Made by a program: the position numbers and the translations under genes
From: Symbiobacterium thermophilum IAM 14863
GTDB lineage: Bacteria > Bacillota > Sulfobacillia > Symbiobacteriales > Symbiobacteriaceae
Direction of reading: 5' to 3'
Length of the DNA: 64,000 bases
Assembly (NCBI RefSeq): GCF_000009905.1
Contig: NC_006177.1
Coordinates: 372,001 to 436,000 of the forward strand
Shown: one piece after another, positions 1 through 64,000 of the stretch
Layout: the number at the start of each line of letters is the position of its first letter
Numbering within the stretch: the stretch's first letter is position 1
Notes under the pieces: generated by a model
What the model saw: the letters and a program-made list of their open reading frames with translations, nothing else
Database searches by the model: none
Told to the model about the DNA's origin: nothing

Positions 1-221
1 GGCTCCAGTATGGCGGTGAAGTGACCACACACTGGATTGAGTTGTCTGGAATTCGTTGCAGGGCCAGCCTAGCGTCACCTTCAAGGATGAGCGATCCCTG
101 CAGTTCTAGCTTTGGCGGTGGCGTGATCCTTTCGTGCTGCACGGACGCAACCTCCCTATTTGATCTTCATATTCGGAAGATGGACCGCAGCATCCTGCTA
201 CACATCGGCGAAACAAGAACG

Positions 222-260
222 GGTGCCCAACCTGTCATTGGGCACCAAGATCATTGTTTT
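222..260 (+). terminator. Terminator-like hairpin inside the mobile element
   Basis: Perfect 9-bp arms GGTGCCCAA (222-230) and TTGGGCACC (238-246) enclose a 7-nt loop and are followed by a T-rich stretch near 254-259. No convincing coding region precedes it in the window, so it probably ends a transcript entering from the left. The minus strand after the hairpin is also T-rich, so it could work in both directions. Confidence 0.5.
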
Positions 261-263
261 GTG

Positions 264-292
264 TTGCATTACTTTACAACCAATGGTATAAT
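264..292 (+). promoter_or_regulatory. Strong sigma-A promoter with extended -10
   Basis: The -35 box TTGCAT (264-269) is separated by exactly 17 nt from a consensus TATAAT (287-292), which is preceded by TG at 284-285 (extended -10). The predicted start is near 298-300, at a small hairpin (297-316). It would transcribe the structured RNA at 297-460 and, on read-through, the small ORF and the recombinase. Confidence 0.75.
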
Positions 293-296
293 GAAA

Positions 297-460
297 TTGC
301 CGTTGAGAGACGGCAACAACTTAATAGCAGGACGGCGCCTGAAGAAAGGAAGCCGTTCTCCAAACAGGAAGTCGTTTGTCAGTAGTAGGTATCGGTCGCC
401 TATCTCCCAAATCCAGGGGCGCAGTATGCGCTCTGGGGGGTAGGCGACCTTCGTGTTTTT
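297..460 (+). ncRNA. Candidate structured RNA or attenuated leader of the recombinase transcript
   Basis: From the predicted start to a terminator-like stem there is a chain of hairpins. The first is TTGCCGT/ACGGCAA (297-303/310-316), the second a short ACGGC/GCCGT stem near 323-354, the third CAAAC/GTTTG near 361-378. The last is a long imperfect stem with arms GGTCGCCTA (394-402) and TAGGCGACC (441-449), with CCAG/CTGG and GCGCA/TGCGC pairing inside, followed by TTTTT at 456-460. The transcript would be about 160 nt. I do not recognise an RNA family. It could be a stand-alone small RNA or a leader that attenuates the recombinase gene. Confidence 0.4.
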
Positions 461-544
461 CGCGGGCTTGGACCTGCAGGAGGAGGTGGTGCATAGACAT
501 TTGTCAGGCCGGGTCTGGTGTGCCGGCCAGGGGGGACTGCTATA

Positions 545-754
545 ATGAAGACAGCTGTACGCTGGGTTGTGTGCAATCACGTCCCGACTGCTCGGGGTAT
601 TGTATCATTAGATGAACTGACCGGGGCAGAGCGTCAGGCGATTGTAGATCGGATCTATCTGGCGATGGCCCGTGCCATGGCCCCAGAGGGGGTCGAGGTG
701 CGGCTGGCAAGGGGGCATCAGATCCATGGGCAGGACAAGAGGCAGGCGATCTAG
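545..754 (+). CDS. Small hypothetical protein upstream of recombinase
   Basis: Encodes 69 residues beginning MKTAVRWVVCNHVPTARGIV. It starts at an ATG about 10 nt after an AGGGGGG ribosome-binding sequence and overlaps the start of the recombinase gene by 29 nt in another frame, which suggests translational coupling. There is no transmembrane segment and no motif I can name. Small genes in this position are common in recombinase cassettes of Firmicute elements, and a role in controlling the recombinase is a guess. TATAAT at 541-546 overlaps the start codon, so the ATG may partly reflect a promoter. Confidence 0.5.
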   Translation: MKTAVRWVVCNHVPTARGIVSLDELTGAERQAIVDRIYLAMARAMAPEGVEVRLARGHQIHGQDKRQAI

Positions 755-2270
755 CCCGTCCGGGGAACTTCGGCGGGCCGCCGCATACATTAGGGTGTCA
801 ACGGGCATGCAGGCGGAGGAGGGCGAAAGCCTTCCAGCCCAGCAGGCCCGTCTTCACGCGTGGGCCAAAGAGAACGGTTATGTGATCGTGCGGGAGTACG
901 TCGATGCTGGAGAGTCGGCCCGCACAGCGGATCGCCCGCAGTTTGTGCGGATGCTCCAGGACGCCAAGGCGCAGCCCCGTCCGTTTGACAGTGTTTTGGT
1001 GTGGAAGTGGGACCGCTTCGCACGCAACATGGAAGACGCTTCCATGTATAAGGCCCTGTTCCGCCGGAGGCTGGGTGTGGAGTTGGTCAGCATCACCCAA
1101 CCCACGCCGGAAGGGGCTGTGGGCCAGCTGTTGGAACGGATGCTTGACCTGATCGCAGAATTCCAAAGCGCCTTGACCGCCGAGAATGTGTACAGCACCA
1201 TGGCCTACCTGGCGGAGCAGGGCCGCTGGCTTGGCAAGCGGCCGTTCGGGTACGACCTTCGGGATGGCCGCCTGGTGATCAAGCCTGATGAGGCGGAGGC
1301 TGTGGCGTGGGCGTTCAGGATGGTGGCTCGGCGGGAGCGATCTGTCTACGCCATAGCCGAGGGCTTTGGCACAGGCAACCCCTTTCCGGCCACGTTGGCT
1401 CGGGGGTACAAGTGGTCCCCAACCGCCGTCAGAAAGATGCTCCAGAACGAAGTGTACATCGGCCGGGCTACCTGGAACCGTCGCTATACAGATATTGACC
1501 ACGTGGATGGTAAGTCCACGAAGATTCGTGGGTACCGTGACCCATCAGATTGGATCACTGTCGAGAACGCCCACCCTGCCATTGTTGATGAAGAGACGTT
1601 CGAGGCCGTCCAACGGGTTCTGGAGGAGTACAGCAGCCGCTACCCCAAGTCAAAGCGTGGTGAGTACCTGTTCTGGGGCATGGTACGGTGCGCCAGGTGC
1701 GGGCACCACCTGACCTGGCACGAGACGAAAAAGTCACCCGCTAGGCTTGTCTGCTCAGAATACTTCCGGCCGCGGCACATGGCCTGCCGTCCGATGGTCT
1801 ACATTCGCCCCAAGGACTTGGAGGAGGCCGTCATAGGGGCGATTCAGGAGATCATCGCCGGGGCCGAGCAGACCCCGCTTACCTTTGCGATCCCGAAGCA
1901 GGCCAGGGCGGCCTCGCCAGAGGCACTGCTCGCCGCTAACGCCGCAAAGGTCCAGCGCCTCCTGGAAGCATACGAGGCCGGAGCCATCACCCTGGATGAC
2001 CTCAAGACCCGGCGCACCATACTGGAGCAGGAGGCGGAGCGGCTGCGGCAAGCGGCGGCCAGCAAGGACAGCGGCCCGGATTACGAGGCGCAGGTTGCGG
2101 CCCTCCGGGAGCGGCTGACGGACGTGCTGGCCATCCTCCAGGACGAGGAGGCTCCTGTAGCCGCCAAGAACCAGGCGCTCGGTGCCGTCATCCGGGAAAT
2201 CGTGATAGACCGGGAGGCCCAGCGCATCGACATCCACTGGCGGCCGATAGAGGAGGATTTACAACAGTAA
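726..2270 (+). CDS. Large serine recombinase (integrase/excisionase)
   Basis: Encodes 514 residues of the large serine recombinase family. The N-terminal resolvase domain (about residues 17-165) has the catalytic serine in YIRVST (Ser25) and the WDRFARN motif. A recombinase domain follows, then a zinc-ribbon near residues 320-365 (RCARCG plus later cysteines) and a C-terminal coiled coil rich in Ala, Arg and Glu. ATG at 726 is chosen because AAGGGGG lies about 9 nt upstream and the family's YIRVS motif then sits at the usual distance. It is transcribed toward the junction with ylbJ and stops a few bases from it, as integrase genes often do. Base composition is clearly less G+C-rich than the flanking chromosome. 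It probably inserts and may excise the element to its left. Confidence 0.93.
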   Translation: MGRTRGRRSSPSGELRRAAAYIRVSTGMQAEEGESLPAQQARLHAWAKENGYVIVREYVDAGESARTADRPQFVRMLQDAKAQPRPFDSVLVWKWDRFARNMEDASMYKALFRRRLGVELVSITQPTPEGAVGQLLERMLDLIAEFQSALTAENVYSTMAYLAEQGRWLGKRPFGYDLRDGRLVIKPDEAEAVAWAFRMVARRERSVYAIAEGFGTGNPFPATLARGYKWSPTAVRKMLQNEVYIGRATWNRRYTDIDHVDGKSTKIRGYRDPSDWITVENAHPAIVDEETFEAVQRVLEEYSSRYPKSKRGEYLFWGMVRCARCGHHLTWHETKKSPARLVCSEYFRPRHMACRPMVYIRPKDLEEAVIGAIQEIIAGAEQTPLTFAIPKQARAASPEALLAANAAKVQRLLEAYEAGAITLDDLKTRRTILEQEAERLRQAAASKDSGPDYEAQVAALRERLTDVLAILQDEEAPVAAKNQALGAVIREIVIDREAQRIDIHWRPIEEDLQQ

Positions 2271-2271
2271 T

Positions 2272-3138
2272 AGAGGGGATCCCCTGTTTATCTGGGGGGC
2301 TGTGGCGGTCGGCATGTTCGGCATGCCGGCCCTGGGCCACACCATGGCCCTGGCCCACTACATCGCCGCCCTCCTCGTGGGGCTCACCTTCCGGTTTTAC
2401 GGGATCCACGAGCACGAGCGGACGGCCGAGCCGCCGCGGGAGGGGAACATGCTCAGCCGGGCCCTGGCCGCGCTGATCAAGGCCCGGCAGGAGGACGGCC
2501 GGCCGCTGGGCCAGATGCTGGGGGACGCAATCAAGGATTCGATGAGGACCATGGCCCTGATCTGCGGGTACATCATGATGTTCGCCGTGCTGGCCCGGAT
2601 GATCGACGTCACCGGCCTGTTCCCCTACGTTTCCGCGCCCTTCCGGTGGCTGTTCGCCGTGCTTCACATTGACCCGGCCCTGGTGCGGGCGGCGGTCACG
2701 GGGCTGCTGGAGATCGACCTGGGGACGCTCGCGGCCTCCCGGGCCACGGATGCGCCGCTGGCGCAGCAGGTCGCCATCGCCGGGGCGATCATCGCCTGGA
2801 GCGGACTCTCGGTGCACGGCCAGGTGGCCAGCGTGCTCAGCGGCACCGACATCCGGATGGGTCCCTACGTGGCGGCGCGGCTTCTGCACGCGGTGCTGGC
2901 CTTCATCTGGACCCTGGTGCTGCTGCCCATGGCGGGGCCGCTGTCCCTGGGCGCCGCCCGGGTGCTGCCGACCCTCGGGGGGCTCCCTGCCGCACTGTGG
3001 CAGACGCCCTTCTGGGAGCACCTCATGCGGGGGACCCGGTGGTCGCTGGTCATCCCGCTCTGCCTGGCCCTGATCGGCGCCGGGGCTGCGCTGCTGACGG
3101 GCGGCGTCCGCTGGGTGCACTTCCACACCCGCCGCTGA
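2272..3138 (+). pseudogene. ylbJ: 3' part of ylbJ (sporulation integral membrane protein), 5' end displaced by the mobile element
   Basis: The reading frame is open across the element boundary (codons from 2272; GDPLFIWGAVAVGMFG) and continues to 3138. It encodes about 285 hydrophobic residues with several membrane segments and the gate/nucleoside-recognition-like C-terminal half of YlbJ. In Bacillus, YlbJ is a membrane protein needed during sporulation. YlbJ is usually about 400 residues, so roughly the first third is missing and presumably lies at the other end of the element. GTG at 2302 could start translation internally but lacks a good ribosome-binding site. Excision could restore the gene, as for sigK with skin; whether it does cannot be told from this window. 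Confidence 0.8.
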
Positions 3139-3160
3139 AGGCCCCTGGGATAGGTACGGC

Positions 3161-3189
3161 TTGCGACCATACAACGATCTAACTATAAT
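3161..3189 (+). promoter_or_regulatory. Sigma-A promoter of ppa
   Basis: TTGCGA (3161-3166), a 17-nt spacer and TATAAT (3184-3189). The predicted start near 3196 leaves a leader of about 40 nt before the GTG of ppa. Confidence 0.8.
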
Positions 3190-3237
3190 GGCAACATGGC
3201 ATTCGGTCGGAACACGGCGTGAAAGGGGTCTTCAAGA

Positions 3238-3753
3238 GTGTCTGATGCGGTTTCTGAGGCTCTGGTTGAAGCGATCATAGAGATCCCGGCAGGCAGCCAG
3301 AATAAGTACGAGGTCGACAAGAAGCGCGGTCTGCTGCGCCTGGACCGGGTGCTGTATTCGCCCGTCCATTACCCGACGGACTACGGTTTTGTCGATGAGA
3401 CCCTCGAGGAGGACGGCGACCCCATCGACATCCTGGTCCTGGTCAGCAACCCCACGGTGCCCGGGTGCATCGTTGACACCCGGATCATCGGCGTGCTGGT
3501 GATGTCGGACGACAAGGGCGTCGACAACAAGCTGCTGGGGGTGGCGCAGAAGGATCCCCGTTACGCCCAGGTGGCCGACCTCAGCGGGGTGCCGCCGCAC
3601 AGGCTGCTGGAGATCGAGCACTTCTTCCGGACGTATAAGGAGCTCGAGGGTAAGAGGACCGTGATCGAAGGCTGGTTCGGCCTGGACGTCGCCCTGGAGA
3701 AGCTGCGGGCGGCCAGGGAGCTGTACCGGCGCACCAGGTCGGCACACGAATGA
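3238..3753 (+). CDS. ppa: Inorganic pyrophosphatase (family I)
   Basis: Soluble family I pyrophosphatase of 171 residues. It hydrolyses pyrophosphate to phosphate and so pulls biosynthetic reactions forward. The metal-binding signature DGDPIDILVL is present near residues 59-68, with the upstream KYEVDKK and YPTDYGF motifs of the active site. Length matches the bacterial family. Translation starts at GTG after GAAAGGGG. The gene has its own strong promoter and seems monocistronic; rnr follows after 124 nt without a clear terminator between them. Confidence 0.96.
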   Translation: MSDAVSEALVEAIIEIPAGSQNKYEVDKKRGLLRLDRVLYSPVHYPTDYGFVDETLEEDGDPIDILVLVSNPTVPGCIVDTRIIGVLVMSDDKGVDNKLLGVAQKDPRYAQVADLSGVPPHRLLEIEHFFRTYKELEGKRTVIEGWFGLDVALEKLRAARELYRRTRSAHE

Positions 3754-3877
3754 GAGAGCAGCGGGAATCCGTACACCTGGCGGTCGACTGCGGCGGTGCG
3801 GGCTACGCTGGCCGGGCCCGGCCGCCGCAGCGCACTCGCAGGCGCGGAGGCCGCAGTGTACGCAAGGTGGTAGCGCA

Positions 3878-6382
3878 GTGAGAGAACGAATCGCCGAATT
3901 CATCCGGGAACAGGCCTACAAGCCCATGGGCTTCGCCGAACTCGCCGAGGCCCTGGGCATTCCGGAGAAACAGCACGCACGGTTGCGCAAGGTTCTGGAG
4001 GAGATGGAGCGCGCCGGCGAGGTGGTGCGGACCCGCACCGAACGGTACGGGGCCCCCGAGCGGATGAACCTGGTCGTGGGCCGACTCCAGGGGCACCCGC
4101 GGGGCTTCGCGTTCGTCATCCCCGACCATCCCGGCTTCGAAGACGTGTTCATCGGCCGGGAGGCCCTGGGCGGCGCGTGGCACAACGACCGGGTGATCGC
4201 ACGCATCCACGTGCCGAGCCGGGCGGATGGGCGGCCCGAGGGCGAGGTGATCCGCATCCTGGAGCGCGCCAACGCGCGCGTGGTGGGCACCTTCGAGACC
4301 TCCAAGCACCTGGCCTACGTCGTCCCCGACGACAAGCGGCTGCCCGAGGACATCTACATCCCCAAGGGCATGACCAACGGCGCCCGCAGCGGCGAGAAGG
4401 TGGTCGTTCAGATCGTCCGGTGGCCCGACGCCCGGCGCGGCGCGGAGGGGCGCGTGGTGGAGCGTCTGGGCATGAAGGGCGACGTCGGGGTGGACATCGT
4501 CAGCATCATCCGCAAGCACGGGCTGCCTGAGGCGTTCCCCGCCGCCGTGCTGCAGGAGGCCGAGCAGGTGCCCGAGGCGGTGACGGAAGAGGCCCTGAAC
4601 GAGCCCGGGCGCCGGGATCTGCGGGACTGGACCATCGTCACCATCGACGGCGAGGACGCCAAGGATCTGGATGACGCCGTCAGCGTCGTGCGCCTGGCCC
4701 CCGACCGGTGGCAGCTCGGCGTCCACATCGCGGACGTGGCCGCTTACGTCCCCGAGGGCTCGGCGCTGGACCGGGAGGCGTACCGGCGGGGCACTTCGGT
4801 CTACTTGGCGGACCGGGTGGTGCCGATGCTGCCGCCGCGCCTGTCCAACGGCATCTGCTCCCTCAATCCCGGCGTGGACCGGCTGACGCTCTCCTGCGTC
4901 ATGGAGATCGACGGCCGGGGCGAGGTCCGGTCGTACGCGATCTTCCCGTCGGTGATCCGCACCGCCGCCCGGCTGACCTACACCCGGGTCAACGCCATCC
5001 TCAACGACGAGCCGGGGGCGGCCGCGGGCCTGGAGCACCTGGTGCCCATGTGCCGGGAGATGGCCGAGCTCATGGCGGTGCTGCGGGAGCGGCGCATGCG
5101 CCGGGGCGCCCTGGACTTCGATCTGCCCGAAGCCAAGGTGAAGCTGAACGAACAGGGCTGGCCCACCGACGTCCTCCGGGTGGACCGGGGGATCGCCGAG
5201 CGGATCATCGAGGAGTTCATGCTGGTGGCGAACGAGACGGTGGCCGAACACTGCAGCACCCGTGAGCTGCCGGTGCTCTACCGCGTCCACGAGCCGCCGG
5301 CGTCCGACAAGGTGGCCGGGCTGAGCGAGTTCCTCCAGCTGTTCGGGTACAACCTCCGGATGCCCCGAGACGGTTCCGTCGCCCCCAAGGACCTGCAGAA
5401 GGTGACCCTCTGGGCCAAGGACCGCCCGGAGGAGAACCTGATCGGGTCGGTGCTGCTTCGGACGATGAAGCAGGCCCGGTACAGCGAGGAGCGACTGGGC
5501 CACTTCGGCCTGGCGGCGGAGTATTACTGTCACTTCACCTCGCCCATCCGCCGGTACCCCGACCTGGTGGTCCACCGGGTGCTGCGGGCCCACCTGCAGC
5601 ACCCCAAGGCACTGCCGGCCAAGCTCAGGAGCCGGTGGGAACGCAAGATGCCCGATGCTGCCCAGCACTGCTCGGAGCGGGAGCGTGCAGCCGCCGAGGC
5701 GGAGCGGGAGACCATCGAGCTGAAGAAGGCCGAGTACATGTCGGAGCGGATCGGCGAGCGGTTCGAGGGCATCATCTCCGGCGTGACACCCTGGGGCTTC
5801 TACGTGCAGCTGCCCAACACGGTCGAGGGGCTGGTGCACGTCTCGACGCTCACGGATGATTACTATCACTTCCACCCGGAGCACTACGCCCTGATGGGCG
5901 AGCGGACCCGCAGACGGTTCCGCCTGGGCGACCGTGTGATGGTGCGGGTCAGCCGGGTCGATGTGGACAACCGGCAGGTGGACTTCCTGCTGGACGAGGA
6001 GAGCGACGTGCAGACGGTGGTTGCCGTTCCCCGCAAGGGGCGGCAGCGAGCCGCGCGCAAGGCCGCCGCGGCCGGTCGGTCCGGCGGGTCGGGCCGGTCC
6101 AAGGCGGGGGCGCGCAAGGGGCGGGGGAAGGCCAAGGGCCGGGACCGGGCGTCCGGCATCGCCGCGCATTCCGGGGGCAGCGTGACGGAACCGGTTCGGG
6201 GTGCGGACGCGGCGCCCCTGCACGCGCCGGGGCGCGAGAGCATCCGCTACGACATGTGGGGACTGCCCATCCCGGCCGGCCGGGGCAGAGAGCGGGAGGT
6301 GTCGGATCCCACGGTCAACAACCCGTTCTCCGTCACGAAGTCCCGGAGCGGCGGGCGGGCGGACGGACGGTTCTCACGTTAA
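3878..6382 (+). CDS. rnr: Ribonuclease R (3'-5' exoribonuclease)
   Basis: Encodes 834 residues. The order is an N-terminal winged-helix/cold-shock region, the RNB catalytic domain from about residue 248 (acidic metal site in DGEDAKDLDDAVSV), an S1 RNA-binding domain at about 625-705, and a long Lys/Arg/Gly-rich tail. RNase R degrades structured RNA and, with SmpB and tmRNA, helps clear non-stop mRNAs. smpB and ssrA follow immediately here, which fits that partnership. GTG at 3878 is preceded by AAGGTGG. The basic tail of about 120 residues is longer than in many homologues. Confidence 0.95.
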   Translation: MRERIAEFIREQAYKPMGFAELAEALGIPEKQHARLRKVLEEMERAGEVVRTRTERYGAPERMNLVVGRLQGHPRGFAFVIPDHPGFEDVFIGREALGGAWHNDRVIARIHVPSRADGRPEGEVIRILERANARVVGTFETSKHLAYVVPDDKRLPEDIYIPKGMTNGARSGEKVVVQIVRWPDARRGAEGRVVERLGMKGDVGVDIVSIIRKHGLPEAFPAAVLQEAEQVPEAVTEEALNEPGRRDLRDWTIVTIDGEDAKDLDDAVSVVRLAPDRWQLGVHIADVAAYVPEGSALDREAYRRGTSVYLADRVVPMLPPRLSNGICSLNPGVDRLTLSCVMEIDGRGEVRSYAIFPSVIRTAARLTYTRVNAILNDEPGAAAGLEHLVPMCREMAELMAVLRERRMRRGALDFDLPEAKVKLNEQGWPTDVLRVDRGIAERIIEEFMLVANETVAEHCSTRELPVLYRVHEPPASDKVAGLSEFLQLFGYNLRMPRDGSVAPKDLQKVTLWAKDRPEENLIGSVLLRTMKQARYSEERLGHFGLAAEYYCHFTSPIRRYPDLVVHRVLRAHLQHPKALPAKLRSRWERKMPDAAQHCSERERAAAEAERETIELKKAEYMSERIGERFEGIISGVTPWGFYVQLPNTVEGLVHVSTLTDDYYHFHPEHYALMGERTRRRFRLGDRVMVRVSRVDVDNRQVDFLLDEESDVQTVVAVPRKGRQRAARKAAAAGRSGGSGRSKAGARKGRGKAKGRDRASGIAAHSGGSVTEPVRGADAAPLHAPGRESIRYDMWGLPIPAGRGREREVSDPTVNNPFSVTKSRSGGRADGRFSR

Positions 6383-6398
6383 CCAGGGGCTTGGCGGG

Positions 6399-6431
6399 CG
6401 GCGGGCGGCTCGGTGCGCCCACCGCCCGCCG
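6399..6431 (+). terminator. Hairpin after rnr
   Basis: A 10-bp perfect stem (CGGCGGGCGG / CCGCCCGCCG) lies 16 nt past the rnr stop codon. There is no U-run, so termination may be partial. Confidence 0.45.
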
Positions 6432-6461
6432 TCCTCGCCGGGCGGCGGCAGGTCGGTCTGC

Positions 6462-6490
6462 TTTACAGATTGCAGCCTTCGCGGTATAAT
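6462..6490 (+). promoter_or_regulatory. Sigma-A promoter of smpB
   Basis: TTTACA (6462-6467), 17-nt spacer, TATAAT (6485-6490). The start near 6497 gives a very short leader before the SD sequence GAGGTGA of smpB. Confidence 0.75.
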
Positions 6491-6514
6491 AAATGCTCCT
6501 GGCGAGGTGAGAGC

Positions 6515-6991
6515 ATGGCCCGAGCGAAGGCCGAGATCCAACCCGTTGCGGAGAACCGCAAGGCTCGCCACGATTACTTCGTGGAGGAGACCTACGAGGC
6601 CGGCATCGTGCTCGTGGGCTCGGAGGTCAAGTCCTGCCGCGCCGGGCGGGTGAACCTGCGCGACGCCTACGCGCAGATCAAGGACGGCGAGATCTTCCTC
6701 CTGAACTGCCACATCAGCCCGTTCGAACAGGCGAACCGGTTCAACCACGAACCGCTGCGGCCGCGCAAGTTGCTGATGCACAAGTCCGAGATCCATCGCC
6801 TGTACGGGAAGGTGCGCGAGAAGGGTTTCACTCTGGTCCCGCTGCGGCTATACTTTAATCAGAAGGGCAAGGTGAAGGTCGAACTGGCCCTGGCAAAGGG
6901 CAAGCGGGCCTATGACAAGCGCGACGACATCGCGGCGCGCGAGGCCAAACGCGAGATGGCCCGGGCCCTGCGTGGCCGGTACGACGACTGA
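6515..6991 (+). CDS. smpB: SsrA-binding protein SmpB
   Basis: Encodes 158 residues, the usual SmpB length. It binds the tRNA-like part of tmRNA and delivers it to stalled ribosomes in trans-translation. The core motifs [22 protein letters not shown] and the basic C-terminal tail ([11 protein letters not shown]... ending GRYDD) are intact. ATG follows GAGGTGA at 5 nt. The tmRNA gene begins 45 nt downstream, probably on the same transcript. Confidence 0.97.
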
Positions 6992-7035
6992 TCCTCCCCG
7001 TTGGCACGGGCTGGGGTTTCCCAGCGGAGATATAC

Positions 7036-7414
7036 GGGGGCGAAATAGGTTCGACGGGGGAGAGTTCATCCAGGAAAGCGAGCCGAGGTGGCGGCAGGCC
7101 TCGTTAAACAGGCCGCAAGCAATTAAGTGCCAACGAAGACTTCGCTCTCGCTGCGTAAGCAGCGCGCGGCCTAAGGCCGCGATCGCTCCTCCGGACTGCG
7201 GGCACCGTGCGCCGGGGTTGTAGCGTCAACGCAACGGGCTGTTCCGTCCGGGGTCACCGCGGACCCGGGCGGCGAGGATCCTTCTGCGGTTGGTCCGGAC
7301 TGCAGCCGGCCGTCAGGCGGCAGGCCGGGCGAGACGCAAACTGACGGCTGCGCTCGGAGACGTCCTGTTTGAATCTCCTTCGGACGCGGGAGGCAGAGCC
7401 CGCCGCCTCCACCA
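7036..7414 (+). ncRNA. ssrA: tmRNA (ssrA)
   Basis: About 379 nt. The 5' end GGGGGCGAAATAGGTTCGAC is the conserved tRNA-like start, and the 3' end CGCCTCC-ACCA (7404-7414) pairs with GGGGGCG (7036-7042). The reading frame for the tag is gcc at 7129 to taa at 7156-7158, encoding ANEDFALAA, a normal protease tag. The stem of the T-arm is present (GCGGG 7386-7390 with CCCGC 7399-7403). Its loop (7391-7398) reads AGGCAGAG, which is 8 nt long and lacks the usual TTCRA sequence. It sits directly after smpB. Confidence 0.95.
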
Positions 7415-7422
7415 GAATCGCT

Positions 7423-7452
7423 ACGCCCTGTGGCCATCGCCGCAGGGCGTTT
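7423..7452 (+). terminator. Terminator after ssrA
   Basis: 8-bp arms ACGCCCTG (7423-7430) and CAGGGCGT (7443-7450), followed by TT, 8 nt after the tmRNA 3' end. Confidence 0.6.
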
Positions 7453-7682
7453 GCCGCGCCATTGGGGTACGTTCGACAAGCCACTGACGCGGAATGTTCG
7501 CGTTGAGGTATTTGGATTATGCGAACCAACAGGAACCCCTAAACGTATTACAGGGTGGGGATCCATGCAGGAGATTTGGCCCAACTCAGCCAATCACCAC
7601 AGTATCCTTTATTGCCCCATACCTTTCGGGGGGCAGAGGGTAGGTGGATTACACCAGGCATTTCCCGTGGGGGTGACAGGGT

Positions 7683-8132
7683 ATGCTTGTAAAGCCGTCG
7701 GTGAGTTCGCAGGTGGCCGAGATCGACAGCCTGCTCCGTGAGGTGGGCGGCCTGCTGCGCAAGTGGGGGCGTGATATCTTGGGGGGATTCGATATCACCA
7801 ACCCACAGTTTGAGGCCCTCCTCGTGCTGCGGGAGCACGGTGAGTTGACCATGGGGGAGCTCTGCGCGAAGATGTTCCTCGCCTGCAGCACGGCCACCGA
7901 CCTGATCGACCGCATGGAGCGGAACCAGTTGATCGAGCGGGTGCGGGACACCGCTGACCGCCGGGTGATCCGCCTGCGTGTGCTCCCGAAGGGGAACCAC
8001 CTGATCGATCAGATTCTCGAGGCCCGCCAGGCCTACCTGAGCAACGCAATGGCCGGGATGGCCGCCAGCGACAAGGCCCGCCTCATCTTGTCGCTGCAGC
8101 AGCTGACTGCTGTGCTGAGCCGCGAGGCGTAA
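7683..8132 (+). CDS. MarR-family transcriptional regulator
   Basis: Encodes 149 residues with a winged helix-turn-helix in the middle (about residues 45-110), including the ELCAKMFLACSTATDLIDRM recognition helix region and the DRRVIRLRVLPKG wing typical of MarR. Such proteins are small dimeric repressors released by ligands or oxidants. The preceding 230 nt (7453-7682) are less G+C-rich than the genes; they hold no gene I can support and no clear promoter. ATG follows GGGGGTGA. The target is unknown, and no transporter is adjacent. A strong terminator separates it from murI. Confidence 0.85.
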   Translation: MLVKPSVSSQVAEIDSLLREVGGLLRKWGRDILGGFDITNPQFEALLVLREHGELTMGELCAKMFLACSTATDLIDRMERNQLIERVRDTADRRVIRLRVLPKGNHLIDQILEARQAYLSNAMAGMAASDKARLILSLQQLTAVLSREA

Positions 8133-8150
8133 GCCGCACAGGCCGGACGC

Positions 8151-8195
8151 GCAGGCGCCGCCTCCGTGAGGGTGGCGCCTGCGCCGCGTTGTTTC
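8151..8195 (+). terminator. Terminator after the marR-like gene
   Basis: Perfect 9-bp arms GCAGGCGCC (8151-8159) and GGCGCCTGC (8174-8182) with additional CCTC/GAGG pairing inside the loop, followed by a T-rich tail (GTTGTTT). Confidence 0.75.
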
Positions 8196-8287
8196 CGCAA
8201 CTCCGTGTATCGGCGCTGCGTCCAACCCGTACGTTAGGTTAGCGAGTGTAAGATGTTCCGCAACCACCCGAAGGAGAGCACGTTTTC

Positions 8288-9121
8288 ATGACACAGTACA
8301 TCCCGGACACCCAGCGCCCCATCGGTCTGTTCGATTCCGGCGAGGGCGGCCTGACCGTGGCCCGTGCCGTGGCCGACCTTCTGCCGCAAGAAAACCTGAT
8401 TTACGCGTGCGACACGGCCCACTTTCCCTATGGTCCTCGCCCGCTCGCTGAGGTGCGGGCGTTTTTCCGGCGGTTCATGGAATTCTTCGTCGAGCAGAAC
8501 TGCAAACTGGTCATTGTGGCCTGCAACACGGCCACCGCCGCGGCGATCGACCTGTTGCTGGCCGATGCGTTCCCCATCCCGGCGCTGGGGGTGGTGCAGC
8601 CCGGCGCCGCGATGGCCGCGGAGGCCTCCGTCACCGGCCGCATCGGCGTGGCGGCCACCCAGGGCACCTGCGACTCAGGCATCTATCCGCAGACGATCCG
8701 GCTGTTCCGCCCCGACGCCTACGTGGTGCAGCAGGCCTGCCCGATCCTCGTCATCCGGGCGGAGGAGGGCGTGATCTCCGGGCCTGAGGTGCGCCGTGAG
8801 GTGGAGCGCTGCCTGGCGCCCATCCTCGCCGAACGCGTGGACACCCTGGTTCTGGGCTGCACGCACTTTCCGCACATGGCGAAGGTGATCCAGGACGTGG
8901 TGGGGCCGGCGGTGCGGCTGGTGGACCCAGGGAAGGCCACGGCCGTACAAGTGGCCGATCTGCTGCGCAGGCGGGGCCTCCTGAATCCCGGACCGGGGCC
9001 GGGGCAGCGGCGCGCCTTTACCACGGGCGACCCACAGCGGTTCCTGGAGGTGGCCTGCCGCCTGTGGCCCGGCGGCGTCGACGCAGCGGCGCACATCCAT
9101 CTCTGGTCGCAGCAGGAGTGA
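8288..9121 (+). CDS. murI: Glutamate racemase
   Basis: Converts L-glutamate to D-glutamate for peptidoglycan in the cytoplasm. The 277-residue product has the family's FDSGEGG start (about residues 15-21) and the two catalytic cysteines, Cys79 in ACNTA and Cys191 in GCTHFP. Length is normal. ATG at 8288 follows GAAGGAG at a suitable distance. rph begins only 9 nt downstream, so murI, rph, rdgB and the phosphodiesterase gene form a likely operon. Confidence 0.96.
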   Translation: MTQYIPDTQRPIGLFDSGEGGLTVARAVADLLPQENLIYACDTAHFPYGPRPLAEVRAFFRRFMEFFVEQNCKLVIVACNTATAAAIDLLLADAFPIPALGVVQPGAAMAAEASVTGRIGVAATQGTCDSGIYPQTIRLFRPDAYVVQQACPILVIRAEEGVISGPEVRREVERCLAPILAERVDTLVLGCTHFPHMAKVIQDVVGPAVRLVDPGKATAVQVADLLRRRGLLNPGPGPGQRRAFTTGDPQRFLEVACRLWPGGVDAAAHIHLWSQQE

Positions 9122-9130
9122 AACGCCCAC

Positions 9131-9952
9131 ATGCGGCAGGACGGTAGGTTGCCTCACGAGATGCGCCCCGTGCGCATCACCCGCCACTACAACATCCACG
9201 CCGAGGGATCGGTGCTGATCGAGGTCGGCCGTACCCGCGTGATCTGCACGGCCACCTTGGAGGATCGCGTCCCGCCGTTCCTCAGGGGAAGAGGAGAAGG
9301 CTGGATCACCGCCGAATATGGCATGTTGCCCCGCGCCACGGGACAGCGCACGGCGCGCGAGGCCGCCCGGGGCCGGCAGGGCGGGCGCACGATGGAGATC
9401 CAGCGGCTGATCGGCCGAGCCCTGCGGTCGGTGATCGACCTGGCGGCCCTGGGCGAGCGAACGCTGATCATCGACTGCGACGTCATCCAGGCCGACGGTG
9501 GCACGCGCACGGCGTCCATCACCGGCGCATACGTCGCGATGGTGGATGCGCTGGCCGGCCTGCGCGCAGCCGGGCTCATCGACCGCCTCCCGGTGAAAGA
9601 TTACCTGGCGGCGACGAGCGTGGGCGTGGTGGGCGGCGTGCCGGTCCTGGACCTCACCTACGAGGAGGACTCCCGGGCCGCGGTGGACCTGAACCTGGTG
9701 ATGACCGGGTCGGGCGAGGTCGTCGAGATTCAGGGGACGGGCGAGGAACGGCCCTTTACCCGGCGGGAGCTGGAGGAACTGCTGGCCCTGGCGGAGAGCG
9801 GCGTGCGCCGGCTGGTGGCCCTCCAGCGGGAGCAGCTCGGCCCCCTGGGCGTGGAGGTTGGAGCCGTTGTCACAGAAGCGTCTGGTATTGGCCACCAAGA
9901 ACCAGGGGAAGGTGCGGGAGTTTCGCTCGCTCCTGGCGGGGGCGGGCTTTGA
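9131..9952 (+). CDS. rph: Ribonuclease PH
   Basis: Phosphorolytic 3'-5' exoribonuclease that trims tRNA 3' ends. Motifs of the family are present: [32 protein letters not shown], and the phosphate-binding region near [18 protein letters not shown]. It encodes 273 residues, whereas most RNase PH proteins are near 240. The extra C-terminal tail ([15 protein letters not shown] at its end) is encoded by DNA shared with the start of rdgB, an 86-nt overlap in a different frame. The tail is low in complexity and probably not functional. Confidence 0.95.
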
Positions 9953-10460
9953 GATCGTCGGGCTGGATCCGGATGCACCGGAGGTCAGCGAGACGGGGGA
10001 TACCTTTGAGGAGAACGCCCTGATCAAGGCGCGGGCGGCGTCCGCCTTGACGGGGCTTCCCGCCCTCGCGGAGGACTCGGGCATCGTGGTGGACGCCCTG
10101 GGCGGCGAGCCCGGGGTGCACTCCGCCCGCTGGGTGCCCGGAAGCGACGAGGACCGGGTGCGCGCTCTGCTGGCACGGATGGCGGAGGTGCCCGCGGAAC
10201 GGCGGACCGCCCGCTACGTGTCGGTGATCGCGGTGGTACTGCCGTCGGGGAGGGAGGAGCTCTTCCGGGGCGAGCTGGAAGGCCGGTTGGCCGAGGCGCC
10301 CCGGGGCACCGGCGGATTCGGTTACGATCCGATCTTTGTGGTGGCGGACGGGAGGACCGTCGCGGAGATGGCCCTGGAGGAGAAGAACGGGATCAGCCAC
10401 CGTTCCCGGGCGCTGGCCCGCTGCCTGGAGCGGCTGCCCGCCCTGCTGGAGGAGGGTTAG
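9867..10460 (+). CDS. rdgB: XTP/dITP diphosphatase (RdgB/HAM1 family)
   Basis: House-cleaning nucleotide pyrophosphatase that removes ITP, dITP and XTP. It encodes 197 residues with the substrate motif ATKNQGK near the N-terminus, [20 protein letters not shown] in the middle and GGFGYDPIF near residue 150. TTG at 9867 is chosen because GTGGAGG ends 9 nt upstream; TTG at 9858 would abut the SD. The pairing of rph with rdgB is common in Firmicutes, although the long overlap with rph is not. Confidence 0.94.
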
Positions 10461-10461
10461 C

Positions 10462-10956
10462 ATGCTGCGGGTCGGCGTCGTGAGCGACAGCCACCGGCGT
10501 TTCGGCAAGGTGGCGTCCATGCGGGCACAGTGCGGACGGCTCGACTGGCTCCTCCACGCGGGCGATCACCTGACCGACGCGCCGCGCATCGCCGAGGCGG
10601 TGGGGGTTGAACCCGACCGGGTGCGGGCGGTGGCCGGCAACTGCGACTTCCCCGAGACCGAGCCGGCGGAACTGCTGCTGGAACTGGCCGGCGTCAGGAT
10701 TCTGCTGGTCCACGGCCACCAGCACGGCGTGAAGACCGGGCCGCAGCGGCTGCTGTACCGGGCACAGGAGGTGGGCGCCAGGGTGGCGGTCTTCGGCCAT
10801 TCGCACATACCCTTCCTGGAGGACGTGGGCGGCGTGCTGCTGCTGAACCCGGGCTCGCTCAGCATGCCCCGGCGGCCGCAGGATCCGCCGTCGTGTGCCG
10901 TGCTCGAGTTGGTCGACGGCGCGGTGCGGGCCTATCATGTTTTCCTGGGGGTGTAG
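10462..10956 (+). CDS. YfcE/MJ0936-type metallophosphoesterase
   Basis: Encodes 164 residues with the metal-binding motifs VSDSH (about residue 7), HAGDH, AGNCDFP, LVHGHQHG and GHSH of small calcineurin-like phosphodiesterases. It probably hydrolyses phosphodiester bonds with Mn2+ or a similar metal; the physiological substrate is not known. ATG lies 1 nt after the rdgB stop codon, preceded by GGAGGAGG inside rdgB, so it is translationally coupled and last in the murI-rph-rdgB operon. Confidence 0.9.
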   Translation: MLRVGVVSDSHRRFGKVASMRAQCGRLDWLLHAGDHLTDAPRIAEAVGVEPDRVRAVAGNCDFPETEPAELLLELAGVRILLVHGHQHGVKTGPQRLLYRAQEVGARVAVFGHSHIPFLEDVGGVLLLNPGSLSMPRRPQDPPSCAVLELVDGAVRAYHVFLGV

Positions 10957-10970
10957 GCAGCATTTAGGTT

Positions 10971-11000
10971 TTGACAGCAGGGGCTGCAATGCGCTATACT
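10971..11000 (+). promoter_or_regulatory. Promoter of the tRNA cluster
   Basis: Consensus TTGACA (10971-10976), 18-nt spacer, TATACT (10995-11000), ending 17 nt before tRNA-Pro. Confidence 0.75.
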
Positions 11001-11017
11001 CTCTTGTGCGGATACGC

Positions 11018-11095
<78 letters not shown>

Positions 11096-11130
11096 CGCAG
11101 CCACTGCAGCGTCGGGCCGACACACCACAT

Positions 11131-11204
11131 GCGGGTGTAGCTTAGTGGTAAAGCTCCAGCCTTCCAAGCTGGCGACGAGGGTTCGATTCCCTTCACCCGC
11201 TCCA
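11131..11204 (+). tRNA. tRNA-Gly (anticodon TCC)
   Basis: Acceptor arms GCGGGTG/CACCCGC, anticodon stem CCAGC/GCTGG with loop CTTCCAA, T-loop TTCGATT, encoded CCA. Confidence 0.95.
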
Positions 11205-11286
11205 AACCGAGTCCATCACGGGGGCGAACGAACTTCGTCCTCTTTTGTCTAGATGGTGTCGGCCCGGCGCTGTCGGCACGGGCGCT

Positions 11287-11316
11287 TTGTGCTGGGGTTA
11301 CCTCCTGTGCTAAACT
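11287..11316 (+). promoter_or_regulatory. Promoter before tRNA-Arg
   Basis: TTGTGC (11287-11292), 18-nt spacer, TAAACT (11311-11316) preceded by TGC (extended -10). It is placed 16 nt before tRNA-Arg and suggests a second transcription unit in the tRNA cluster. Confidence 0.55.
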
Positions 11317-11332
11317 ATCCCGTGCTGTACAG

Positions 11333-11408
11333 GCGCCTGTAGCTCAGTGGACAGAGCAACCGCCTTCTAAGCGGTTGGCCGCAGGTTCGAATCCTGCCAG
11401 GCGCACCA
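11333..11408 (+). tRNA. tRNA-Arg (anticodon TCT)
   Basis: Acceptor arms GCGCCTG/CAGGCGC, anticodon loop CTTCTAA, T-loop TTCGAAT, encoded CCA. Confidence 0.95.
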
Positions 11409-11440
11409 AGTTCGCTTTTTCCGTTCATCGACGTTCATAC

Positions 11441-11518
11441 GCTGACCGTAGCTCAGCTGGTTAGAGCGCCAGATTGTGGCTCTGGAGGTCGCCGGTTCGA
11501 TTCCGGTCGGTCAGCCCA
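11441..11518 (+). tRNA. tRNA-His (anticodon GTG)
   Basis: An extra 5' G (11441) faces C at the discriminator position, as required for tRNA-His; acceptor arms CTGACCG/CGGTCAG; anticodon stem CCAGA/TCTGG with loop TTGTGGC; encoded CCA. Confidence 0.95.
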
Positions 11519-11523
11519 CACCT

Positions 11524-11599
11524 TGGGGCGTAGCCAAGCTGGTAAGGCACGGGACTTTGACTCCCGCATGCGTAGGTTCGAATCCTGCCGCCCCAGCCA
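11524..11599 (+). tRNA. tRNA-Gln (anticodon TTG)
   Basis: Acceptor arms TGGGGCG/CGCCCCA, anticodon stem CGGGA/TCCCG with loop CTTTGAC, T-loop TTCGAAT, encoded CCA. Confidence 0.95.
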
Positions 11600-11639
11600 G
11601 CGGCCAGACCTCCGCCCTCGGCGGGGGTCGAGGCCTGAC

Positions 11640-11714
11640 GGGCCATTAGCTCAGTGGCAGAGCATCCGCCTTTTAAGCGGGGTGTCGTTGGTTCGAATCC
11701 AACATGGCCCACCA
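11640..11714 (+). tRNA. tRNA-Lys (anticodon TTT)
   Basis: Acceptor arms GGGCCAT/ATGGCCC, anticodon loop CTTTTAA, T-loop TTCGAAT, encoded CCA. Confidence 0.95.
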
Positions 11715-11720
11715 AGTGCG

Positions 11721-11757
11721 CAGCTCCCTCCGCCGGTACGCGGAGGGAGCTGTTGCG
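11721..11757 (+). terminator. Terminator of the tRNA cluster
   Basis: A 13-bp perfect stem begins 7 nt after tRNA-Lys: the arms run 11721-11733 and 11740-11752 around the loop CGGTAC. The tail (TTGCGGTT) is only weakly T-rich. Confidence 0.7.
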
Positions 11758-11790
11758 GTTGCGGGACCGTCGGATCTTCGGGTGCAACAG

Positions 11791-11863
11791 AGCGGGACCC
11801 CCTGGTAGCGCCGGTCAGTTGGCTTTGCAGCCTGTGCGACCTGTGCCTGTCGGGGGTCCCGCT
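11791..11863 (+). repeat. Long-range 12-bp inverted repeat
   Basis: AGCGGGACCCCC (11791-11802) and its exact complement GGGGGTCCCGCT (11852-11863) are 49 nt apart in the gap between the tRNA cluster and the DUF378 gene. As RNA it would close a stem-loop. A shorter hyphenated palindrome follows at 11885-11901. Function unknown. Confidence 0.5.
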
Positions 11864-11884
11864 ATAGGTTTATGCAGCAGGCGC

Positions 11885-11901
11885 CGGGAGGTGACCTCCC
11901 G
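11885..11901. promoter_or_regulatory. Hyphenated palindrome upstream of the DUF378 gene
   Basis: CGGGAGGT and ACCTCCCG flank a single G, giving a perfect 8+1+8 dyad. It looks like a dimeric protein-binding site, about 100 nt upstream of the next gene. No candidate regulator is adjacent. Confidence 0.35.
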
Positions 11902-12003
11902 AAGGCATTCCAGATTCTGCCGCAGGTTCTCGGCCCAACGGGCAGGCCGCCGTGCATAGGCGCGGCGCCGCCTGTACACCCTACTCCCCAGAAAGGGAGC
12001 GGT

Positions 12004-12201
12004 GTGAGAGTGTTCATTGCAAGACTGCTCGTGATCATCGGCGCCCTCAATTGGGGGCTGATCGGGCTCTTCGGGTTCGACCTGGTGGCCTTCCTGTTTG
12101 GCGGCCAGATGTCGCTGATCTCCCGCCTCGTCTACACGCTCGTGGGCGTGGCCGGCGTGTTCGTGATCGGCGACCTGGTGGGAAACCGGCAACGAACCTG
12201 A
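12004..12201 (+). CDS. Small DUF378-type membrane protein
   Basis: Encodes 65 residues, with two hydrophobic segments (about residues 3-31 and 38-58). The family's N-terminal pattern IIGALNWGLIGLFGFD is clear. The function of DUF378 proteins is not known; they are small inner-membrane proteins widespread in bacteria. GTG at 12004 follows AAAGGGAG at a short distance; GTG at 12010 is the alternative. It sits alone between two tRNA blocks and has its own terminator. Confidence 0.8.
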   Translation: MRVFIARLLVIIGALNWGLIGLFGFDLVAFLFGGQMSLISRLVYTLVGVAGVFVIGDLVGNRQRT

Positions 12202-12213
12202 GTCTCGCGACAC

Positions 12214-12244
12214 GGCACACCTTCGGCTTAGCCGGGGGTGTGCC
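12214..12244 (+). terminator. Terminator after the DUF378 gene
   Basis: GGCACACC (12214-12221) pairs with GGTGTGCC (12237-12244), with an inner CGGC/GCCG stem. There is no long T-run. Confidence 0.55.
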
Positions 12245-12256
12245 TGTATGTGGCCC

Positions 12257-12286
12257 TTTACACGGGCGCGAGCGCTGCGGTAACAT
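12257..12286 (+). promoter_or_regulatory. Promoter of tRNA-Leu
   Basis: TTTACA (12257-12262), 18-nt spacer, TAACAT (12281-12286), 18 nt before the tRNA. Confidence 0.55.
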
Positions 12287-12304
12287 ATCATCTGCACACC
12301 ACGC

Positions 12305-12389
12305 GCGAGAGTGGCGGAACTGGCAGACGCGCGAGACTTAGGATCTCGTGCCGCAAGGCGTAGGGGTTCAAGTCCCCTCTCTCGCACCA
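12305..12389 (+). tRNA. tRNA-Leu (anticodon TAG)
   Basis: Class II tRNA of 85 nt with a long variable arm; acceptor arms GCGAGAG/CTCTCGC; anticodon loop CTTAGGA; T-loop TTCAAGT; encoded CCA. Confidence 0.95.
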
Positions 12390-12404
12390 CCAGGACGGTT
12401 TACA

Positions 12405-12434
12405 GGCTACAGGGAGGACCCTGTAGCCTTCTCG
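12405..12434 (+). terminator. Terminator of tRNA-Leu
   Basis: 10-bp arms GGCTACAGGG (12405-12414) and CCCTGTAGCC (12419-12428), 4-nt loop, then TTCTCGT. Confidence 0.75.
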
Positions 12435-12476
12435 TATGGTGTCAGGGCGGGGGCGGCTCAGGCGAAAATCTGACAC

Positions 12477-12512
12477 AAGCGGAGCCGACCTCACCCGGGG
12501 TCGGCTCCGCTT
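12477..12512 (-). terminator. Terminator of the PTS operon
   Basis: 14-bp perfect arms (12477-12490 and 12499-12512) lie 24 nt beyond the last minus-strand gene. On the minus strand the stem is followed by TTGTGTCAGATTTT. Confidence 0.7.
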
Positions 12513-12536
12513 GACGGCTTTCCCCCGCCGGTGCGG

Positions 12537-13424
12537 CTACCGTCTGGCGGACAGCGCCATGCGCCGGTAGGTGTGTCGCCGGCCCTTTACGGCCAGGCAG
12601 TAGGCCAGGATGTTCTCGGGCACCGCCACGCCGTGGTAGCCGGCGTCGCCCAGGTGGTGCAGGTCGACCCCGGCCATCTTGGCGCTGAGGGCAATCTGAC
12701 GGATCGTGGCCTCGTCCGCACCCTCCTGGGAGGTGCCGATGGCCGCCATCGCCAGCGCGCCCTTCCGGTGGGCCGCCTGCACGCAGGCACGCACCTCCTC
12801 CACCGTGGTGCCCGGCACCGTGCCCGGAGCCGGCAGCAGCACCACGTCGGCGCCGGCGTCCACGAACGCCTCGGTCTCCTCCGGCGTGATCAGGCCGCGG
12901 CCGGGCGAGAGGCCGGAGCCGGCTGCGTGCATGCGGCCGGCGACCAGGACAGTCCGGTCGCCCACGGCCTCCCGGATGTGCCGCAGGCTCTCCAGGATGC
13001 CCGCGTTGGTCACGAGGGTGTGGGGGTTGCCCGTCAGGCAGATGAAGTCTGCGCCCTGCTCCACCGCGCGGCGCGCGTTCTCCGGCGTGGCCCGTCGGCC
13101 CGGAGGAACCCGGTCGCTGGGCTCCAGGTTCACCCCCACCGGCCGGCCGACCAGCTCTTTCAGGTCCTGGCAGGTCTGCCCCTTCCCGGGTTCCCCGGGC
13201 AGCCCCAGGATCGCGGGGTCGACGCAGTCGTAGCAGTTGAGCAGCAAGATGTCCGCGCCGAAGGCCGCCGCGAGCTCCGCGTTGCTGACGCCGTCGATGA
13301 GCGGCGGCGCCACGACGATGGTCTCGGCCACGACGAGCCGCCCCTCGGAGAGCCGGATGCCCTGCAGCAGGTTGGCGCGCGTGAGCTGGATGAGGCCGGA
13401 GGGGGGCATGTCAAGCAGTCGCAT
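12537..13424 (-). CDS. PTS-associated TIM-barrel protein (DUF7916-like, phosphonomutase-like)
   Basis: Encodes 295 residues, starting at ATG 13424 after GGGAGG (the frame is open further upstream but that part lies inside the EIIA gene). The pattern of repeating beta-alpha units, with GADILLLNCYD, GVNLEPSDR, GADFICLTGNP and GADVVLLPAPG, indicates a TIM barrel. I believe it belongs to a family of unknown function encoded with sugar PTS genes (DUF7916), sometimes labelled PEP phosphonomutase-like; that assignment is from memory. It overlaps the EIIA gene by 14 nt, so it is part of the same operon and probably acts on the imported phosphosugar. The catalytic activity is unknown. Confidence 0.65.
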   Translation of the reverse strand: MRLLDMPPSGLIQLTRANLLQGIRLSEGRLVVAETIVVAPPLIDGVSNAELAAAFGADILLLNCYDCVDPAILGLPGEPGKGQTCQDLKELVGRPVGVNLEPSDRVPPGRRATPENARRAVEQGADFICLTGNPHTLVTNAGILESLRHIREAVGDRTVLVAGRMHAAGSGLSPGRGLITPEETEAFVDAGADVVLLPAPGTVPGTTVEEVRACVQAAHRKGALAMAAIGTSQEGADEATIRQIALSAKMAGVDLHHLGDAGYHGVAVPENILAYCLAVKGRRHTYRRMALSARR

Positions 13425-13905
13425 CGCCTTTCCTCCCTTCCAGGAGCCGGCAGACGACGTCCCGGCCGGCCACGACGGGGCCGCTAGCCAGCACCTCGAC
13501 CGCCACATCGGCCCGGGCACCGGCGCCGGCGCTTAGCACCACCAGCGGGCTGAGCGGCGACCGGGACTGAGCCCGGAGCCCTTCCAGGTCCATGTAGATC
13601 AGCGGCTGGCCCGTCTCCACCCGGTCGCCCAGGGCGACGACCGGGCGGAAGACGCCCTTCGCCCGGCTGCTGTCCAGGCCGAGGTGCAGCAGGATCTCGA
13701 CGCCGGAGTCCATCCGCAGGGCCAGCGCGTGGCCGGTGGGGAAGAGGGCTACCACCTCGCCCGCGGCGGGCGCGACCACCAGGTCTCCGCTGGGGTCGAT
13801 GGCCACGCCGTCGCCCAGCATGCGGCCGGCGAACACGGGGTCGGGAACGTCGTCCAGGGGCACCGTGCGACCGGTGATGGGGGCCAGCAGGGTGACCACG
13901 GTCAT
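13411..13905 (-). CDS. PTS EIIA component, glucose/GlcNAc family
   Basis: Encodes 164 residues, a stand-alone EIIA of the Crr type. The phosphorylated histidine is His74 in EILLHLG and the second conserved histidine is His59 in PTGHALAL. It accepts phosphate from HPr and passes it to EIIB. The usual VQLKG after the active histidine is replaced by SSRAKG. Its ATG directly follows the TAG of the EIIB gene, so the two are coupled. The three PTS domains are separate genes here rather than one fused protein. Confidence 0.9.
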   Translation of the reverse strand: MTVVTLLAPITGRTVPLDDVPDPVFAGRMLGDGVAIDPSGDLVVAPAAGEVVALFPTGHALALRMDSGVEILLHLGLDSSRAKGVFRPVVALGDRVETGQPLIYMDLEGLRAQSRSPLSPLVVLSAGAGARADVAVEVLASGPVVAGRDVVCRLLEGRKGDATA

Positions 13906-14151
13906 CTAGATCATGTCCTTCATGATCTGCTCGATGCGCTCGGCGGACGTGCCCAGAATCACCTGCACGACCTGGCCGACCTTCATGACGCCCACCGCTC
14001 CGGCCGCCTTCAGCCGCTTCTCATCCACCGCACCGGGGTTGTTCACCACCAGGCGCAGGCGGGTGATGCACGACTCCAGTTCAGTGACATTCTCCTTGCC
14101 GCCCAGTGCGGCCAGGATCTCCTGTGCCCTCGTCCGATCGTCCAAGCCCAT
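13906..14151 (-). CDS. PTS EIIB component, glucose/GlcNAc family
   Basis: Encodes 81 residues. The phospho-accepting cysteine is Cys28 in ESCITRLRLVV, matching the CITRLR signature of the glucose-type EIIB domain. It passes phosphate from EIIA to the sugar carried by EIIC. ATG at 14151 follows CGAGGAG. It lies between EIIC (32 nt upstream) and EIIA (adjacent). Confidence 0.92.
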   Translation of the reverse strand: MGLDDRTRAQEILAALGGKENVTELESCITRLRLVVNNPGAVDEKRLKAAGAVGVMKVGQVVQVILGTSAERIEQIMKDMI

Positions 14152-14183
14152 CACTCCTCGCTTTCGCTTCCCGAGGTATTCAA

Positions 14184-15308
14184 TTAGACACCGGGAACAT
14201 GGCTCTCCTCCGGCTCGCGGCCGGGCGTCGGAATGTTGAACCGTACGATGACCCAGCGGAAGACGACGTAGTAGACGACGCCGTACACCAGGCCGATGGG
14301 GATCAGGAGCCACGCGTTATCCGAAGCGATGCCGTAGTTCAGCACAAAATCGATCAGTCCGGCCGAGAAGGTGAAGCCGTGGTGGATGTCCAGCAGCTGG
14401 GCAATCGCCATGGAGGTGCCGGCCAACACGGCGTGGATGGCGTAGAGCAGCGGCGCGACGAACATGAAGGCGAACTCGATCGGCTCCGTGATGCCGGTCA
14501 GGAATGAGGTGAAGGCCGCCGAGAGCATGATGCCGCCCACCCGCTTGCGGTTCTCGGGCCGGGCCGCGTGGGTCATGGCGAAGGCGGCGCCGATCAGGCC
14601 GAACATCATGATCGGGAACCAGCCGGCCATGAAGAAGCCCGCGCTCGGGTCGCCGGCGAAGAAGCGCCACAGGTCCCCGGTGGCCACGGTGCCGTCCGGC
14701 TTCTGGAACTCGCCGAACATGAACCAGACGATGCTGTTGATGACGTGGTGCAGGCCGAGAGGGATGAGGAGGCGGTTCAGCAGGCCGAAGACGCCGACGC
14801 CGATCGCACCGGCGGCGGTCATCCAGTTGCCCACCGCCCCGATGCCGTGCTGGATGGGCGGCCAGATGAAGCCGAAGATCAGGCCGAGCACGGTGGCCGC
14901 GCCGGCGGTGACGATGGGCACAAAGCGCCGGCCGCCGAAGAAGCCCAGGTAGTCGGGCAGCTTGGTGTCCTTGAAGCGCCCGTACATGTTGGCCGCCAGG
15001 ATGCCGGCGATGAGACCTGCCAGGACGCCCATGTTGATCTCGGCGTTGATGGTGACGGCGACGTTGGTCATGACGAAGTAGGCCACGACGCCGGAGAGGC
15101 CGGCCACGCCGGAGTCCTTGGCCAGGCTGACCGAGAGGCCGACGGCGAAGAGCAGGGGCAGGTTGCTGAAGACCGCGTCGCCGGCGTTGGCCATCCACGG
15201 CCAGTCCAGCACGTCCGGCTGTCCGAGCCGCAGGAGCAGCCCGGCCGCCGGAAGGACCGCCACAGGCATCATGAGACCCTTACCAACTTTCTGCAGCTGC
15301 GCGAGCAT
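14184..15308 (-). CDS. PTS EIIC permease, probably N-acetylglucosamine-specific
   Basis: Encodes 374 residues with about ten membrane segments; it transports and hands over the sugar for phosphorylation. LPDYLGFFGGRRFVPI near residue 115 and the GITEPIEF signature near residue 278 are typical of glucose/GlcNAc/maltose EIIC proteins, and the former is closest to NagE in my reading. Substrate is therefore inferred, not certain. ATG follows AAGGAGG. Expression is probably controlled by the RAT/terminator switch between this gene and the antiterminator gene upstream. Confidence 0.88.
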   Translation of the reverse strand: MLAQLQKVGKGLMMPVAVLPAAGLLLRLGQPDVLDWPWMANAGDAVFSNLPLLFAVGLSVSLAKDSGVAGLSGVVAYFVMTNVAVTINAEINMGVLAGLIAGILAANMYGRFKDTKLPDYLGFFGGRRFVPIVTAGAATVLGLIFGFIWPPIQHGIGAVGNWMTAAGAIGVGVFGLLNRLLIPLGLHHVINSIVWFMFGEFQKPDGTVATGDLWRFFAGDPSAGFFMAGWFPIMMFGLIGAAFAMTHAARPENRKRVGGIMLSAAFTSFLTGITEPIEFAFMFVAPLLYAIHAVLAGTSMAIAQLLDIHHGFTFSAGLIDFVLNYGIASDNAWLLIPIGLVYGVVYYVVFRWVIVRFNIPTPGREPEESHVPGV

Positions 15309-15399
15309 GCCTCAGACCTCCTTCTCACGGGATGATGGACCGACCCGGACCGGCAGCGGCGCGGCTCTGCCTTCCCTCCTTCCCACCGCGGCGTGCGCC

Positions 15400-15464
15400 A
15401 AACGGAAAGCCAGCCAGGGAGCCCCCAGCCACCCATGCCGGTGCCGGGACTCCTCTGGCTGGCT
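15400..15464 (-). terminator. Regulated terminator upstream of the PTS EIIC gene
   Basis: On the minus strand AGCCAGCCAG (15464-15455) pairs with CTGGCTGGCT (15417-15408), extended by GGAG/CTCC, and is followed by TTTCCGTTT. The 5' arm shares 15461-15464 with the RAT site, so formation of the antiterminator blocks this terminator. Confidence 0.7.
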
Positions 15465-15495
15465 CATGCCCGCGTCAGCGCTGCGGTTACACGCC
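15461..15495 (-). promoter_or_regulatory. Ribonucleic antiterminator (RAT) site
   Basis: The minus strand reads GGCGTGTAACCGC, a 9-nt middle, then GCGGGCATGAGCC. This matches the LicT/SacY RAT pattern (GG..TGT.AC.GC ... GC.GGCA..ACC) closely. It lies between the antiterminator gene and the EIIC gene and overlaps the terminator's 5' arm, which is the standard arrangement. Confidence 0.72.
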
Positions 15496-15506
15496 AGCTC
15501 CGAGCC

Positions 15507-16358
15507 TCACTGGGTCAGGTTTTTCAGCCGAAGGAGATGGAGCGCCAGATATCCGACCTCGTCATCGCTCACCGGCCGCTCCAGCCGTTGGGCCATGTAG
15601 TCGCCCAGGCGGCGGGCGCGGGCGAACTCCTCGGGGTACTCGCTGCGAATGCGGTCCAGAACCGGGTTCGTTTCGGCCTTGCCCGAGACAATCAAATCAA
15701 TCGCCAGCCGCAGGTGCAGGAGCACGCGGGAGAGACGCGGGTCGTCGTCGGACCAGGAGATGCCTGCCTCGGCCGCCAGGAAGGCCGCCGACTCGCGGAT
15801 CAGGGCCTGGTGGCGGGCCATCACCTTGGGGGACTCTCTGCGCCACGCCCCCAGCAGGTGCAGTGCCAGGATACCCTGCTCCTCTTCCGGAAGGGTCACG
15901 CCCAGCCGGGACGCGATCATCTCCACCGCCTGACCGGCCAGCGCGTACTCCTCCGGGTAGAGCAACTGAATCTGCGCCAGAAACGGGTTGGGGATCGGCA
16001 TCCCCTTTCGGACCCGGTCGACGGTCGCCGCCAGGTGCTCTGCCAGCGTGAGGTGTGCCTCCTCGCCCAGGGGGCCGAATCGGGCAGCGGCCAGGTTGAG
16101 GATCTCCTCGGCCACGCCAATGACGTCCCCGGAAAGAGTCTCCGTCAGCCGCAGGAACCGCTTGCGGTTCCGGCTCTCGTCCAGCCGGAAGACTTTCTCG
16201 ATGCGGGGATCGTCGGGACGGATAGGGCCCGAGACCCGGAACCCCAGCCCCCGCCCCACCACCACAACCTCCTGGCCACACGCTGGATCGTAGGCGAGCA
16301 GGACGTTGTTGTTCAGGGCCTTGAGGGGGCGCAAGGAGAGGTCCCTGTTCGTGCTCAT
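15507..16358 (-). CDS. BglG/LicT-family transcriptional antiterminator
   Basis: Encodes 283 residues. The order is the N-terminal RNA-binding CAT domain (about 1-56; LKALNNNVLLA near the start), then PRD1 (about 65-170) and PRD2 (about 175-280). Regulatory histidines are visible in EEAHLTLAEHL and LALHLLGA (PRD1) and in LLHLRLAID and LALHLL (PRD2). These are phosphorylated by HPr and EIIB, so the protein is active when sugar is available and binds the RAT RNA of the following PTS operon. ATG at 16358 follows GGGGAGGA at a rather long distance. Confidence 0.92.
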   Translation of the reverse strand: MSTNRDLSLRPLKALNNNVLLAYDPACGQEVVVVGRGLGFRVSGPIRPDDPRIEKVFRLDESRNRKRFLRLTETLSGDVIGVAEEILNLAAARFGPLGEEAHLTLAEHLAATVDRVRKGMPIPNPFLAQIQLLYPEEYALAGQAVEMIASRLGVTLPEEEQGILALHLLGAWRRESPKVMARHQALIRESAAFLAAEAGISWSDDDPRLSRVLLHLRLAIDLIVSGKAETNPVLDRIRSEYPEEFARARRLGDYMAQRLERPVSDDEVGYLALHLLRLKNLTQ

Positions 16359-16538
16359 GTTTGCTATATTCCTCCCCGTCTGAAAAATTCCTGCCTCGGG
16401 CCCGCTCCAACGCAGAGCGATCCTGACGCGGGCGGCGGCCCTCCATTGCACGTCGGATCCGGCGTCGGCACCGGGCATCGGGGAATGACCCTAGATACGG
16501 TTACGCCTTAGGCACAAGGGGCCTATCCCGACGGATCG

Positions 16539-16552
16539 GATTTGGCCAAATC
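16539..16552. promoter_or_regulatory. Perfect 14-bp palindrome upstream of hydF
   Basis: GATTTGGCCAAATC is its own reverse complement and lies 36 nt upstream of the TACAAT box (16588-16593) that may serve hydF. It could bind a dimeric regulator of hydrogenase maturation. Rex or FNR-type control is only a guess, as the sequence fits neither consensus well. Confidence 0.4.
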
Positions 16553-16620
16553 GAGATGACACGTGCGCCCAGTGGACGGGGAGGCGGTACAATAACGGTG
16601 AATGTGAAAGGGTGAACAAA

Positions 16621-17862
16621 ATGGCAGCGGAACGAACGCCCACCGGTCAGAGACTCCACATCGCCTTCTTCGGCCGGCGCAATGCGGGCAAGTCCAGTCT
16701 CATCAACGCCCTGAGCCGGCAGGCGGTCTCGCTGGTTTCCCCGGTGCCCGGCACGACCACCGACCCGGTGCGGCGGCCGATGGAGTTGCACCCCCTGGGT
16801 CCGGTGGTCCTGATCGATACGGCCGGAATCGATGACGAGGGGGACCTGGGCCGCCTGCGGGTGGAGCGCAGCTTCCAGGTGCTCGATCAGACCGATCTGG
16901 CCGTCCTGGCCGTGCCTGCCGGCGAGGAGCCGGGCGAGGCGGAGGAGCGGCTGGTGGCGGAGTTGAAGCGGCGCGGCACGCCCGCGGTCGGCGCGGTGAC
17001 CAAAGCGGACCTGGACCCCGCCGGCGCCCGCCGGCAGGCCGCCCGGCTGGAGGAACGGTTCGGCTTTTCGTTCTGCGCCTGCAGCTGCATCGGCCAGCCC
17101 GGGGTGGCGGCGCTCCGGCAGCGGATCATCGCCGCCGCCCCCGTGGACCCCACCGAGGTGCCGCTCCTGGCCGACCTGGTCCGCCCCGGCGACCTGATCG
17201 TCCTGGTGGTGCCCCTCGACTCAGGGGCGCCCAAGGGGAGGCTCATCCTCCCGCAGGTCCAGGCGATCCGGGAGGTGCTGGACGCCGGGGGCATCGCGGT
17301 GACGGTCCGGGATCGGGAGCTGCCTGACGCCCTGAAGTCCCTGGGACGGCGGCCGGCCCTCGTGGTCACCGACAGCCAGGTGTTCGGGACGGTCAATCGG
17401 GCGGTCCCGCCTGAGATCCCGCTCACCTCGTTCTCGATCCTGATGGCCCGGCACAAGGGCGACCTCGCCGAGCTGGTGCGGGGCGCGCAGGCGATCGACA
17501 GGCTCCGCCCGGGGGACCGGGTGCTCATCGCCGAGACCTGCACCCACCACCAGCAGAAGGACGACATCGGGACGGTCAAGATCCCGCGCTGGCTGCGGGA
17601 GCGGGTGGGCGGCGAGCTGCAGTTTGAGTGGGCGCACGGCGGCGAGATGCCTGAGGACCTGTCGCCGTACCGGCTGATCGTCCACTGCGGCGGCTGCATG
17701 GTCAACCGCAGGCTGATGCTGAGCCGGATCCGCAGGGCCCAGGCGGCCGGCGTCCCGATCGTCAACTACGGCGTCTGCATCGCCCATCTGAACGGAATCC
17801 TGCCCCGGGTCCTGACGCCGTTTCGGGAGCAGGGCGGGATGTCGGGGGGGAATGGTGGATGA
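16621..17862 (+). CDS. hydF: [FeFe]-hydrogenase maturation GTPase HydF
   Basis: Scaffold GTPase on which the H-cluster 2Fe subcluster is assembled before transfer to HydA. It encodes 413 residues: G domain with GRRNAGKSSL (P-loop, about 18-27), DTAG and TKAD motifs, a dimerisation domain, and a C-terminal cluster-binding domain with CTHHQQ and HCGGC. ATG 16621 is preferred because AAAGGGTGA lies 6 nt upstream and would be overlapped by the GTG at 16612. It overlaps hydE by 4 nt (ATGA). The presence of the operon implies an [FeFe] hydrogenase elsewhere in the genome. Confidence 0.95.
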   Translation: MAAERTPTGQRLHIAFFGRRNAGKSSLINALSRQAVSLVSPVPGTTTDPVRRPMELHPLGPVVLIDTAGIDDEGDLGRLRVERSFQVLDQTDLAVLAVPAGEEPGEAEERLVAELKRRGTPAVGAVTKADLDPAGARRQAARLEERFGFSFCACSCIGQPGVAALRQRIIAAAPVDPTEVPLLADLVRPGDLIVLVVPLDSGAPKGRLILPQVQAIREVLDAGGIAVTVRDRELPDALKSLGRRPALVVTDSQVFGTVNRAVPPEIPLTSFSILMARHKGDLAELVRGAQAIDRLRPGDRVLIAETCTHHQQKDDIGTVKIPRWLRERVGGELQFEWAHGGEMPEDLSPYRLIVHCGGCMVNRRLMLSRIRRAQAAGVPIVNYGVCIAHLNGILPRVLTPFREQGGMSGGNGG

Positions 17863-18911
17863 TCCGGCAGGAAGTGCTGGCGCTGATCGCCCGCGCCGAG
17901 GCCGGCGCGGACCTGAGCCGTGACGAGCTCACCTGTCTGCTGAGCCTGGGGGGCGAGGAGCAGAAGGCGCTTTTCGCCGCGGCGGACCGGGTGCGCGCCC
18001 GGGTGATGGGCGACGGGGTCCACCTGCGCGGCCTGATCGAGTTCTCCAACATCTGCCGCATGGACTGCTGCTACTGCGGCATCCGCCGCTCCAACCGGCA
18101 CGTCCGCCGCTACCGCATGACCCCGGAGGAGATCGTGGCCGCTGCACAAGGCGCGTGGCGGCTGGGGTACGGCAGCGTGGTGCTCCAGTCCGGCGAAGGC
18201 GACGCCCTCGATCCCGAGGAGCTGGCCGGCGTGGTGCGGCAGATCAAGGCGACCACCCCGCTGGCGGTGACCCTGAGCGTGGGGGAGCGGACCCGGGAGG
18301 AGTACGCGCTCTGGCGGGAAGCGGGCGCCGACCGCTTCCTGCTCCGGCACGAGACCGCCGACCCGGAGCTGTTCGCCCGGCTGCGGCCCGGCCGCCGCCT
18401 GGAGCAGCGCATCCAGTGCCTGCTGTGGCTGCGGGAACTGGGCTACCAGGTGGGCAGCGGCTTCATGGTCGGGCTGCCCGGCCAGACCGTGGGGACCCTC
18501 GCCGACGACATCCTGCTCCTGAAGAGGCTCAACGTGGAAATGGCGGGCATCGGGCCGTTCATCCCGGCCCCGCACACGCCCCTGGCGGACGCCGCCCCGG
18601 GCACCGTGGAGCAGACCCTGAACGCGGTCGCCTGCGTCCGGCTCTCCATCCAGGACGCGCACGTGCCCGCCACCACCGCCCTGGGATCGATTCACCCCCG
18701 GGGGCGGCAGCTCGCCCTGGCGTGCGGGGCCAACGTGATCATGCCCAACGTCACCCCCGGGAAGTACCGGGAGCACTACCAGCTCTACCCCAACAAGATC
18801 TGCCTGCGGGAGGAGCCGGAGCAGTGCGAACCCTGCGTCGCCGCCCTGATCGTGGGCGAAGGTCGCTTTGTGGCCACCGGACCGGGGCACTCTCCCCGGT
18901 GGACCGCCTGA
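17859..18911 (+). CDS. hydE: [FeFe]-hydrogenase maturation radical SAM protein HydE
   Basis: Encodes 350 residues. The radical SAM cluster motif CRMDCCYC (CxxxCxxC, starting at residue 66) is followed by GIRRSN, typical of HydE. HydE works with HydG to build the 2Fe subcluster, acting on the Fe-cysteine-CO-CN synthon. The TIM-barrel motifs LQSGEG and GFMVGLPGQT are clear. It lies between hydF (4-nt overlap) and hydG (15-nt gap). C-terminal cysteines (EQCEPC) may bind an auxiliary cluster. Confidence 0.95.
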   Translation: MIRQEVLALIARAEAGADLSRDELTCLLSLGGEEQKALFAAADRVRARVMGDGVHLRGLIEFSNICRMDCCYCGIRRSNRHVRRYRMTPEEIVAAAQGAWRLGYGSVVLQSGEGDALDPEELAGVVRQIKATTPLAVTLSVGERTREEYALWREAGADRFLLRHETADPELFARLRPGRRLEQRIQCLLWLRELGYQVGSGFMVGLPGQTVGTLADDILLLKRLNVEMAGIGPFIPAPHTPLADAAPGTVEQTLNAVACVRLSIQDAHVPATTALGSIHPRGRQLALACGANVIMPNVTPGKYREHYQLYPNKICLREEPEQCEPCVAALIVGEGRFVATGPGHSPRWTA

Positions 18912-18926
18912 AAGGAGGCGTCATCC

Positions 18927-20336
18927 ATGCCTGTTGCCGCGGAGAAGGCGAGTTTCATCGACGATGCGCTCCTCGACTGCCTGCTGGGCCAGGCCTCCGC
19001 GCCCAGTGCCGCCCGCCTGGGGCAGATCCTGGACAAGGCGGCCCTCGCCGGGGGGCTCGACCTGGAGGAGGTCGCCGACCTGCTGATGGTGGAGGATCCT
19101 GACCACCTGGAGGCGTTGTTCCGCACCGCCTTCGAGATCAAGCAGAAAATCTACGGCAACCGCATCGTGCTGTTCGCGCCCCTCTACGTCAGCAACCTGT
19201 GTGTGAACAACTGCCGGTACTGCGGGTTCCGCCGGTCCAACGACCAGGAGGTGCGCCGCCGGCTCACCCAGGAGGAGGTGGCGGCGGAGGTGCGGGCCCT
19301 GATCCGCATGGGCCACAAGCGGGTGCTGCTGGAGGCCGGCGAGGATCCCGTCCACTGCGACATCGACTACATCGTCGACTGCATCCGGACGATCTACGGG
19401 GTCCGGGAGGGCAAGGGCAACATCCGGCGGATCAACGTCAACATCGCCGCCACCACCACCGAGGAGTACCGGAAGCTGAAGGAGGCCCAGATCGGGACCT
19501 ACCAGCTGTTCCAGGAGACCTACCACCGGCCGACCTACGCCCTGATGCACCCCTCGGGCCCGAAGCACAACTACGACTGGCACACCACCGCTCACGACCG
19601 GGCGATGGAGGCCGGCATCGACGACGTCGGCGTGGGCGTGCTGTTCGGCCTGTACGATTACCGCTACGAGGTCCTGGCGATGCTGCTGCACGTCCGGCAC
19701 CTGGAGGAGGCGTTCGGCGTGGGGCCGCACACCATCTCGGTGCCCCGGCTCCAGCCTGCGCCGGGGGTCGACCTCCACACCTTCCCCCACCTGGTCACGG
19801 ACGACCAGTTCAAGAAGCTGGTCGCGATCCTCCGGCTGGCGGTGCCCTACACCGGCATGATCATCTCCACCCGGGAGACGCCCGAGATGCGGGCGCAGGT
19901 GCTGCGGCTGGGCGTGTCCCAGATCAGCGCCGGCTCCAGCGTGGGCATCGGCGGGTACAGCCAGATGACCGAGGAGCAGCGGGCGGCGACGGCGCAGTTC
20001 GTCCAGGGCGATCACCGCTCCCCGGATGAGGTCATCCGCTGGCTCTGCGAGGAAGGCTACCTGCCCAGCTACTGCACCGCCTGCTACCGGCAGGGGCGGA
20101 CCGGCGACCGGTTCATGGCCCTGGCGAAGACCGGCCAGATCCAGAACCTCTGCCAGCCCAACGCCATCCTGACCTTCGAGGAGTACCTGGAGGACTACGC
20201 CTCCGAAGCGACCCGGGAGGTCGGCCGGCGCACGGAGGCGGCGAACCTGGCCCAGATCCCCAGCGAGAAGGTGCGCGCCGAGACCGAGCGGCGGCTTGTG
20301 CGCATCCGGGCCGGTGAGCGGGACCTGTACTTCTAG
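18927..20336 (+). CDS. hydG: [FeFe]-hydrogenase maturation radical SAM tyrosine lyase HydG
   Basis: Encodes 469 residues. HydG cleaves tyrosine to make the CO and CN- ligands of the H-cluster. The radical SAM motif CVNNCRYC lies near residue 92, and the C-terminal CTACYR motif near residue 382 provides the ligands of the second cluster; a further Cys follows in LCQPN. Length matches the family and distinguishes it from ThiH, which is shorter and lacks this C-terminal cluster. ATG follows AAAGGAGG. It is the last gene of the operon. Confidence 0.95.
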   Translation: MPVAAEKASFIDDALLDCLLGQASAPSAARLGQILDKAALAGGLDLEEVADLLMVEDPDHLEALFRTAFEIKQKIYGNRIVLFAPLYVSNLCVNNCRYCGFRRSNDQEVRRRLTQEEVAAEVRALIRMGHKRVLLEAGEDPVHCDIDYIVDCIRTIYGVREGKGNIRRINVNIAATTTEEYRKLKEAQIGTYQLFQETYHRPTYALMHPSGPKHNYDWHTTAHDRAMEAGIDDVGVGVLFGLYDYRYEVLAMLLHVRHLEEAFGVGPHTISVPRLQPAPGVDLHTFPHLVTDDQFKKLVAILRLAVPYTGMIISTRETPEMRAQVLRLGVSQISAGSSVGIGGYSQMTEEQRAATAQFVQGDHRSPDEVIRWLCEEGYLPSYCTACYRQGRTGDRFMALAKTGQIQNLCQPNAILTFEEYLEDYASEATREVGRRTEAANLAQIPSEKVRAETERRLVRIRAGERDLYF

Positions 20337-20376
20337 CCGGATCGCCCCACCGGGGCGGAGCATCCAGACGGACAGA

Positions 20377-20405
20377 AAGACCACCGCGGCCCGCGCGGTG
20401 GTCTT
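20377..20405. terminator. Bidirectional terminator between hydG and the rhodanese gene
   Basis: Perfect 12-bp arms AAGACCACCGCG (20377-20388) and CGCGGTGGTCTT (20394-20405) with a 5-nt loop. It lies between convergent genes and ends in TT on each strand. Confidence 0.7.
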
Positions 20406-20432
20406 CCGCGTCGGTGGGGACGGCCGGCGGCG

Positions 20433-20762
20433 TCAGCGGGCCACTTCGCCCCGCCAGGTCACCATGCCCCCCGCCACGTTCTTCACGTTGGTGAACCCCA
20501 GCCGCTTCAGGAACTGGTACGCGACGGCGGAGCGGCTGGCGGTCCTGCAGATGAGCAGGATCTCCTCGTTCCTGTCCAGCTCCCGCGCCCAGGTGCGGAT
20601 CTGCCCGAGGGGCTTCAGGACTGCGCCGGGCACGTGGCCTTCGGCGTACTCCCACGGCTCACGCACGTCGATGATCTTGGGGCGCTCGCCGCGCTCCAGA
20701 CGGGCCTGCAGTTCGGCCGTGGTGATCGATTCGATGCGGGGACCAAAACCGAACACGACCAT
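20433..20762 (-). CDS. Single-domain rhodanese (sulfurtransferase)
   Basis: Encodes 109 residues, starting at ATG 20762 after GAAAGGG (an upstream in-frame start lies in the promoter region). The rhodanese fold motifs IIDVREPWEYAEGHVPGA and the active-site loop LLICRTASRSA with Cys72 are intact. It can carry a persulfide on the cysteine and transfer sulfane sulfur. It is divergent from a CoA-disulfide reductase-rhodanese gene, and the pair probably handles reactive sulfur species. Confidence 0.9.
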   Translation of the reverse strand: MVVFGFGPRIESITTAELQARLERGERPKIIDVREPWEYAEGHVPGAVLKPLGQIRTWARELDRNEEILLICRTASRSAVAYQFLKRLGFTNVKNVAGGMVTWRGEVAR

Positions 20763-20813
20763 CGCCCTTTCGTGTAGATTTCGGGGACACACCTCAACGC
20801 TGTCATCATACCC

Positions 20814-20829
20814 CTACCAGTAACGGTAG
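20814..20829. promoter_or_regulatory. CsoR/CstR-like operator, site 1
   Basis: CTACC-N6-GGTAG forms a perfect dyad. It has the same layout as site 2 and lies near the start of the rhodanese gene. CsoR-family operators have TACC/GGTA half-sites with short spacers. No regulator gene of this family is seen in the window. Confidence 0.45.
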
Positions 20830-20840
20830 CGCAAGAGGGG

Positions 20841-20871
20841 TTGAAATACCGTAGGGGGTATGGTGTATCAT
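20841..20871 (+). promoter_or_regulatory. Putative promoter of the CoA-disulfide reductase gene with operator site 2
   Basis: TTGAAA (20841-20846) is a fair -35 and TGTATC or TATCAT (20864-20871) a weak -10. ATACC-N6-GGTAT (20846-20861) fills the spacer, the place where a repressor would block RNA polymerase. Confidence 0.45.
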
Positions 20872-20904
20872 GGGACCTGAGCGACCGATCAGGGAGGCGA
20901 AAGG

Positions 20905-22584
20905 ATGGCGCAGCGCAAGATTGTGATCGTCGGCGGCGTGGCCGGCGGAGCGACGGCGGCGGCCCGCGCCCGCCGCACCGACGAGCACGCCGAGATCGTC
21001 CTGTTCGAAAAGGGCCCCTACATCTCGTTTGCCAACTGCGGGCTGCCCTACTACGTCGGCAAGGAGATCGGCGACCGCTCGGCCCTGCTCCTGCAGACCC
21101 CCGAGAGCTTCCGCGCCCGGTTCGAGGTGGACGTCCGGGTGCTGCACGAAGTCGTCGCCATCGACCGGGCAGCCAAGCGTGTGACCGTGCGGAACCTGGA
21201 GACCGGTGAGGTGTACCACGAGTCCTACACTGCGTTGGTCCTCGCGCCGGGGTCGGTGCCCATCCGTCCGCCGCTGCCGGGCATTGGCCTGCCCAACGTC
21301 TTTACGGTCCGCACGGTCCCCGACGCCGTCGCGATCCGGGAGTTGGTGGAGCGGGAGAGCCCGGCCCGGGCCGTGGTTGTGGGGGCGGGCTTCATCGGGC
21401 TGGAGATGGTGGAGAACCTGGCGGGTCTCGGCCTCGCGGTGACGCTGGTGGAGAAGGCGGACCAGGTGCTGCCGCCGCTGGACCCCGAGATGGCGGCCTT
21501 CGTGCAGTCGCACCTGGAGCAGATGGGCGTGGAGGTCATCACAGGCGACGGCATCGCGGCCTTCACCGGCAACGACCGGGCGACGGCGGCCCGCCTGGAG
21601 AGCGGTCGTGAGGTGGAGGGCGACCTGTTCATCCTGGGGCTGGGGGTCCGGCCGGACACGCGCCTTGCGCGGGAGGCGGGCCTCGCGATCGGGCCGACGG
21701 GCGGCATTCAGGTCAACGAGCGGATGCAGACCAACGATCCGGCCATCTACGCCGCGGGCGACGCAGTGGAGACGATCCACCTGGTCACCGGCCGGCCCGC
21801 GCTGATTCCGCTGGCCGGTCCGGCCAACAAGCAGGGGCGGGTGGCCGGCGCCAACGCCGCGGGCGACTCGCTCACCTTCCCCGGCGCCATCGGCACCGCC
21901 ATCGTGCGGGTGGGAAGCCTGGTGGCCGCGGTCACCGGCCTCTCCGAGAAGGCAGCCCGGCGGGAGGGGCTGAAGGTCTACACCAGCTACACGCTTTCCG
22001 GCGATCACGCCGACTATTATCCCGGGATGCAGGAGCTCATGACCAAGCTGGTCGTCGAGTCGGACACCGGCCGGCTGCTGGGGGCCCAGGTCATCGGCGC
22101 AAACGGCGTCGACAAGCGGACGGACGTCTACGCCACGGCCATCCTGGGCCGGATGACGGTGGACCAACTGGCCAACCTGGACCTGGCCTACGCGCCGCCC
22201 TTCGGGGCAGCCAAGGACGCCGCGGTCGTGGCCGGCATGGTGGCGCAGAACATCCGGCGGGCCGCGCTTCGGGTGATCACCCCTGAAGAGCTGCTGGGGC
22301 GGATGGAGGCCGGCGAGGAGCTTCAGGTGGTCGACGTGCGGAACCCGTACGAGTACGACATGGGCGCGGTGCCCGGTGCCGTCAACATCCCGGTGGACGA
22401 GCTGCGCAGCCGCCTCGGCGAGCTGGATCCGTCCCGGGAGACGGTGGTGTACGACCGCACCGGCGCGATGGCCTACGTGGCCGCCCGGATCCTCGCACAG
22501 CGAGGCTACAGCGTTTCCAGCCTCGCTGGTGGATATGCCCTCTTCCCGGCTGCCGAGGCGGTGCGAGCGCAGCGCACGCTCTAG
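20905..22584 (+). CDS. CoA-disulfide reductase with C-terminal rhodanese domain (active-site Cys missing)
   Basis: Encodes 559 residues. Residues 1-445 form an FAD/NAD(P)H-dependent disulfide reductase (GGVAGGATAAA for FAD, VVGAGFIGLEM for NAD(P)H) with the redox cysteine Cys45 in SFANCGLPYY, as in CoA-disulfide/polysulfide reductases. Residues 450-555 form a rhodanese domain. The expected catalytic cysteine is replaced by aspartate (Asp517 in VVYDRTGAM). The enzyme probably reduces CoA disulfide, CoA persulfide or polysulfide with NAD(P)H. Its divergent neighbour is a rhodanese that still has its cysteine. The ATG has only a weak SD (GAGGCGAAAGG). Confidence 0.9.
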   Translation: MAQRKIVIVGGVAGGATAAARARRTDEHAEIVLFEKGPYISFANCGLPYYVGKEIGDRSALLLQTPESFRARFEVDVRVLHEVVAIDRAAKRVTVRNLETGEVYHESYTALVLAPGSVPIRPPLPGIGLPNVFTVRTVPDAVAIRELVERESPARAVVVGAGFIGLEMVENLAGLGLAVTLVEKADQVLPPLDPEMAAFVQSHLEQMGVEVITGDGIAAFTGNDRATAARLESGREVEGDLFILGLGVRPDTRLAREAGLAIGPTGGIQVNERMQTNDPAIYAAGDAVETIHLVTGRPALIPLAGPANKQGRVAGANAAGDSLTFPGAIGTAIVRVGSLVAAVTGLSEKAARREGLKVYTSYTLSGDHADYYPGMQELMTKLVVESDTGRLLGAQVIGANGVDKRTDVYATAILGRMTVDQLANLDLAYAPPFGAAKDAAVVAGMVAQNIRRAALRVITPEELLGRMEAGEELQVVDVRNPYEYDMGAVPGAVNIPVDELRSRLGELDPSRETVVYDRTGAMAYVAARILAQRGYSVSSLAGGYALFPAAEAVRAQRTL

Positions 22585-22592
22585 GGCCAGGA

Positions 22593-22628
22593 CGAACCGG
22601 CCCCCCGGGCAGGGGCCGGTTCGTTTTT
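22593..22628 (+). terminator. Terminator of the CoA-disulfide reductase gene
   Basis: 12-bp perfect arms (22593-22604 and 22612-22623) followed by TTTTT. Confidence 0.9.
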
Positions 22629-22778
22629 CCATGGGCCGGCGGCGGGTTCCGGAGCGGGGGCCGGTGCCCGGTGGGCAGCTCTGATACCAAAGGACTATTT
22701 CCGGGGCTCGGTCGCCGTATGGAGTGGTGGGCGGCCGCGGTCCAAAAGCGTCGCAGCACCGAACCTCGGCGCATGTGC

Positions 22779-22795
22779 GAGACGTCTTATAAGCG
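22779..22795. promoter_or_regulatory. Motif shared with the lonA upstream region (tig copy)
   Basis: GAGACGTCTTA followed by TAAGCG. The same 11 bases, followed by ATATAACGCG, occur upstream of lonA at 28196. It lies 44 nt before the -10 box of tig. No known consensus (CIRCE, CtsR) fits. Confidence 0.4.
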
Positions 22796-22809
22796 CACGG
22801 GGACGTTCG

Positions 22810-22838
22810 TTGTCCCCGCGGCTGCGGCATGGTATAAT
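22810..22838 (+). promoter_or_regulatory. Sigma-A promoter of the tig-clpP-clpX unit
   Basis: TTGTCC (22810-22815), 17-nt spacer, TATAAT (22833-22838). A 7-bp hairpin CGGGGAC/GTCCCCG (22798-22818) overlaps the -35 box and might be an operator. The rest of the 300-nt gap from 22629 holds no gene that I can see. Confidence 0.75.
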
Positions 22839-22928
22839 ACCTAAGTTGCAGCCAACGGACCTGGCTGAAAGCAGCGTATATGGCCGGCCGGTGGGCGCCA
22901 TATACTGAACAGTTGAGGGGGAAACCGA

Positions 22929-24218
22929 ATGAAGGCGACCTGGGACAAGTTGGAAAATAACTGGATGCAGTTTGAGGTAGAGGTGGATGCCTCTGAGTTC
23001 TCCAAGTCGGTGGAGGCGGCGTTCAGGAAGATGAACCGGCAGGTGACCATTCCGGGCTTCCGCCGGGGGAAGGCGCCGCGGGCAGTCTTCGAACGCGTCT
23101 ACGGCAAGGAGGCGCTTGTCCAGGAAGCCGTGGATCAGATTCTGCCCCGGGCCTACAGCGAAGCGCTGGAGCAGGGGCAGATCGAGCCGATCAGCCAGCC
23201 GGAGATCGAAGTGGTCCAGGCGGAGGACGGCAAGCCCCTCATCTTCAAGGGCAAGGTTCAGGTGACCCCGGAGGTGACGCTGGGGCGGCTGTCGGGCTTC
23301 GGTATCGAGAAGCAGGTCCCGGAGGTCACCGACCAGGAGGTCGAGGAACAGCTGAGCGCCCTGCGGGAGCGGCTGGCCACCCTCGTGACCGACGAGTCCG
23401 GGGAGGTCGGCCAGGGCAGCTTCGCCGTCATCGACTTCGAAGGGTTCATTGACGGCGAGCCCTTCGAGGGCGGCAAGGGCGAGGGCTACACGGTGGAGAT
23501 CGGCTCCGGCACCTTCATCCCCGGCTTCGAGGAGGGGCTGGTCGGCGCGAAGGCGGGGGAGACCCGTGAGGTCACCGTCACCTTCCCCGAGGATTACCAC
23601 GCCCAGCACCTGGCCGGCAAGCAGGCCGTGTTCAAGGTCACGGTGCACGAGGTAAAAAAGAAGGAGCTGCCTGAGCTGAACGACGAGTTCGCCCAGCAGG
23701 TGAGCCCCTTCAAGACCGTGGAGGAACTCCGGGCGGACATCAAGAATCGTCTGAGTGAGGCCGCGGCCCAGAAGGCGGAGGAGGACTTCCGCAACAAGGT
23801 CGTCGAGGCCGTCGCCGACGACGCCTCCGTCGAGGTGCCCGAGGTGCTCGTCCACGACAAGGTCCACGACATGATCCACGACTTCGAGCACCAGCTGGCC
23901 CAGCAGGGGATTACCCTGGACATGTGGCACCAGATCACCGGCAAGACCCATGAGGACCTTCACAAGGAGCTGGAGCCCCAGGCCACGAAGCTCGTGAAGG
24001 TCGACCTGGTGCTGGCCGCGGTGGCGAAGCAGGTGGGTCTGACCGTGAGCGATGCCGAGCTGGAGGCCGAGTTCGACCGGCTCCTGGCCATGTATCCGAA
24101 GCAGCAGTCCTACATCCGGCAGTTGCGGGCGAGTGCGGCCTACCGGGCCCAGCTCCGCAGGGACCTGCTGAAGCAGAAGACGGTGGAGCACCTGGTAGAG
24201 CTTAACTCCGCTGCCTGA
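22929..24218 (+). CDS. tig: Trigger factor (ribosome-associated chaperone, prolyl isomerase)
   Basis: Encodes 429 residues. The N-terminal ribosome-binding signature GFRRGKAPR lies at 44-52. The FKBP-type isomerase domain (about 150-245) includes [17 protein letters not shown] and [15 protein letters not shown], and a helical C-terminal domain follows. It binds nascent chains at the ribosome exit tunnel. The order tig-clpP-clpX is conserved in many bacteria and links folding to degradation. ATG follows TTGAGGGGGAAA. Confidence 0.96.
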
Positions 24219-24264
24219 TTCTAGGCCGGTTGCGGTATAAGTATCGGGTAGAGGAGGTCAGACT

Positions 24265-24873
24265 ATGAGCTACCTGATTCCGTATGTGATCGAGCAGACC
24301 AACCGCGGCGAGCGCTCCTACGACATCTACAGTCGGCTGTTGAAGGACCGCATCGTGTTCCTGGGCACGCCCATTGATGATCAGGTGGCCAACGTCGTGA
24401 TCGCCCAACTCCTCTTCCTGGAGAGCGAAGACCCGGACAAGCCGGTCAACCTTTACATCAACTCACCGGGCGGCTCGGTCAGTGCCGGCCTTGGTATCTA
24501 CGATGCGATGCAGCACATCAAGTCGCCGGTGAATACCACTGTGGTGGGAATGGCCGCTTCGATGGCCGCTCTGCTTCTGGCGGCCGGCACCGGCAAGCGG
24601 TATGCCTTGCCCAACGCCCGGGTGATGATCCACCAGCCCCACCTGAGCGGGGTCGGCGGTCAGGTCACCGACATCGAGATCACCGCACGGGAGGCTGTGA
24701 AGACCAAGCAGCTCATGGCCGAGATCCTCGCCAAGCACAGCGGACAGTCGGTGGAGCGCATTCTGGCGGACACCGAGCGCGACCGCTGGATGTCGGCGCA
24801 GGAGGCGGTGGAGTACGGCCTTGTCGATGAGGTGCTGCACCCCAGGGAGAAGGCGAGCCGCTCCGCACGCTAG
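24265..24873 (+). CDS. clpP: ClpP protease subunit
   Basis: Serine peptidase subunit that forms a tetradecameric chamber with ClpX or ClpA/C. It encodes 202 residues with the catalytic Ser99 in [10 protein letters not shown] and His123 in MIHQPH, plus the NSPGGSV loop. ATG follows GAGGAGG. No propeptide is obvious. It is followed by clpX after 21 nt, so both are probably made together. Confidence 0.97.
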
Positions 24874-24894
24874 CTGCTGAAAAGGGGTGGGGGA

Positions 24895-26169
24895 ATGTTC
24901 AAGTTCACGGGTGAGGATAAGGGCCAGCTCAAGTGCTCGTTCTGCGGCAAGTACCAGGACCAGGTGAAGCGGCTTGTCGCTGGGCCCGGTGTCTATATCT
25001 GCGACGAGTGCATCGAGCTCTGCAATGAGATCATCGAGGAGGAGCTCAGCGAAGAGGTCGACTTCGAACTGAAGGACGTGCCGAAGCCGGCCGAGATCAA
25101 GGCGATCCTCGATCAGTACGTCATCGGGCAGGAGCGCGCCAAGCGCACGCTGGCCGTGGCGGTCTACAACCACTACAAGCGCATCAACCTGGGCAGCAAG
25201 CTGGACGATGTGGAGCTGCAGAAGTCCAACATCCTGATGCTCGGGCCCACGGGCTCCGGCAAGACGCTGCTGGCGCAGACCCTGGCCAGGATTCTGAACG
25301 TTCCCTTCGCCATTGCGGACGCGACGTCGCTGACCGAGGCGGGTTACGTCGGTGAAGACGTCGAGAACATCCTGCTCAAGCTGATCCAGGCCGCCGACTA
25401 CGACATCGAGAAGGCCGAGCGGGGGATCGTCTATATCGACGAGGTCGACAAGATCGCCCGCAAGTCCGAGAACCCGTCCATCACCCGCGATGTGTCGGGC
25501 GAGGGCGTGCAGCAGGCCCTGCTGAAGATCCTGGAGGGCACGATCGCCTCCGTCCCGCCCCAGGGCGGCCGGAAGCACCCGCACCAGGAGTTCATCCAGA
25601 TCAACACCACCAACATCCTGTTCATCTGCGGCGGCGCCTTCGACGGTATCGACAAGATCATCGCCAACCGGGTCGGGCGGAGCGGGCTGGGCTTCGGCGC
25701 CGACATCCGCTCGAAGCAGGAGCAGAACGTCGGCGAGCTGCTGAAGCAGATCATGCCGGAGGACCTGCTGAAGTTCGGCCTGATCCCGGAGTTCATCGGC
25801 CGGCTGCCGATCGTCGTCACGCTGGATGCCCTGGACGAGGATGCGCTGGTGCGCATCCTTCGGGAGCCGAAGAACGCCCTGGTCAAGCAGTACCAGAAGC
25901 TGCTTCAGCTGGACAACATCGAGCTGGAGTTTGAGGAGGAGGCCGTCCGGGCGATCGCCAAGGAGGCGCTGCGGCGCAACACCGGCGCCCGCGGCCTCAG
26001 GGCGATCATCGAGGACATCATGACGGACGTGATGTACGAGGTGCCCTCCCGCACCGACGTCACCAAGTGCGTCATCACCAAGGACGTGGTGCTGAAGAAG
26101 CAGGAGCCGATTCTGGTCACGACCAACGATGCCAAGAGCCGGCGCACCAAGAAGGAGGAGTCCGCCTGA
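24895..26169 (+). CDS. clpX: ClpX ATPase (unfoldase)
   Basis: Encodes 424 residues. The N-terminal zinc-binding domain has CSFCGK and CDEC (Cys14, 17, 36, 39). The AAA+ domain has Walker A GPTGSGKT near residue 118 and Walker [10 protein letters not shown], and the IGF-type loop for ClpP binding is represented by the [10 protein letters not shown] region. It unfolds substrates, including ssrA-tagged proteins made by the tmRNA system encoded in this window, and feeds them to ClpP. Confidence 0.97.
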
Positions 26170-26182
26170 TTTTCCGGCGGCC

Positions 26183-26219
26183 GAGCCCCGGTGGTCAAAA
26201 TGACCACTGGGGCTCTTTT
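26183..26219 (+). terminator. Terminator after clpX
   Basis: 15-bp stem (26183-26197 / 26201-26215, one G-T pair) with a 3-nt loop, followed by TTTT. Confidence 0.9.
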
Positions 26220-26341
26220 CATGTGCGGAACGTTCATCCAGCATTCGGCCCATGCGGGAGCGGCATACTACCCGAGAACAGCCGCGGGGTGCGCGCGCTG
26301 CGCGCAGCGCCCAACTCGGATGCGGAGGAGGGTTTCCAAGC

Positions 26342-28081
26342 ATGGCCCTGGGCGGCATTTTCGCGATCATCCACGTGCTCTTCGCCGTCGTGATCGGCGT
26401 GTACTTCTGGAACCTTCTGCGGAGCCAGCAGGGGAACCGGCTCGCCGTCGAGCGCGAGTCGCGCCGGGAACTGGACAAGCTGCGGCGCATGCGGGCGGTC
26501 CGGCTGACGGAGCCGCTGTCCGAGCGCACCCGGCCCGCCAGCTTCGACGAGATCGTCGGGCAGGAGGAGGGCATCCGGGCGCTCAGGGCGGCGTTGTGCG
26601 GGCCCAATCCGCAGCACGTGATCATCTACGGGCCGCCGGGCGTAGGGAAGACGGCGGCGGCCCGCCTGGTCCTGGAGGAGGCCAAGCGGAACCCGGCCTC
26701 CCCGTTCGGCCCCGACGCCGCGTTCGTGGAGATCGACGCCACTACCGCCCGTTTTGACGAACGCGGCATCGCGGACCCGCTGATCGGATCGGTCCACGAC
26801 CCCATCTACCAGGGGGCGGGGCCGCTGGGGCTGGCGGGCATCCCGCAGCCCAAGCCCGGCGCGGTGACCCGGGCGCACGGCGGCATCCTCTTCCTGGACG
26901 AGATCGGCGAACTCCATCCCGTGCAGATGAACAAGCTGCTGAAGGTGCTGGAGGACCGCAAGGTCTTCCTGGAGTCGGCATACTTCAGCCCGGATGATCC
27001 CAACATCCCCTCCCATATTAAGGATATTTTCCAGAACGGGCTGCCGGCGGACTTCCGGCTGGTGGGCGCCACGACCCGCCTGCCCCACGAGATCCCCGCC
27101 GCCCTCCGCTCCCGCTGCATGGAGATCTTCTTCCGCCCGCTGCTGCCGGAGGAGGTGGCCCAAGTCGCGCGGCGGGCGGCCGAGAAGGTGGGGCTCGTCC
27201 TGGAGCCGGACGCGGAGGAGGTCATCAAGCGCTACGCCGCCTCCGGCCGGGAGGCCGTCAACATCGTGCAGCTCGCGGCAGGGGTCCTCGCCGGCACCGG
27301 CCGGCGGTCCATCCCCCGCTCCGAGGTGGAGTGGGTGATCAACTCGGGCCAGCTTCAGCCCCGGCCGGACCGGCGGATCCCCAGCAAGCCCCAGGTGGGC
27401 TCCGTCAACGGTCTGGCGGTCAGCGGCCCCAACGTCGGCCACCTGCTGGAGCTGGAGGTGGACGTGCGCCGCGCCCGGGCCGCCGGACAGGGGGTAGTCA
27501 TCGTCACCGGCGTGGTGGACGAGGAGGAGATGGGCGGGCCGGGCCGGACGATGCGGCGCAAGTCCATGGCCAAGGGCTCGGTGGAGAACGTCCTGACGGT
27601 GTTGAAGCAGTACCTGGACGAGGACCCGCGCGATTACGACATCCACGTCAACTTCCCCGGCGGCGTGCCCGTCGACGGCCCCAGCGCCGGCGTGGCGATC
27701 GCCGTGGCGGTGTACAGCGCCTTCACGGGCCGGCCGGTGGACAACCGCACTGCCATGACCGGCGAGGTCTCCATCCGGGGGCTGGTCAAGCCGGTGGGCG
27801 GCGTCGTGGCCAAGGTCGAGGCGGCGCGGCAGGCCGGCTGCACGCGGGTGATCATCCCCCAGGAGAACTGGCAGGAATGCTTCGCGCGCCTGTCCGGCAT
27901 CCGGGTCGTGCCGGTGGAGCGGCTGGACGAGGTCTTCGCCGTGGCGTTTGACCTGCAGCGTGAGCGAGCCGCCGAACCGGCTCCCGTCGAGACCCTTCCG
28001 GTGGAGGAGCCGCGGCCCGTGCCGGTATTTGAGGTGCCACTGCCCCGGCCGGCCGTGTCGCTCACCGGAACCGAGCGCTGA
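26342..28081 (+). CDS. lonB: ATP-dependent Lon-family protease LonB
   Basis: Encodes 579 residues. A single N-terminal membrane segment (about residues 5-25) is followed by an AAA+ domain (Walker A GPPGVGKT near 98; ILFLDEIGE) and a C-terminal Lon protease domain. Its catalytic Ser is in DGPSAGVAI near 445 and the Lys in GGVVAKVEAA near 490. In Bacillus, LonB is a sporulation-linked Lon paralogue made in the forespore. ATG follows GGAGGAGG by 11 nt. The last 35 residues are Pro/Glu-rich. It sits between clpX and lonA, as in other spore formers. Confidence 0.93.
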   Translation: MALGGIFAIIHVLFAVVIGVYFWNLLRSQQGNRLAVERESRRELDKLRRMRAVRLTEPLSERTRPASFDEIVGQEEGIRALRAALCGPNPQHVIIYGPPGVGKTAAARLVLEEAKRNPASPFGPDAAFVEIDATTARFDERGIADPLIGSVHDPIYQGAGPLGLAGIPQPKPGAVTRAHGGILFLDEIGELHPVQMNKLLKVLEDRKVFLESAYFSPDDPNIPSHIKDIFQNGLPADFRLVGATTRLPHEIPAALRSRCMEIFFRPLLPEEVAQVARRAAEKVGLVLEPDAEEVIKRYAASGREAVNIVQLAAGVLAGTGRRSIPRSEVEWVINSGQLQPRPDRRIPSKPQVGSVNGLAVSGPNVGHLLELEVDVRRARAAGQGVVIVTGVVDEEEMGGPGRTMRRKSMAKGSVENVLTVLKQYLDEDPRDYDIHVNFPGGVPVDGPSAGVAIAVAVYSAFTGRPVDNRTAMTGEVSIRGLVKPVGGVVAKVEAARQAGCTRVIIPQENWQECFARLSGIRVVPVERLDEVFAVAFDLQRERAAEPAPVETLPVEEPRPVPVFEVPLPRPAVSLTGTER

Positions 28082-28087
28082 GCGGGA

Positions 28088-28118
28088 CGGGGCGGGGACT
28101 GCCGCAGTCCCCGCCCCG
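28088..28118 (+). terminator. Hairpin after lonB
   Basis: 14-bp perfect stem (28088-28101 / 28105-28118) with a 3-nt loop, 7 nt past the stop codon. No U-run. Confidence 0.6.
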
Positions 28119-28195
28119 CATACTCGTCTCGGGGGCAGCGAAAGCTAACTTCCGTTCGAGCGTCCAGGGCTCCCAGGCGCACCTTTGGCCGCCCG

Positions 28196-28216
28196 GAGAC
28201 GTCTTAATATAACGCG
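28196..28216. promoter_or_regulatory. Motif shared with the tig upstream region (lonA copy)
   Basis: GAGACGTCTTA followed by ATATAACGCG, about 100 nt before lonA. It matches the tig copy at 22779 in 11 of 11 core bases. It may mark a common regulator or an unusual promoter for protein quality-control genes. Confidence 0.4.
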
Positions 28217-28312
28217 TACAGTTGTCTGCGCGTGGTTTTTGAGGCGACGGATGGTAGAACCGGTCTGTTATGATAGAATCGGAACACGTGGTACTGCCAG
28301 GAGGTGAGACCG

Positions 28313-30724
28313 GTGGCCGACAAGCGCACAGAGCAGTTGCTGAACCTGCCCTTGCTCCCCCTGAAGGGCCAGATCGTCTTCCCTACCATGATCGTTCCGC
28401 TTGAGGTGGGCCGGGAGAAGTCCATGCGGGCGGTGGAGGCCGCGATGAACGAAGGCCGGCGCATGGTCCTCGCCATGCAGAAGGATGCCAAGAACGAGAT
28501 GCCCACGCCCGACGACATCTACCTGGTGGGTACGATTGTCGAGATCAAGCAGGTGGTCAAGGTCCCGGGAGGCACGCTCAAGGTCGTCTTCGAGGGCGTA
28601 GCCCGTGCCCGCATCGACCACTACGTCTCCGAGGAACCGTATATGCGGGCAGCCGTGGCCCAGGTGCCCGAGCCGACCACTCGGAGCGCCGAGGCCGAGG
28701 CGCTCATGCGGATGGTCATCAGCCAGTACGAGCGGTACGTCAAGTCGGCCAAGAAGGTGCCGCCGGAGTCGCTGGTCACCGCGGTCCAGGTGGAGGAGCC
28801 GGGGCGCCTGGCCGACACGATCGCGGCCTATATGACCAACCTGGACATGAAGGACAAGCAGGCGGTGCTCGAGGCCTTCGACGTGGTGGAGCGGCTGGAG
28901 CGGATCTCCGACATCCTCAGCCGCGAGATGGAGGTCCTGGATCTGGAGCGCAAGATCAACGTGCGCGTCCGCAAGCAGATGGAGAAGACGCAGCGGGAGT
29001 ACTACCTGCGCGAGCAGATCAAGGCCATCCAGAAGGAGCTGGGCGAGCGGGACGACCGGGGCACCGAGGCCGAACAGTTCCGCGAGAAGATCGAGAAGCT
29101 GGGCATGCCGGACGAGGTCAAGGAAAAGGCCCTGCGCGAGGTGGACCGCTTCGAGAAGATGCCGCCCATGGCCGCCGAGGCCGTCGTCGTGCGCAACTAC
29201 CTGGAGTGGCTCACCAGCCTGCCCTGGTCCACCTTCACCGAGGACCAGGACGACCTGAAGCGGGCCGAGGAGATCCTGGAGAGCGAGCACTACGGGCTGA
29301 AGAAGCCCAAGGACCGCATCCTGGAGTACCTTGCGGTGCGCAAGCTGGTCAAGAAGATGAAGGGGCCCATCCTCTGCCTGGCCGGTCCGCCCGGTGTGGG
29401 CAAGACCTCGCTGGCCAAGAGCGTCGCGCACGCGCTGGGCCGCAAGTTCGTGCGCATTTCGCTGGGCGGTGTGCGGGATGAGGCGGAGATCCGCGGGCAC
29501 CGGCGCACCTACGTGGGCGCACTGCCCGGCCGCATCATCCAGGGAATGCGGCAGGCGGGCAGCCGGAACCCCGTCTTCCTCCTGGACGAGATCGACAAGA
29601 TGTCGTCCGACTTCCGGGGTGACCCGGCGTCGGCGCTGCTGGAGGTGCTCGACCCCGAGCAGAACCACAGCTTCTCGGACCACTACATCGAGGTGCCCTT
29701 CGACCTGTCCGATGTGCTCTTCATCACCACGGCCAACGTGGTCTGGAACATCCCGCGCCCCCTGCTCGACCGCATGGAGCTGATCACCATCTCGGGTTAC
29801 ACCGAGGACGAGAAGGTGGAGATCGCCAAGCGGCACCTGCTGCCCAAGCAGCGGAAAGACCACGGCCTGAGCGAGGAGAACCTGGAGGTCTCGGAGAACG
29901 TCATCCGCACCATCGTGCGGGAGTACACCCGGGAGGCTGGGGTGCGAAACCTGGAGCGGCAGCTGGCGGCCCTCTGCCGGAAGGCCGCCCGGGAGATCGC
30001 CACCCACGACGGCGTGCAGACGGTGCGGGTGACCACGCAGAACCTCCACACCTTCCTGGGCGCCCCGCGTTACCAGTGGGGCAAGAAGTTGAAGGAGGAC
30101 CAGGTCGGCGTGGCCACCGGCATGGTCTACACCGAAACCGGCGGCGACATCCTGCCCATCGAGGTCTCCCTGATGAAGGGCAAGGGCAGCCTGATCCTCA
30201 CGGGCAAGCTGGGCGAGGTGATGAAGGAGTCGGCCCAGGCCGGGCTCTCCTACATCCGTTCCCGCGCCCGGGACCTGGGGCTGGAGGAGGACTTCCACGC
30301 CAAGCACGACATCCACATCCACGTGCCCGAGGGCGCCGTGCCCAAGGAGGGGCCTTCCGCCGGGATCGCGATGGCCACGGCCGTGGTCTCGGCGCTGACC
30401 AACCGGCCCGTCCGGGCGGACCTGGCGATGACCGGCGAGATCACCCTGCGGGGCCGGGTTCTGCCGATCGGCGGGGTGAAGGAGAAGCTGCTCGGCGCCC
30501 ACCGGGCGGGCATCACGCACATCATCCTGCCCCGCGAGAACGAGAAGGACCTGGAGGAGATCCCGGGCAACGTGCGCAAGAAGCTGCACGTGCATCTGGT
30601 CGACCACATGGACGAGGTGCTCCGGCTCGCCCTCCTGGAGCCCAGGGAAGGCGACGAGCAGATCCTGCCGCCGCCCGAGGCCATCGACGTGGAGGGGACG
30701 CAACCCACCAGTCCCGTGGTATAG
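28313..30724 (+). CDS. lon: ATP-dependent protease Lon (LonA)
   Basis: Encodes 803 residues. The order is an N-terminal substrate-binding LAN domain ([21 protein letters not shown]), a coiled helical region, an AAA+ domain ([18 protein letters not shown]) and a C-terminal Ser-Lys protease domain with the serine in EGPSAGIAM near residue 682 and the lysine in [10 protein letters not shown]. It degrades misfolded and short-lived proteins in the cytoplasm. GTG at 28313 is chosen because AGGAGGTGA ends 5 nt upstream, and the GTG at 28304 lies inside that SD. Confidence 0.96.
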
Positions 30725-30737
30725 GGTAGAGCAGCGC

Positions 30738-30772
30738 GGCGGGAGGAACCTCACGGGGTTTCTCCCGCCTTT
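30738..30772 (+). terminator. Terminator after lon
   Basis: 13-bp stem GGCGGGAGGAACC / GGTTTCTCCCGCC (one G-T pair), 6-nt loop, then TTT. Confidence 0.8.
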
Positions 30773-30845
30773 CGCGTGACGTCGGGGCCGGTCCGGGCGG
30801 GACTCCCCCGCGCTCCGGGACACGGCCGGACCAAGGAGGGATTGC

Positions 30846-31547
30846 ATGGGCGTACACGCCGAGTTCGTGCTGAGCGCCGTCGCACAAGGCCAGTTCCCGC
30901 AGGACGGGCTGCCGGAGGTGGCCCTGGTCGGCAGGTCCAATGTGGGGAAGTCGTCGTTGATCAACGCCCTGGTGCGGAACCGCAAGCTGGCCAGGACTTC
31001 CAATACCCCCGGCCGCACGCAGGCGCTCAACTTCTATCGCGTCTGGCCGCAGGGCAAGCCCCGGCCGGAGGGCGAGCCACAGCCGGACAAGGACGCCGGC
31101 AGGACGGCGTTGTCGGGCCCGGTGCTGCAGGCGGCCCGGGAGAGCGGCGCCTTCTACTTGGTGGACATGCCCGGGTACGGCTTCGCGCGGGTCTCCGAGG
31201 CGCAGCGGCGGGAGTGGGCCCGGTTGATCGAGGGGTACCTGCTGACGCGCGGGGCCCTGCGCGGGGTTCTGCAGATCGTCGACCTGCGGCACCCGCCGAC
31301 CCGGGACGATGTCACCATGCGGGAGTGGATCCGGCACCACCGGCTGCCGAGCCTCTGCGTGGCCACCAAGGCGGACAAGATCGGGCGGACGGCCTGGCCC
31401 CGGCACCGGCAGGTCATCGCTCGGGAGCTGGGGCTGGACGGCGACGGGGAGCCGCTGGTTCTGTTCTCTGCCGAGACCGGACTGGGGCGCGACGACGTCT
31501 GGCGTTGGATCCGCGAGCACGTACAAGACTGGACATTTGACATGTAA
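30846..31547 (+). CDS. engB: Ribosome biogenesis GTPase EngB (YsxC) with an insertion
   Basis: Essential GTPase needed for 50S subunit assembly. It encodes 233 residues: P-loop GRSNVGKSS (about 29-37), G2 region NTPGRTQALNFY, G3 DMPGYGFA and G4 TKADK. Between G2 and G3 about 35 residues rich in Pro, Gly and Glu are inserted, where most EngB proteins have a tight turn. This makes it longer than the usual 195-210 residues. The lon-engB order is typical of Firmicutes. ATG follows AAGGAGG. Confidence 0.94.
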   Translation: MGVHAEFVLSAVAQGQFPQDGLPEVALVGRSNVGKSSLINALVRNRKLARTSNTPGRTQALNFYRVWPQGKPRPEGEPQPDKDAGRTALSGPVLQAARESGAFYLVDMPGYGFARVSEAQRREWARLIEGYLLTRGALRGVLQIVDLRHPPTRDDVTMREWIRHHRLPSLCVATKADKIGRTAWPRHRQVIARELGLDGDGEPLVLFSAETGLGRDDVWRWIREHVQDWTFDM

Positions 31548-31646
31548 TCTATCGCAAGTGTTTTAATATCCGAGTCATGTGTGGTACATTTAGGATTGTA
31601 CGGTTTCAGGCTCCGTCGAAAGCGACGTGCGCGGAGGGAGTAGTGT

Positions 31647-33149
31647 ATGCGCTGGTCTCATCTGATCAATCCACTCCAGTGGAACTTCGGTATTCGTACG
31701 GTGGCCACGCTGTTCACCTGGGCGCTCCTGCCGGTCTTCCTCACGACCTTTGTGGCTTTCAGGCGGCTGGGCGCGGCGGCGCAGACGCTCGGACTAAGCG
31801 CGCAGCAGCTGCAGGCCCTGGAGTCCCATCTGCTGCAGGCCGTCCTGTGGGTCGAGGTTCCGATCGTCATCGTCGTGATCGGGGCGTCCATCCTGTTCGC
31901 CTACGTGGTGGTCAAGCCGCTGGCCCGCCTGAAGGAGGCCATGCAGCGCGTCGCCCAGGGCGACCTGTCGCAGACGTCGGTGGTGGTGACGAGCCGGGAC
32001 GAGGTGGGACAGGCCACCCGTTCGTACAACATGATGGCGTCGCAGCTGGCGGCGATGGTCCGTACGCTCGCCCAGACAGCGTCAAACCTCGAGAGGGCGG
32101 CCGCCGAGGTGGACCGCAGCGCCCGGGAGGCCGATGAGGTGACGGGCGCCTCCAGCCGGGAGATCGCCAACATGGAGACGATGGCCGCCAGGCAGGCGGA
32201 GTACGCCGCGGACGGCGCGCGGGCCATCCGCGAGGTGGAGGAGGCGGCTTCGCAGGTCGCCGCGGCCGCGCAGTCGCAGGCTGAAGAGGTGGAGCGGGCT
32301 GCGGCCACCGTGCGGCAGATGGCCGAGGCGATCGAACAGGTGGCGGAGAGCGCCGGCGTCGTGGCGGAGGCCGCGACGCGCACCCGCGAGGCCGCCGAGC
32401 AGGGCGGCGAGGCGGTGCGGCAGTCCGCCGAGGGCATGAACCGGGTGCGCGACCGCGTGCTGGACGCGTCGAACCAGGTGCGCCAGCTGAGCGAGTCGCT
32501 GCAGCAGGTGGATGAGATCCTGCAGCTGATTACGGAGATCGCCGGCCAGACGGACCTGCTGGCTCTGAACGCGGCCATCGAGGCCGCCCGCGTGGGCGAG
32601 CACGGCAAGGGCTTCGCGGTGGTCGCGGGCGAGGTGCGCCGCCTGGCGGAGCGGGTCCGCACGGCGGCCGGCGAGATCGCCGGGCGGATCGAGGGGCTGC
32701 GGAGCAGCGCGGCTGTGGTGGTGCAGACCATGGAGGCCGGCACCGCGGAGGTGGAGCACGGGGTGCAGCTCTCCGCAGAGGCCGGCGCGTCGCTGGAGCG
32801 GATTCTGGCAGCCGTGGCCGACACCCAGAAGGAGGCGCAGTCCATCTCCGCCGCTGCCCAGGAGATGGCCGCCGCCAGCCAGGACGTGGTGAACGCCACG
32901 GTGCAGCTCTCCGCCATCGCCGAGGAGAACGCGGCCACGGCGGAGGAGATGCTGGCCAGCGCCAAGGCGGTCACCACCCTCATCGGCCAGGTGGAGGAGC
33001 AGTCGCAGGCCGGCCGGCATGCCATGGCGGCGATGAGCGCGTCCGCCACGCAGGTCCAGGCGGCCATGCAGCGGCTGGTGGAGCTGGCCGGGAAGGCTTC
33101 CGACATGGCCAACGCTCTGCGCCAGCAAGCCGCCCAGTTCCGTTTCTAG
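31647..33149 (+). CDS. Methyl-accepting chemotaxis protein with minimal extracellular domain
   Basis: Encodes 500 residues. Membrane segments lie at about 18-40 and 68-92 and enclose only about 28 residues, too few for a normal ligand-binding domain. A HAMP domain (about 88-142) and a long MA signalling domain follow. The signalling hairpin reads [18 protein letters not shown] followed by [16 protein letters not shown]. It signals through CheA/CheW; the stimulus may be sensed in the membrane or by a partner. ATG follows GGAGGGAG. No chemotaxis genes are adjacent. Its stop codon overlaps that of the convergent transporter gene. Confidence 0.93.
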
Positions 33150-34063
33150 CTTGCGGCTGCCCGCCGGTCCCGGCCGGCGGGCAGTTCGGCCATCAGCATG
33201 CCGGCGATGATGAGCGCTGCACCGGCGTATCCCCGGGGCGTGAGGACCTCGCCGGCCAGCAGGTAGGCGAAGACCGCGCCCCAGACCGGCTCGGCGGCGA
33301 AGATCAGGGCCGTGTGCGTCGCGGTCGTGTAGGGCTGCAGCAGGTTCTGGAGCAGGTAGGCGGCGGCGGTGGCCAGCAGACCGCAGACGATGACGGCGGT
33401 CCCTACGTGGGCGGGCCCGCCCCACCAGAGGACGCCTGCCACTCCCGGCAGGACGGTGCCCCGGTCGGCCAGGTGCAGCAAGGCGGAGAGCACGCCGGCG
33501 GTGCCCAACTGGATGACGGCCAGGGCGTACCGGTCGTGTGCCGCGCCGAAACGGCTGACCCCGGCCACGTGCAGACCGAAGCCGAATGCGCCCATCAGCA
33601 CGAGCAGATCGCCCCGCGAGGGGGCCAGGCTGCCGTCCAACGAGAGCATGGCCAGGCCCGCGAGGGCCGTGAGCACGCCCAGCCAGGCCGCAGGCGACGG
33701 CGCCGTCCGCAGCCAGACCAGCGACAGCACCGGCACGATCACCACCGAAAGCCCGGTGATGAAGGCGGCCTTCGCGCTGGTCGTGTAGGCCAGGCCAAAG
33801 GTCTGGAACGCGTAGCCGGCAAACAGGAAGATCCCCAGGAGAACCCCGGCGCGCCAGGTGGCCGCCGGTAGCCTCCTCAGCCGCCTGTGGAAGACGGCGG
33901 CCAGCAGCAGGGCCGCCATGAGGAACCGGACCGCAAGAAACCAGTAGGTGGGCACGCCGCCAGCCTCGAGGCTGGTGGCGTTCTTCACCATGGGGAACGT
34001 CGCGCCCCAGATCGCCGTGATGCCCAGGAGAACGAGATCTGCCTGCCAGGTGCGGATCTGCAA
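33146..34063 (-). CDS. EamA/DMT-family transporter
   Basis: Encodes 305 residues with about ten membrane segments in two EamA repeats; the first begins [17 protein letters not shown] and the second ends with the typical [15 protein letters not shown]. These exporters move amino acids or other small metabolites; the substrate cannot be deduced. It converges on the chemotaxis gene with a 4-nt overlap of stop codons (CTAG) and no terminator hairpin between them. ATG is preceded by AAGGAGG about 12 nt away. Confidence 0.88.
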
Positions 34064-34268
34064 CCCGGAACTGCCTCCTTACTTTCTACTAATACCGTAA
34101 ATCCTAGCAAATTGGTGAACGTGCGTCCAATGCGTCGGCGGGCGCCGGGCCGTTCCGCCCGGCGGCCCGCCGACACTTTTTCCCTGAAGGTGGCCTGCCG
34201 TCGCCCGTCGAAACCACAGCCGGTGGAACGTTAAACAGTCTACGGAGTAAGGGTGTGCAACCATCAAC

Positions 34269-34826
34269 ATGGCAACCACGGACGACGTCTTGCCGGGTCT
34301 GCCCCGGGTGGGGCTGAGGCCGGTGGAGCAGGCCGATCTCGCGCTGCTCTCCCGTTGGGACGAGGACCCGGTCATCGGCGCGCTGATGGGGAGGCGTTTC
34401 GTCGGTCAGAGCCCGGCCCAGTGGCTGGAGGACGTGCGGCACAGCAGGACCAGCCGGGTGTGGATGATCGAATGGGAAGGCCGGACGGTGGGCGAGGTGG
34501 AACTGGCGCAGGTGAACCGGCGCGCCGGCACGGCGGAGGTCCGGGTCTGCGTGGGGGAGAAGGCCCTCTGGGGGAGGGGCATCGGGACCGCCGCCATGTC
34601 AGCCCTGCTGAATGAAGCCTTCGTCGTCATGGGGCTGGAGACTGTCTACCTCCGGGTCTTCACCACCAACCTGCGGGCCATCGGCCTGTACGAACGGCTC
34701 GGGTTCCGACGCGAGGGGCTCCTGGCGCCGAGCAGCCGCCGCGCGGACCCGGCGCCGGTGCTGCTGATGAACCTGTCACGGAGCCGCTGGCTGGCCCGGA
34801 AGCGCCGGGAACCGGCCCTCTGTTGA
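34269..34826 (+). CDS. GNAT-family N-acetyltransferase (RimJ/RimL-like)
   Basis: Encodes 185 residues. The acetyl-CoA binding motif is CVGEKALWGRGIGTAAM near residues 97-113, and the ending NLRAIGLYERLGFRREG (about 135-151) is typical of the RimJ/RimL group, which acetylates ribosomal proteins or small amines. The substrate is unknown. The SD is weak and distant (AAGGGTG). It lies between the EamA gene and the valS T-box leader, with no obvious partner. Confidence 0.85.
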   Translation: MATTDDVLPGLPRVGLRPVEQADLALLSRWDEDPVIGALMGRRFVGQSPAQWLEDVRHSRTSRVWMIEWEGRTVGEVELAQVNRRAGTAEVRVCVGEKALWGRGIGTAAMSALLNEAFVVMGLETVYLRVFTTNLRAIGLYERLGFRREGLLAPSSRRADPAPVLLMNLSRSRWLARKRREPALC

Positions 34827-34869
34827 CAACGCGGCCCGCGCGCCCTATCATGGTGCCATACGCATCCAT

Positions 34870-35120
34870 CCAACGGCGTTGAAGCGGAGGAGTAACCCGC
34901 ACACCGCCTCGCAGCGAGGGAGCTCCGCGGGTGGAAGGGCTCCCAGGCCAGGAGCGGGTGAAGTCGCCGCAGATGCCGTGCTCCCGAACCGTGCCGGGCC
35001 ACAGCGCCCGCTCGCTGAAGGAGCGCCGGGTTCGCCCGTTACAGCGCCAGAGCGCCCCGATGGGGGAAGTAAGGTGGTACCGCGAGCCCCGGCTCGTCCT
35101 TATGGGACGGGCCGGGGTTT
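34870..35120 (+). promoter_or_regulatory. T-box riboswitch of valS
   Basis: The T-box sequence AAGGTGGTACCGCG (35071-35084) is a clear match to the antiterminator bulge that pairs with the tRNA CCA end. It is followed by a terminator with arms CCCCGGC/GCCGGGG and CGTCC/GGACG around 35088-35117, ending in TTT. Upstream, a Stem I region contains GGGTGAAGTCGCC, where GTC (34963-34965) is the likely valine specifier codon. Uncharged tRNA-Val should favour read-through into valS. The 5' boundary is approximate. Confidence 0.88.
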
Positions 35121-35145
35121 GATCTCGTTGAGGGGGGACTCCGAC

Positions 35146-37881
35146 ATGTCGGCAGAACAGAAGCAGGGCGGGACGGAACTCGCGCCGCGCTACGACGCCA
35201 AGCTGGTGGAGGACGAGTACTACCAGTACTGGATGGACGGCGGGTTTTACCGCGCGCCCATTGTGGAGGGAAAGCAGCCCTACACCATCGTGATCCCGCC
35301 GCCCAACGTGACGGGCACGCTGCACCTGGGACACGCCCTGAACAATACCATGATCGACATCCTCATCCGCTGGAAGCGGATGCAGGGCCATCCCACGCTC
35401 TACCTGCCGGGCACCGACCACGCGGGCCTGGCGACCCAGATCCGCGTTGAGGAGGACCTGCGCAAGTCCGGCGGCCCGACGCGGCACGAGCTGGGCCGCG
35501 AGGCCTTCGTGGCCAAGGTGTGGGACTGGAAGGAGCGGTACCACGCGACCATCACCAGCCAGCTGCGCAAGCTGGGCGTGTCGGTCGACTGGAGCCGGGA
35601 GGCCTTTACCATGGACGAGCGGCTCTCCCGGGCGGTGCGCGCCTTCTTCGTCCAGCTCTACAAGAAGGGGCTCATCTACCAGGGCACCCGCATCACCCAC
35701 TGGTGCCCCAAGGACCAGACGGCGCTCTCCGACATCGAGGTGGAGTACGAGGAGCGGCAGGGCCACATGTGGCACTTCCGCTACCCGCTGGCGGACGGCT
35801 CCGGCAGCATCGTCATCGCCACCACCCGGCCCGAGACGATGCTGGGCGACACGGCGGTGGCGGTCAACCCTGAGGACGAGCGCTACAAGCACCTGGTGGG
35901 CAAGATGCTGCGCCATCCCGCCACCGGCCGGGAGATCCCGATCATCGCCGACGAGTACGTGGACCCGGCGTTCGGCACCGGCTGCGTGAAGATCACGCCC
36001 TTCCACGACCCCAACGACTTCGAGATCGGCCTGCGACATGGCCTGGAGATGCCCCAGGTGATCGGCCCCAAGGGGGAGATGACCGAGGCGGCGGGCAAGT
36101 ACGCCGGCCTGGACCGGTATGAGTGCCGCAGGCGCATCGTGGCCGACGCCGAGGCCGAGGGCTGGCTGGTCAAGGTGGAGGAGCACCAGCACGCGGTGGG
36201 CTGCTGCGCCCGCTGCGGCACCGTGATCGAGCCCTTGATCTCGCGGCAGTGGTACGTGAAGATGAAGCCGCTGGCCGAGCCGGCCATCCGGGCGGTGGAG
36301 AGCGGCCAGATCAAGATCGTGCCCGAGCGGTTCACCAAGGTTTACCTGCACTGGATGGAGAACATCCAGGACTGGTGCATCTCCCGGCAGATCTGGTGGG
36401 GCCACCGCATCCCGGTGTGGTACTGCGACGACTGCGGCCACCTCACCGTCAGCGAGACCGACCCCACCCGGTGTGAGAAGTGCGGGTCCGCCAACATCCG
36501 GCAGGACGAGGACGCGCTGGACACCTGGTTCTCCTCGGCCCTGTGGCCCTTCTCCACCCTGGGCTGGCCCGACGACACGGCGGATCTGCGCTACTTCTTC
36601 CCCACCGATGTGCTGGTCACCGGGTATGACATCCTGTTCTTCTGGGTGGCCCGCATGATCTTCAGCAGCCTGGAACTCACCGGCAAGATCCCGTTCCACA
36701 CCGTGGTGCTGCACGGCCTGGTGCGCGACGCCCAGGGGCGGAAGATGTCCAAGTCGCTGGGCAACGGCGTCGACCCCATCGACGTGATCGACCAGTACGG
36801 CACCGACGCCCTGCGGTTCATGCTGGTCACCGGTTCCAGCCCGGGCAACGACATCCGCTTCCACACCGAGCGGGTGGAGAATGCCCGCAACTTCGCCAAC
36901 AAGCTCTGGAACGCCAGCCGCTTCGTGCTCATGAACCTCGCCGACTGGCAGCCTGCGGCGGAGGGGGCGGCGCTGCAGTACGACGTCGCCGACCGCTGGA
37001 TCCGCCACCGGTTCAACGAGGCCGCCCGGGCGGTGAACGAACTGCTCGGCGAGTACCAGTACGGCGAGGCGGCCCGCACCATCTACGACTTTATCTGGAG
37101 CGAGTTCTGCGACTGGTATATCGAGCTGGTGAAGCCCCGCCTGTACAACCCGGCGGATCCCACCCGTGCGGCCGCCCAGGAGACCCTGGCCCGGGTCCTG
37201 GAAGGGACGCTCCGGCTGCTGCACCCGTTCATGCCCTACATCACCGAGGCGATCTGGCAGAAGCTGCCCCTGCGGTCGCCGCAGGTGGAGACCGCCCCGG
37301 AGATCGCCCGGGCCGCGGGCAGGGACGCGCTGCCTCCGTCCATCTCCGTGACGGCGTATCCGACGCCGGTGGAAGGCTGGGCCGACGCCGAGGCCAACGA
37401 GCGGATGGCGCTGATCATCGACACGATTCGCGCCCTGCGCTCCATCCGGGCCGAGTTCCGCCTGGGCGAGCACACGCGGATCGACGCGGTGGTCATGGCC
37501 ACCTCCGACCAGGCGCTCGCCATCCTGAACGAGGGGCGCGCCTTCATCGAGAACCTGGGCAAGACGGGGCAGCTGACCATCCAGCCGGTGGCCGAGGCGA
37601 AGCCGAAGAACGCCGCGGCGGCCGTGGTGACCGGAGCCGAGATCTACGTGCCGCTGGGCGGGCTGATCGACCTGCCCAAGGAGATCGAGCGGCTCACCAA
37701 GGAGCTCACGACCACCGGGGACGAGCTCGCCAAGCTGGAGAAGAAGCTGAGCAACGAGGGCTTCCTGACCAAGGCGAAGCCTGAGGTCGTGGAGAAGACC
37801 CGCGAAGAGGCCGCCGCCCTGGCGGAGAAGCGGCAGGCGCTGGAGAACCGGCTGGCGATGCTCAGGAGCATGCAGGGATGA
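35146..37881 (+). CDS. valS: Valyl-tRNA synthetase
   Basis: Class I synthetase of 911 residues that charges tRNA-Val. HIGH-type motif PNVTGTLHLGHA lies near residues 53-64, and KMSKS in GRKMSKSLGNG near 533. The editing domain (TTRPETMLGDTAV) lies between them, a metal-binding CARCGT/CEKCGS insert is present, and the C-terminus ends in a coiled-coil arm. ATG at 35146 follows GAGGGGGGA; the frame is open upstream through the T-box leader but that part is not coding. It overlaps folC by 4 nt. Confidence 0.97.
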   Translation: MSAEQKQGGTELAPRYDAKLVEDEYYQYWMDGGFYRAPIVEGKQPYTIVIPPPNVTGTLHLGHALNNTMIDILIRWKRMQGHPTLYLPGTDHAGLATQIRVEEDLRKSGGPTRHELGREAFVAKVWDWKERYHATITSQLRKLGVSVDWSREAFTMDERLSRAVRAFFVQLYKKGLIYQGTRITHWCPKDQTALSDIEVEYEERQGHMWHFRYPLADGSGSIVIATTRPETMLGDTAVAVNPEDERYKHLVGKMLRHPATGREIPIIADEYVDPAFGTGCVKITPFHDPNDFEIGLRHGLEMPQVIGPKGEMTEAAGKYAGLDRYECRRRIVADAEAEGWLVKVEEHQHAVGCCARCGTVIEPLISRQWYVKMKPLAEPAIRAVESGQIKIVPERFTKVYLHWMENIQDWCISRQIWWGHRIPVWYCDDCGHLTVSETDPTRCEKCGSANIRQDEDALDTWFSSALWPFSTLGWPDDTADLRYFFPTDVLVTGYDILFFWVARMIFSSLELTGKIPFHTVVLHGLVRDAQGRKMSKSLGNGVDPIDVIDQYGTDALRFMLVTGSSPGNDIRFHTERVENARNFANKLWNASRFVLMNLADWQPAAEGAALQYDVADRWIRHRFNEAARAVNELLGEYQYGEAARTIYDFIWSEFCDWYIELVKPRLYNPADPTRAAAQETLARVLEGTLRLLHPFMPYITEAIWQKLPLRSPQVETAPEIARAAGRDALPPSISVTAYPTPVEGWADAEANERMALIIDTIRALRSIRAEFRLGEHTRIDAVVMATSDQALAILNEGRAFIENLGKTGQLTIQPVAEAKPKNAAAAVVTGAEIYVPLGGLIDLPKEIERLTKELTTTGDELAKLEKKLSNEGFLTKAKPEVVEKTREEAAALAEKRQALENRLAMLRSMQG

Positions 37882-39200
37882 AGACCATGACCTACGAAGC
37901 AGCCCTGGCCTATCTGGCCGGGCTGCAGCGCTTCGGCATGAAACCCGGCCTCGAACGCACGGTGGCGCTGCTGGAGCAGCTGGGTCGGCCGGACCGCCGG
38001 GTCGGGCGGGTGGTGCACATCACGGGCACCAGCGGTAAGGGGTCCGTGGCCGCCATGGTGGAGGCGGGGCTCCGGGCGGCCGGGCGGCGGGTGGGCCTGT
38101 ACACCTCGCCGCCGCTCATGCGGTTCAAGGAGCGGATGCAGGTGAACCGGGCCGAGATTCCCGAGGCGGACGTCGCCCGGCTCACCGCCCGGGTGGCGGA
38201 GGCGGCGGAGGCGGTGATCGCCGCGGGGCTGGAGCCGCCCACCGAGTTTGAGGTCATCACCGCCATGGCCCTGGCCTGGTTCGCCGAGCAGTCCGTCGAC
38301 GACCTGGTGCTGGAGGCGGGGATGGGGGGGCGGTTCGACGCCACCACTGCCGTGGAGAAAGCCGCCGTCACGGCCATCACCAACGTCGGCCTCGACCATA
38401 CCCAGTGGCTGGGACAGACCCACGAGGCGATCGCCTGGGACAAGGCCGGCGTCATCCGCCCAGGCGTGCCCTGCGTTACGGGCACTGACCACCCCGGCGC
38501 CCTGGCCGTCATCGAGCGGGTGGCGCGGGAGCAGGGCGCTCCGCTGCTGCACGTGACCCCCGCAGACTTCCGGGTGCTCGGGGCGGACCTCTCCGGCCAG
38601 GTGGCGGACCTGCGGGGTGAGCGGGGCTGGTACCGGCGGGTGCGGCTGAGCCTCCTGGGCCGGCACCAGGCGGCCAACGCCGCCGTGGCCCTCCGCATCC
38701 TGGAGGTGCTGGGCGTGGACGAGGGCGCGATCCGGGAGGGGTTCGCCCACGTCGCGTGGCCGGGGCGGATGGAGCTCCTGCGGGCGGCCGGCGGGCAGCT
38801 GGTGCTCCTGGACGCGGCCCACAACCCCGCCAAGTGCGCGGCCCTGGCCGGGGCCGTGGCCGAGCTGTTTCCCGGGCGGCGGGTCCACCTGGTGGTGGGG
38901 ATGCTGGCGGACAAGGACGCCGCTCAGGGGCTCGCGCCGTTGCTTCCGCTGGCCGAGCGGGTGTGGGCGACGACGCCGGAGAGTCCCCGGGCCATGCCGG
39001 CCCCGGAGCTCGCGCAGCTGTGCCGTGAGCTGGGGCATCCCGCGCTGGTCGCGGCAGACCTGCCGGAGGCCCTGGAGGCGGCCCTGGCCGCGGCCGCCCC
39101 GGGAGACCTGGTGGTCATCACCGGCTCCTTTTACACCGTCGGACCGGCCCGGCGGATTCTTGTCCCGGGCCAGGTTATACAAGCCCTCCCCCCCGCATAG
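37878..39200 (+). CDS. folC: Folylpolyglutamate synthase / dihydrofolate synthase
   Basis: Encodes 440 residues. It adds glutamate to dihydropteroate and folates, using ATP. The P-loop HITGTSGKGSVAAM near residue 47, the LYTSPPLMRFKERMQVN segment (here the usual SPHL is SPPL) and the DAAHNPAK motif near 313 identify FolC. ATG overlaps the valS stop as ATGA, a common valS-folC arrangement in Firmicutes, so it also falls under T-box control. Confidence 0.95.
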   Translation: MKTMTYEAALAYLAGLQRFGMKPGLERTVALLEQLGRPDRRVGRVVHITGTSGKGSVAAMVEAGLRAAGRRVGLYTSPPLMRFKERMQVNRAEIPEADVARLTARVAEAAEAVIAAGLEPPTEFEVITAMALAWFAEQSVDDLVLEAGMGGRFDATTAVEKAAVTAITNVGLDHTQWLGQTHEAIAWDKAGVIRPGVPCVTGTDHPGALAVIERVAREQGAPLLHVTPADFRVLGADLSGQVADLRGERGWYRRVRLSLLGRHQAANAAVALRILEVLGVDEGAIREGFAHVAWPGRMELLRAAGGQLVLLDAAHNPAKCAALAGAVAELFPGRRVHLVVGMLADKDAAQGLAPLLPLAERVWATTPESPRAMPAPELAQLCRELGHPALVAADLPEALEAALAAAAPGDLVVITGSFYTVGPARRILVPGQVIQALPPA

Positions 39201-39311
39201 GCATGGTGGGGAAACGACCCGCACAGGCGAGCGGTCAGGGGCCGACACCGTGAGCCGCCCCGAACCGTAAGCTCCACCGGCGGGCGAACCACCCAAGCGG
39301 GAGGGGACACC
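39201..39311 (+). promoter_or_regulatory. Leader region of the SPOR-domain gene, structure uncertain
   Basis: G+C-rich gap of 111 nt with short complementary segments and the string CCCGAACCGTAAGCTCC (39258-39274). This recalls the 3' part of c-di-AMP (ydaO) riboswitches, but the other conserved parts are not evident. No clear promoter or terminator is seen. Confidence 0.2.
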
Positions 39312-40166
39312 ATGCATCGGTTTGGACGATCCGTGCAGAAAAGAGCGAATGACCGGTGGGGCGGCGTGTTTATCCTGGCCGTCGTGCTGGCCGTGGTGGG
39401 GGCCTGGCAGCTCGGCGGCGTCCTGGGGAACCTCCTGGGCGAGGAGAAACCCGCCGCGATGGAACCCGTACCGGGACTGGAGGAGGCCACCGGGATCTCC
39501 GGACCCGCGGGCTCGCCGAGCCAGGTCGCCATCGTTCCGAGGCCCTTCCAGGTCCACTTCGTTCAGGTCGGCGCGTTCCGGTCGGAGGGAGCCGCCCGCA
39601 ACCTGGTCAGCGAGCTGGCCGGCCAGCAAGTGGTCGCGGCGATGACCCCGCGGAACGCCATGGGCCTGGTGAAGGTTTACGTCGGGCCGTTCATGTCCGG
39701 GGAGGAGGCCGGCGAGGTCCTGGACGTGATGCGGGAGACCGGGGTCGCCCCCAACGCCTTCACGGTGGCCCTGGACGTGGACTACGCCCCCGAGGCGGTC
39801 ATGGCCATGACCGGATCGGCCAATCCCGATCTGCAGACCGGGCTTGATGCCTTGAACAACTACCTCTACGAGGCGGGCGCCTGGTTCGCCCGGCGGGCGG
39901 CGGGCGAGCCGGCCGACGGCGGCATGCTGGTCGCCCTCGGCCAGGAGGTGAGGCAGGCGGCCGCCCGGCTCGCAGCGGCTGAGGAGAACCCGGCCATCAC
40001 CCGGTTCCTGGGGCTGGCGGACATGGCATCGGTCAACGCCGCCGACATCGAGGTCGCCGCCAGCGCCGCTCCCGGCAGCGAGGAGTTCCAGCGTGCGATG
40101 AACGGCTACGTCAGCCTGCTGGAGCAGTACCACAACTTCTATGCGGCCGACGCCGCAAGTGAGTAG
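39312..40166 (+). CDS. SPOR-domain membrane protein
   Basis: Encodes 284 residues. One membrane segment (about 18-40) anchors an outward-facing SPOR domain (about 78-145), beginning FQVHFVQVGAFRSEGAARNL and including VKVYVGPF. SPOR domains bind glycan strands lacking stem peptides, so it probably acts in division, sporulation septum or cell wall processing. The remaining C-terminal 140 residues are helical with no family I know. ATG follows GGGAGGGG. Confidence 0.82.
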   Translation: MHRFGRSVQKRANDRWGGVFILAVVLAVVGAWQLGGVLGNLLGEEKPAAMEPVPGLEEATGISGPAGSPSQVAIVPRPFQVHFVQVGAFRSEGAARNLVSELAGQQVVAAMTPRNAMGLVKVYVGPFMSGEEAGEVLDVMRETGVAPNAFTVALDVDYAPEAVMAMTGSANPDLQTGLDALNNYLYEAGAWFARRAAGEPADGGMLVALGQEVRQAAARLAAAEENPAITRFLGLADMASVNAADIEVAASAAPGSEEFQRAMNGYVSLLEQYHNFYAADAASE

Positions 40167-40176
40167 GGCGTGATCC

Positions 40177-40206
40177 GGGCCACCGCCATCCGGTGGCCCT
40201 ATTCCA
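40177..40206 (+). terminator. Terminator after the SPOR-domain gene
   Basis: Perfect 9-bp arms GGGCCACCG (40177-40185) and CGGTGGCCC (40191-40199), then TATTCC. Confidence 0.7.
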
Positions 40207-40210
40207 TATA

Positions 40211-40239
40211 TTGCCAACCTCGGTCCCCTGTGCTATGCT
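40211..40239 (+). promoter_or_regulatory. Sigma-A promoter of the DUF4321-maf-radC-mre operon
   Basis: TTGCCA (40211-40216), 17-nt spacer, TATGCT (40234-40239) with an extended -10 TGC just before it. Confidence 0.7.
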
Positions 40240-40345
40240 GGGGGCGGGTCTGCCTCCCGCGCAGGAATCTCGCCGGGAAACCACGAAACTTAGGCTATTC
40301 GAAGTGCGTCATATCAAGAGCCGCGCCAGCTAAGGGGGCAGTTCT

Positions 40346-40579
40346 GTGAAACGCGGTTGGCTGGTGTTCATGTGGGCGCTCATCGGCGCCGTCGTGGGAC
40401 AGCTGTTCGGCGCAGCCCTCGCCCACTACGTTCCCTTCCTGAACTATCACATTCCGCTGGGCATGGCGCCCGCGACGATTGACCTGAACTTCCTCGTGGT
40501 GACCTTCGGGGTTTCGTTCAAGCTAACGGTAGGCGGCGCGATCGGGCTGGTCCTGGCGCTCTGGCTCGCCCTGCGCTGA
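40346..40579 (+). CDS. DUF4321 small membrane protein
   Basis: Encodes 77 residues with two hydrophobic segments (about 5-28 and 48-75). Family of unknown function found upstream of maf and the mre genes in Firmicutes, so a role in envelope growth is plausible but unproven. Starts at GTG after AAGGGGG. The gap to maf is 15 nt. Confidence 0.75.
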   Translation: MKRGWLVFMWALIGAVVGQLFGAALAHYVPFLNYHIPLGMAPATIDLNFLVVTFGVSFKLTVGGAIGLVLALWLALR

Positions 40580-40594
40580 TGTGAGGTGACGGCG

Positions 40595-41179
40595 TTGCAG
40601 CAGCTCATTCTGGCCTCATCCTCCCCCCGAAGGCAGGAACTCCTGCGGCAGGTGGGGATTCCCTTCGTCGTCGCGGTTCCGGAAGTGGACGAGCACGCGG
40701 TGCATGCCGACTCCCCGGCGGAGCTGGTGGAGCGCCTGGCCCTGCGCAAGGCGCGCGCGGTTTCCGTGCGGTACCCCGGGGCCATCGTGCTCGGCGCGGA
40801 CACCATCGTCGTCGTGGACGGCGAGGTCCTGGGCAAGCCGGCGGACCGGGCCGAGGCCGAGTGGATGCTCGGCCGGCTGTCGGGCCGTTCCCACCAGGTG
40901 CTCACGGGCGTGGCCCTGGTGCGGGGGGATGAGGAGCTCGTGGCGCACGAGGAGACCGTCGTCCGGTTCGCCCCCCTCAGCCGGGAGCAGATCCAGTGGT
41001 ACGTGGAGACCGGGGAGCCGATGGACAAGGCGGGGGCCTACGGCATCCAGGGCCGGGCCGCCGCCCTGATCGCATCGATCTCCGGCGACTACTATAACGT
41101 CGTCGGCCTTCCCCTCCACCGCACGGTTCAGATGCTCACGCAGTTCGGCTATCCGATCTTCACGGGAGGCGCCGGCTGA
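40595..41179 (+). CDS. maf: Maf-family nucleotide pyrophosphatase (septum formation inhibitor-like)
   Basis: Encodes 194 residues. Maf proteins hydrolyse modified or canonical nucleoside triphosphates and affect septation in Bacillus. ILASSSPRRQELL at the N-terminus, GADTIVVVDG near residue 68 and KAGAYGIQG near 147 are the family motifs. TTG at 40595 is chosen, as GAGGTGA ends 5 nt before it; the GTG at 40586 lies within that SD. Confidence 0.94.
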   Translation: MQQLILASSSPRRQELLRQVGIPFVVAVPEVDEHAVHADSPAELVERLALRKARAVSVRYPGAIVLGADTIVVVDGEVLGKPADRAEAEWMLGRLSGRSHQVLTGVALVRGDEELVAHEETVVRFAPLSREQIQWYVETGEPMDKAGAYGIQGRAAALIASISGDYYNVVGLPLHRTVQMLTQFGYPIFTGGAG

Positions 41180-41196
41180 AGGGAGAGCGACGGGTC

Positions 41197-41901
41197 GTGA
41201 CCCCATCCCTGAAGAGGCTGCCCGAGGCGGACCGGCCGCGCGAGCGGTTGCTCCGGCTGGGTCCGGAGAAGCTCTCGGATGTGGAACTCCTGGCGATTCT
41301 GCTAGGAACGGGTTCCAGAGGCCGCTCGGTGATTGAAGTCGCCCGTGATTTGCTGCATCATTGTGAGGCGAAAGATCCCGGCGGCGGGCTGCGGGCCCTG
41401 CTCCACCTGCGGGACGCGGAGCGCAGCGAGCTGGTGAAGGGGCTGGGCCCGGCCAAGGTGTGCACCATCCTGGCCGGCCTGCATCTCGGCCTCCGGGCCA
41501 GTGCCGCGCCGCTCCGGCGGGTGGACCTCTGCAACCCGCGGGCCGTTTTCGAGTTTCTGGCCCCCCGTATGGCCCACCTCAGCATCGAGCAGTTTCACGT
41601 GATTCTCCTGAACGCCAAGAATCAGGTGATCGATGTCGAATGTGTTTCTGAGGGGACGCTGACCGCCTCGCTGGTGCATCCCCGCGAGGTGTTCAAGACG
41701 GCCATCCGCAGGAGCGCCCATGCGGTGATCCTCGCGCACAACCACCCCAGCGGCGATCCCACTCCCAGCCGGGAGGACCGGGAGATCACCCGCCGGCTCG
41801 TGCAAGCGGGCCGGGTCATCGGCATTGAGGTGTTGGATCATCTGGTGGTGGGGCAGGGCGGATACACGAGCTTCCGCGAGCGGGGCCTCCTGACCGGATG
41901 A
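41197..41901 (+). CDS. radC: RadC-family JAB/MPN protein
   Basis: Encodes 234 residues. An N-terminal helix-hairpin-helix-like region (to about 100) precedes the RadC/JAB domain with the metal motif [14 protein letters not shown] (His181, His183). RadC's true function is uncertain; it is not a proven repair enzyme. Starts at GTG after GGGAGAG. It is located between maf and mreB, as in Bacillus. Confidence 0.93.
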
Positions 41902-41947
41902 GCAGCCGGATACCGTCCGCGCTCGGAGAAGAAAGGGGAACAGTGCG

Positions 41948-42967
41948 GTGTCCTTCTGGCAGTTTTTCGCACGCGACATCGGGATTGACCTCGGTACCGC
42001 GAACACCCTGGTATACGTCAAAGGCCGCGGCATCGTCATCGACGAGCCCTCCGTGGTTGCGGTGGACCGCGACCGGAAGGTCCCGCTGGCGGTGGGTGCG
42101 GAGGCCAAGCAGATGCTGGGCCGCACCCCCGGAAACATCGTGGCCATCCGCCCCATGAAGGACGGCGTCATCGCCGACTTCGACACCACCCAGACCATGC
42201 TGAAGTACTTCATCAACAGGGCGGGCAGCCGCCGTGCCCCTTTCCGACCGCGCATCATCATCTCCATCCCCTCCGGCGTGACCGGCGTGGAGCGGCGCGC
42301 CGTGCAGGATGCCGCGCTCCAGGCCGGCGCGCGTGAAGCGCACGTCATCGAGGAGCCGATGGCGGCCGCCATCGGGGCCGGCCTCCCCGTGGAGGAACCC
42401 ACCGGCTCCATGCTCGTGGACATCGGCGGCGGCACGACGGAGGTGGCGATCATCTCCCTGGGCGGCCTGGTGACCGCCAAGTCGATCCGCGTCGCCGGCG
42501 ACGAACTGGACGAGGCCATCGTGCAGTACGTCAAGCGCAATTACAACCTGCTCATCGGCGAGCGCACCGGCGAGGAGGTCAAGCAGACCATCGGCTCGGC
42601 CTATCCCACCGGCGAGGAGGAGGCGATGGAGATCCGCGGGCGCGACCTGGTGACCGGCCTGCCGCGCACGCTGCGGGTCACGTCCGACGAGATCCGCAAG
42701 GCCATGGCGGAGCCCGTGGCGGCCATCGTCGAGGCGATCAAGATCACCCTCGAGAACACGCCGCCCGAGCTGGCCGCGGACATCATGGACCGGGGCATCG
42801 TGATGACCGGTGGCGGCGCCCTGCTGAAGGGGCTCGACGTGCTCATCTCCAAGGAGACGGGCATGCCCGTTCATGTCGCGGACGAGCCCTTGCTCTGCGT
42901 GGTGAAGGGATGCGGCAAGTGCCTGGATAATCTCGATATTTTAAAGCGGGTGGCGCGCAACTCGTAG
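41948..42967 (+). CDS. mreB: Rod-shape determining protein MreB
   Basis: Bacterial actin that guides side-wall peptidoglycan synthesis under the membrane. It encodes 339 residues with phosphate-1 [17 protein letters not shown], phosphate-2 [10 protein letters not shown] and adenosine motif GGGALLKG. An N-terminal hydrophobic/aromatic start (SFWQFFARD) fits membrane contact. GTG follows AAAGGGGA. It heads the mreBCD set. Confidence 0.96.
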
Positions 42968-42991
42968 CTCTGCGCCGGCCGTCCGGAGGGC

Positions 42992-43870
42992 GTGAAGCTG
43001 TCACCCATGCGATATAATAAGCACCTACGCCTTCTTGGCGTTGCCCTGGGCGCGCTGGTCGTCATCTTCATCACGATGGCCCTGACGGCGCGCGGACGCA
43101 CCGCGATCACCCCCCTCGAGAAGGGGATCGCGACGGTGCTCTACCCGTTTCAGGTGGCCACGGACTGGGTGCGCGACCGGGCCCGGGGCATCGTCGATTC
43201 CATCCGTGAGCTGACCCGGCTGCGCGAGGAGAATGCGGCCCTGCGGCAGCAGGTAGCCGACATGGCGCAGGACCGGGCCCTCATTGTGCAACTGCAGCAG
43301 GAGAACGAGCGGCTGCGGAAGGAACTGGGCCTGAAGGAGCGCACGCCGTACCCCATGCTCACGGCCGAGGTCATCAGCCGTTCGGCCGAGAGCTGGTACC
43401 AGACCGTGATCATCAGCCGGGGCAGCCGCGACGGCGTCCGCCAGGGCATGGCCGTCGTCAACTGGCAGGGCCTCGTGGGGAAGATTGCCTATACGACCCC
43501 CTACACGTCCACAGTTCAGCTGGTGAGCGACGTCGGCTTCAGCGAGGCGGGCTTCACCGAGGCCGGCTTCGGCGCCGGTGCGAAGCTGCCCAACGGCGAA
43601 CAGGGCGTGTTGGAGACGGTGGAGGGCGGCTACCTGCGCATGCGCTTCTGGTCCACCGATCCCTCCGTCGCGGTGGGCCAGCCCGTGTTTACCTCGGGGC
43701 AAGGGATCCTGCCCGCGGACCTGCTGGTGGGCTGGATCGAGGAGGTGGATACCAGTTCCTCGTTCGTCAAGTCCGCCCTGGTGCGCCCGGCGGTGGACGT
43801 GCACAAGCTGGAAGTGGTGCAGGTGGTGCTGACCCCCAGCGAGGATGACAGGGGGTCGAGCGCACCATGA
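42992..43870 (+). CDS. mreC: Rod-shape determining protein MreC
   Basis: Encodes 292 residues. A membrane anchor (about 12-32), a coiled coil (about 65-110, with LREENAALRQQV and LQQENERLRKELG) and the beta-barrel domain typical of MreC follow in order. It links MreB to the elongation machinery outside the membrane. GTG at 42992 has GGAGGG very close; ATG at 43007 is an alternative start. It overlaps mreD by 4 nt. Confidence 0.93.
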   Translation: MKLSPMRYNKHLRLLGVALGALVVIFITMALTARGRTAITPLEKGIATVLYPFQVATDWVRDRARGIVDSIRELTRLREENAALRQQVADMAQDRALIVQLQQENERLRKELGLKERTPYPMLTAEVISRSAESWYQTVIISRGSRDGVRQGMAVVNWQGLVGKIAYTTPYTSTVQLVSDVGFSEAGFTEAGFGAGAKLPNGEQGVLETVEGGYLRMRFWSTDPSVAVGQPVFTSGQGILPADLLVGWIEEVDTSSSFVKSALVRPAVDVHKLEVVQVVLTPSEDDRGSSAP

Positions 43871-44382
43871 GGTACTGGGTCCTGACGGCGATCACGCTGG
43901 TCGCGTATCTGGTCGAGAGCGTGCTGGGTCCGTTCCTGGCCATCGGCGGGGTGGCCCCGAATGTGGTCTTCGTGGTCGCGGTCTCCTGCGGCCTGCTGTT
44001 CGGATGGCAGGTGGGGCTGGGCGTGGGGTTCGGCGGCGGGCTGCTCATCGACCTGACCATCGGTCAGTTGATCGGCAGTCACGCCCTCGCGGGGAGCCTG
44101 GTGGGGTTCATCGCGGGCGTGGTGGAGGAGCGGGTCTTCAAGGACAACCTCCTCCTGCCGCTGATCGGCGGCCTGGTCGGGTCCGTGGTTGGGCAGGCCG
44201 TGGTGCTGGCCTCGCTCCTGCTTTTCGGGCGCCATGTTCCCCTGGCCGAGCTCAGCGGAAAGCTGCTTCGCTCGGTGGCGTACGACACGGTGCTCTGCGC
44301 GCTGGTCTACTGGCGCATCTTCCGGATGTATGGCTTCATCCGACCCGACCCGCGCGGCGTCATCGTGCTTCGTCGCCGCTAG
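43867..44382 (+). CDS. mreD: Rod-shape determining protein MreD
   Basis: Encodes 171 residues with about five membrane segments and little else; identity is supported by position directly after mreC (ATGA overlap) and the size and hydrophobic pattern of MreD. It is part of the elongasome complex. A terminator separates it from minC. Confidence 0.9.
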   Translation: MRYWVLTAITLVAYLVESVLGPFLAIGGVAPNVVFVVAVSCGLLFGWQVGLGVGFGGGLLIDLTIGQLIGSHALAGSLVGFIAGVVEERVFKDNLLLPLIGGLVGSVVGQAVVLASLLLFGRHVPLAELSGKLLRSVAYDTVLCALVYWRIFRMYGFIRPDPRGVIVLRRR

Positions 44383-44400
44383 GCCCGGTTTCGTGGCAGC

Positions 44401-44434
44401 AATGTCGGTGGCAGCCGCCACCGACATTATTTGT
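44401..44434 (+). terminator. Terminator between mreD and minC
   Basis: 12-bp perfect arms AATGTCGGTGGC (44401-44412) and GCCACCGACATT (44417-44428), then ATTTGT. Confidence 0.8.
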
Positions 44435-44512
44435 AAATCGCAGGAGGAGTTTCGCTGCCCGAGGCGAACTAGACGAAGAGGATAAAACTACCGCCAGGGT
44501 CGTGAAGAGGGC

Positions 44513-45199
44513 ATGCGTCAGGACATCGTCATTCGCGGGACGACCAGAACGGGACTCCTGCTGCTGCTCCCCGACGAGGGCGAGTTCTCCGCAGTGCTGG
44601 AGCGGCTTGCGGAACGGCTGGCCAGCAGCGGTCGGTTCTTTGTCGGCGGCAGGGTCCAGGTTCACGTGGGCAACCGCCGACTCTCTCCAGAGGACAGGGA
44701 AGCGCTCGAGCAGACCCTGCAGCGGAGTGGGATGGTGCTCCTCAGCGTGAAGGAGGGGGGCGACCCTCTGGCCGAGGTGCAGGCACCGGAGGCCGGGGCG
44801 CCGTCGGCGCCGCCTCCGCCCGCCGGGAACACGCTGGTGGTCACCAAGACCGTCCGCTCCGGACAGGAGATTCGGCATGACGGCGACGTGATCATCCTGG
44901 GCGACGTCAATCCGGGCGCGGTGGTGGTGGCGACCGGCCACATCGTCGTCATGGGCGCGCTGCGGGGCGTGGCGCACGCCGGGTGCACCGGAAACCGGAC
45001 CGCCATCGTGGCGGCGACCAAGCTCCGACCCACGCAGCTCCGGATCGCAGAGGTGATCGGGCGGGCGCCCGACGGTGACGCTCCACAGTCCTACCCTGAG
45101 GTGGCGCGCATCCGCGGCGACCTCATCGTGGTCGAAGCGTCCGCGGAGAAACGCCAGGTGAGTGCGCTGGAAGCGGTCGGCGCGAAGGAGGATCGTTGA
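44513..45199 (+). CDS. minC: Septum site-determining protein MinC
   Basis: Inhibits FtsZ assembly away from mid-cell. It encodes 228 residues: an N-terminal FtsZ-inhibiting domain (about 1-80), a Pro/Ala linker and a C-terminal beta-helix domain (about 105-205) with SGQEIRHDGDVIILGDVNPGA and VVMGALRGVAHAG, the MinD-binding part. The SD is poor (GAAGAGG). The last base of its TGA is shared with the minD ATG. Confidence 0.94.
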   Translation: MRQDIVIRGTTRTGLLLLLPDEGEFSAVLERLAERLASSGRFFVGGRVQVHVGNRRLSPEDREALEQTLQRSGMVLLSVKEGGDPLAEVQAPEAGAPSAPPPPAGNTLVVTKTVRSGQEIRHDGDVIILGDVNPGAVVVATGHIVVMGALRGVAHAGCTGNRTAIVAATKLRPTQLRIAEVIGRAPDGDAPQSYPEVARIRGDLIVVEASAEKRQVSALEAVGAKEDR

Positions 45200-46005
45200 T
45201 GGGACAGGTCATCGTGGTGACTTCGGGCAAAGGCGGCGTGGGAAAGACGACGACGACGGCCAACCTGGGCACGGCGCTGGCTCAGCTGGGCAACCGGGTC
45301 GTGCTGGTGGATGCGGATATCGGTCTGCGCAACCTTGACGTCGTGATGGGGCTGGAGAACCGGATTGTGTACGACCTCGTCGACGTGGTCGAGGGCAACG
45401 CCCGCCTGAAGCAGGCGCTCATCAAGGACAAGCGGAACGAGAATCTATACCTGCTTGCCGCAGCCCAGACCCGGGAGAAGAAGGACGTCACGGCCGAACA
45501 GATGAGGGACCTCACCGAGCAGCTGGCCCGGGAGTTCGACTTCGTGCTGGTGGACTGCCCCGCCGGCATCGAGGACGGCTTCAAGAACGCCATCGCCGGC
45601 GCGCAGAAGGCGATCATCGTGGCGAACCCCGAAGTCTCTTCGGTGCGCGACGCCGACCGCGTCATCGGGCTGTGGGATGCCCAGGACGGCGACCGGAGTC
45701 CGGCCATGCTGATCGTCAACCGGGTGCGCCCGCGCATGGTCGCGCGCGGCGACATGCTCGAGATCGACGACATGCTGGAGATGCTGGCCGTGGACCTCCT
45801 GGGGGTCGTGCCGGAGGACGACCACATCATCGTGTCCACCAACCGGGGTGAGCCGGCAGTCTACTCCCGTGACAGCAAGGCGGGCAAGGCGTTCCAGAAC
45901 ATCGCCCGGCGGCTGATGGGTGAGGCGGTGCCGATCATGGACCTGGAGACCGAGGAATCGCTGTGGTCCAGGTTCAAGCGCATTGTGGGGCTCGGCCGGA
46001 GCTAG
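45199..46005 (+). CDS. minD: Septum site-determining ATPase MinD
   Basis: Encodes 268 residues. Deviant Walker A SGKGGVGKTT at residues 9-18, DADIGLRNLD, and a C-terminal amphipathic helix (LWSRFKRIVGLG) that binds the membrane when ATP is bound. It recruits MinC and is displaced by MinE. ATG at 45199 lies 7 nt after AAGGAGG; the upstream TTG at 45196 is less likely. Confidence 0.97.
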   Translation: MGQVIVVTSGKGGVGKTTTTANLGTALAQLGNRVVLVDADIGLRNLDVVMGLENRIVYDLVDVVEGNARLKQALIKDKRNENLYLLAAAQTREKKDVTAEQMRDLTEQLAREFDFVLVDCPAGIEDGFKNAIAGAQKAIIVANPEVSSVRDADRVIGLWDAQDGDRSPAMLIVNRVRPRMVARGDMLEIDDMLEMLAVDLLGVVPEDDHIIVSTNRGEPAVYSRDSKAGKAFQNIARRLMGEAVPIMDLETEESLWSRFKRIVGLGRS

Positions 46006-46021
46006 AGGGGGGGGGCGTGGC

Positions 46022-46300
46022 ATGCTGGATCTCATTTCCCGGGTCTTCGGACGCGATCACTCGAGTGCGGATATCGCCAGGGAGCGACTGCGCCTGGTGC
46101 TCGTCCACGACCGGACCAACGTATCGCCGCAGTTCCTCGAGACCCTCAAGGAGGAGCTCATCGAGGTCATCTCCCGCTACATGGAGATCGAGGAAGAAGG
46201 AATGGATGTCACCCTTCAGACGGCCGAGAACCAGGTTGCCCTTGTGGCCAACATCCCCGTGCGCCGCATGAAGCGGGCAGCCGTGGGAAGCAAGCGCTGA
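46022..46300 (+). CDS. minE: Cell division topological specificity factor MinE
   Basis: Encodes 92 residues. The N-terminal anti-MinCD segment (ARERLRLVLVHDR) and the C-terminal dimer domain (LKEELIEVISRYMEI) are typical. A MinE, rather than only DivIVA, means that Min oscillation of the E. coli type is possible in this Firmicute. ATG follows a G-rich SD 16 nt after minD. Confidence 0.95.
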   Translation: MLDLISRVFGRDHSSADIARERLRLVLVHDRTNVSPQFLETLKEELIEVISRYMEIEEEGMDVTLQTAENQVALVANIPVRRMKRAAVGSKR

Positions 46301-46304
46301 GAAT

Positions 46305-46330
46305 AAGCCACCGGAGTTTCCGGTGGCTTT
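46305..46330 (+). terminator. Terminator after minE
   Basis: 11-bp perfect arms AAGCCACCGGA / TCCGGTGGCTT with a 3-nt loop and T tail. Confidence 0.85.
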
Positions 46331-46393
46331 CGGCTTATCGATGTGTACGCGTGGGCGGACCGATGGGGAGTCGGCGGCTTCGGGCTGCCAGGC

Positions 46394-46420
46394 GCCGCGG
46401 GGGAGCACCCGCGGCTTTCT
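46394..46420 (+). terminator. Second terminator-like hairpin before the DinB-like gene
   Basis: 8-bp arms GCCGCGGG (46394-46401) and CCCGCGGC (46408-46415), then TTTCT. It lies in the leader of the next gene and may attenuate it, or simply back up the minE terminator. Confidence 0.45.
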
Positions 46421-46536
46421 GTCCGAGGGGCGCCGGACCGCCGGTCTCCCCCAGCGGCGCAGGAATCGGACCCGACACTGCCGTAAGGAAGAGTAACTCA
46501 TCCCGGCGCACGCCCGGGAACTTGGAGGTGCATGTC

Positions 46537-47007
46537 GTGGGGGAACTGCTGACCCCGGAGTCCCTGCTCGCGATGCTGGAGGGAAACCGGCGCCTGACGC
46601 TGCGGGTCGTGGAGCTGTTTCCCGAAGACGCCCTGTTCCACTTCACACCAGCCCCGCCGCTCCGGCCATTTGCCGACATGGTGAACGAAATCCTGGAGAT
46701 GGAGGAGGGCTACGTGCGCGGAATCGCCACGCGGGAGTGGACCTTCTCGCCGAAGAGGGTGGTGAAGACCAAGCAGGAGCTGTTGGAGGCATGCGCGGCG
46801 GTGCGGCGGCGCACCCTTGAGCTGTGGCCGCGGATCACCGCAGCGCGGCTGACCGAGGAGGAGATCGACCCCTTCTTCGGCAGCGAGCCGCAGTCCAACC
46901 TCAGCCGGCTGGTCTACACCCTGGAGAACGAGATCCACCACCGGGGACAGGGGTACACCTACCTGCGCATCCTCGGCATTCAGCCGCCGGCCTTCTACAT
47001 CCGGTAG
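46537..47007 (+). CDS. DinB-like four-helix protein
   Basis: Encodes 156 residues of the DinB/YfiT superfamily, putative metal-dependent enzymes often linked to thiol chemistry. The end ENEIHHRGQGYTYLRILG carries the conserved histidines (HHRGQ) of the metal site. Function is unknown. GTG at 46537 is chosen since GGAGGTG ends 6 nt upstream; earlier in-frame codons lie in the leader. Confidence 0.8.
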   Translation: MGELLTPESLLAMLEGNRRLTLRVVELFPEDALFHFTPAPPLRPFADMVNEILEMEEGYVRGIATREWTFSPKRVVKTKQELLEACAAVRRRTLELWPRITAARLTEEEIDPFFGSEPQSNLSRLVYTLENEIHHRGQGYTYLRILGIQPPAFYIR

Positions 47008-47014
47008 CCTACAC

Positions 47015-47061
47015 GGGGGCTGTTCCAGGTGTCATCTACGGATGACCCCGGAACAGCCCCC
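47015..47061. terminator. Bidirectional terminator between convergent genes
   Basis: 12-bp perfect arms GGGGGCTGTTCC (47015-47026) and GGAACAGCCCCC (47050-47061), with inner GTCAT/ATGAC pairing. It lies between the DinB-like gene and the minus-strand oxoprolinase gene. Confidence 0.65.
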
Positions 47062-47079
47062 TACCAGACCACGCCCCAA

Positions 47080-48999
47080 TCAGCGCTCGCCGTGCAGCGG
47101 GACCTCTTCGACCTCGCAGAGGAACTCGATGCCGTCGAGCGTGATGCGGTACACGCGCACGCCCGGGCGAACCGGCCCGTTCCGGTCTCCTTGCGCCACG
47201 GAAGCGGGCGCACCCGCGCCCCCGGGGGTCAGATTTCCGCCATGGTCCGGGGCGGTGGGCAGGCGATGGACCCTCATCTCGTCAGCCGGCCGCTGCGGCG
47301 CGGCCCCGCGGCCCTCGAGGAACCGGCGGATCTGCCCCAGCCGGCGGCGCTCCTGCCAGGCGATCGCGTGGCCCTCGGCGACGTCCGCCTCCCGGAACGT
47401 CACCCGGTCGCCCTCCTTCAGTTGCGCCGCCCGCCACAGGTCCGTGAAGACCGCCGTGGCGATCTTGGGGTACCCCCCGAGGGTCTGCCGGTTGCTGAGC
47501 AGCAGGATGGGCTGGCCGCTGGGCACCACCTGCAGGGCGCCCGGCGGGATCGGCTCCGAGAGCATCTCGGCGGGCCCTTCCGGCCGGATCTCCGGCCCGA
47601 CCAGCCGGATGCCCTGCCGGTCCGCCTGGGGACCCACGCGGAAGGCTTCGGCGAAGAGGCGCGCAAGGCTCGCCGCGGGGAACTGATCGGCCTGGGGCCC
47701 CGGGATGAGCCGGATGACCGCCTCCCCTTCGAAGGCGGGGATGGCGTCGGCCGGCAGGCGCCGCCCGGCGAGGTCGGCCGGGGGATGGAGCGGCAGCCCG
47801 ATGGGCAGCCAGTCCCCGGCCTGTAGGGGACGGCCCAGCGGCCCGACGTGGCCGAACAGGTCCTCGGACAGGCTGCCCAGCACTGGCGGCAGGTCGAACC
47901 CGCCGGCGACGCAGAGGTAGGCGCGGCATCCGGCGGTCACCGTGCCCAGCCGCAGCCGGTCACCCGGGCCGGCCAGGACCGACGTCCATCCGGGCACCGG
48001 CCTGGGCGCCCCGCCGTCCGCGGGGATCAGCTCCGCGGGGATGGGCGCCCCGGTCAGTGCGAACGCGGCCGGACCGGTGAACTCCACCTCGGGGCCGGTG
48101 AGGGTGATCTCCAGCGCGGCGGTGCGGGCACGGTTACCCAGCAGCCAGTTGCCGATCATCAGGGACTGCTGGTCGACCGCCCCGGCCACTGGAACGCCGT
48201 AGGCGGTGTACCCGCGCCGGCCCAGGTCCTGCAGGGTCGTCTGCCAGCCCGGGCGGAGGATGCGCAGCCCGGTGCGTCCCGGGGCGAATGCCGGAGGTCC
48301 GGCGGGTTCGGCGCGCTGTTCTGCCGCCAGCGCCGCGAACTCCTCCTCGTCGATGGGAACGAAACGGACGCGGTCCCCCGGCTGCAGGAGAGTCGGCGGA
48401 TCCCGCAGGGGATCGAACAGCCGGACCGGGGTCCGCCCGATCAGCCGCCATCCGCCGGGGGCCTCGTTGGGGTAGATGCCGGTGAGCCGCCCGCCGATGC
48501 CCACCGAGCCCGCGGGGACGTGCACGCGAGGGCTGTCCAGCCGCGGCGCGGCGATCCGGGGATCGAGGCCGCCCAGGTACGGGAACCCCGGGCTGAACCC
48601 CAGGCAGTAGACCCGGTACGCGCCCCCCGCATGAAGCGCGGCCACCTCATCGGGGGACAGGCCCGCATGGGCCGCAATGGCCCCCAGGTCCGGACCCTGC
48701 TCACCTCCGTAGAGGACGGGGATCTCCACCTCCCGGCCGGCCGGCGCGGCGGCGGAGGCCCGGACGCCGGCCTCCCGCACCATGGCGGTCAGCTGCTCCA
48801 GCCGGATGCGCACCGGGTCGTACTCGACCAGGAGGGCGTGAAACCCAGGCGTCACCTCCACGATCGCCGGGTGGGTGCCGCGCAGGGCGTCGGCGAGGCT
48901 GTGGACGCGCCGGCTGGTCGCTTCGTCCAGCTCTTCACCCAGGTAGCAGAGCAGCGCCCGGTCGCCGCAGGGAACCAGTCGGAGATCGGCCAACGCCAT
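47080..48999 (-). CDS. 5-oxoprolinase subunits B and C fused (PxpB-PxpC, KipI-KipA type)
   Basis: Encodes 639 residues. Residues 1-225 match PxpB/KipI (GDRALLCYLG, then CLGFSPGFPYLGGL with the conserved PAGSVGIGG), and residues 235-600 match PxpC/KipA (RPGWQTTLQDLGRRGYTAYGVPVAGAVD). With PxpA they hydrolyse 5-oxoproline to glutamate, using ATP. The two are usually separate genes; here they are one protein. No PxpA gene is in the window. ATG at 48999 is chosen over GTG 49008 because AGGTGAGG overlaps the latter. The last 60 residues extend beyond the usual domain. Confidence 0.9.
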   Translation of the reverse strand: MALADLRLVPCGDRALLCYLGEELDEATSRRVHSLADALRGTHPAIVEVTPGFHALLVEYDPVRIRLEQLTAMVREAGVRASAAAPAGREVEIPVLYGGEQGPDLGAIAAHAGLSPDEVAALHAGGAYRVYCLGFSPGFPYLGGLDPRIAAPRLDSPRVHVPAGSVGIGGRLTGIYPNEAPGGWRLIGRTPVRLFDPLRDPPTLLQPGDRVRFVPIDEEEFAALAAEQRAEPAGPPAFAPGRTGLRILRPGWQTTLQDLGRRGYTAYGVPVAGAVDQQSLMIGNWLLGNRARTAALEITLTGPEVEFTGPAAFALTGAPIPAELIPADGGAPRPVPGWTSVLAGPGDRLRLGTVTAGCRAYLCVAGGFDLPPVLGSLSEDLFGHVGPLGRPLQAGDWLPIGLPLHPPADLAGRRLPADAIPAFEGEAVIRLIPGPQADQFPAASLARLFAEAFRVGPQADRQGIRLVGPEIRPEGPAEMLSEPIPPGALQVVPSGQPILLLSNRQTLGGYPKIATAVFTDLWRAAQLKEGDRVTFREADVAEGHAIAWQERRRLGQIRRFLEGRGAAPQRPADEMRVHRLPTAPDHGGNLTPGGAGAPASVAQGDRNGPVRPGVRVYRITLDGIEFLCEVEEVPLHGER

Positions 49000-49016
49000 C
49001 ACCCTCACCTAGTCTT

Positions 49017-49038
49017 AATAGCAGGTGCCAATGCTATT
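49017..49038. promoter_or_regulatory. Dyad between the oxoprolinase gene and the exported-protein gene
   Basis: AATAGCA-N8-TGCTATT, a perfect 7-bp dyad just upstream of the oxoprolinase start codon, in an A/T-rich patch of otherwise G+C-rich DNA. Probably an operator for an unknown regulator. Confidence 0.4.
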
Positions 49039-49167
49039 CGAGGCAGTCGGCCGCCGCCCCTGCCTCTGGCGGGTGAAAACCGGACCGAACCCCGGCCCGT
49101 CTATTCCCCGAAAGGAGGATACTCATCGCCGTCTGGGACACCCGGGCGATACAGGGGGAGGATGACC

Positions 49168-49638
49168 ATGCGCAGGTGGTTGGCGCTGTTGCTTGGTGCG
49201 GGGCTGCTTTGTGCGGGGGTGCTGTACGCCGGGGCGGCGCCGGGGGAGTGGCGCTCCGCCTACCAGATACGGCGGCGGGCCGCGGAACTGGCCCAGGCGG
49301 CGGATGTCATGGTCCTGGCGGAGGTCGGCGAGCAGGTGCTTCCCTCGTATCCGGCGGAGGGAAGGGTCTACACGGACACCGTGGTCTCCGTCGTGCGCGG
49401 CGGCGGCTTCGCAGCGGGAACGGAGCTTACCCTCCGCCTTCCCGGCGGACGGACGGACGACCTGGAGGTCATTGTGGATTACCTTCACCCCTTTCCCGAC
49501 AAGGGCGGTCAGGTGTTTCTGCTGTTGAAGGAGGCCGGCGAGAAATACGACGTCCTGGCATTCATGGAACTGGTCGATGGAAGGCCCAGGTGGCCGGAGG
49601 GCCGCGCCTACATGCGATATCTCAGCCAACTTGAATGA
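49168..49638 (+). CDS. Exported protein of unknown function
   Basis: Encodes 156 residues beginning with a signal peptide (RRW, then LALLLGAGLLCAGVLYAG, likely cut after AGA near residue 24). The mature part is predicted mostly beta and contains VYTDTVVSVVRGG and GGQVFLLLKEAGEKYDV; this resembles small secreted OB- or beta-sandwich-like proteins, but I do not recognise a family. ATG 49168 is chosen with GGGGGAGG 6 nt upstream; ATG 49162 abuts the SD. It lies next to signal peptidase I, convergently. Confidence 0.72.
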   Translation: MRRWLALLLGAGLLCAGVLYAGAAPGEWRSAYQIRRRAAELAQAADVMVLAEVGEQVLPSYPAEGRVYTDTVVSVVRGGGFAAGTELTLRLPGGRTDDLEVIVDYLHPFPDKGGQVFLLLKEAGEKYDVLAFMELVDGRPRWPEGRAYMRYLSQLE

Positions 49639-49646
49639 GCGCGAAA

Positions 49647-49676
49647 CACCCCCTCCGCTGCCCTGCGGAGGGGGTG
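49647..49676. terminator. Bidirectional terminator between the exported-protein gene and lepB
   Basis: 12-bp perfect arms (49647-49658 / 49665-49676) with a 6-nt loop; the minus strand continues TTTCG. Confidence 0.7.
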
Positions 49677-49682
49677 AACGCG

Positions 49683-50204
49683 TCAGTCGATGGATCCGAT
49701 GCGGCTCAGGGGCCAGATGCGGTACACGGCCCGGGCGAAGATGCGCTCCCGGTTCAGCAGCCCCCATTCGTGGCTGTCGTTGGACAGGTTCCGGTTGTCG
49801 CCGAGGACGAAGTACTGGCCCTCGGGGATCGTGACGGGGCCGTAGGTGTACCGGGGAGGCTCCGCGATGTAGGGCTCGTCCAGCGGCTCGCCGTTGATGA
49901 ACACCAGCCCGTCCCGCACCTCCACCGTCTCACCCGGCAGGCCGATCACCCGCTTGATGTAGGGATACTGCGCCTGCACCTGCGGGGGCGGGTCGAAGAC
50001 GACGATGTCCCCGCGGCGGATGGAGGTGAAGCGCAGGATCAGTTTGTCGGTCCAGAACCGGTCGCCCACCAGGATCGTGGGCTCCATCGAGCCCGTGGGC
50101 ACCTCCCGCACCTGGCCGACAAAGGTGATGATCAGCAGCCAGAGCAGTACGCCGTACAGGACGTCCTTCAACAGGGTGAGCAGGGGACGCAGTTTCTCAG
50201 CCAT
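49683..50204 (-). CDS. lepB: Signal peptidase I
   Basis: Membrane serine protease that removes signal peptides of exported proteins. It encodes 173 residues: one N-terminal membrane segment (about 11-32), catalytic Ser39 in TGSMEPT, Lys84 in YIKRVIGLPGE, and the box E motif GDNRNLSNDSHEWG. This is the compact Bacillus type (SipS-like). ATG at 50204; the frame is open further upstream but the SD (GGAGGC) fits this start. Confidence 0.95.
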   Translation of the reverse strand: MAEKLRPLLTLLKDVLYGVLLWLLIITFVGQVREVPTGSMEPTILVGDRFWTDKLILRFTSIRRGDIVVFDPPPQVQAQYPYIKRVIGLPGETVEVRDGLVFINGEPLDEPYIAEPPRYTYGPVTIPEGQYFVLGDNRNLSNDSHEWGLLNRERIFARAVYRIWPLSRIGSID

Positions 50205-50250
50205 CGAGTTGCCTCCTGATCGAATGCGTCCCTGTTCAGTTCCACCCCGG

Positions 50251-51021
50251 CTACGGGCCTTCCTGCCGCCGCCCTGCATCCAGGGTGCGTACCAGGTCGT
50301 GCGCCACCTGCACCAGGTCCCGCACCAGCGGCGTTGCCGGTTGGTTGAAGACCTCGGCCGGCGTGCCGATCTGGAGCAGCTTCCCTTCCGCCAGTACGGC
50401 CACCCGGTCCGCCAGGGGCGGGATCTCGGTGAAGTCGTGGGTCACGAAGAGGGCTGCCGTGCCGGAGGCCGTGAGGATCCGCCGCAGGTCCGCGAGCAGG
50501 TGGGATCGGGCCAGCACGTCCAGCGAGGCCATGGGCTCGTCCAGGTACAGCAGCCGCGGGCCGGTGGCCAGGGCCCTGGCGATGGAGACCCGCTGGGCCT
50601 CGCCGCCGGAGAGCTGGCGGGAGGAACGGTGGGCGAGATGGCTGATGCGCAGCTGCTCCAGCATCTCCATCGCCACCTCGCGCTGCTTCGCCGCCGGCAC
50701 GCCCCTGAGGCGCAGCCCGAGGGTCACGTTCTGCATCACGGTGCCGGTGAGGAGCAGCGACTCCTGGAAGACCACGGCCATCTGCCGCCGCAGGGCCAGC
50801 GCCTCCTGGGGGAGGCTCACCTGCCGTCCCTCCCAGCGATAGCTGCCGAAGGAGGCGGGGATGAGCAGGGCCAGGGCGTGCAGCAGGCTGGACTTGCCGG
50901 AACCGTTGGGGCCGATGACCGCGAGCACCTCGCCCGGCTGGATGGCCAGGTGCGGGACGTCCACGACCACCCGGTTGCCCCGCTTCACCTTGACGTCGGT
51001 CACTTCCAGCAAGGCGGTCAA
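50251..51021 (-). CDS. tupC: Tungstate-type ABC transporter ATP-binding protein
   Basis: Encodes 256 residues. Walker A GPNGSGKSS (about 38-46), signature LSGGEAQRVSIARALA and Walker B LLYLDEPMASLD are intact. It energises the TupB permease, with which it overlaps by 4 nt. The C-terminus after 230 is short, without a molybdate-binding TOBE domain, as in TupC. Substrate assignment comes from TupA and TupB. Confidence 0.88.
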   Translation of the reverse strand: MTALLEVTDVKVKRGNRVVVDVPHLAIQPGEVLAVIGPNGSGKSSLLHALALLIPASFGSYRWEGRQVSLPQEALALRRQMAVVFQESLLLTGTVMQNVTLGLRLRGVPAAKQREVAMEMLEQLRISHLAHRSSRQLSGGEAQRVSIARALATGPRLLYLDEPMASLDVLARSHLLADLRRILTASGTAALFVTHDFTEIPPLADRVAVLAEGKLLQIGTPAEVFNQPATPLVRDLVQVAHDLVRTLDAGRRQEGP

Positions 51022-51716
51022 TGCGGCCGCCCCCTTTGCTGGAGCAGAGTCAGGGCGTAGGTGACGAGCCAGATCAGGAGCATCAGGATGATCGACAGCG
51101 CGATGGCGATGTCGAAGTTGCCCTTGCTGACCTCCATGACCGTGGCGGTGGTCAGTACGCGCGTCCGGCCCAGGATGTTGCCGCCCACCATCGTCGAGGC
51201 GCCCACTTCGGAGATCACGCCGCCGAAGCCGCCGATGACCGCGGCCAGCAGCGGCAGCCGGGCCTCGCGGATGAGGAGCCAGTAGAGCTGCCAGCGGGAC
51301 GCCCCGAGGGCGAGGATCTGGTCGTGCAGCTTCGGGTTCAGCTGGCCGATGCCCGCCAGCGCGTAGCCCGTGACCAGGGGCAGGGCGATGAGGAACTGCG
51401 CGATGATCATTGCCGTGGGGGTGTACATCAGCCTGAGGTAACCGAAGGGGCCCGAGCGCCAGAGCAGGAGCGACACGACGAGTCCGGCGACGACCGGCGG
51501 CGTGCCCATGCCGGCGTTAACGATGCTGATCATGAACTCGCGCCCCGGGAAGCGGGCCAGTGCGAGAAAGCAGCCCAGCGGGATCCCCACCAGGATGCTG
51601 AGCAGGGTCGCCGTACCGGCGACCCTGATCGTCAGCAGCGTAACCCGCACGAGTTCCGCATCGCCGGACACGAGCATCCGCAGCGCGGCCAAGATGCCCT
51701 GTCCGATCATTTCCAA
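51018..51716 (-). CDS. tupB: Tungstate-type ABC transporter permease
   Basis: Encodes 232 residues with about five membrane segments. The permease EAA-like loop is LHDQILALGASRWQLYWLLI. TupB-type permeases are shorter than ModB and have the sequence STMVGGNILGRTRVLTTA near residue 173, seen here. It forms the channel with TupA delivering tungstate. It is between tupA (27 nt) and tupC (overlap). Confidence 0.88.
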   Translation of the reverse strand: MEMIGQGILAALRMLVSGDAELVRVTLLTIRVAGTATLLSILVGIPLGCFLALARFPGREFMISIVNAGMGTPPVVAGLVVSLLLWRSGPFGYLRLMYTPTAMIIAQFLIALPLVTGYALAGIGQLNPKLHDQILALGASRWQLYWLLIREARLPLLAAVIGGFGGVISEVGASTMVGGNILGRTRVLTTATVMEVSKGNFDIAIALSIILMLLIWLVTYALTLLQQRGRPH

Positions 51717-51743
51717 GGGACAATCCCACCTTCCAGCCAGGTG

Positions 51744-52694
51744 CTATCCGCCGAGCTCCTCCACAGACTTGCCCGCGTCCGGGAAGAAGAGCGGCTCGCC
51801 GTACTTGTCCACGCCGTAGGTCCGGATGATCTCCTGGACTTCCGGATCCACCATGAACTCCACGAAGGCCTTCGCACCTTCGGCGTTGACCAGCGGCCAC
51901 TTCTCGGGGTTGACCTGCATCACGTGGTAGATGTTGAGCAGTGGGGAGTCGCCTTCGAGGACGATCTCCAGCTCGATGTTCTTCTTCTGGGCGAGGTAGG
52001 TGCCCCGGTCGGTCAGGGTGTAGCCCAGCTTCTCGTTGGCGACGTTGATGGTGGCGCCCATGCCCTGGCCGGTCTCCTGGTACCACGCGTTCCCCCTGGG
52101 GTCGATGCCGGCTTCGTTCCACAGGGCCAGCTCCTTCTTGTGGGTGCCCGATTCGTCGCCGCGGGAGATGAAGAGGGAGCCGGCCTCGGCGATCTTCTTC
52201 AGGGCCTCGGCCGCCTTCGTGGTTCCCTTCACGCCGGCGGGGTCCTCGGGCGGGCCGATGATGATGAAGTCATTGTGCATGACCAGCTGCCGGTTGATGA
52301 CCACGCCGGCCTCCTCCAGCGGCTTCTCGGACTCCGGCGCGTGCACAAGCAGCACATCCGCCTCGCCGTTCTCACCCAGCTTCAGCGCCTGGCCCGTGCC
52401 GACGGAGACGGTCTTTACGACGTACCCCGTCTTCTCCTCGAACATCGGAACCAGCACGTCCAGCAGGCCGGTGTCCACGGTGGAGGTGGTGGTTGCCAGG
52501 ATCAGCTCGGGGTTCTCGGGGGTGGCCGGCTTTTCCGGTTCGGCCGGCGTCTCGGGCTGCGTCGACGGCTGCTCTGCCTGTTGCTCCTGCTGGGTCGGCT
52601 GCGGTTCGGTGCTCGGCTGCTGTCCGGCGGAGGAACAGCCGACCACAAGGGCCATAATGGCTGCGAGGACCATGAAGCGATGCAAGCGTTTCAT
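51744..52694 (-). CDS. tupA: Tungstate-binding lipoprotein (TupA-like)
   Basis: Encodes 316 residues. A signal peptide ending in the lipobox VVGCSS (about residues 17-22) anchors it outside the membrane, followed by a Pro/Gln/Glu-rich linker (about 25-62). The binding domain begins ELILATTTSTVDTGLLDVL, with the ATTTST motif that contacts the oxyanion in TupA. YGVDKYGEPLFFPDAG closes the protein, as in the family. Tungstate rather than molybdate is inferred from TupA similarity. ATG at 52694 follows GAGGGGGA. Confidence 0.9.
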   Translation of the reverse strand: MKRLHRFMVLAAIMALVVGCSSAGQQPSTEPQPTQQEQQAEQPSTQPETPAEPEKPATPENPELILATTTSTVDTGLLDVLVPMFEEKTGYVVKTVSVGTGQALKLGENGEADVLLVHAPESEKPLEEAGVVINRQLVMHNDFIIIGPPEDPAGVKGTTKAAEALKKIAEAGSLFISRGDESGTHKKELALWNEAGIDPRGNAWYQETGQGMGATINVANEKLGYTLTDRGTYLAQKKNIELEIVLEGDSPLLNIYHVMQVNPEKWPLVNAEGAKAFVEFMVDPEVQEIIRTYGVDKYGEPLFFPDAGKSVEELGG

Positions 52695-52730
52695 CGAAGC
52701 AATCCCCCTCTGCACAAGGTAGGGTCTGAA

Positions 52731-52776
52731 ACATAACGGGCGCGAAAAAAGCGCCACCGTAAGGTCACCGTTATGT
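52731..52776. promoter_or_regulatory. Probable operator region of the tup operon (CATAACGG repeats)
   Basis: ACATAACGG (52731-52739) and its complement CCGTTATGT (52768-52776) are 28 nt apart. A third, partial half-site lies at 52756-52762 (ACCGTAA), giving direct repeats spaced 11 nt on the minus strand. CGTTAT-type half-sites resemble E. coli ModE sites, though here their orientation is reversed. It lies between the regulator gene and tupA, close to the tupA promoter. A small GGCGC/GCGCC hairpin sits in the middle. Confidence 0.5.
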
Positions 52777-52841
52777 CCATGTAGAGCATAGCGCACGAGG
52801 GGGCAGTTGACAATCCTGTTTTGCGGCCATCGGGACATGGG

Positions 52842-53903
52842 CTACGGAAGGCGGAACAGCGGTTCGCCGTAGGCCGCCGTGCCGAACGCGCGGACGACGG
52901 CCCGGCCGGCCGGGCCGGTGGCCCACTCGGCGAAGCGCCTGGCGCCCGCGCCGTTGACGAATGGGAAGAGCTCGGGGTTGACGGGGATCAGGCAGAACTG
53001 GTTCACCAGTGCAGGATCGCCGCGGAAGAGGCCCGCGTAACCCTCGGGGCACGCCATGACCAGTGTCGCGGAGTCGATCAGCGTGTAGGCCCCGATAGCC
53101 GCCGCGTGGCGCAGCGTCGCGATGTTGCCCTGGCCGCCCAGGGGCCACGGCTCGTACCAGGGGGGTTCGGGCGAGATGCCCGCCAGCTGCCACAGCCGCA
53201 GCTCCCGCACGTTCGTGCCGGACTGGTCGTTTCGGCTGACGAAGGGATGCCGGCCCTCGGCGATGCGGCGCATCGCGTCCACGGCCGAGGCGGCCTGGCG
53301 GACGCGTGCCGGGTCGTCTGCCGGGCCGCAGACGACGAAGTCGTTCTGGGCCAGCGGGTAGCGCCCGGTGCCGTACCCCTCCGCCAGGAAGCGTTCCTCC
53401 AGCTCCGGCGCGTGGACCAGGGCCAGGTCCACCCGCCCCGCCCGGCCCAGGTCCAGCGCCTGGCCGCTGCCCGCGGCGATGTAGCGGACCCACTGGCCGG
53501 TCTCCGCGCGATAGGCGCCCACCAGCGCATCCACCAGGCCCACCTCGACCGGACCGATGGTGGACGCCATCAGCAGCGGGCGTTCCAGCGCCGCATCCGC
53601 CCGCTCCGGCCCAAGGATGGCCGCGGCCTCGCGCCTCAGCAACCGATGACGCCTGAGCAGGTCCTGGGCGGTCGGCGTCAGCTCGGCCCCTCCTCCCGAC
53701 GCGCCGCCGACCCTGCGCACCAGCAGGGGGGTCCCGATCTCCTCCTCGGCCCGCCGGATCAGGCCCCAGGCGTACCGGTACGAAACGCCGAGCACTTCCG
53801 TCGCCTTGCGGAGCGAACCCTGTTCCGCCACCGCGCCGAGAATGGCGCAGATTCGGTCGAACTGGTCATCCCTGGCCAACAGCGGGCGATAGTCCGCCGG
53901 CAT
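52842..53903 (-). CDS. Transcriptional regulator: ModE-like HTH fused to a TupA-like binding domain
   Basis: Encodes 353 residues and no signal peptide. Residues about 10-100 form a LysR/ModE-type winged helix (GSLRKATEVLGVSYRYAWGL, then GGGAELTPTAQDLL). Residues about 110-350 resemble TupA: IAAGSGQALDLGRAGRVDLALVHAP parallels TupA's VSVGTGQALKLGENGEADVLLVHAP segment, and both share NDF, ISRGDESGT/VSRNDQSGT and GEPLF. A cytoplasmic tungstate or molybdate sensor for the tup operon downstream is the natural reading. ATG 53903 follows GGGGTGAGG; the longer frame upstream is not coding. Confidence 0.88.
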   Translation of the reverse strand: MPADYRPLLARDDQFDRICAILGAVAEQGSLRKATEVLGVSYRYAWGLIRRAEEEIGTPLLVRRVGGASGGGAELTPTAQDLLRRHRLLRREAAAILGPERADAALERPLLMASTIGPVEVGLVDALVGAYRAETGQWVRYIAAGSGQALDLGRAGRVDLALVHAPELEERFLAEGYGTGRYPLAQNDFVVCGPADDPARVRQAASAVDAMRRIAEGRHPFVSRNDQSGTNVRELRLWQLAGISPEPPWYEPWPLGGQGNIATLRHAAAIGAYTLIDSATLVMACPEGYAGLFRGDPALVNQFCLIPVNPELFPFVNGAGARRFAEWATGPAGRAVVRAFGTAAYGEPLFRLP

Positions 53904-53984
53904 GCACCTCACCCCGTTTCCGCGATTTGCGCTGTGATGCCACCTTCCGGTCTGCTTCGCTCGCGGGAAATTCGGCAGACCCCC

Positions 53985-54012
53985 TTGCACGCGGAGCAGA
54001 AACTGGTAAAAT
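53985..54012 (+). promoter_or_regulatory. Promoter of the Tad pilus operon
   Basis: TTGCAC (53985-53990), 16-nt spacer, TAAAAT (54007-54012) with extended -10 TGG. The start near 54019 leaves about 30 nt before the first gene. Confidence 0.65.
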
Positions 54013-54050
54013 AAGGCTGTCAGTAGTTGGATAACCTGGGAGGAAGATCC

Positions 54051-54569
54051 ATGACCGTGCCAGCGGCCACCTGGAACCCGCCTGCACCGCAGCACGGCGC
54101 GGTGATCCTGACCCGGACCTGGCGCATCGTCGTGTACGGCGATGCGGTGCCCCGGGGGGCCCGGCTGTACGTGGCCCTCGGTCCCGCATCGCTCGCGGAG
54201 GGGTACGAGCGACTCTTTCCGTTCCTGGAAGCACAGCGGCTGTGCCACCGGCACGTCCGCACGCCCGAGCTGCTCCGCCAGCTGGAATCCCTGGCTGCGT
54301 GGGCCGGCAAGTCCGTAGCCGTGGACCCGCCGGAGTCCGCCGATCCGGAGGAGCTGGCCGGGGCCCTGGACGAGCTGCTCGCGGGGGCGGGGCTGACCGG
54401 CCCGTCACTGATCGCCGGAGCCCGCCCGTTCGGCGGCAGGACCGGGCTGGTGTTCATCCGCCGGGCCGAACCGCGCCCGGAACAGGGGGGCGCGCGCCAC
54501 TGGCTGGCGCGCCTCCTGGGGGAGGGGAGGCCGGGCCATGCGCCTCGCGGCCTTGGCGTGCACGGGTGA
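54051..54569 (+). CDS. Hypothetical protein, first gene of the Tad operon
   Basis: Encodes 172 residues without signal peptide or membrane segment. I recognise no family. It contains a central region rich in Ala, Leu, Glu, Pro. ATG 54051 follows GGGAGGA. It overlaps the next gene by 32 nt and shares its promoter, so it probably serves the pilus; a cytoplasmic accessory role is a guess. Confidence 0.6.
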   Translation: MTVPAATWNPPAPQHGAVILTRTWRIVVYGDAVPRGARLYVALGPASLAEGYERLFPFLEAQRLCHRHVRTPELLRQLESLAAWAGKSVAVDPPESADPEELAGALDELLAGAGLTGPSLIAGARPFGGRTGLVFIRRAEPRPEQGGARHWLARLLGEGRPGHAPRGLGVHG

Positions 54570-55971
54570 CCCGCTTCTCGACCAGCTGCTGGGCGAGTGC
54601 GCCAGCCTTGCCCTGGTCGGGCAGCCCGCCTGCGAGCGGGCGTCTGACGTGCTGCCGCTGCTCACCGCGGAGCCGCCGGCGCTGATCTTCGTGAGCGCGG
54701 CCCTGGCCGATGCCGAAGACCTCCTAAAGGTTCGGGGCCCGCGCTTCTGCTGGCTGGCCGAGGGGAGCGATACCGACGGCGGCGTGCCGGCGCCGCCGGG
54801 CGGCGTGGAGGTGCTGCGGGCGGAAAAACTGACCACGCAGCTGATCGACGCATGGGTCCGCCGCCTGCAGAAGCCCCCTGTCCGTCAGGTGCCCCCGCCG
54901 GCTCCGGTGAGGCCGCCGCTGCGACCCCGCAGTCCGTCCGACGGAGACTCGCCGGAAACCCCGGACGAGCCGGCTACGGCGCCGGGGACCCGGCCCCGCT
55001 TTCCCGCCCTTTCCTCTCCGGCTGCCCGCGTGCCGACACCGGGTGGCTGGCCGAAAATGCATGCGCTGAAATCTTCGCCGCCCGCACCTTCGCCCCCTGC
55101 GGGCAGGGCCGGACCCGGAACGCCTTCTGCCCCTGCGCTGCGCCCGCCGGTGCGGGTGATCCGGCAGCAGGTGGTGGCGCTCTGGGGCGGCAAGCCGGGC
55201 GCAGGCCGGTCGACCATGGCCGTGGCCCTTGCGGACCTGCTGGCCCGGTCGGGCGATGTGCGGGTCTGCACCGTGGACCTGAACCCGTACAACTCGTCGC
55301 TGAGTCCGCTGCTGGGAAGGGAGCAGGAGGTCCCCAGCTGGGTCCACCTGGCTGAGGCCGCAGCCCGAAGCCAGCCGCTGCCGGGGAGCGGGCTGCACTG
55401 GATTCGGCCCAACTGGGCCCTGGTGAGCGGGCCCGACGGCCGGCCCGACCTCGTGGCCCGCGTGACGCCGGAGGCCATCGCCTGGCTGGTGGACGAGCTT
55501 CGCAGTCAGTTCGATTATATCATTCTCGATCCGGAGGCGCGGCCGGGTCCCGTGCGGGACGCGGCGGCCCGCCTTGCGCAGCTGGTGCTTGTGACCGTGA
55601 CCTGCGACTACCCCGACGTCCTGGACACCGCCCGGGGCTTCGAGGCCGCCGTGGAGCAGGGAGTTCTGGCGCGGGACCGCTGCCGCCTCGTGCTCAGCCG
55701 CTGGCTGGAAACCCCCCACCTCACACAGGAGGAGGTGGCGGAGTGTTTCGGCCTGCCCGTGGCTGCGGTGATCCCGCTGATGCCGGAGGCGGTGCTGCAG
55801 GCCGCGGGGGAGGCGCGGCCGGTCACCCGACTCTCGGACCCGCGCGCCGGGCGGCTGGTCCACGCCCTGCAGCAACTGCTGGATGTGGTGGCGCCTGCGC
55901 TGGCTGCGGCCGGCGGCGACCGGTCCCGGTCCGCCCCCGGCAGCGCGTGGCTGGACTGGCTGACCCGCTAG
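54538..55971 (+). CDS. TadZ/CpaE-like pilus assembly ATPase with proline-rich linker
   Basis: Encodes 477 residues. The N-terminal 110 residues resemble a degenerate receiver domain (LALVGQ, PPALIFVSAAL), followed by a Pro/Ala/Arg/Ser-rich linker (about 112-205). The ParA/MinD-like domain (about 210-440) has a deviant P-loop WGGKPGAGRST in place of KGGVGKST and the motif DYIILDPEARPGPV. CpaE/TadZ localises the pilus machine at the pole. The changed P-loop and the long linker are unusual. A second ParA-like gene, 56836, lies downstream. Confidence 0.78.
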   Translation: MRLAALACTGDPLLDQLLGECASLALVGQPACERASDVLPLLTAEPPALIFVSAALADAEDLLKVRGPRFCWLAEGSDTDGGVPAPPGGVEVLRAEKLTTQLIDAWVRRLQKPPVRQVPPPAPVRPPLRPRSPSDGDSPETPDEPATAPGTRPRFPALSSPAARVPTPGGWPKMHALKSSPPAPSPPAGRAGPGTPSAPALRPPVRVIRQQVVALWGGKPGAGRSTMAVALADLLARSGDVRVCTVDLNPYNSSLSPLLGREQEVPSWVHLAEAAARSQPLPGSGLHWIRPNWALVSGPDGRPDLVARVTPEAIAWLVDELRSQFDYIILDPEARPGPVRDAAARLAQLVLVTVTCDYPDVLDTARGFEAAVEQGVLARDRCRLVLSRWLETPHLTQEEVAECFGLPVAAVIPLMPEAVLQAAGEARPVTRLSDPRAGRLVHALQQLLDVVAPALAAAGGDRSRSAPGSAWLDWLTR

Positions 55972-55996
55972 CTTCGGGCTTGGGGAGGAAGACCGC

Positions 55997-56833
55997 ATGC
56001 GTGGAAGTCTGGGCCGGTTGGCCCTGGTGGGCGCATTCGTCTGCGCCCTGCTGGCCGCCTGGTTCAACATCCGCTTCCTGGAGATGCAGCAGGAGCGTTT
56101 CACCGTGCTGACCGTCGTGCGGGAAGTGCCGCCGTACACCCCCGTCGGACCCGACGCCGTGCAGTTCGCAGCCGTTCCCCGGGAATCGGTGCCCGCCGAC
56201 GCTATCACCGACCCCTCCGCGCTGGAGGGCCGCTACACCCGGGCCCTGCTGATCCCCGGCACCATCCTGCGCGAGGCGCACCTGGTGCCGGCGGGGGGGT
56301 CCAGCCTCGCCGCCCGCCTGGCCGCGGCGGCTTCCACGGACGTGCGGGCCATGGCCCTGCGGGTCGACGAGGCGACCGGTGTCGCCGGCACCCTGCAGGA
56401 GGGAGACCCCGTGGACATCCTGGTTGCCATCAACGCCGACGTCACCGAGGCCCAGGAGCGGGGGGAGGGCCGCCCGGCCCGCGGCACCCTGGCCCGGGTC
56501 ATCGCCCAGCGTGTGCCGGTTCTGCACGTGCAGCGGGACGAGGCGGGCGGTCCGAGCGCCGTCGTGCTGCAGGTGACCCCCCGCACCGCCGAGGAGATCG
56601 CCTTCGCCCACGCCAACGGCATGATCTGGCTGCTGACCAGCCCGTACACCGGGCCGGACGAACCCGTTGCCACCACCGGTGTCGACCGCGAGATCTTCTT
56701 CGAGCGTTACGGGATCGGGCAGAGGGATACGGGGGAGGCCGAGCCCGCGGGGGTCCCATCGATCGCCCCGCAGGGCCCCGGCGAGGCGCCGGCTGCCGCC
56801 CGGCCGGTCGCGGGTCTGCTAGGAGGTGATTAG
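55997..56833 (+). CDS. CpaB/RcpC-type SAF-domain pilus assembly protein
   Basis: Encodes 278 residues. One membrane segment near the N-terminus (about 7-26), then an SAF-like domain (FTVLTVVREVPPYTPVG to about residue 95) and a RcpC/CpaB region (MALRVDEATGVAGTLQEGDPVDIL). It sits outside the membrane and is thought to act at the cell wall in pilus assembly. ATG follows GGGGAGGAAG. Confidence 0.85.
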   Translation: MRGSLGRLALVGAFVCALLAAWFNIRFLEMQQERFTVLTVVREVPPYTPVGPDAVQFAAVPRESVPADAITDPSALEGRYTRALLIPGTILREAHLVPAGGSSLAARLAAAASTDVRAMALRVDEATGVAGTLQEGDPVDILVAINADVTEAQERGEGRPARGTLARVIAQRVPVLHVQRDEAGGPSAVVLQVTPRTAEEIAFAHANGMIWLLTSPYTGPDEPVATTGVDREIFFERYGIGQRDTGEAEPAGVPSIAPQGPGEAPAAARPVAGLLGGD

Positions 56834-56835
56834 CC

Positions 56836-57636
56836 GTGGCGAAGGGACTGGTCATCGCCCTGTGGAGCCCGAAGGGGGGCGTGGGTAAGACGCTTCTGGC
56901 CGTGGCCGTCGCGTTGCGGCTGAGCGAGCGGCACCGCACCGCCATCATCGACGGCAACGCCGACAATCCGGACCTGGTGACGCTGCTGCAGTCCGCGGGC
57001 CTGCCCAACATCGGAACCTGGCCGGGCCGGGTGGCGCCGGAGGAGATCGAGAATCACCTGGTGCGCTGGGCCAGCCGCCTGTTCGTCCTGCCGGGGCCCG
57101 CGCGCTTCATCGACGAGGCGGTGCTCTCGGGCGAAGCGATGGAGGCGGCCGTGAGATCCCTCGCCGACGCCGGGATGCACGTGGTGGTCGACCTGTGCAC
57201 GGGGCTGCGGGATTCCACCCTGGTGGCCCTGGACCTCGCCGATTGGGTGCTCATGCCCGTCACGCCGGACTTGCTGGCCCTGACCCCGCTGAAGCGGATC
57301 GCACGGGAGCTGGACTTCCTCAGGCTGCCCGCCGGGAAGTTCCGGATCGTGGTTAACCGGGTCTCGGAGGGGCAGGAGATCGGCACCGCGGACATCCGGG
57401 AGCTGAGCCCCTTCCCCGTCGTGGGAGAGGTGCCGTCCTGCCGCCAGGCGGCGCAGGCGATCAACCGGGGCGACCTGCAGGCGGCGCTGGCTGCGTCGAC
57501 GCCCGTGGGCAAGGCCGCGGCGGCGCTGCTCAGGGGAATCGTTGAGACGGATGCGGCCCCGCAGCCGGCGGCGCCCCCCTTCGGAGCCGGGCTGCTGTCG
57601 CGGCTGTGGCCCATCGCCGGCCGGGAGGGGGCATAA
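56836..57636 (+). CDS. ParA/MinD-like ATPase of the Tad cluster
   Basis: Encodes 266 residues with an intact deviant Walker A SPKGGVGKTLL near residues 11-21 and motif DGNADNPDLVTLL. It is the second CpaE-like ATPase in the operon and lacks the N-terminal linker of the 54538 product. It probably positions the pilus machine; a partner role between the two ATPases is a guess. GTG follows AGGAGGTGATTA. Confidence 0.85.
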   Translation: MAKGLVIALWSPKGGVGKTLLAVAVALRLSERHRTAIIDGNADNPDLVTLLQSAGLPNIGTWPGRVAPEEIENHLVRWASRLFVLPGPARFIDEAVLSGEAMEAAVRSLADAGMHVVVDLCTGLRDSTLVALDLADWVLMPVTPDLLALTPLKRIARELDFLRLPAGKFRIVVNRVSEGQEIGTADIRELSPFPVVGEVPSCRQAAQAINRGDLQAALAASTPVGKAAAALLRGIVETDAAPQPAAPPFGAGLLSRLWPIAGREGA

Positions 57637-58908
57637 ATGTCCAGCCGCTCCCTCCTGCAACGGCGGGTGGGCGCCGCCCTGACGCGCGACCCGGCTGCGC
57701 AGGTGCAGTACGAACGGTTGCGGGACTACGTCCGGGAACGGCTCCTGCAGGAGATCAGCGGAGACCTTCTCCTCAGGCCCACCGACGCCTCCCTCCGGCT
57801 CCTGGCCCGGGAGCGGATCACGGCCATGCTGGATCGGGACGGTTCGGTGCCCGCCGCGGTGCGCGACACCGTCGTCACCCGGCTGGTGCAGGACCTGGTG
57901 GGCTTCGGTGTGCTCCAGCCGCTCATGGACGATCCGGAGGTCACGGAGATTCTGGTCAACCGCTATGACGACATCTGGGTCGAGCGGCAGGGCCGACTGG
58001 AGCGGGTGGAGGGGCTGGCCTTCGAGAGCGACGAGGCGGTACGCCACCTGGCGGAACGCATCGCCGGACCGATCCGGCGGCGCATCGATGAGCGGCATCC
58101 GATCCTGGACGCGCGCCTCGCCGACGGCAGCCGGGTGTGCGCGACGTTGTCGCCGCCGGCGCTTGACGGCTGCGCCCTGGCCATCCGCAAGTTCAGCCCC
58201 CGCATGCTGGGATGGCAGACGCTGGTGGAGACCGGGACGCTCTCCGCCGAGGCGGCCGACTTCCTCCGCCGGGCGGTGCGCGCCCGCTGCAACATGCTGG
58301 TCACAGGAGGCACCTCCAGCGGGAAGACGACGGTCCTCAACGCCCTCTCGGCTTTCATCCCGGCCGAGGAGCGGGTCATCACCATCGAGGACGCGGCCGA
58401 GCTGCGGCTGCAGCAGCCGCACGTCCTGCGCTACGAGACCCGTTCGGGAAATGCCGAGGGCGAAGGCGCCATCACGATTCGGGACCTGGTGCGCACCGCG
58501 CTGCGGCTCCGCCCCGACCGCATCATCGTCGGCGAGGTGCGGGGAGCGGAGGCCCTGGATATGGTCCAGGCCTGCAACACCGGTCACGACGGCAGCTTTT
58601 CGACGCTTCACGCCAACAGCGCGCGCGACGGCCTCGCCCGCCTCGAGACCATGGTTCTCATGGCCGACAGCGGGCTGCCGATCCGGGCGATCCGACAGCA
58701 GGTGGCGTCCGCCTTCGAGCTGATCATCCACTGTGCGCGCCTGCGTTCAGGGCAGCGGCGGGTGGTGGAGATCGCCGAGGTGGACCTGGAGGATGAGGGT
58801 TACCACCTCCGGCCGTTGTTCCGGTGGAACCCGGCGCAGGACAGGCTGGAGCCGACCGGCGCCCGGCCGGAGCGGGTTGTCCGGCGCTACCTGTGGGAGG
58901 AGGGGTAG
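57637..58908 (+). CDS. cpaF: CpaF/TadA secretion ATPase
   Basis: Encodes 423 residues. Type IV pilus/T2SS ATPase of the Tad family: Walker A TGGTSSGKTTVLN near residue 222, Walker B GEVRGAEALDMVQAC near 300, and Asp/His boxes (ATLHANS-like FSTLHANSARDG near 326). It drives Flp pilus extension with TadB and TadC in the membrane. ATG follows the preceding gene directly (TAA ATG). Confidence 0.93.
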   Translation: MSSRSLLQRRVGAALTRDPAAQVQYERLRDYVRERLLQEISGDLLLRPTDASLRLLARERITAMLDRDGSVPAAVRDTVVTRLVQDLVGFGVLQPLMDDPEVTEILVNRYDDIWVERQGRLERVEGLAFESDEAVRHLAERIAGPIRRRIDERHPILDARLADGSRVCATLSPPALDGCALAIRKFSPRMLGWQTLVETGTLSAEAADFLRRAVRARCNMLVTGGTSSGKTTVLNALSAFIPAEERVITIEDAAELRLQQPHVLRYETRSGNAEGEGAITIRDLVRTALRLRPDRIIVGEVRGAEALDMVQACNTGHDGSFSTLHANSARDGLARLETMVLMADSGLPIRAIRQQVASAFELIIHCARLRSGQRRVVEIAEVDLEDEGYHLRPLFRWNPAQDRLEPTGARPERVVRRYLWEEG

Positions 58909-58912
58909 GCAC

Positions 58913-59812
58913 GTGCAGTTCCTGGCCGCACTCTGTACCTTTCTGGCAGTGGCCCTCTTCCTGGGCGGCCTGGCCGGGGCGCTGCGGCGCCGGTCCCGGC
59001 TGGCGGAGCGGCTTCTGCGGGAGCGGGACCCGCTGGAGCAGGAGGGCACGGTCCTTCCCCGGGGCCCGGGCTGGCTGGAGCGGCTGGAGCGGGAGGCGAA
59101 GCAGGCGGGTCTGAACCTGAGCCGCCGCCACTTTCTGTTGGCTTTCGGGGCCAGCGGCGGCCTGGCCGCCCTGCTCGCCCTGGCAGGCGACCTGCTTGGC
59201 GCAGGCGCGTGCCTTCTGCTCGGCCTCATCGGCCCTCTGCTCCTCATCCGGCACCGGGCCCGTGTCCGGGCGGCCCGGTTCGCCGAACAGCTGCCGGAGA
59301 CGCTCATGCTCATGGCCAGTGTCATCCGGGCCGGCGGCACCCTCTACCAGGCGGTGCAGACCGTGGTCCAGCAGGCCCCTCAGCCCATGCGCGGCGAGTT
59401 CGAGCGGGTGGCGCGGGCCATGCAGCTCCAGGTGCCCGCAGGAGACGCCCTCGGCCTCATCCGGGATCGGGTCGGGCTCGGGGAGTTCACCAGCGTGGTG
59501 GTGGCCTGCAAGGTCGCCGGCGAGGCCGGGGGGGACCTGGACCGGGTGCTGGAGTCCATCTCCCGGGAGCTGGTGGAGGACCGCCAGTTTCTCCGGGCGA
59601 TGGAGGCGGCGTGTGCCGAGGGCAAGGCGAGCGCGCGCCTGGTCACCGCGGTCCCTCTGGTGGTCGTGGCCCTCGTCAGCTATCAGAACCCCGCCTACTT
59701 CGGCGAGGCCCTGACCGACCCCCTGGGCCGCGTGCTCCTGCTGGGCAGCCTGTGCGCCATGGCGCTGGGGTGGCTTCTGATCCGCCAGATCACCGACGTG
59801 CGCACGTGGTGA
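58913..59812 (+). CDS. TadB-like pilus inner-membrane platform protein
   Basis: Encodes 299 residues with membrane segments at about 3-25, 77-110 and 238-295, and a T2SS F-domain (QLPETLMLMASVIRAGGTLYQAV). With TadC it forms the platform turned by CpaF. GTG 58913 is chosen with GGAGGAGGGG 4 nt before; the frame is open further upstream but overlaps cpaF. Confidence 0.9.
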   Translation: MQFLAALCTFLAVALFLGGLAGALRRRSRLAERLLRERDPLEQEGTVLPRGPGWLERLEREAKQAGLNLSRRHFLLAFGASGGLAALLALAGDLLGAGACLLLGLIGPLLLIRHRARVRAARFAEQLPETLMLMASVIRAGGTLYQAVQTVVQQAPQPMRGEFERVARAMQLQVPAGDALGLIRDRVGLGEFTSVVVACKVAGEAGGDLDRVLESISRELVEDRQFLRAMEAACAEGKASARLVTAVPLVVVALVSYQNPAYFGEALTDPLGRVLLLGSLCAMALGWLLIRQITDVRTW

Positions 59813-59824
59813 GGAGGAGTGGCG

Positions 59825-60688
59825 ATGGCGGCGACCTGGTCGTTTCTGGCCGTGCTGCTCTTCGGCCTCGGACTGTACGACCTGGCCACCGCCCGGCGTC
59901 GGAGACTGCGGGCGATGGTCGAGCGGGCGGGCAGCGGCGCGGCGGCCCCCGGCGCCGACAGGCGGCTGCAGGGCTGGCTGAAGGCGCGGATCCTGCCCCG
60001 GCTCCCGCTGGTGCCGGGGGTCGGGTCGATGGACGAACTGCGCCAGCTGCTGCTCTGGGCGGGGCGTCCCGCGGGCATCGGCGCGGAGGAGTTCTACTTC
60101 CTCCAGCTGGTGCTGGCTTTCTCCCTGGCCCTTCCGCTCCTGGGGCTCCACGGCTGGACCGCGGCGGCCCTGGGCTTCCTGCTCGGCCTCTGGCTCCCCC
60201 GGGCGTGGCTCCGCCGCCGCGTGAGCGAACGCACCCGGATTCTCAGGCGGGAGCTGCCCCGGTTTGTCCACCTGCTGGCCACCTGCCTGGAGGCCGGCCT
60301 GGGCCTCACGGAGGCGGTCCGGCGCGTGGCCGCGGAAAGCCCGGGCCTGCTGGCCGGCGAGATGCTGCGCGCCGTGCACGAGATGGCCGCGGGCAAGCCC
60401 GCCCAGCGGGCGTGGCGGGATCTGACCGAGCGGCACGAGTCACCGGAGCTCAAGGAAGTGGTTTCAGCACTGCAGCAGAGCCACCGTTGGGGCGTCTCCA
60501 TCGCGGAGCAGCTCCGGTTCACCCTTCGGACCATGCGGGAGCGCAAGCAACAGCAGGCGCAGCAGAAGGCGCACGAGGCCTCGGTGCGCATGCGGGTGCC
60601 CATGGTCGCCCTGATCCTGATGCCCACCATTGTGATCATCCTGGGGCCGGCCGTGCTGCGGCTGCTCCGGCACTTTGCGGGGGGATGA
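59825..60688 (+). CDS. TadC-like pilus inner-membrane platform protein
   Basis: Encodes 287 residues with a T2SS F-domain (ELPRFVHLLATCLEAGLGLTEAV) and membrane segments at both ends and in the middle (about 95-130). It is the second half of the platform. ATG 59825 lies 5 nt after GAGGAGGAG; GTG 59819 overlaps that SD. It is adjacent to tadB by 12 nt. Confidence 0.9.
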   Translation: MAATWSFLAVLLFGLGLYDLATARRRRLRAMVERAGSGAAAPGADRRLQGWLKARILPRLPLVPGVGSMDELRQLLLWAGRPAGIGAEEFYFLQLVLAFSLALPLLGLHGWTAAALGFLLGLWLPRAWLRRRVSERTRILRRELPRFVHLLATCLEAGLGLTEAVRRVAAESPGLLAGEMLRAVHEMAAGKPAQRAWRDLTERHESPELKEVVSALQQSHRWGVSIAEQLRFTLRTMRERKQQQAQQKAHEASVRMRVPMVALILMPTIVIILGPAVLRLLRHFAGG

Positions 60689-60691
60689 GCG

Positions 60692-61147
60692 TTGGCGCTG
60701 CGCCGCCTGCTGCGCAGTCAGCGCGGGAGTCAGATGGTGGAGTTCGCGCTCCTCGCGCCGATTCTGCTGTACCTGGTCCTCTGCATTCCGGTGTTCGGGA
60801 TGTTTACCCATAGCTGGATGGTCGTGTCGGGCGCTGCACGGGCGGGGGCCCGCGCGGCCAGCCTGCTCCGGGTGCAGGGCAGCCGGGAGGCGGTCGCCCG
60901 GCAGGCCGCCGACCAGAACATGTACCTCCGGCGGTCGGACGGCGACCTCGTCCTGTTCGACCCGGCGCGCGACGTCCAGGTGCGGGTCCAGGGCGGGACG
61001 GTGACTGTCCAGGTGACCTACCACCAGCCCTCGTACCTGCCCCTGCTCAGCGCCCTGCTCGGGGGATCCGGCGAGGCCGGAGGCGACACCGTGCCGATCA
61101 CGGCGGCGGCGACGTTCGTGATCGAGCAGGGGGGGAGCCTGAAGTGA
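60692..61147 (+). CDS. TadE-like pseudopilin
   Basis: Encodes 151 residues. Sequence SQRGSQMVEFALLAPILLYL near the start matches the TadE consensus (prepilin-like segment with Glu), followed by one membrane helix and an outward domain. It would be processed by a prepilin peptidase not seen here and form a minor pilin. TTG start at 60692; the SD is the GGGGGATGAG overlapping the preceding stop. Confidence 0.85.
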   Translation: MALRRLLRSQRGSQMVEFALLAPILLYLVLCIPVFGMFTHSWMVVSGAARAGARAASLLRVQGSREAVARQAADQNMYLRRSDGDLVLFDPARDVQVRVQGGTVTVQVTYHQPSYLPLLSALLGGSGEAGGDTVPITAAATFVIEQGGSLK

Positions 61148-61902
61148 ACCGGTTCCGGACAGAGCAACGCGGGTCGACGGGGGCGCTCTTCGTCTTCATC
61201 TGGGCCGTTGCGGTGCTGGCCATCGGGTTCGCGCTGGATGTCGGCCGCGTCTTCGTCCTGCGGGAGCAGCTGCGGACCGCGGAGGAGGCCGCGGCCCTGG
61301 CGGGCGTCCGGCAGGCCCGTTATGTGGTGGAGGCCTGGTTCCGCCGGGAGGAGAACCGGCCGGTCACGGTCTGTGAGACCGTTCCCCCGCCGGTGCCCGG
61401 CGGCGAGCCGGCCGTGGAGTGCTGGCTGGTCGACAACTGGGTGGAGATCAGCCCGGCGGTCATCCAGGGGCCCGAGGCCGAGGTGTGGCCGGATGCCCAC
61501 CGCATCTGGGCCGAGCAGTGCGTCGGCTACAACGTCCGGTGCGCCCGGCAGTACCATGCGGCCGAGTGCTGGATCGAGCCCCGCGCCGGATGGGGAGAGG
61601 TGCGGGCGGCCGCTGTCGAGGCTTTCCAGATGAACGCCAGGTGGGGCGGCCTGGCCCGCACGGTCGGCCCGGTGGCGGTGGAGGTCGCCACCGACACGCC
61701 GCTGAGGCCCAGGCAGTTGCGGGTCGCCGTCACCGCAGTCCTCGAAATGGACGCCCTGTTGCTCCCGCTGGTCGGGGTGGACACGCTCACGGTGGTCACC
61801 CCCGGGGGGGCGACGGCGGCGGAGCTGGTCCGGCGGGAGTGGGCGGGCCAGTACACGTGGATCGGCGGTGTGCGCGTGGCTTCGCCTTGCCTGGTTTCAT
61901 AA
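61144..61902 (+). CDS. TadG-like protein of the Tad pilus
   Basis: Encodes 252 residues. Begins with QRGSTGALFVFIWAVAVLAI, the short cytoplasmic tail and membrane helix of TadG/pilus assembly proteins, then an extracellular domain with several cysteines (CETV, CWLV, CVGY, CARQ) that may form disulfides. It overlaps the TadE gene by 4 nt (GTGA). It lacks the C-terminal vWA domain found in many TadG proteins. Confidence 0.8.
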   Translation: MNRFRTEQRGSTGALFVFIWAVAVLAIGFALDVGRVFVLREQLRTAEEAAALAGVRQARYVVEAWFRREENRPVTVCETVPPPVPGGEPAVECWLVDNWVEISPAVIQGPEAEVWPDAHRIWAEQCVGYNVRCARQYHAAECWIEPRAGWGEVRAAAVEAFQMNARWGGLARTVGPVAVEVATDTPLRPRQLRVAVTAVLEMDALLLPLVGVDTLTVVTPGGATAAELVRREWAGQYTWIGGVRVASPCLVS

Positions 61903-61941
61903 ATCCCATGAGAAAAACACAGATGAAAGGATGGGTCAGCG

Positions 61942-62133
61942 GTGAGCAGGATTGCCAAGGGGTTCCGTCGTCTGGTGGTCCGTCAGGAAGGGCAGGGCAT
62001 GACCGAGTACGGGCTGATCATCGCGCTGATCGCAGTCGTGCTGATCACGACCCTGACCGGCCTGAACAAGACCCTGGACAAGACCTTCAACAAGGTGACC
62101 ACGCAGCTCAACAACACGGTCAACAAGAAGTAG
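61942..62133 (+). CDS. flp: Flp pilin (major subunit)
   Basis: Encodes 63 residues. Flp/Fap consensus GQGMTEYGLIIALIAVV near residues 18-34: cleavage after Gly leaves a new N-terminus with the conserved Glu-Tyr pair, followed by the hydrophobic helix. The C-terminus is polar with Asn and Lys (NNTVNKK). It is the filament subunit of the Tad pilus. GTG start follows AAAGGATGG. It lies at the end of the operon, whereas in many clusters flp comes first. Confidence 0.9.
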   Translation: MSRIAKGFRRLVVRQEGQGMTEYGLIIALIAVVLITTLTGLNKTLDKTFNKVTTQLNNTVNKK

Positions 62134-62150
62134 AAAGTAGAGCGGGCCGG

Positions 62151-62173
62151 GCCCCCTGCGCATCAGGGGGCTT
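62151..62173. terminator. Terminator shared by the two facing Tad clusters
   Basis: GCCCCCTG (62151-62158) pairs with CAGGGGGC (62164-62171), then TT on the plus strand; on the minus strand the stop codon of the next gene is 4 nt away. Confidence 0.6.
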
Positions 62174-62176
62174 GGC

Positions 62177-62998
62177 TCACGGACCCAGCTGGGTGAGGAA
62201 GGCGTAGATCGCCGGACCGGCGGCCATGGCCAGAACGGCCGGCAGGACGAACAGCACGAGGGGCACGAGCAGCTTGACGCTGGCCTGAGCTCCGGCCTCC
62301 TGCGCCAGCCGCCGGCGCCGGTCCCACGCCTCGGCGGCCTGGGCCCGCAGCGCAGCGGCCAGCCCTTCCGTGCCTTTCTCCATGGTCTGGACCAGGGCGC
62401 CCACGGCGCGGGTGAGGTCGCGCACGTCCAGCCGCTGCGCCATCTCCAGGAGGGCCATGCCGGGCGGTTGTCCCATCCGGATTTCGGCCAGCGCGGACCG
62501 CACCTCCCGTCCCAGCGGCGCTGCGGCGTTGCGGGCGTAATGGTCCAGGGCCGGCAGGAGCTGCATCCCGGATTCCGCCAGCACCGCCAGGGTGAAGAGA
62601 AAGTAGGGCAGGTCCCGCTGCACCGCCCGGCGCCGGGCCGCCGCGGCGCGGGTCACCTCCAGGTCCGGCGCCTGGAAGGCCCAGACCGCCCCGGCGAAGC
62701 CCAAGGTCGCCAGCCCGGGCCGGCCCAGCAGGGCGAGCAGCAGGGCGCAGGCCAGGGCGAGCCCAGCCAGCCGAATCTTGCGCAGCGCCAGCTCCTCCAG
62801 GGTGAGCTCCAGGCCCGAGACCGCCAGCTCCCGCGCCAGTCGGCCCGAGGCCAGGATCCCGGCCAACCGGCTGGCCAGTCGCCGGACGGCTGGCCACCGC
62901 GGGCCTGGCCAGGGCGCCTCCCCGCCGCCCTGCCGTCCCCGCGGCAGGAGCAGCAGGAAGACGGCGCCGGACAGGAACAGCGCGATGACGAGCGGCAC
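62177..62998 (-). CDS. TadC-like protein of a second Tad cluster
   Basis: Encodes 273 residues with membrane segments at both termini and around residue 75-105 and a T2SS F-domain (DLPYFLFTLAVLAESGMQL). It is a paralogue, not a copy, of the plus-strand TadC at 59825. GTG start follows GGGAGGG. With TadB and CpaF upstream it shows a second pilus platform on the opposite strand. Confidence 0.87.
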   Translation of the reverse strand: MPLVIALFLSGAVFLLLLPRGRQGGGEAPWPGPRWPAVRRLASRLAGILASGRLARELAVSGLELTLEELALRKIRLAGLALACALLLALLGRPGLATLGFAGAVWAFQAPDLEVTRAAAARRRAVQRDLPYFLFTLAVLAESGMQLLPALDHYARNAAAPLGREVRSALAEIRMGQPPGMALLEMAQRLDVRDLTRAVGALVQTMEKGTEGLAAALRAQAAEAWDRRRRLAQEAGAQASVKLLVPLVLFVLPAVLAMAAGPAIYAFLTQLGP

Positions 62999-63017
62999 GG
63001 CCGCATCCCTCCCGCAT

Positions 63018-63830
63018 TTACATGTCGATGCTGGCGATGCGCTGGGCCATCCAATACCCTCCGGCCACCGCCAGCAGGATCAGCCCCAGGGCGGCCTGCC
63101 CCCACAGGGTCGCGTGGAACACCGCCAGGTAGGCGGGGTTGGTGACGCGCACCACGAGGTAGATGCCCAGGGGGATCATGGCGAGGATCGCCGCCTCGGT
63201 GCGCTTCTGGGCGGTGAGCACCTGGATCTCCCGCTCCACGGCGAGCCGGTCGGCGACCATCTGGGCCACGTTGCCCATCACCTCGACGATGTTGCCGCCC
63301 CGGCGCCGGGTGGTCACCAGGGCGTCGACCAGGGCGGCCAGCTCTTCCAGGGGCACGCGCGCCCGCAGGTCCAGCAGCGCCTCGTCCACCGGCGTGCCAA
63401 GTTCGACCTCCCGGGCGGTGAGTTCGATCTCCCGGATCAGCCCACCGCCCCCGGGGTGCAGCCGGGACAGTTCAACGGCGCACCGCTGCAGCGCGCGGGG
63501 GAGCGACTGGCCTGCCTTCAGGGATGTGGCCAGCGACAGCAGGGCTTCCTGCAGCTGGTCCCGCAGGGCTTGTGCCTCCCGGCGGGCCAGCGTGTCCCGG
63601 ACAGTGGCGAGGAGCAGGACGCCGGCCGGCAGGCTGATGAGCGCCGTCAACCAGGAGCCCGTGAGCAGCAGGACCAGGGCGAACGCCGCCACGGGCACGA
63701 GTCGCAACGCCCGGTCGGCCGGACCCGGCCGGAGGAAGCCGGGGAGTGTGACTCCCTCCGGACGCGGGCCAGCGGGCATGAGGGCCAGGAAGACCGCACC
63801 GGCCGACAGCAGTCCGATCAGCAGCCGCAT
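63018..63830 (-). CDS. TadB-like protein of a second Tad cluster
   Basis: Encodes 270 residues. T2SS F-domain in the middle (LRDQLQEALLSLATSLKAGQ) and membrane segments near the N-terminus (about 3-18 and 42-75) and C-terminus. ATG 63830 follows GGAGGGG by 5 nt; GTG 63833 is too close to the SD. The last base of the cpaF TGA is shared with its ATG. Confidence 0.87.
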   Translation of the reverse strand: MRLLIGLLSAGAVFLALMPAGPRPEGVTLPGFLRPGPADRALRLVPVAAFALVLLLTGSWLTALISLPAGVLLLATVRDTLARREAQALRDQLQEALLSLATSLKAGQSLPRALQRCAVELSRLHPGGGGLIREIELTAREVELGTPVDEALLDLRARVPLEELAALVDALVTTRRRGGNIVEVMGNVAQMVADRLAVEREIQVLTAQKRTEAAILAMIPLGIYLVVRVTNPAYLAVFHATLWGQAALGLILLAVAGGYWMAQRIASIDM

Positions 63831-64000
63831 CACAACCCCTCCGGCAGCGGGATGCCGGCCATCCGGAACTTCTCCCGACGGGCGACCTGCCGTCCCGCGG
63901 GCAGCAGTTCCCCGGCCTCCAGGTCGTACCGGAACACGGGCTCGACGATGACCTCCCCGCCGTGCACTCCGACCACCTCCACGATCTGCAGGAGCTTGCG
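63830..64000 (-). CDS. C-terminal end of a CpaF-type ATPase (partial, second Tad cluster)
   Basis: The last 56 codons of a minus-strand gene whose start lies beyond the window. The residues RKLLQIVEVVGVHGGEV and IVEPVFRYD match the extreme C-terminus of CpaF ATPases (as RRVVEIAEVDLEDEG does in the plus-strand copy). Translation overlaps the TadB gene by 1 nt. Together the three genes indicate a second, complete set facing the first. Confidence 0.75.
   Translation of the reverse strand, partial: RKLLQIVEVVGVHGGEVIVEPVFRYDLEAGELLPAGRQVARREKFRMAGIPLPEGL

Follow-up and report, generated by a model that had tools for sequence, protein, structure and literature searches.

The only ylbJ gene of Symbiobacterium thermophilum IAM 14863 is split into two parts by a 73,942-bp element, and these parts join in frame at a GA dinucleotide present at both borders. 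We consider it likely that this is a skin-like intervening element that is excised from ylbJ in the mother cell during sporulation. Excision itself, its timing and the cell type, as well as any dependence of sporulation on it in this species, are inferred. The gene concerned is the same as spoVV, and the SpoVV protein moves dipicolinic acid (DPA) across the outer forespore membrane. In Bacillus subtilis, this DPA transporter gene belongs to the SigE, mother-cell set and is required for resistant spores, with a null mutant showing a >10^6-fold loss (PMC5629000).

The two parts of ylbJ and the crossover site

The window that we analysed, a stretch of 64,000 nucleotides, corresponds to positions 372001-436000 of the closed 3,566,135-bp S. 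thermophilum chromosome (genome G000 in our survey). A whole-genome search with the spore_ylbJ profile (TIGR02871) gave two strong partial matches, both on the forward strand, one covering model positions 3-128 (genome 299979-300356) and the other positions 118-323 (genome 374266-374925). No other ylbJ copy was detected by this search in the whole genome, the sole further match having an E value of 0.14. The 3' part forms an open frame at window positions 2278-3138 (forward strand, codons 127-413), and the 5' part lies outside the window, 73,942 bp upstream, at genome positions 299955-300335 on the same strand. The left part reads ...AACACCGCC-GA-CCCAGTATTTCTGTTGTAA and then stops, and the right part reads ...TAATAGAGGG-GA-TCCCCTGTTTATCTGGGGG, with the stop codon of a recombinase gene before it. 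The shared GA is found at genome positions 300336 and 374278 (the latter being window position 2278), and the true junction is G2278-A2279. Joined there, the halves yield a 413-codon open frame with the junction peptide NTADPLFIWGAVAVGMF, identical to that of the uninterrupted ylbJ in two congeneric genomes, G001 and G002. As in skin-type elements, a sporulation gene is thus split into parts lying on the same strand at opposite ends of the element, and recombination at the shared core would restore its reading frame exactly.

The original prediction, made from the window alone, had proposed that the ylbJ frame stays open across the boundary and that the recombinase gene ends within a few bases of it. 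Both statements hold: no stop interrupts the frame, which is covered by the second profile match, and the recombinase stop codon (2268-2270, forward strand) lies 7 bp before the junction. It had also anticipated a 5' part of ylbJ to the left in the same orientation, relatives with an uninterrupted gene, and a short shared core near 2272-2290, which proved to be the dinucleotide at 2278-2279. What would have refuted it did not materialise, as the 5' part is present, a second intact ylbJ is absent, and the gene is uninterrupted in the congeners.

The attR site spans window positions 2256-2300 (forward strand) and consists of the element arm GATTTACAACAGTAATAGAGGG (2256-2277), the GA core (2278-2279) and the host arm TCCCCTGTTTATCTGGGGGGC. 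Combining it with attL (genome 300336), we rebuilt the attP predicted for the circularised element, TTTACAACAGTAATAGAGGG-GA-CCCAGTATTTCTGTTGTAAA, which is a 17/20 dyad centred exactly on the GA. The next-best dyad centre in the region scored 8/20, and shuffled arms never matched the observed score in 20,000 trials (P<=0.00005). The attP of a serine integrase is expected to look like this, with arms inverted about a central dinucleotide that attB also contains (compare PMC3783163). A longer shared core was rejected after checking junction 12-mers (100 kb upstream) and short end-to-end matches; the dyad centre fixes the crossover at the GA, which falls within the Asp codon of the peptide NTA-D-PLF. 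A search with the attP arms found no match in viral contigs.

Neither ylbJ half carries a stop or a frameshift. The dN/dS ratio of the rejoined gene against that of G002 was 0.15, compared with 0.17 for the intact pair G002-G001. This value is supportive of purifying selection on the rejoined gene without being decisive: the insertion may be recent, which could give the same ratio, and in that case the apparent selection says little.

The recombination unit and the phage origin of the element

Only the right-hand 2.3 kb of the element falls within the window (positions 1-2277), the remainder lying upstream at genome positions 300336-372000. This part contains a gene for a large serine recombinase (726-2270, forward strand) with the Resolvase, Recombinase and Zn_ribbon_recom domains expected of a serine integrase (PF00239, PF07508 and PF13408), all above cut-off, and an intact catalytic motif YIRVST. 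Its start is probably the conserved ATG at 726; a GTG at 672 would give a protein of 532 aa. Since the gene ends 7 bp before the crossover, its last codons lie inside the attR arm, so that the element's own site-specific recombinase adjoins an att site, another property of skin-type elements. No relatives of this recombinase were found in the genome_contigs search.

A 69-aa open reading frame (545-754, forward strand) overlaps the recombinase start. The protein has a homologue (47% identity, E 2e-12) likewise encoded upstream of the recombinase in the ylbJ element of another genome of the order (G007, see below), and its AlphaFold model (pLDDT 76) shows one helix and short strands. Each of the five elements examined (G000, G007, G494, G496 and G484) has a small ORF of 54-84 aa directly before its recombinase gene. 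We regard the 69-aa protein as a candidate recombination directionality or accessory factor, a role that is inferred. The motif CATA is the core of SigE/SigK -10 elements. The copy at positions 492-495 (forward strand), ahead of the small ORF, might serve as a -10 element for a mother-cell sigma factor, on weak evidence. Four of the five ylbJ elements have CATA no farther than 55 bp before the small ORF (shuffle P 0.0005). None of the five shows a full sigE/sigK promoter pattern there, and no sigma-70-like promoter was seen before the small ORF and the recombinase gene. Because several promoter patterns were tried, CATA is only a hint of a promoter read by sporulation sigma factors.

To the left of the recombinase unit, the element carries an XcyI-type restriction-modification pair, a holin, an endolysin and tail genes. 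The methyltransferase gene of the pair (Pfam N6_N4_Mtase; genome 371273-372142), whose partner is the XcyI-type restriction enzyme (RE_XcyI), enters the window with its 5' end (1-142, reverse strand). Farther left are a ribonucleotide reductase, several IS elements, type I-C cas genes and an oligopeptide ABC transporter, and the left end encodes a phage-type nuclease (PDDEXK) and a protein resembling phage transcription regulators. Two siphophage contigs (L083 and L084) share the tail-lysis module of the element with 88-92% DNA identity, and one of these two related viral contigs encodes a recombinase 97% identical in amino acids. Contig L083 also encodes terminase, portal, minor head, adaptor, connector and tape-measure proteins. 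The terminase, portal, head, adaptor and connector genes of this related phage have no match in the element, in which the tape measure is reduced to its last 254 residues (372-625) and the downstream phage genes are kept. Since only the end of the tape measure and the genes that follow it have been retained, together with an intact recombination unit, we interpret the element as a defective siphophage. Its prophage origin, usual but not obligatory for elements of this kind, is evident from the tail, holin and endolysin genes and from the identity with the siphophage contigs, and it lacks the complete head, packaging and tail set of an active temperate phage.

Two features of the cargo deserve mention in their own right. 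The type I-C genes cas3, csd1/cas8c and cas7 lie in this defective prophage (genome 345655-352854, L006/L005) with a Mutator-family transposase just upstream. The slot between the lysis genes and the recombinase (genome 370261-372142; window 1-142), occupied here by the restriction-modification pair, apparently holds a different methyltransferase and a nuclease in the related phage (L065, 3518-5462), and may be a site of exchange of defence genes. The idea that essential cargo proves the permanence of the element was dropped, its ribonucleotide reductase being a second copy.

Recurrence of the split across the class

We surveyed 154 genomes of the class, 134 of them with ylbJ, and read the junctions. 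Both ylbJ halves occur at the GA in nine genomes from seven families (G000, G007, G494, G496, G505, G484, G451, G471 and G436), with dyad scores, in this order, of 17, 13, 20, 11, 17, 14, 18, 15 and 18 out of 22. Shuffling gave P <=0.0024 in all of them except G496 (P 0.013), where the attL and attB contigs carry differing 5' halves, which makes both the pairing and the dyad weak. Six further genomes (G005, G495, G500, G520, G442 and G454) have a single ylbJ half at the GA. A recombinase gene lies near a junction in six of the nine genomes with both halves, at 25 bp (G494) and 88 bp (G496) from the 3' half, 65 bp from the 5' half (G471) or 3 kb away (G484) in four of them; for G505, G451 and G436, the flanking sequence fetched contained none. 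The recombinases of the GA sites (G000, G007, G494, G496, G471 and G484) form, together with that of the phage contig, a single clade (support 98/97).

One of these genomes, that of Caldinitratiruptor microaerophilus JCM16183 (G007; PMC9933637), belongs to the same order as S. thermophilum and is closed (3,599,694 bp). Here a 25.4-kb element (genome 2687181-2712594, L040-L041) interrupts ylbJ, again at this GA. It carries a recombinase 55% identical to that of S. thermophilum, genes for cobalamin synthesis, a chromate transporter and a gerA-gerB-gerC operon; no phage genes were found among the ten genes searched. The cobalamin-synthesis genes include the only cbiD of that genome, and the operon encodes a germinant receptor. 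Metabolic and spore genes thus sit within an element presumed to be excised in the mother cell.

Other interruptions were set apart. In G528 (L117/L118), the break in ylbJ lies about 16 bp downstream of the GA, beside a large serine recombinase that is unrelated and falls outside the GA-site clade; we excluded this genome from the group, and it is apparently a case of independent use of ylbJ. Broken ylbJ genes from the phylum survey were not counted when the contig ended away from the GA (G322, G366, G134, G110, G351, G234 and G186) or when the break looked like a frameshift (G051). In addition, extra 5' halves of ylbJ, one or two per genome, break off at or near the same GA in G004 (L045, contig C6, 2534-3943 and 12696-13334), G500 (L129, contig C22, 1319 and 11414), G515 (L130, contig C123) and G518 (L131, contig C60). 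In G004, G500 and G518 they lie a few kb upstream of another 5' half, which runs on into ylbJ; it looks as though an element had supplied a new 5' half in place of the old one and the gene had thereby stayed intact. The surroundings of these extra halves yielded no large serine recombinase.

The recurrence bears on two alternative explanations. That an assembly error or a chromosomal rearrangement parted the halves without site-specific recombination found no support, and two closed genomes (one of them sequenced with PacBio) and many drafts share the exact break, in S. thermophilum with a dyad-symmetric attP and an adjacent recombinase; the exact in-frame core and its recurrence already refute this possibility. 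A plain defective prophage that disabled ylbJ, leaving a decaying split gene and a bacterium that sporulates poorly or without SpoVV, would agree with the defective state of the element and with the fact that no excision has been observed. It seems unlikely to us, given that both halves remain free of stops and frameshifts at a dN/dS of 0.15, that the recombinase, the small ORF and both att sites are intact despite the loss of the head genes, and that the same site is split, with both halves open, in the nine genomes of seven families.

Several draft assemblies contain signs of both forms of the gene. The ylbJ 3' half starts at a contig end exactly at the GA in G495, G500 and G045, and within 4 bases of it in G005 and G291; as no recombinase was found in G045, G291 and G005, the breaks at contig ends are only suggestive there. 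In G500, the contig carrying the 3' half and another with an intact junction have exactly 141 bases in common, beginning at the GA, the trace expected of a de Bruijn assembler at the meeting point of two paths; a search for the attR partner of this fork gave no contig. G496 has one contig of attB type and one of attR type whose 3' parts are identical over 124 bp. These forks fit a population holding rejoined and split ylbJ, by excision or by strain mixture, and in metagenomes the latter could account for them.

The same forks, and the related siphophage contig with its nearly identical recombinase, would also be compatible with a phage-like excision, spontaneous or triggered by stress, in which ylbJ is rejoined only in cells that have lost the element and sporulation exerts no control. 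We hold this to be quite unlikely. With the head genes gone, induction brings no phage benefit, and the split recurs across families; ylbJ acts in the mother cell, which is terminal (PMC5629000) and can excise the element without loss, and the possible CATA -10 elements also point away from it.

Proposed developmental excision and known intervening elements

Under the developmental excision that we favour, a temperate siphophage would have integrated into ylbJ at the GA of the Asp codon by means of its own large serine recombinase. Later, its head genes would have disappeared and IS elements and cargo would have accumulated, while both att sites, the recombinase and the small upstream gene stayed in place. 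In the sporulating mother cell, the recombinase, with the small protein or another directionality factor, may recombine attL with attR; the 73.9-kb element would leave as a circle, and the restored 413-codon ylbJ would allow dipicolinic acid to be moved towards the forespore when transport is needed. The forespore would retain the interrupted gene, and the element would thereby be inherited. Such mother-cell excision fits the B. subtilis biology of ylbJ/spoVV (SigE, mother cell; PMC5629000) and remains unshown here, the finished S. thermophilum genome displaying the integrated form only. Carriers of a split ylbJ probably remove the element to complete their spores, by an excision that we infer. 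On a wider scale, ylbJ/spoVV might be a class-wide hotspot of developmentally programmed DNA excision, with an old lineage of GA-recognising recombinases, long kept because rejoining is needed for spores, a changing cargo (phage genes, or cobalamin and germination genes) and some lineages escaping via replacement 5' halves; we see the chances of this broader proposal as even.

The described targets of such elements include sigK, spsM, spoVFB, gerE and yabG (PMC10747680, PMC5595907). We found no report of ylbJ/spoVV as a target in open-access full text, a scope that leaves out subscription papers, the 2004 S. thermophilum genome paper and supplementary tables; nor did we find an earlier report of such elements in this branch. 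A functionally critical DPA-transporter gene is hereby added to the short list of their hosts in spore-formers. The recurrence at one dinucleotide across families offers a testable system, made up of a recombinase clade, its attB, which falls in a conserved codon, and a protein that may be the directionality factor, and annotations may call ylbJ missing or broken where it is merely split.

A close parallel is skin in sigK of B. subtilis and Clostridioides difficile, where a serine recombinase and a (defective) prophage also occupy a mother-cell sporulation gene whose frame is restored by precise excision; in C. difficile, a small separate gene, CD1234, encodes the recombination directionality factor (RDF) and is under SigE/SpoIIID control (PMC5025042). 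The ylbJ element differs in its host gene, which serves DPA transport and is not a sigma factor, in its 2-bp GA core and in its occurrence in Symbiobacterium and its class. The element vfbin of B. weihenstephanensis, as cited in PMC10747680, likewise interrupts a DPA-pathway gene, spoVFB, but this encodes the DPA synthase instead of the transporter, and the host group is another one. SP-beta, in spsM, has a phage integrase and a small RDF, and the two parts of spsM are reunited in the mother cell (PMC4191935, PMC6957869); SP-beta, unlike the ylbJ element with its missing head genes, is active as a phage. The element gin, in gerE of B. cereus ATCC10987, resembles that of C. microaerophilus in bringing non-phage cargo into a sporulation gene (PMC5595907), but it has three recombinases and a 9-bp core, against one found recombinase and the GA core. 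Finally, yin in yabG of C. botulinum V73 is also a recently described case of a new host gene (PMC10747680); it was reported as unique to one strain, whereas the ylbJ site is used across many families, and this class-wide use of a single dinucleotide is what is unusual in comparison with the known elements.

Follow-up and report, generated by a model that had tools for sequence, protein, structure and literature searches.

How cells distinguish tungstate from molybdate in the cytoplasm is, to our knowledge, poorly understood. A 64,000-nucleotide stretch of the Symbiobacterium thermophilum genome (hereafter the window) carries, beside the genes of a tungstate-type ABC importer, a gene that a sequence-only reading had assigned to a cytoplasmic tungstate sensor. 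The locus raises the question of whether this protein regulates its neighbors, through which site on the DNA, in answer to which ligand, and from what ancestor its sensor domain came. The features considered are collected in Table 1.

Table 1. Features of the tup locus in the window
Feature	Positions	Strand	Basis
tupC, ATPase	50251..51021	(-)	assigned mainly by position
tupB, permease	51018..51716	(-)	profile match
tupA, lipoprotein	51744..52694	(-)	domain and profile matches
Back-to-back CATAACGG pair of the sequence-only reading, arms 52731-52739 and 52768-52776	52731..52776	(.)	only the right arm lies within the box
Candidate operator, ModE box CGCTATG-N11-CATAACG	52769..52793	(-)	best site by scan
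Promoter-like pair of tupA: TTGTCA (52813-52808), 17 nt, TATGCT (52790-52785)	52785..52813	(-)	consensus scan only
Regulator gene, 353 aa	52842..53903	(-)	open frame; ATG start, GGGGTGAGG ahead of ATG
TupA-like sensor domain, about residues 106-353	52845..53588	(-)	PF12849; 3lr1/5my5
ModE-type winged-helix part, residues 19-93	53625..53849	(-)	TIGR00637; model helices and wing

Architecture of the regulator

The regulator joins a ModE-type helix-turn-helix (HTH) to a transporter-type binding domain, and the sequence-only reading was right in this. The N-terminal part matches the ModE DNA-binding model TIGR00637 with an E value of 1.2e-15 and 57.4 bits, which falls below the curated cut-off of 98.5 bits, and the solved ModE structure 1b9m matches with E 1.1e-5. 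The HTH is matched by the HTH_1 and ModE models; neither TOBE/Mop domains nor HTH_17 appear among the Pfam matches of the protein up to E 10. Residues 112-330 match PF12849 (PBP_like_2) above its cut-off (E 1.7e-20), and the protein matches NF041772 with E 3.6e-37, under the cut-off of that model. Scores are lower for PF12727 (PBP_like; 11.8 bits, cut-off 27) and for LysR_substrate, PF03466 (a weak match at 20.1 bits, cut-off 28). The solved tungstate-binding TupA proteins 3lr1 (E 6.6e-44) and 5my5 are among the best structure matches.

A structure model of the regulator (mean pLDDT 91.7) displays a winged helix, a long linker helix (residues 77-97) and then a two-lobed domain, which superposes on 3lr1 with a Z score of 29.8 and an rmsd of 2.1 over 230 residues; full-length LysR-type regulators are also among the fold matches of the model. 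By reading, we found neither a lipobox nor a hydrophobic stretch at the N-terminus, whereas the adjacent TupA has one, and this agrees with the earlier statement that a signal peptide is absent. The protein is likely a cytoplasmic one-component regulator, and likely an oxyanion-responsive repressor.

Distribution of the fusion

A single-protein search of 398 genomes of the phylum found full-length fusions in the genome of the window and at least 10 others among the rows listed, and an eleventh other fusion genome, G019, was recognized by reading its frame; among the same rows there was none from other members of the window's own class. In a second sample of 397 genomes, drawn around a different center and searched with a profile, the fusion was present in 12. 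Twenty genomes of that sample passed E 1e-90, six of them by exported paralogues; in two of the 20, G187 and G237, the HTH and the TupA-like frame are separated by a stop codon. The class to which G370 belongs, of which 97 genomes were searched, has fusions commonly, and a GTDB scan contributed at least three (L052, L053 and L060) among the matches listed, 80 of 593 confirmed stretches. L053 is titled Desulfovibrio, a title that may be wrong because its upstream sequence is identical to that of G459, which is placed in the window's phylum. Searching other genomes for the architecture, as the sequence-only reading had proposed, thus recovered it in relatives of the phylum.

All 44 annotated loci, several of which duplicate one another, contain the fusion, and tupA or tupB adjoins it in most of those that reach far enough. 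At L033 6045-7952 (G210), L138 and L146 tupB comes immediately after the fusion, without an intervening tupA; G210 has a tupA-type gene on a different contig, accompanied by a perfect copy of the box described below. We found no description of a ModE-TupA fusion in the literature searched, in which coverage of subscription papers was small.

A ModE-type box before tupA

The likely operator had been placed at CATAACGG repeats between the regulator gene and tupA. Three exact copies occur in the window, against 0.75 expected by chance window-wide, and two of them do lie in the gap before tupA. However, these two stand back to back, the reverse of the arrangement in a ModE box, and the pair as drawn is not the element that recurs in relatives. 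The recurring element is a ModE box, CGTTATG-N10-CATAACG, and its counterpart in the window lies near the repeats and uses one of the two copies.

We counted this box in 22 distinct tupA upstream stretches of fusion loci, the window being left out and two identical duplicates dropped. At least 11 of 14 bases were matched in 20/22 and at least 12 of 14 in 12/22, in relatives that are not independent of one another, with shuffle means of 0.34 and 0.02, respectively; other spacers from 4 to 17 reached at most 6/22 at the lower threshold. Before the tupA-type genes of other loci the counts were 7/110 and 5/110, from stretches cut differently (600 bases before the domain, as opposed to the intergenic region plus 200 bases in the fusion set or, at three loci, a segment of set length around the start of tupA). 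The operator is therefore present in relatives with the same gene pair, but not in the form first drawn. The two perfect boxes of the 110-region set belong to L080 and L047, both with an HTH-only ModE gene just upstream. Such HTH-only genes stand directly upstream of tupA at L080 863-2148, L047 5809-7117, G187:C1:54358-55629 and G237:C1:81092-82342. The modA gene of E. coli is preceded by CGTTATATTGTCGCCTACATAACG, which has 13 of 14 bases and the same N10, about 20 bases ahead of the gene.

With spacers of 7-15 allowed, the box in Table 1 is the best site of the window (19.0 bits, next 9.9; relatives 16.8-28.7). It overlies the tupA -10 hexamer of the region's only promoter-like pair, and in L032, L145 and L155 the box begins right after a consensus -10, so its placement is that of a repressor site. 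Chance repeats as an explanation of the box were ruled out by the relatives, the shuffles, the control in the genome itself and the site scan. Two observations nevertheless weigh against regulation through this site: the spacer is one base longer than the conserved spacing (N11 versus N10), and L050, the tupA region of G019 in the control set, is missing from the 12 listed regions with the highest scores.

Boxes elsewhere in the genome and in relatives

When up to 2 mismatches were allowed, a scan of the whole genome (3,566,135 bases) gave exactly two N10 sites, each a perfect match, against zero in the control. The first stands 20 bases ahead of a MolA-like ABC operon, whose genes encode a PF01497 binding protein, a BtuC-type permease, an ATPase and a pair of DUF4213/DUF364 proteins. 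The binding protein matches HI_1472 with E 1.3e-36 and 4hn9 better, with 5.6e-50; by family, transport of B12 or an iron complex is possible. The DUF4213/DUF364 'heavy-metal chelation' proteins stand in tandem behind this boxed transporter (L165 8452-10017). The other perfect site (G000:C1:977299-977322, L166 6300-6323) lies between convergent GerQ-type and ferritin-type genes and has no obvious target, a point against the proposed regulation. The regulator carries the genome's only strong ModE helix (60.1 bits in a genome scan, next 22.9 bits); a second ModE-type regulator as owner of the boxes was rejected, the further matches being weak.

Among relatives, a box separates the fusion gene of G442 from the MolA-like operon that follows it. 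In G235, whose fusion gene is located apart, tupA has a box in front of it (1 mismatch), as does tupBC (perfect). When up to 1 mismatch is allowed, 15 fusion genomes hold 20 sites versus 5 in the reversed control. The 20 do not all belong to tungsten or molybdenum genes: one is found within a modA frame of G057 and one among phage-like genes of G442. At least one site is present in 11 of the 15 and none in G370, G019, G047 and G447. That four genomes are siteless, including G019 with the nearest relative of the regulator, speaks against the proposed regulation, as does the finding that at up to 2 mismatches the control about equals the real counts in most relatives. The expectation of such sites before tup and mod genes holds for tupA, tupBC and E. 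coli modA, but for the ModE-type box and not for the CATAACGG form.

The oxyanion site and the ligand

In the portion of the source available, the site of Desulfovibrio alaskensis TupA comprises T9-T11, S12, H59, R118, T124 and D170, and includes the TTTS motif (PMC5517513). The residues at the H59, R118, T124 and D170 positions are conserved in 39/39 fusions, in 19/19 members of a second TupA-like exported group with STIGP replacing TTTS (hereafter TIGP) and in 119 or 120 of 120 TupA proteins. The lobe-B oxyanion residues H164, R224, S228, T230 and D277 are present in all 39 fusions. TTTS is altered in every one of these fusions, the window's regulator having STIG at 114-117. In the S12 column, S occurs in 118/120 TupA, G in 19/19 TIGP, and E in 37/39 fusions; the remaining 2/39, one of them the window's regulator (position 117), have G. 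In the residue-260 column TupA has M (98%) where fusions (92%) and TIGP (100%) have N. Conservation of the contact residues, on which the sequence-only reading had staked its claim, is thus found in one lobe and lost in the other.

An anion is the likely ligand because the H59, R118, T124 and D170 positions are kept, even though lobe A is rebuilt. The gene neighborhood and the lobe-B residues suggest that this anion may be tungstate. Loss of the TTTS motif in all 39 fusions, with glutamate at the serine position in 37, is odd for an anion site and tells against this reading. Since the TTTS serine is lost, we infer an affinity below that of TupA; such weaker binding would fit a gauge of the cytoplasmic pool.

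An alternative that we regard as rather unlikely is that the sensor answers to another ligand (molybdate, another oxyanion, or perhaps the ligand of TIGP), in which case tungstate uptake would be gated by a different signal. The TTTS serine is missing from fusions and TIGP alike; in both, positions 114 and 118 are mostly S and P, and position 260 is N in place of the M of TupA. The two also fall in a single clade separate from TupA; furthermore, one target operon is MolA-like, and HI1472/MolA carries both molybdate and tungstate. Against it, all three groups show little or no variation at the R, S, T, D and H of the described site, and the fusions mostly adjoin tup genes.

Origin of the sensor domain

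The sequence-only reading saw in the sensor a parallel of the adjacent TupA, and the two are indeed 39% identical across 254 columns. The tree that we built has 98 rows, namely the binding domains of 39 fusions (the window's included), 19 TIGP-type exported proteins and 40 of the 120 TupA rows, drawn at random except for the window's own. With the root set on TupA, a choice on which the status of a clade depends, the 39 fusions all fall together in a single clade (95/86), TIGP forms another (100/98), and fusions plus TIGP stand together against true TupA (100/100). Within the fusions, the window's sensor and the G019 sensor group as a pair (100/96; 54% identity). Because of this grouping, the sensor shares its ancestry with the TIGP protein and not with the adjacent TupA. 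That the sensor is a copy of its neighbor was ruled out by the tree, in which its sister group is TIGP. Re-use of a transporter binding protein as a sensor still agrees with the transporter-type domain and the absence of a visible export signal, but the source was not the neighboring TupA.

The STIGP-bearing exported protein was seen at L010-L013, L018, L019, L054-L059, L061-L066 and L069, and is often encoded beside tupA in Bacillota and in deltaproteobacterial MAGs. A wider proposal, which we put forward only tentatively, is that the fusion arose once from an ancestor common with TIGP, and that in both a remodeled lobe A (TTTS to ST-x-[EG]-P) serves to read a ligand or affinity range different from that of TupA. 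A scavenger and a matched cytoplasmic gauge would then stand in one operon, acting via an ancient ModE operator.

Proposed mechanism

In the model that we favor, the ModE-type winged helix would bind the ModE box as a dimer, both at the tupA -10 region and at the second box 20 bases before the MolA-like operon. The TupA-like domain would close on a group-6 oxyanion, most likely tungstate and possibly molybdate, when the cytoplasmic pool is sufficient, and we infer that the loaded dimer blocks transcription. We consider it probable that the loaded dimer sits on both sites and shuts both importers. The architecture, the clade, the box and the candidate targets on which this model builds come from sequence.

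We also asked whether, instead of only repressing, the regulator could activate transcription or, as TaoR does, do both. TaoR activates aor and represses tupABC, and E. coli ModE is annotated as a dual regulator; even so, the position of the box, on top of the -10 in the window and beginning just past a consensus -10 in L032, L145 and L155, makes this improbable. Control by RNA, with the back-to-back CATAACGG pair as the stem of a leader hairpin and attenuator, appears very improbable. The tupA leader does fold into a CATAACGG stem and contains a terminator-like hairpin, but its folding is not above that of shuffles (z -1.22, 24/200 as good) and the window has no Rfam match over the cut-off.

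A Moco riboswitch (RF01055) precedes tupA in 9/18 relatives' loci scanned, and at L035, L040, L041, L042, L150, L153, L156, L160 and L161 it occurs together with a ModE-type box (at least 11 of 14 bases) before tupA. Riboswitch and box in one stretch are two layers of control. No Moco riboswitch match was found in the window, and the protein would therefore act alone there.

Comparison with known systems

Cytoplasmic sensors in which a binding-protein fold follows an HTH are an old theme, that of the LysR-type regulators. For tungsten the theme is already known in TaoR, as far as the accessible parts of the sources go (PMC11980592, PMC10102598). The features that look new are a ModE helix combined with a TupA-like sensor, the single origin with TIGP, the rebuilt lobe A and the operator. 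Sensor and transporter-binding protein have a common fold and most pocket residues in common, and few fixed positions differ, so selectivity is directly testable by exchanging those positions. Moreover, a ModE-type operator appears to serve a regulator that has no Mop domains, and searches for ModE boxes can therefore be linked to tungsten genes in Bacillota.

The regulator differs from TaoR in joining a ModE-type HTH to PF12849, whereas TaoR joins helix-turn-helix 17 to a binding domain that we take to be PF12727. The TaoR family resembles it in combining an HTH, of the excisionase type and described as helix-turn-helix 17 in the available part of PMC11980592, with a periplasmic-binding-protein-like domain that controls tungsten genes (PMC11980592, PMC10102598, both in part). 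PF12727 has six places in the genome of the window, four over the cut-off (one MoeA-PBP protein and three resembling exported PstS-type proteins) and two below it (a LysR-type protein and the window's tupA); no TaoR-type regulator was found among the five of the six that were read. At L201 1420-3345 (G000:C1 near 3129357) a MoeA-type protein carries a C-terminal PBP_like domain, and a similar MoeA-type plus PBP_like protein is DVU0951, in the part of PMC10102598 available.

With LysR-type regulators the protein shares the winged helix, the linker helix and a two-lobed effector domain, but its HTH is ModE-like, its sensor is TupA-like by sequence, and LysR_substrate remains below cut-off. ModE of the E. 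coli type has the same winged helix and operator (13/14 bases, N10 at E. coli modA); unlike ModE, the regulator has a TupA-like sensor in place of TOBE/Mop, and the spacer is N11 at the window's tupA. TupA itself has the sensor fold and the lobe-B oxyanion residues in common with the regulator, which differs from it by the HTH in front, the lack of a visible export signal, the changed TTTS and a clade of its own.
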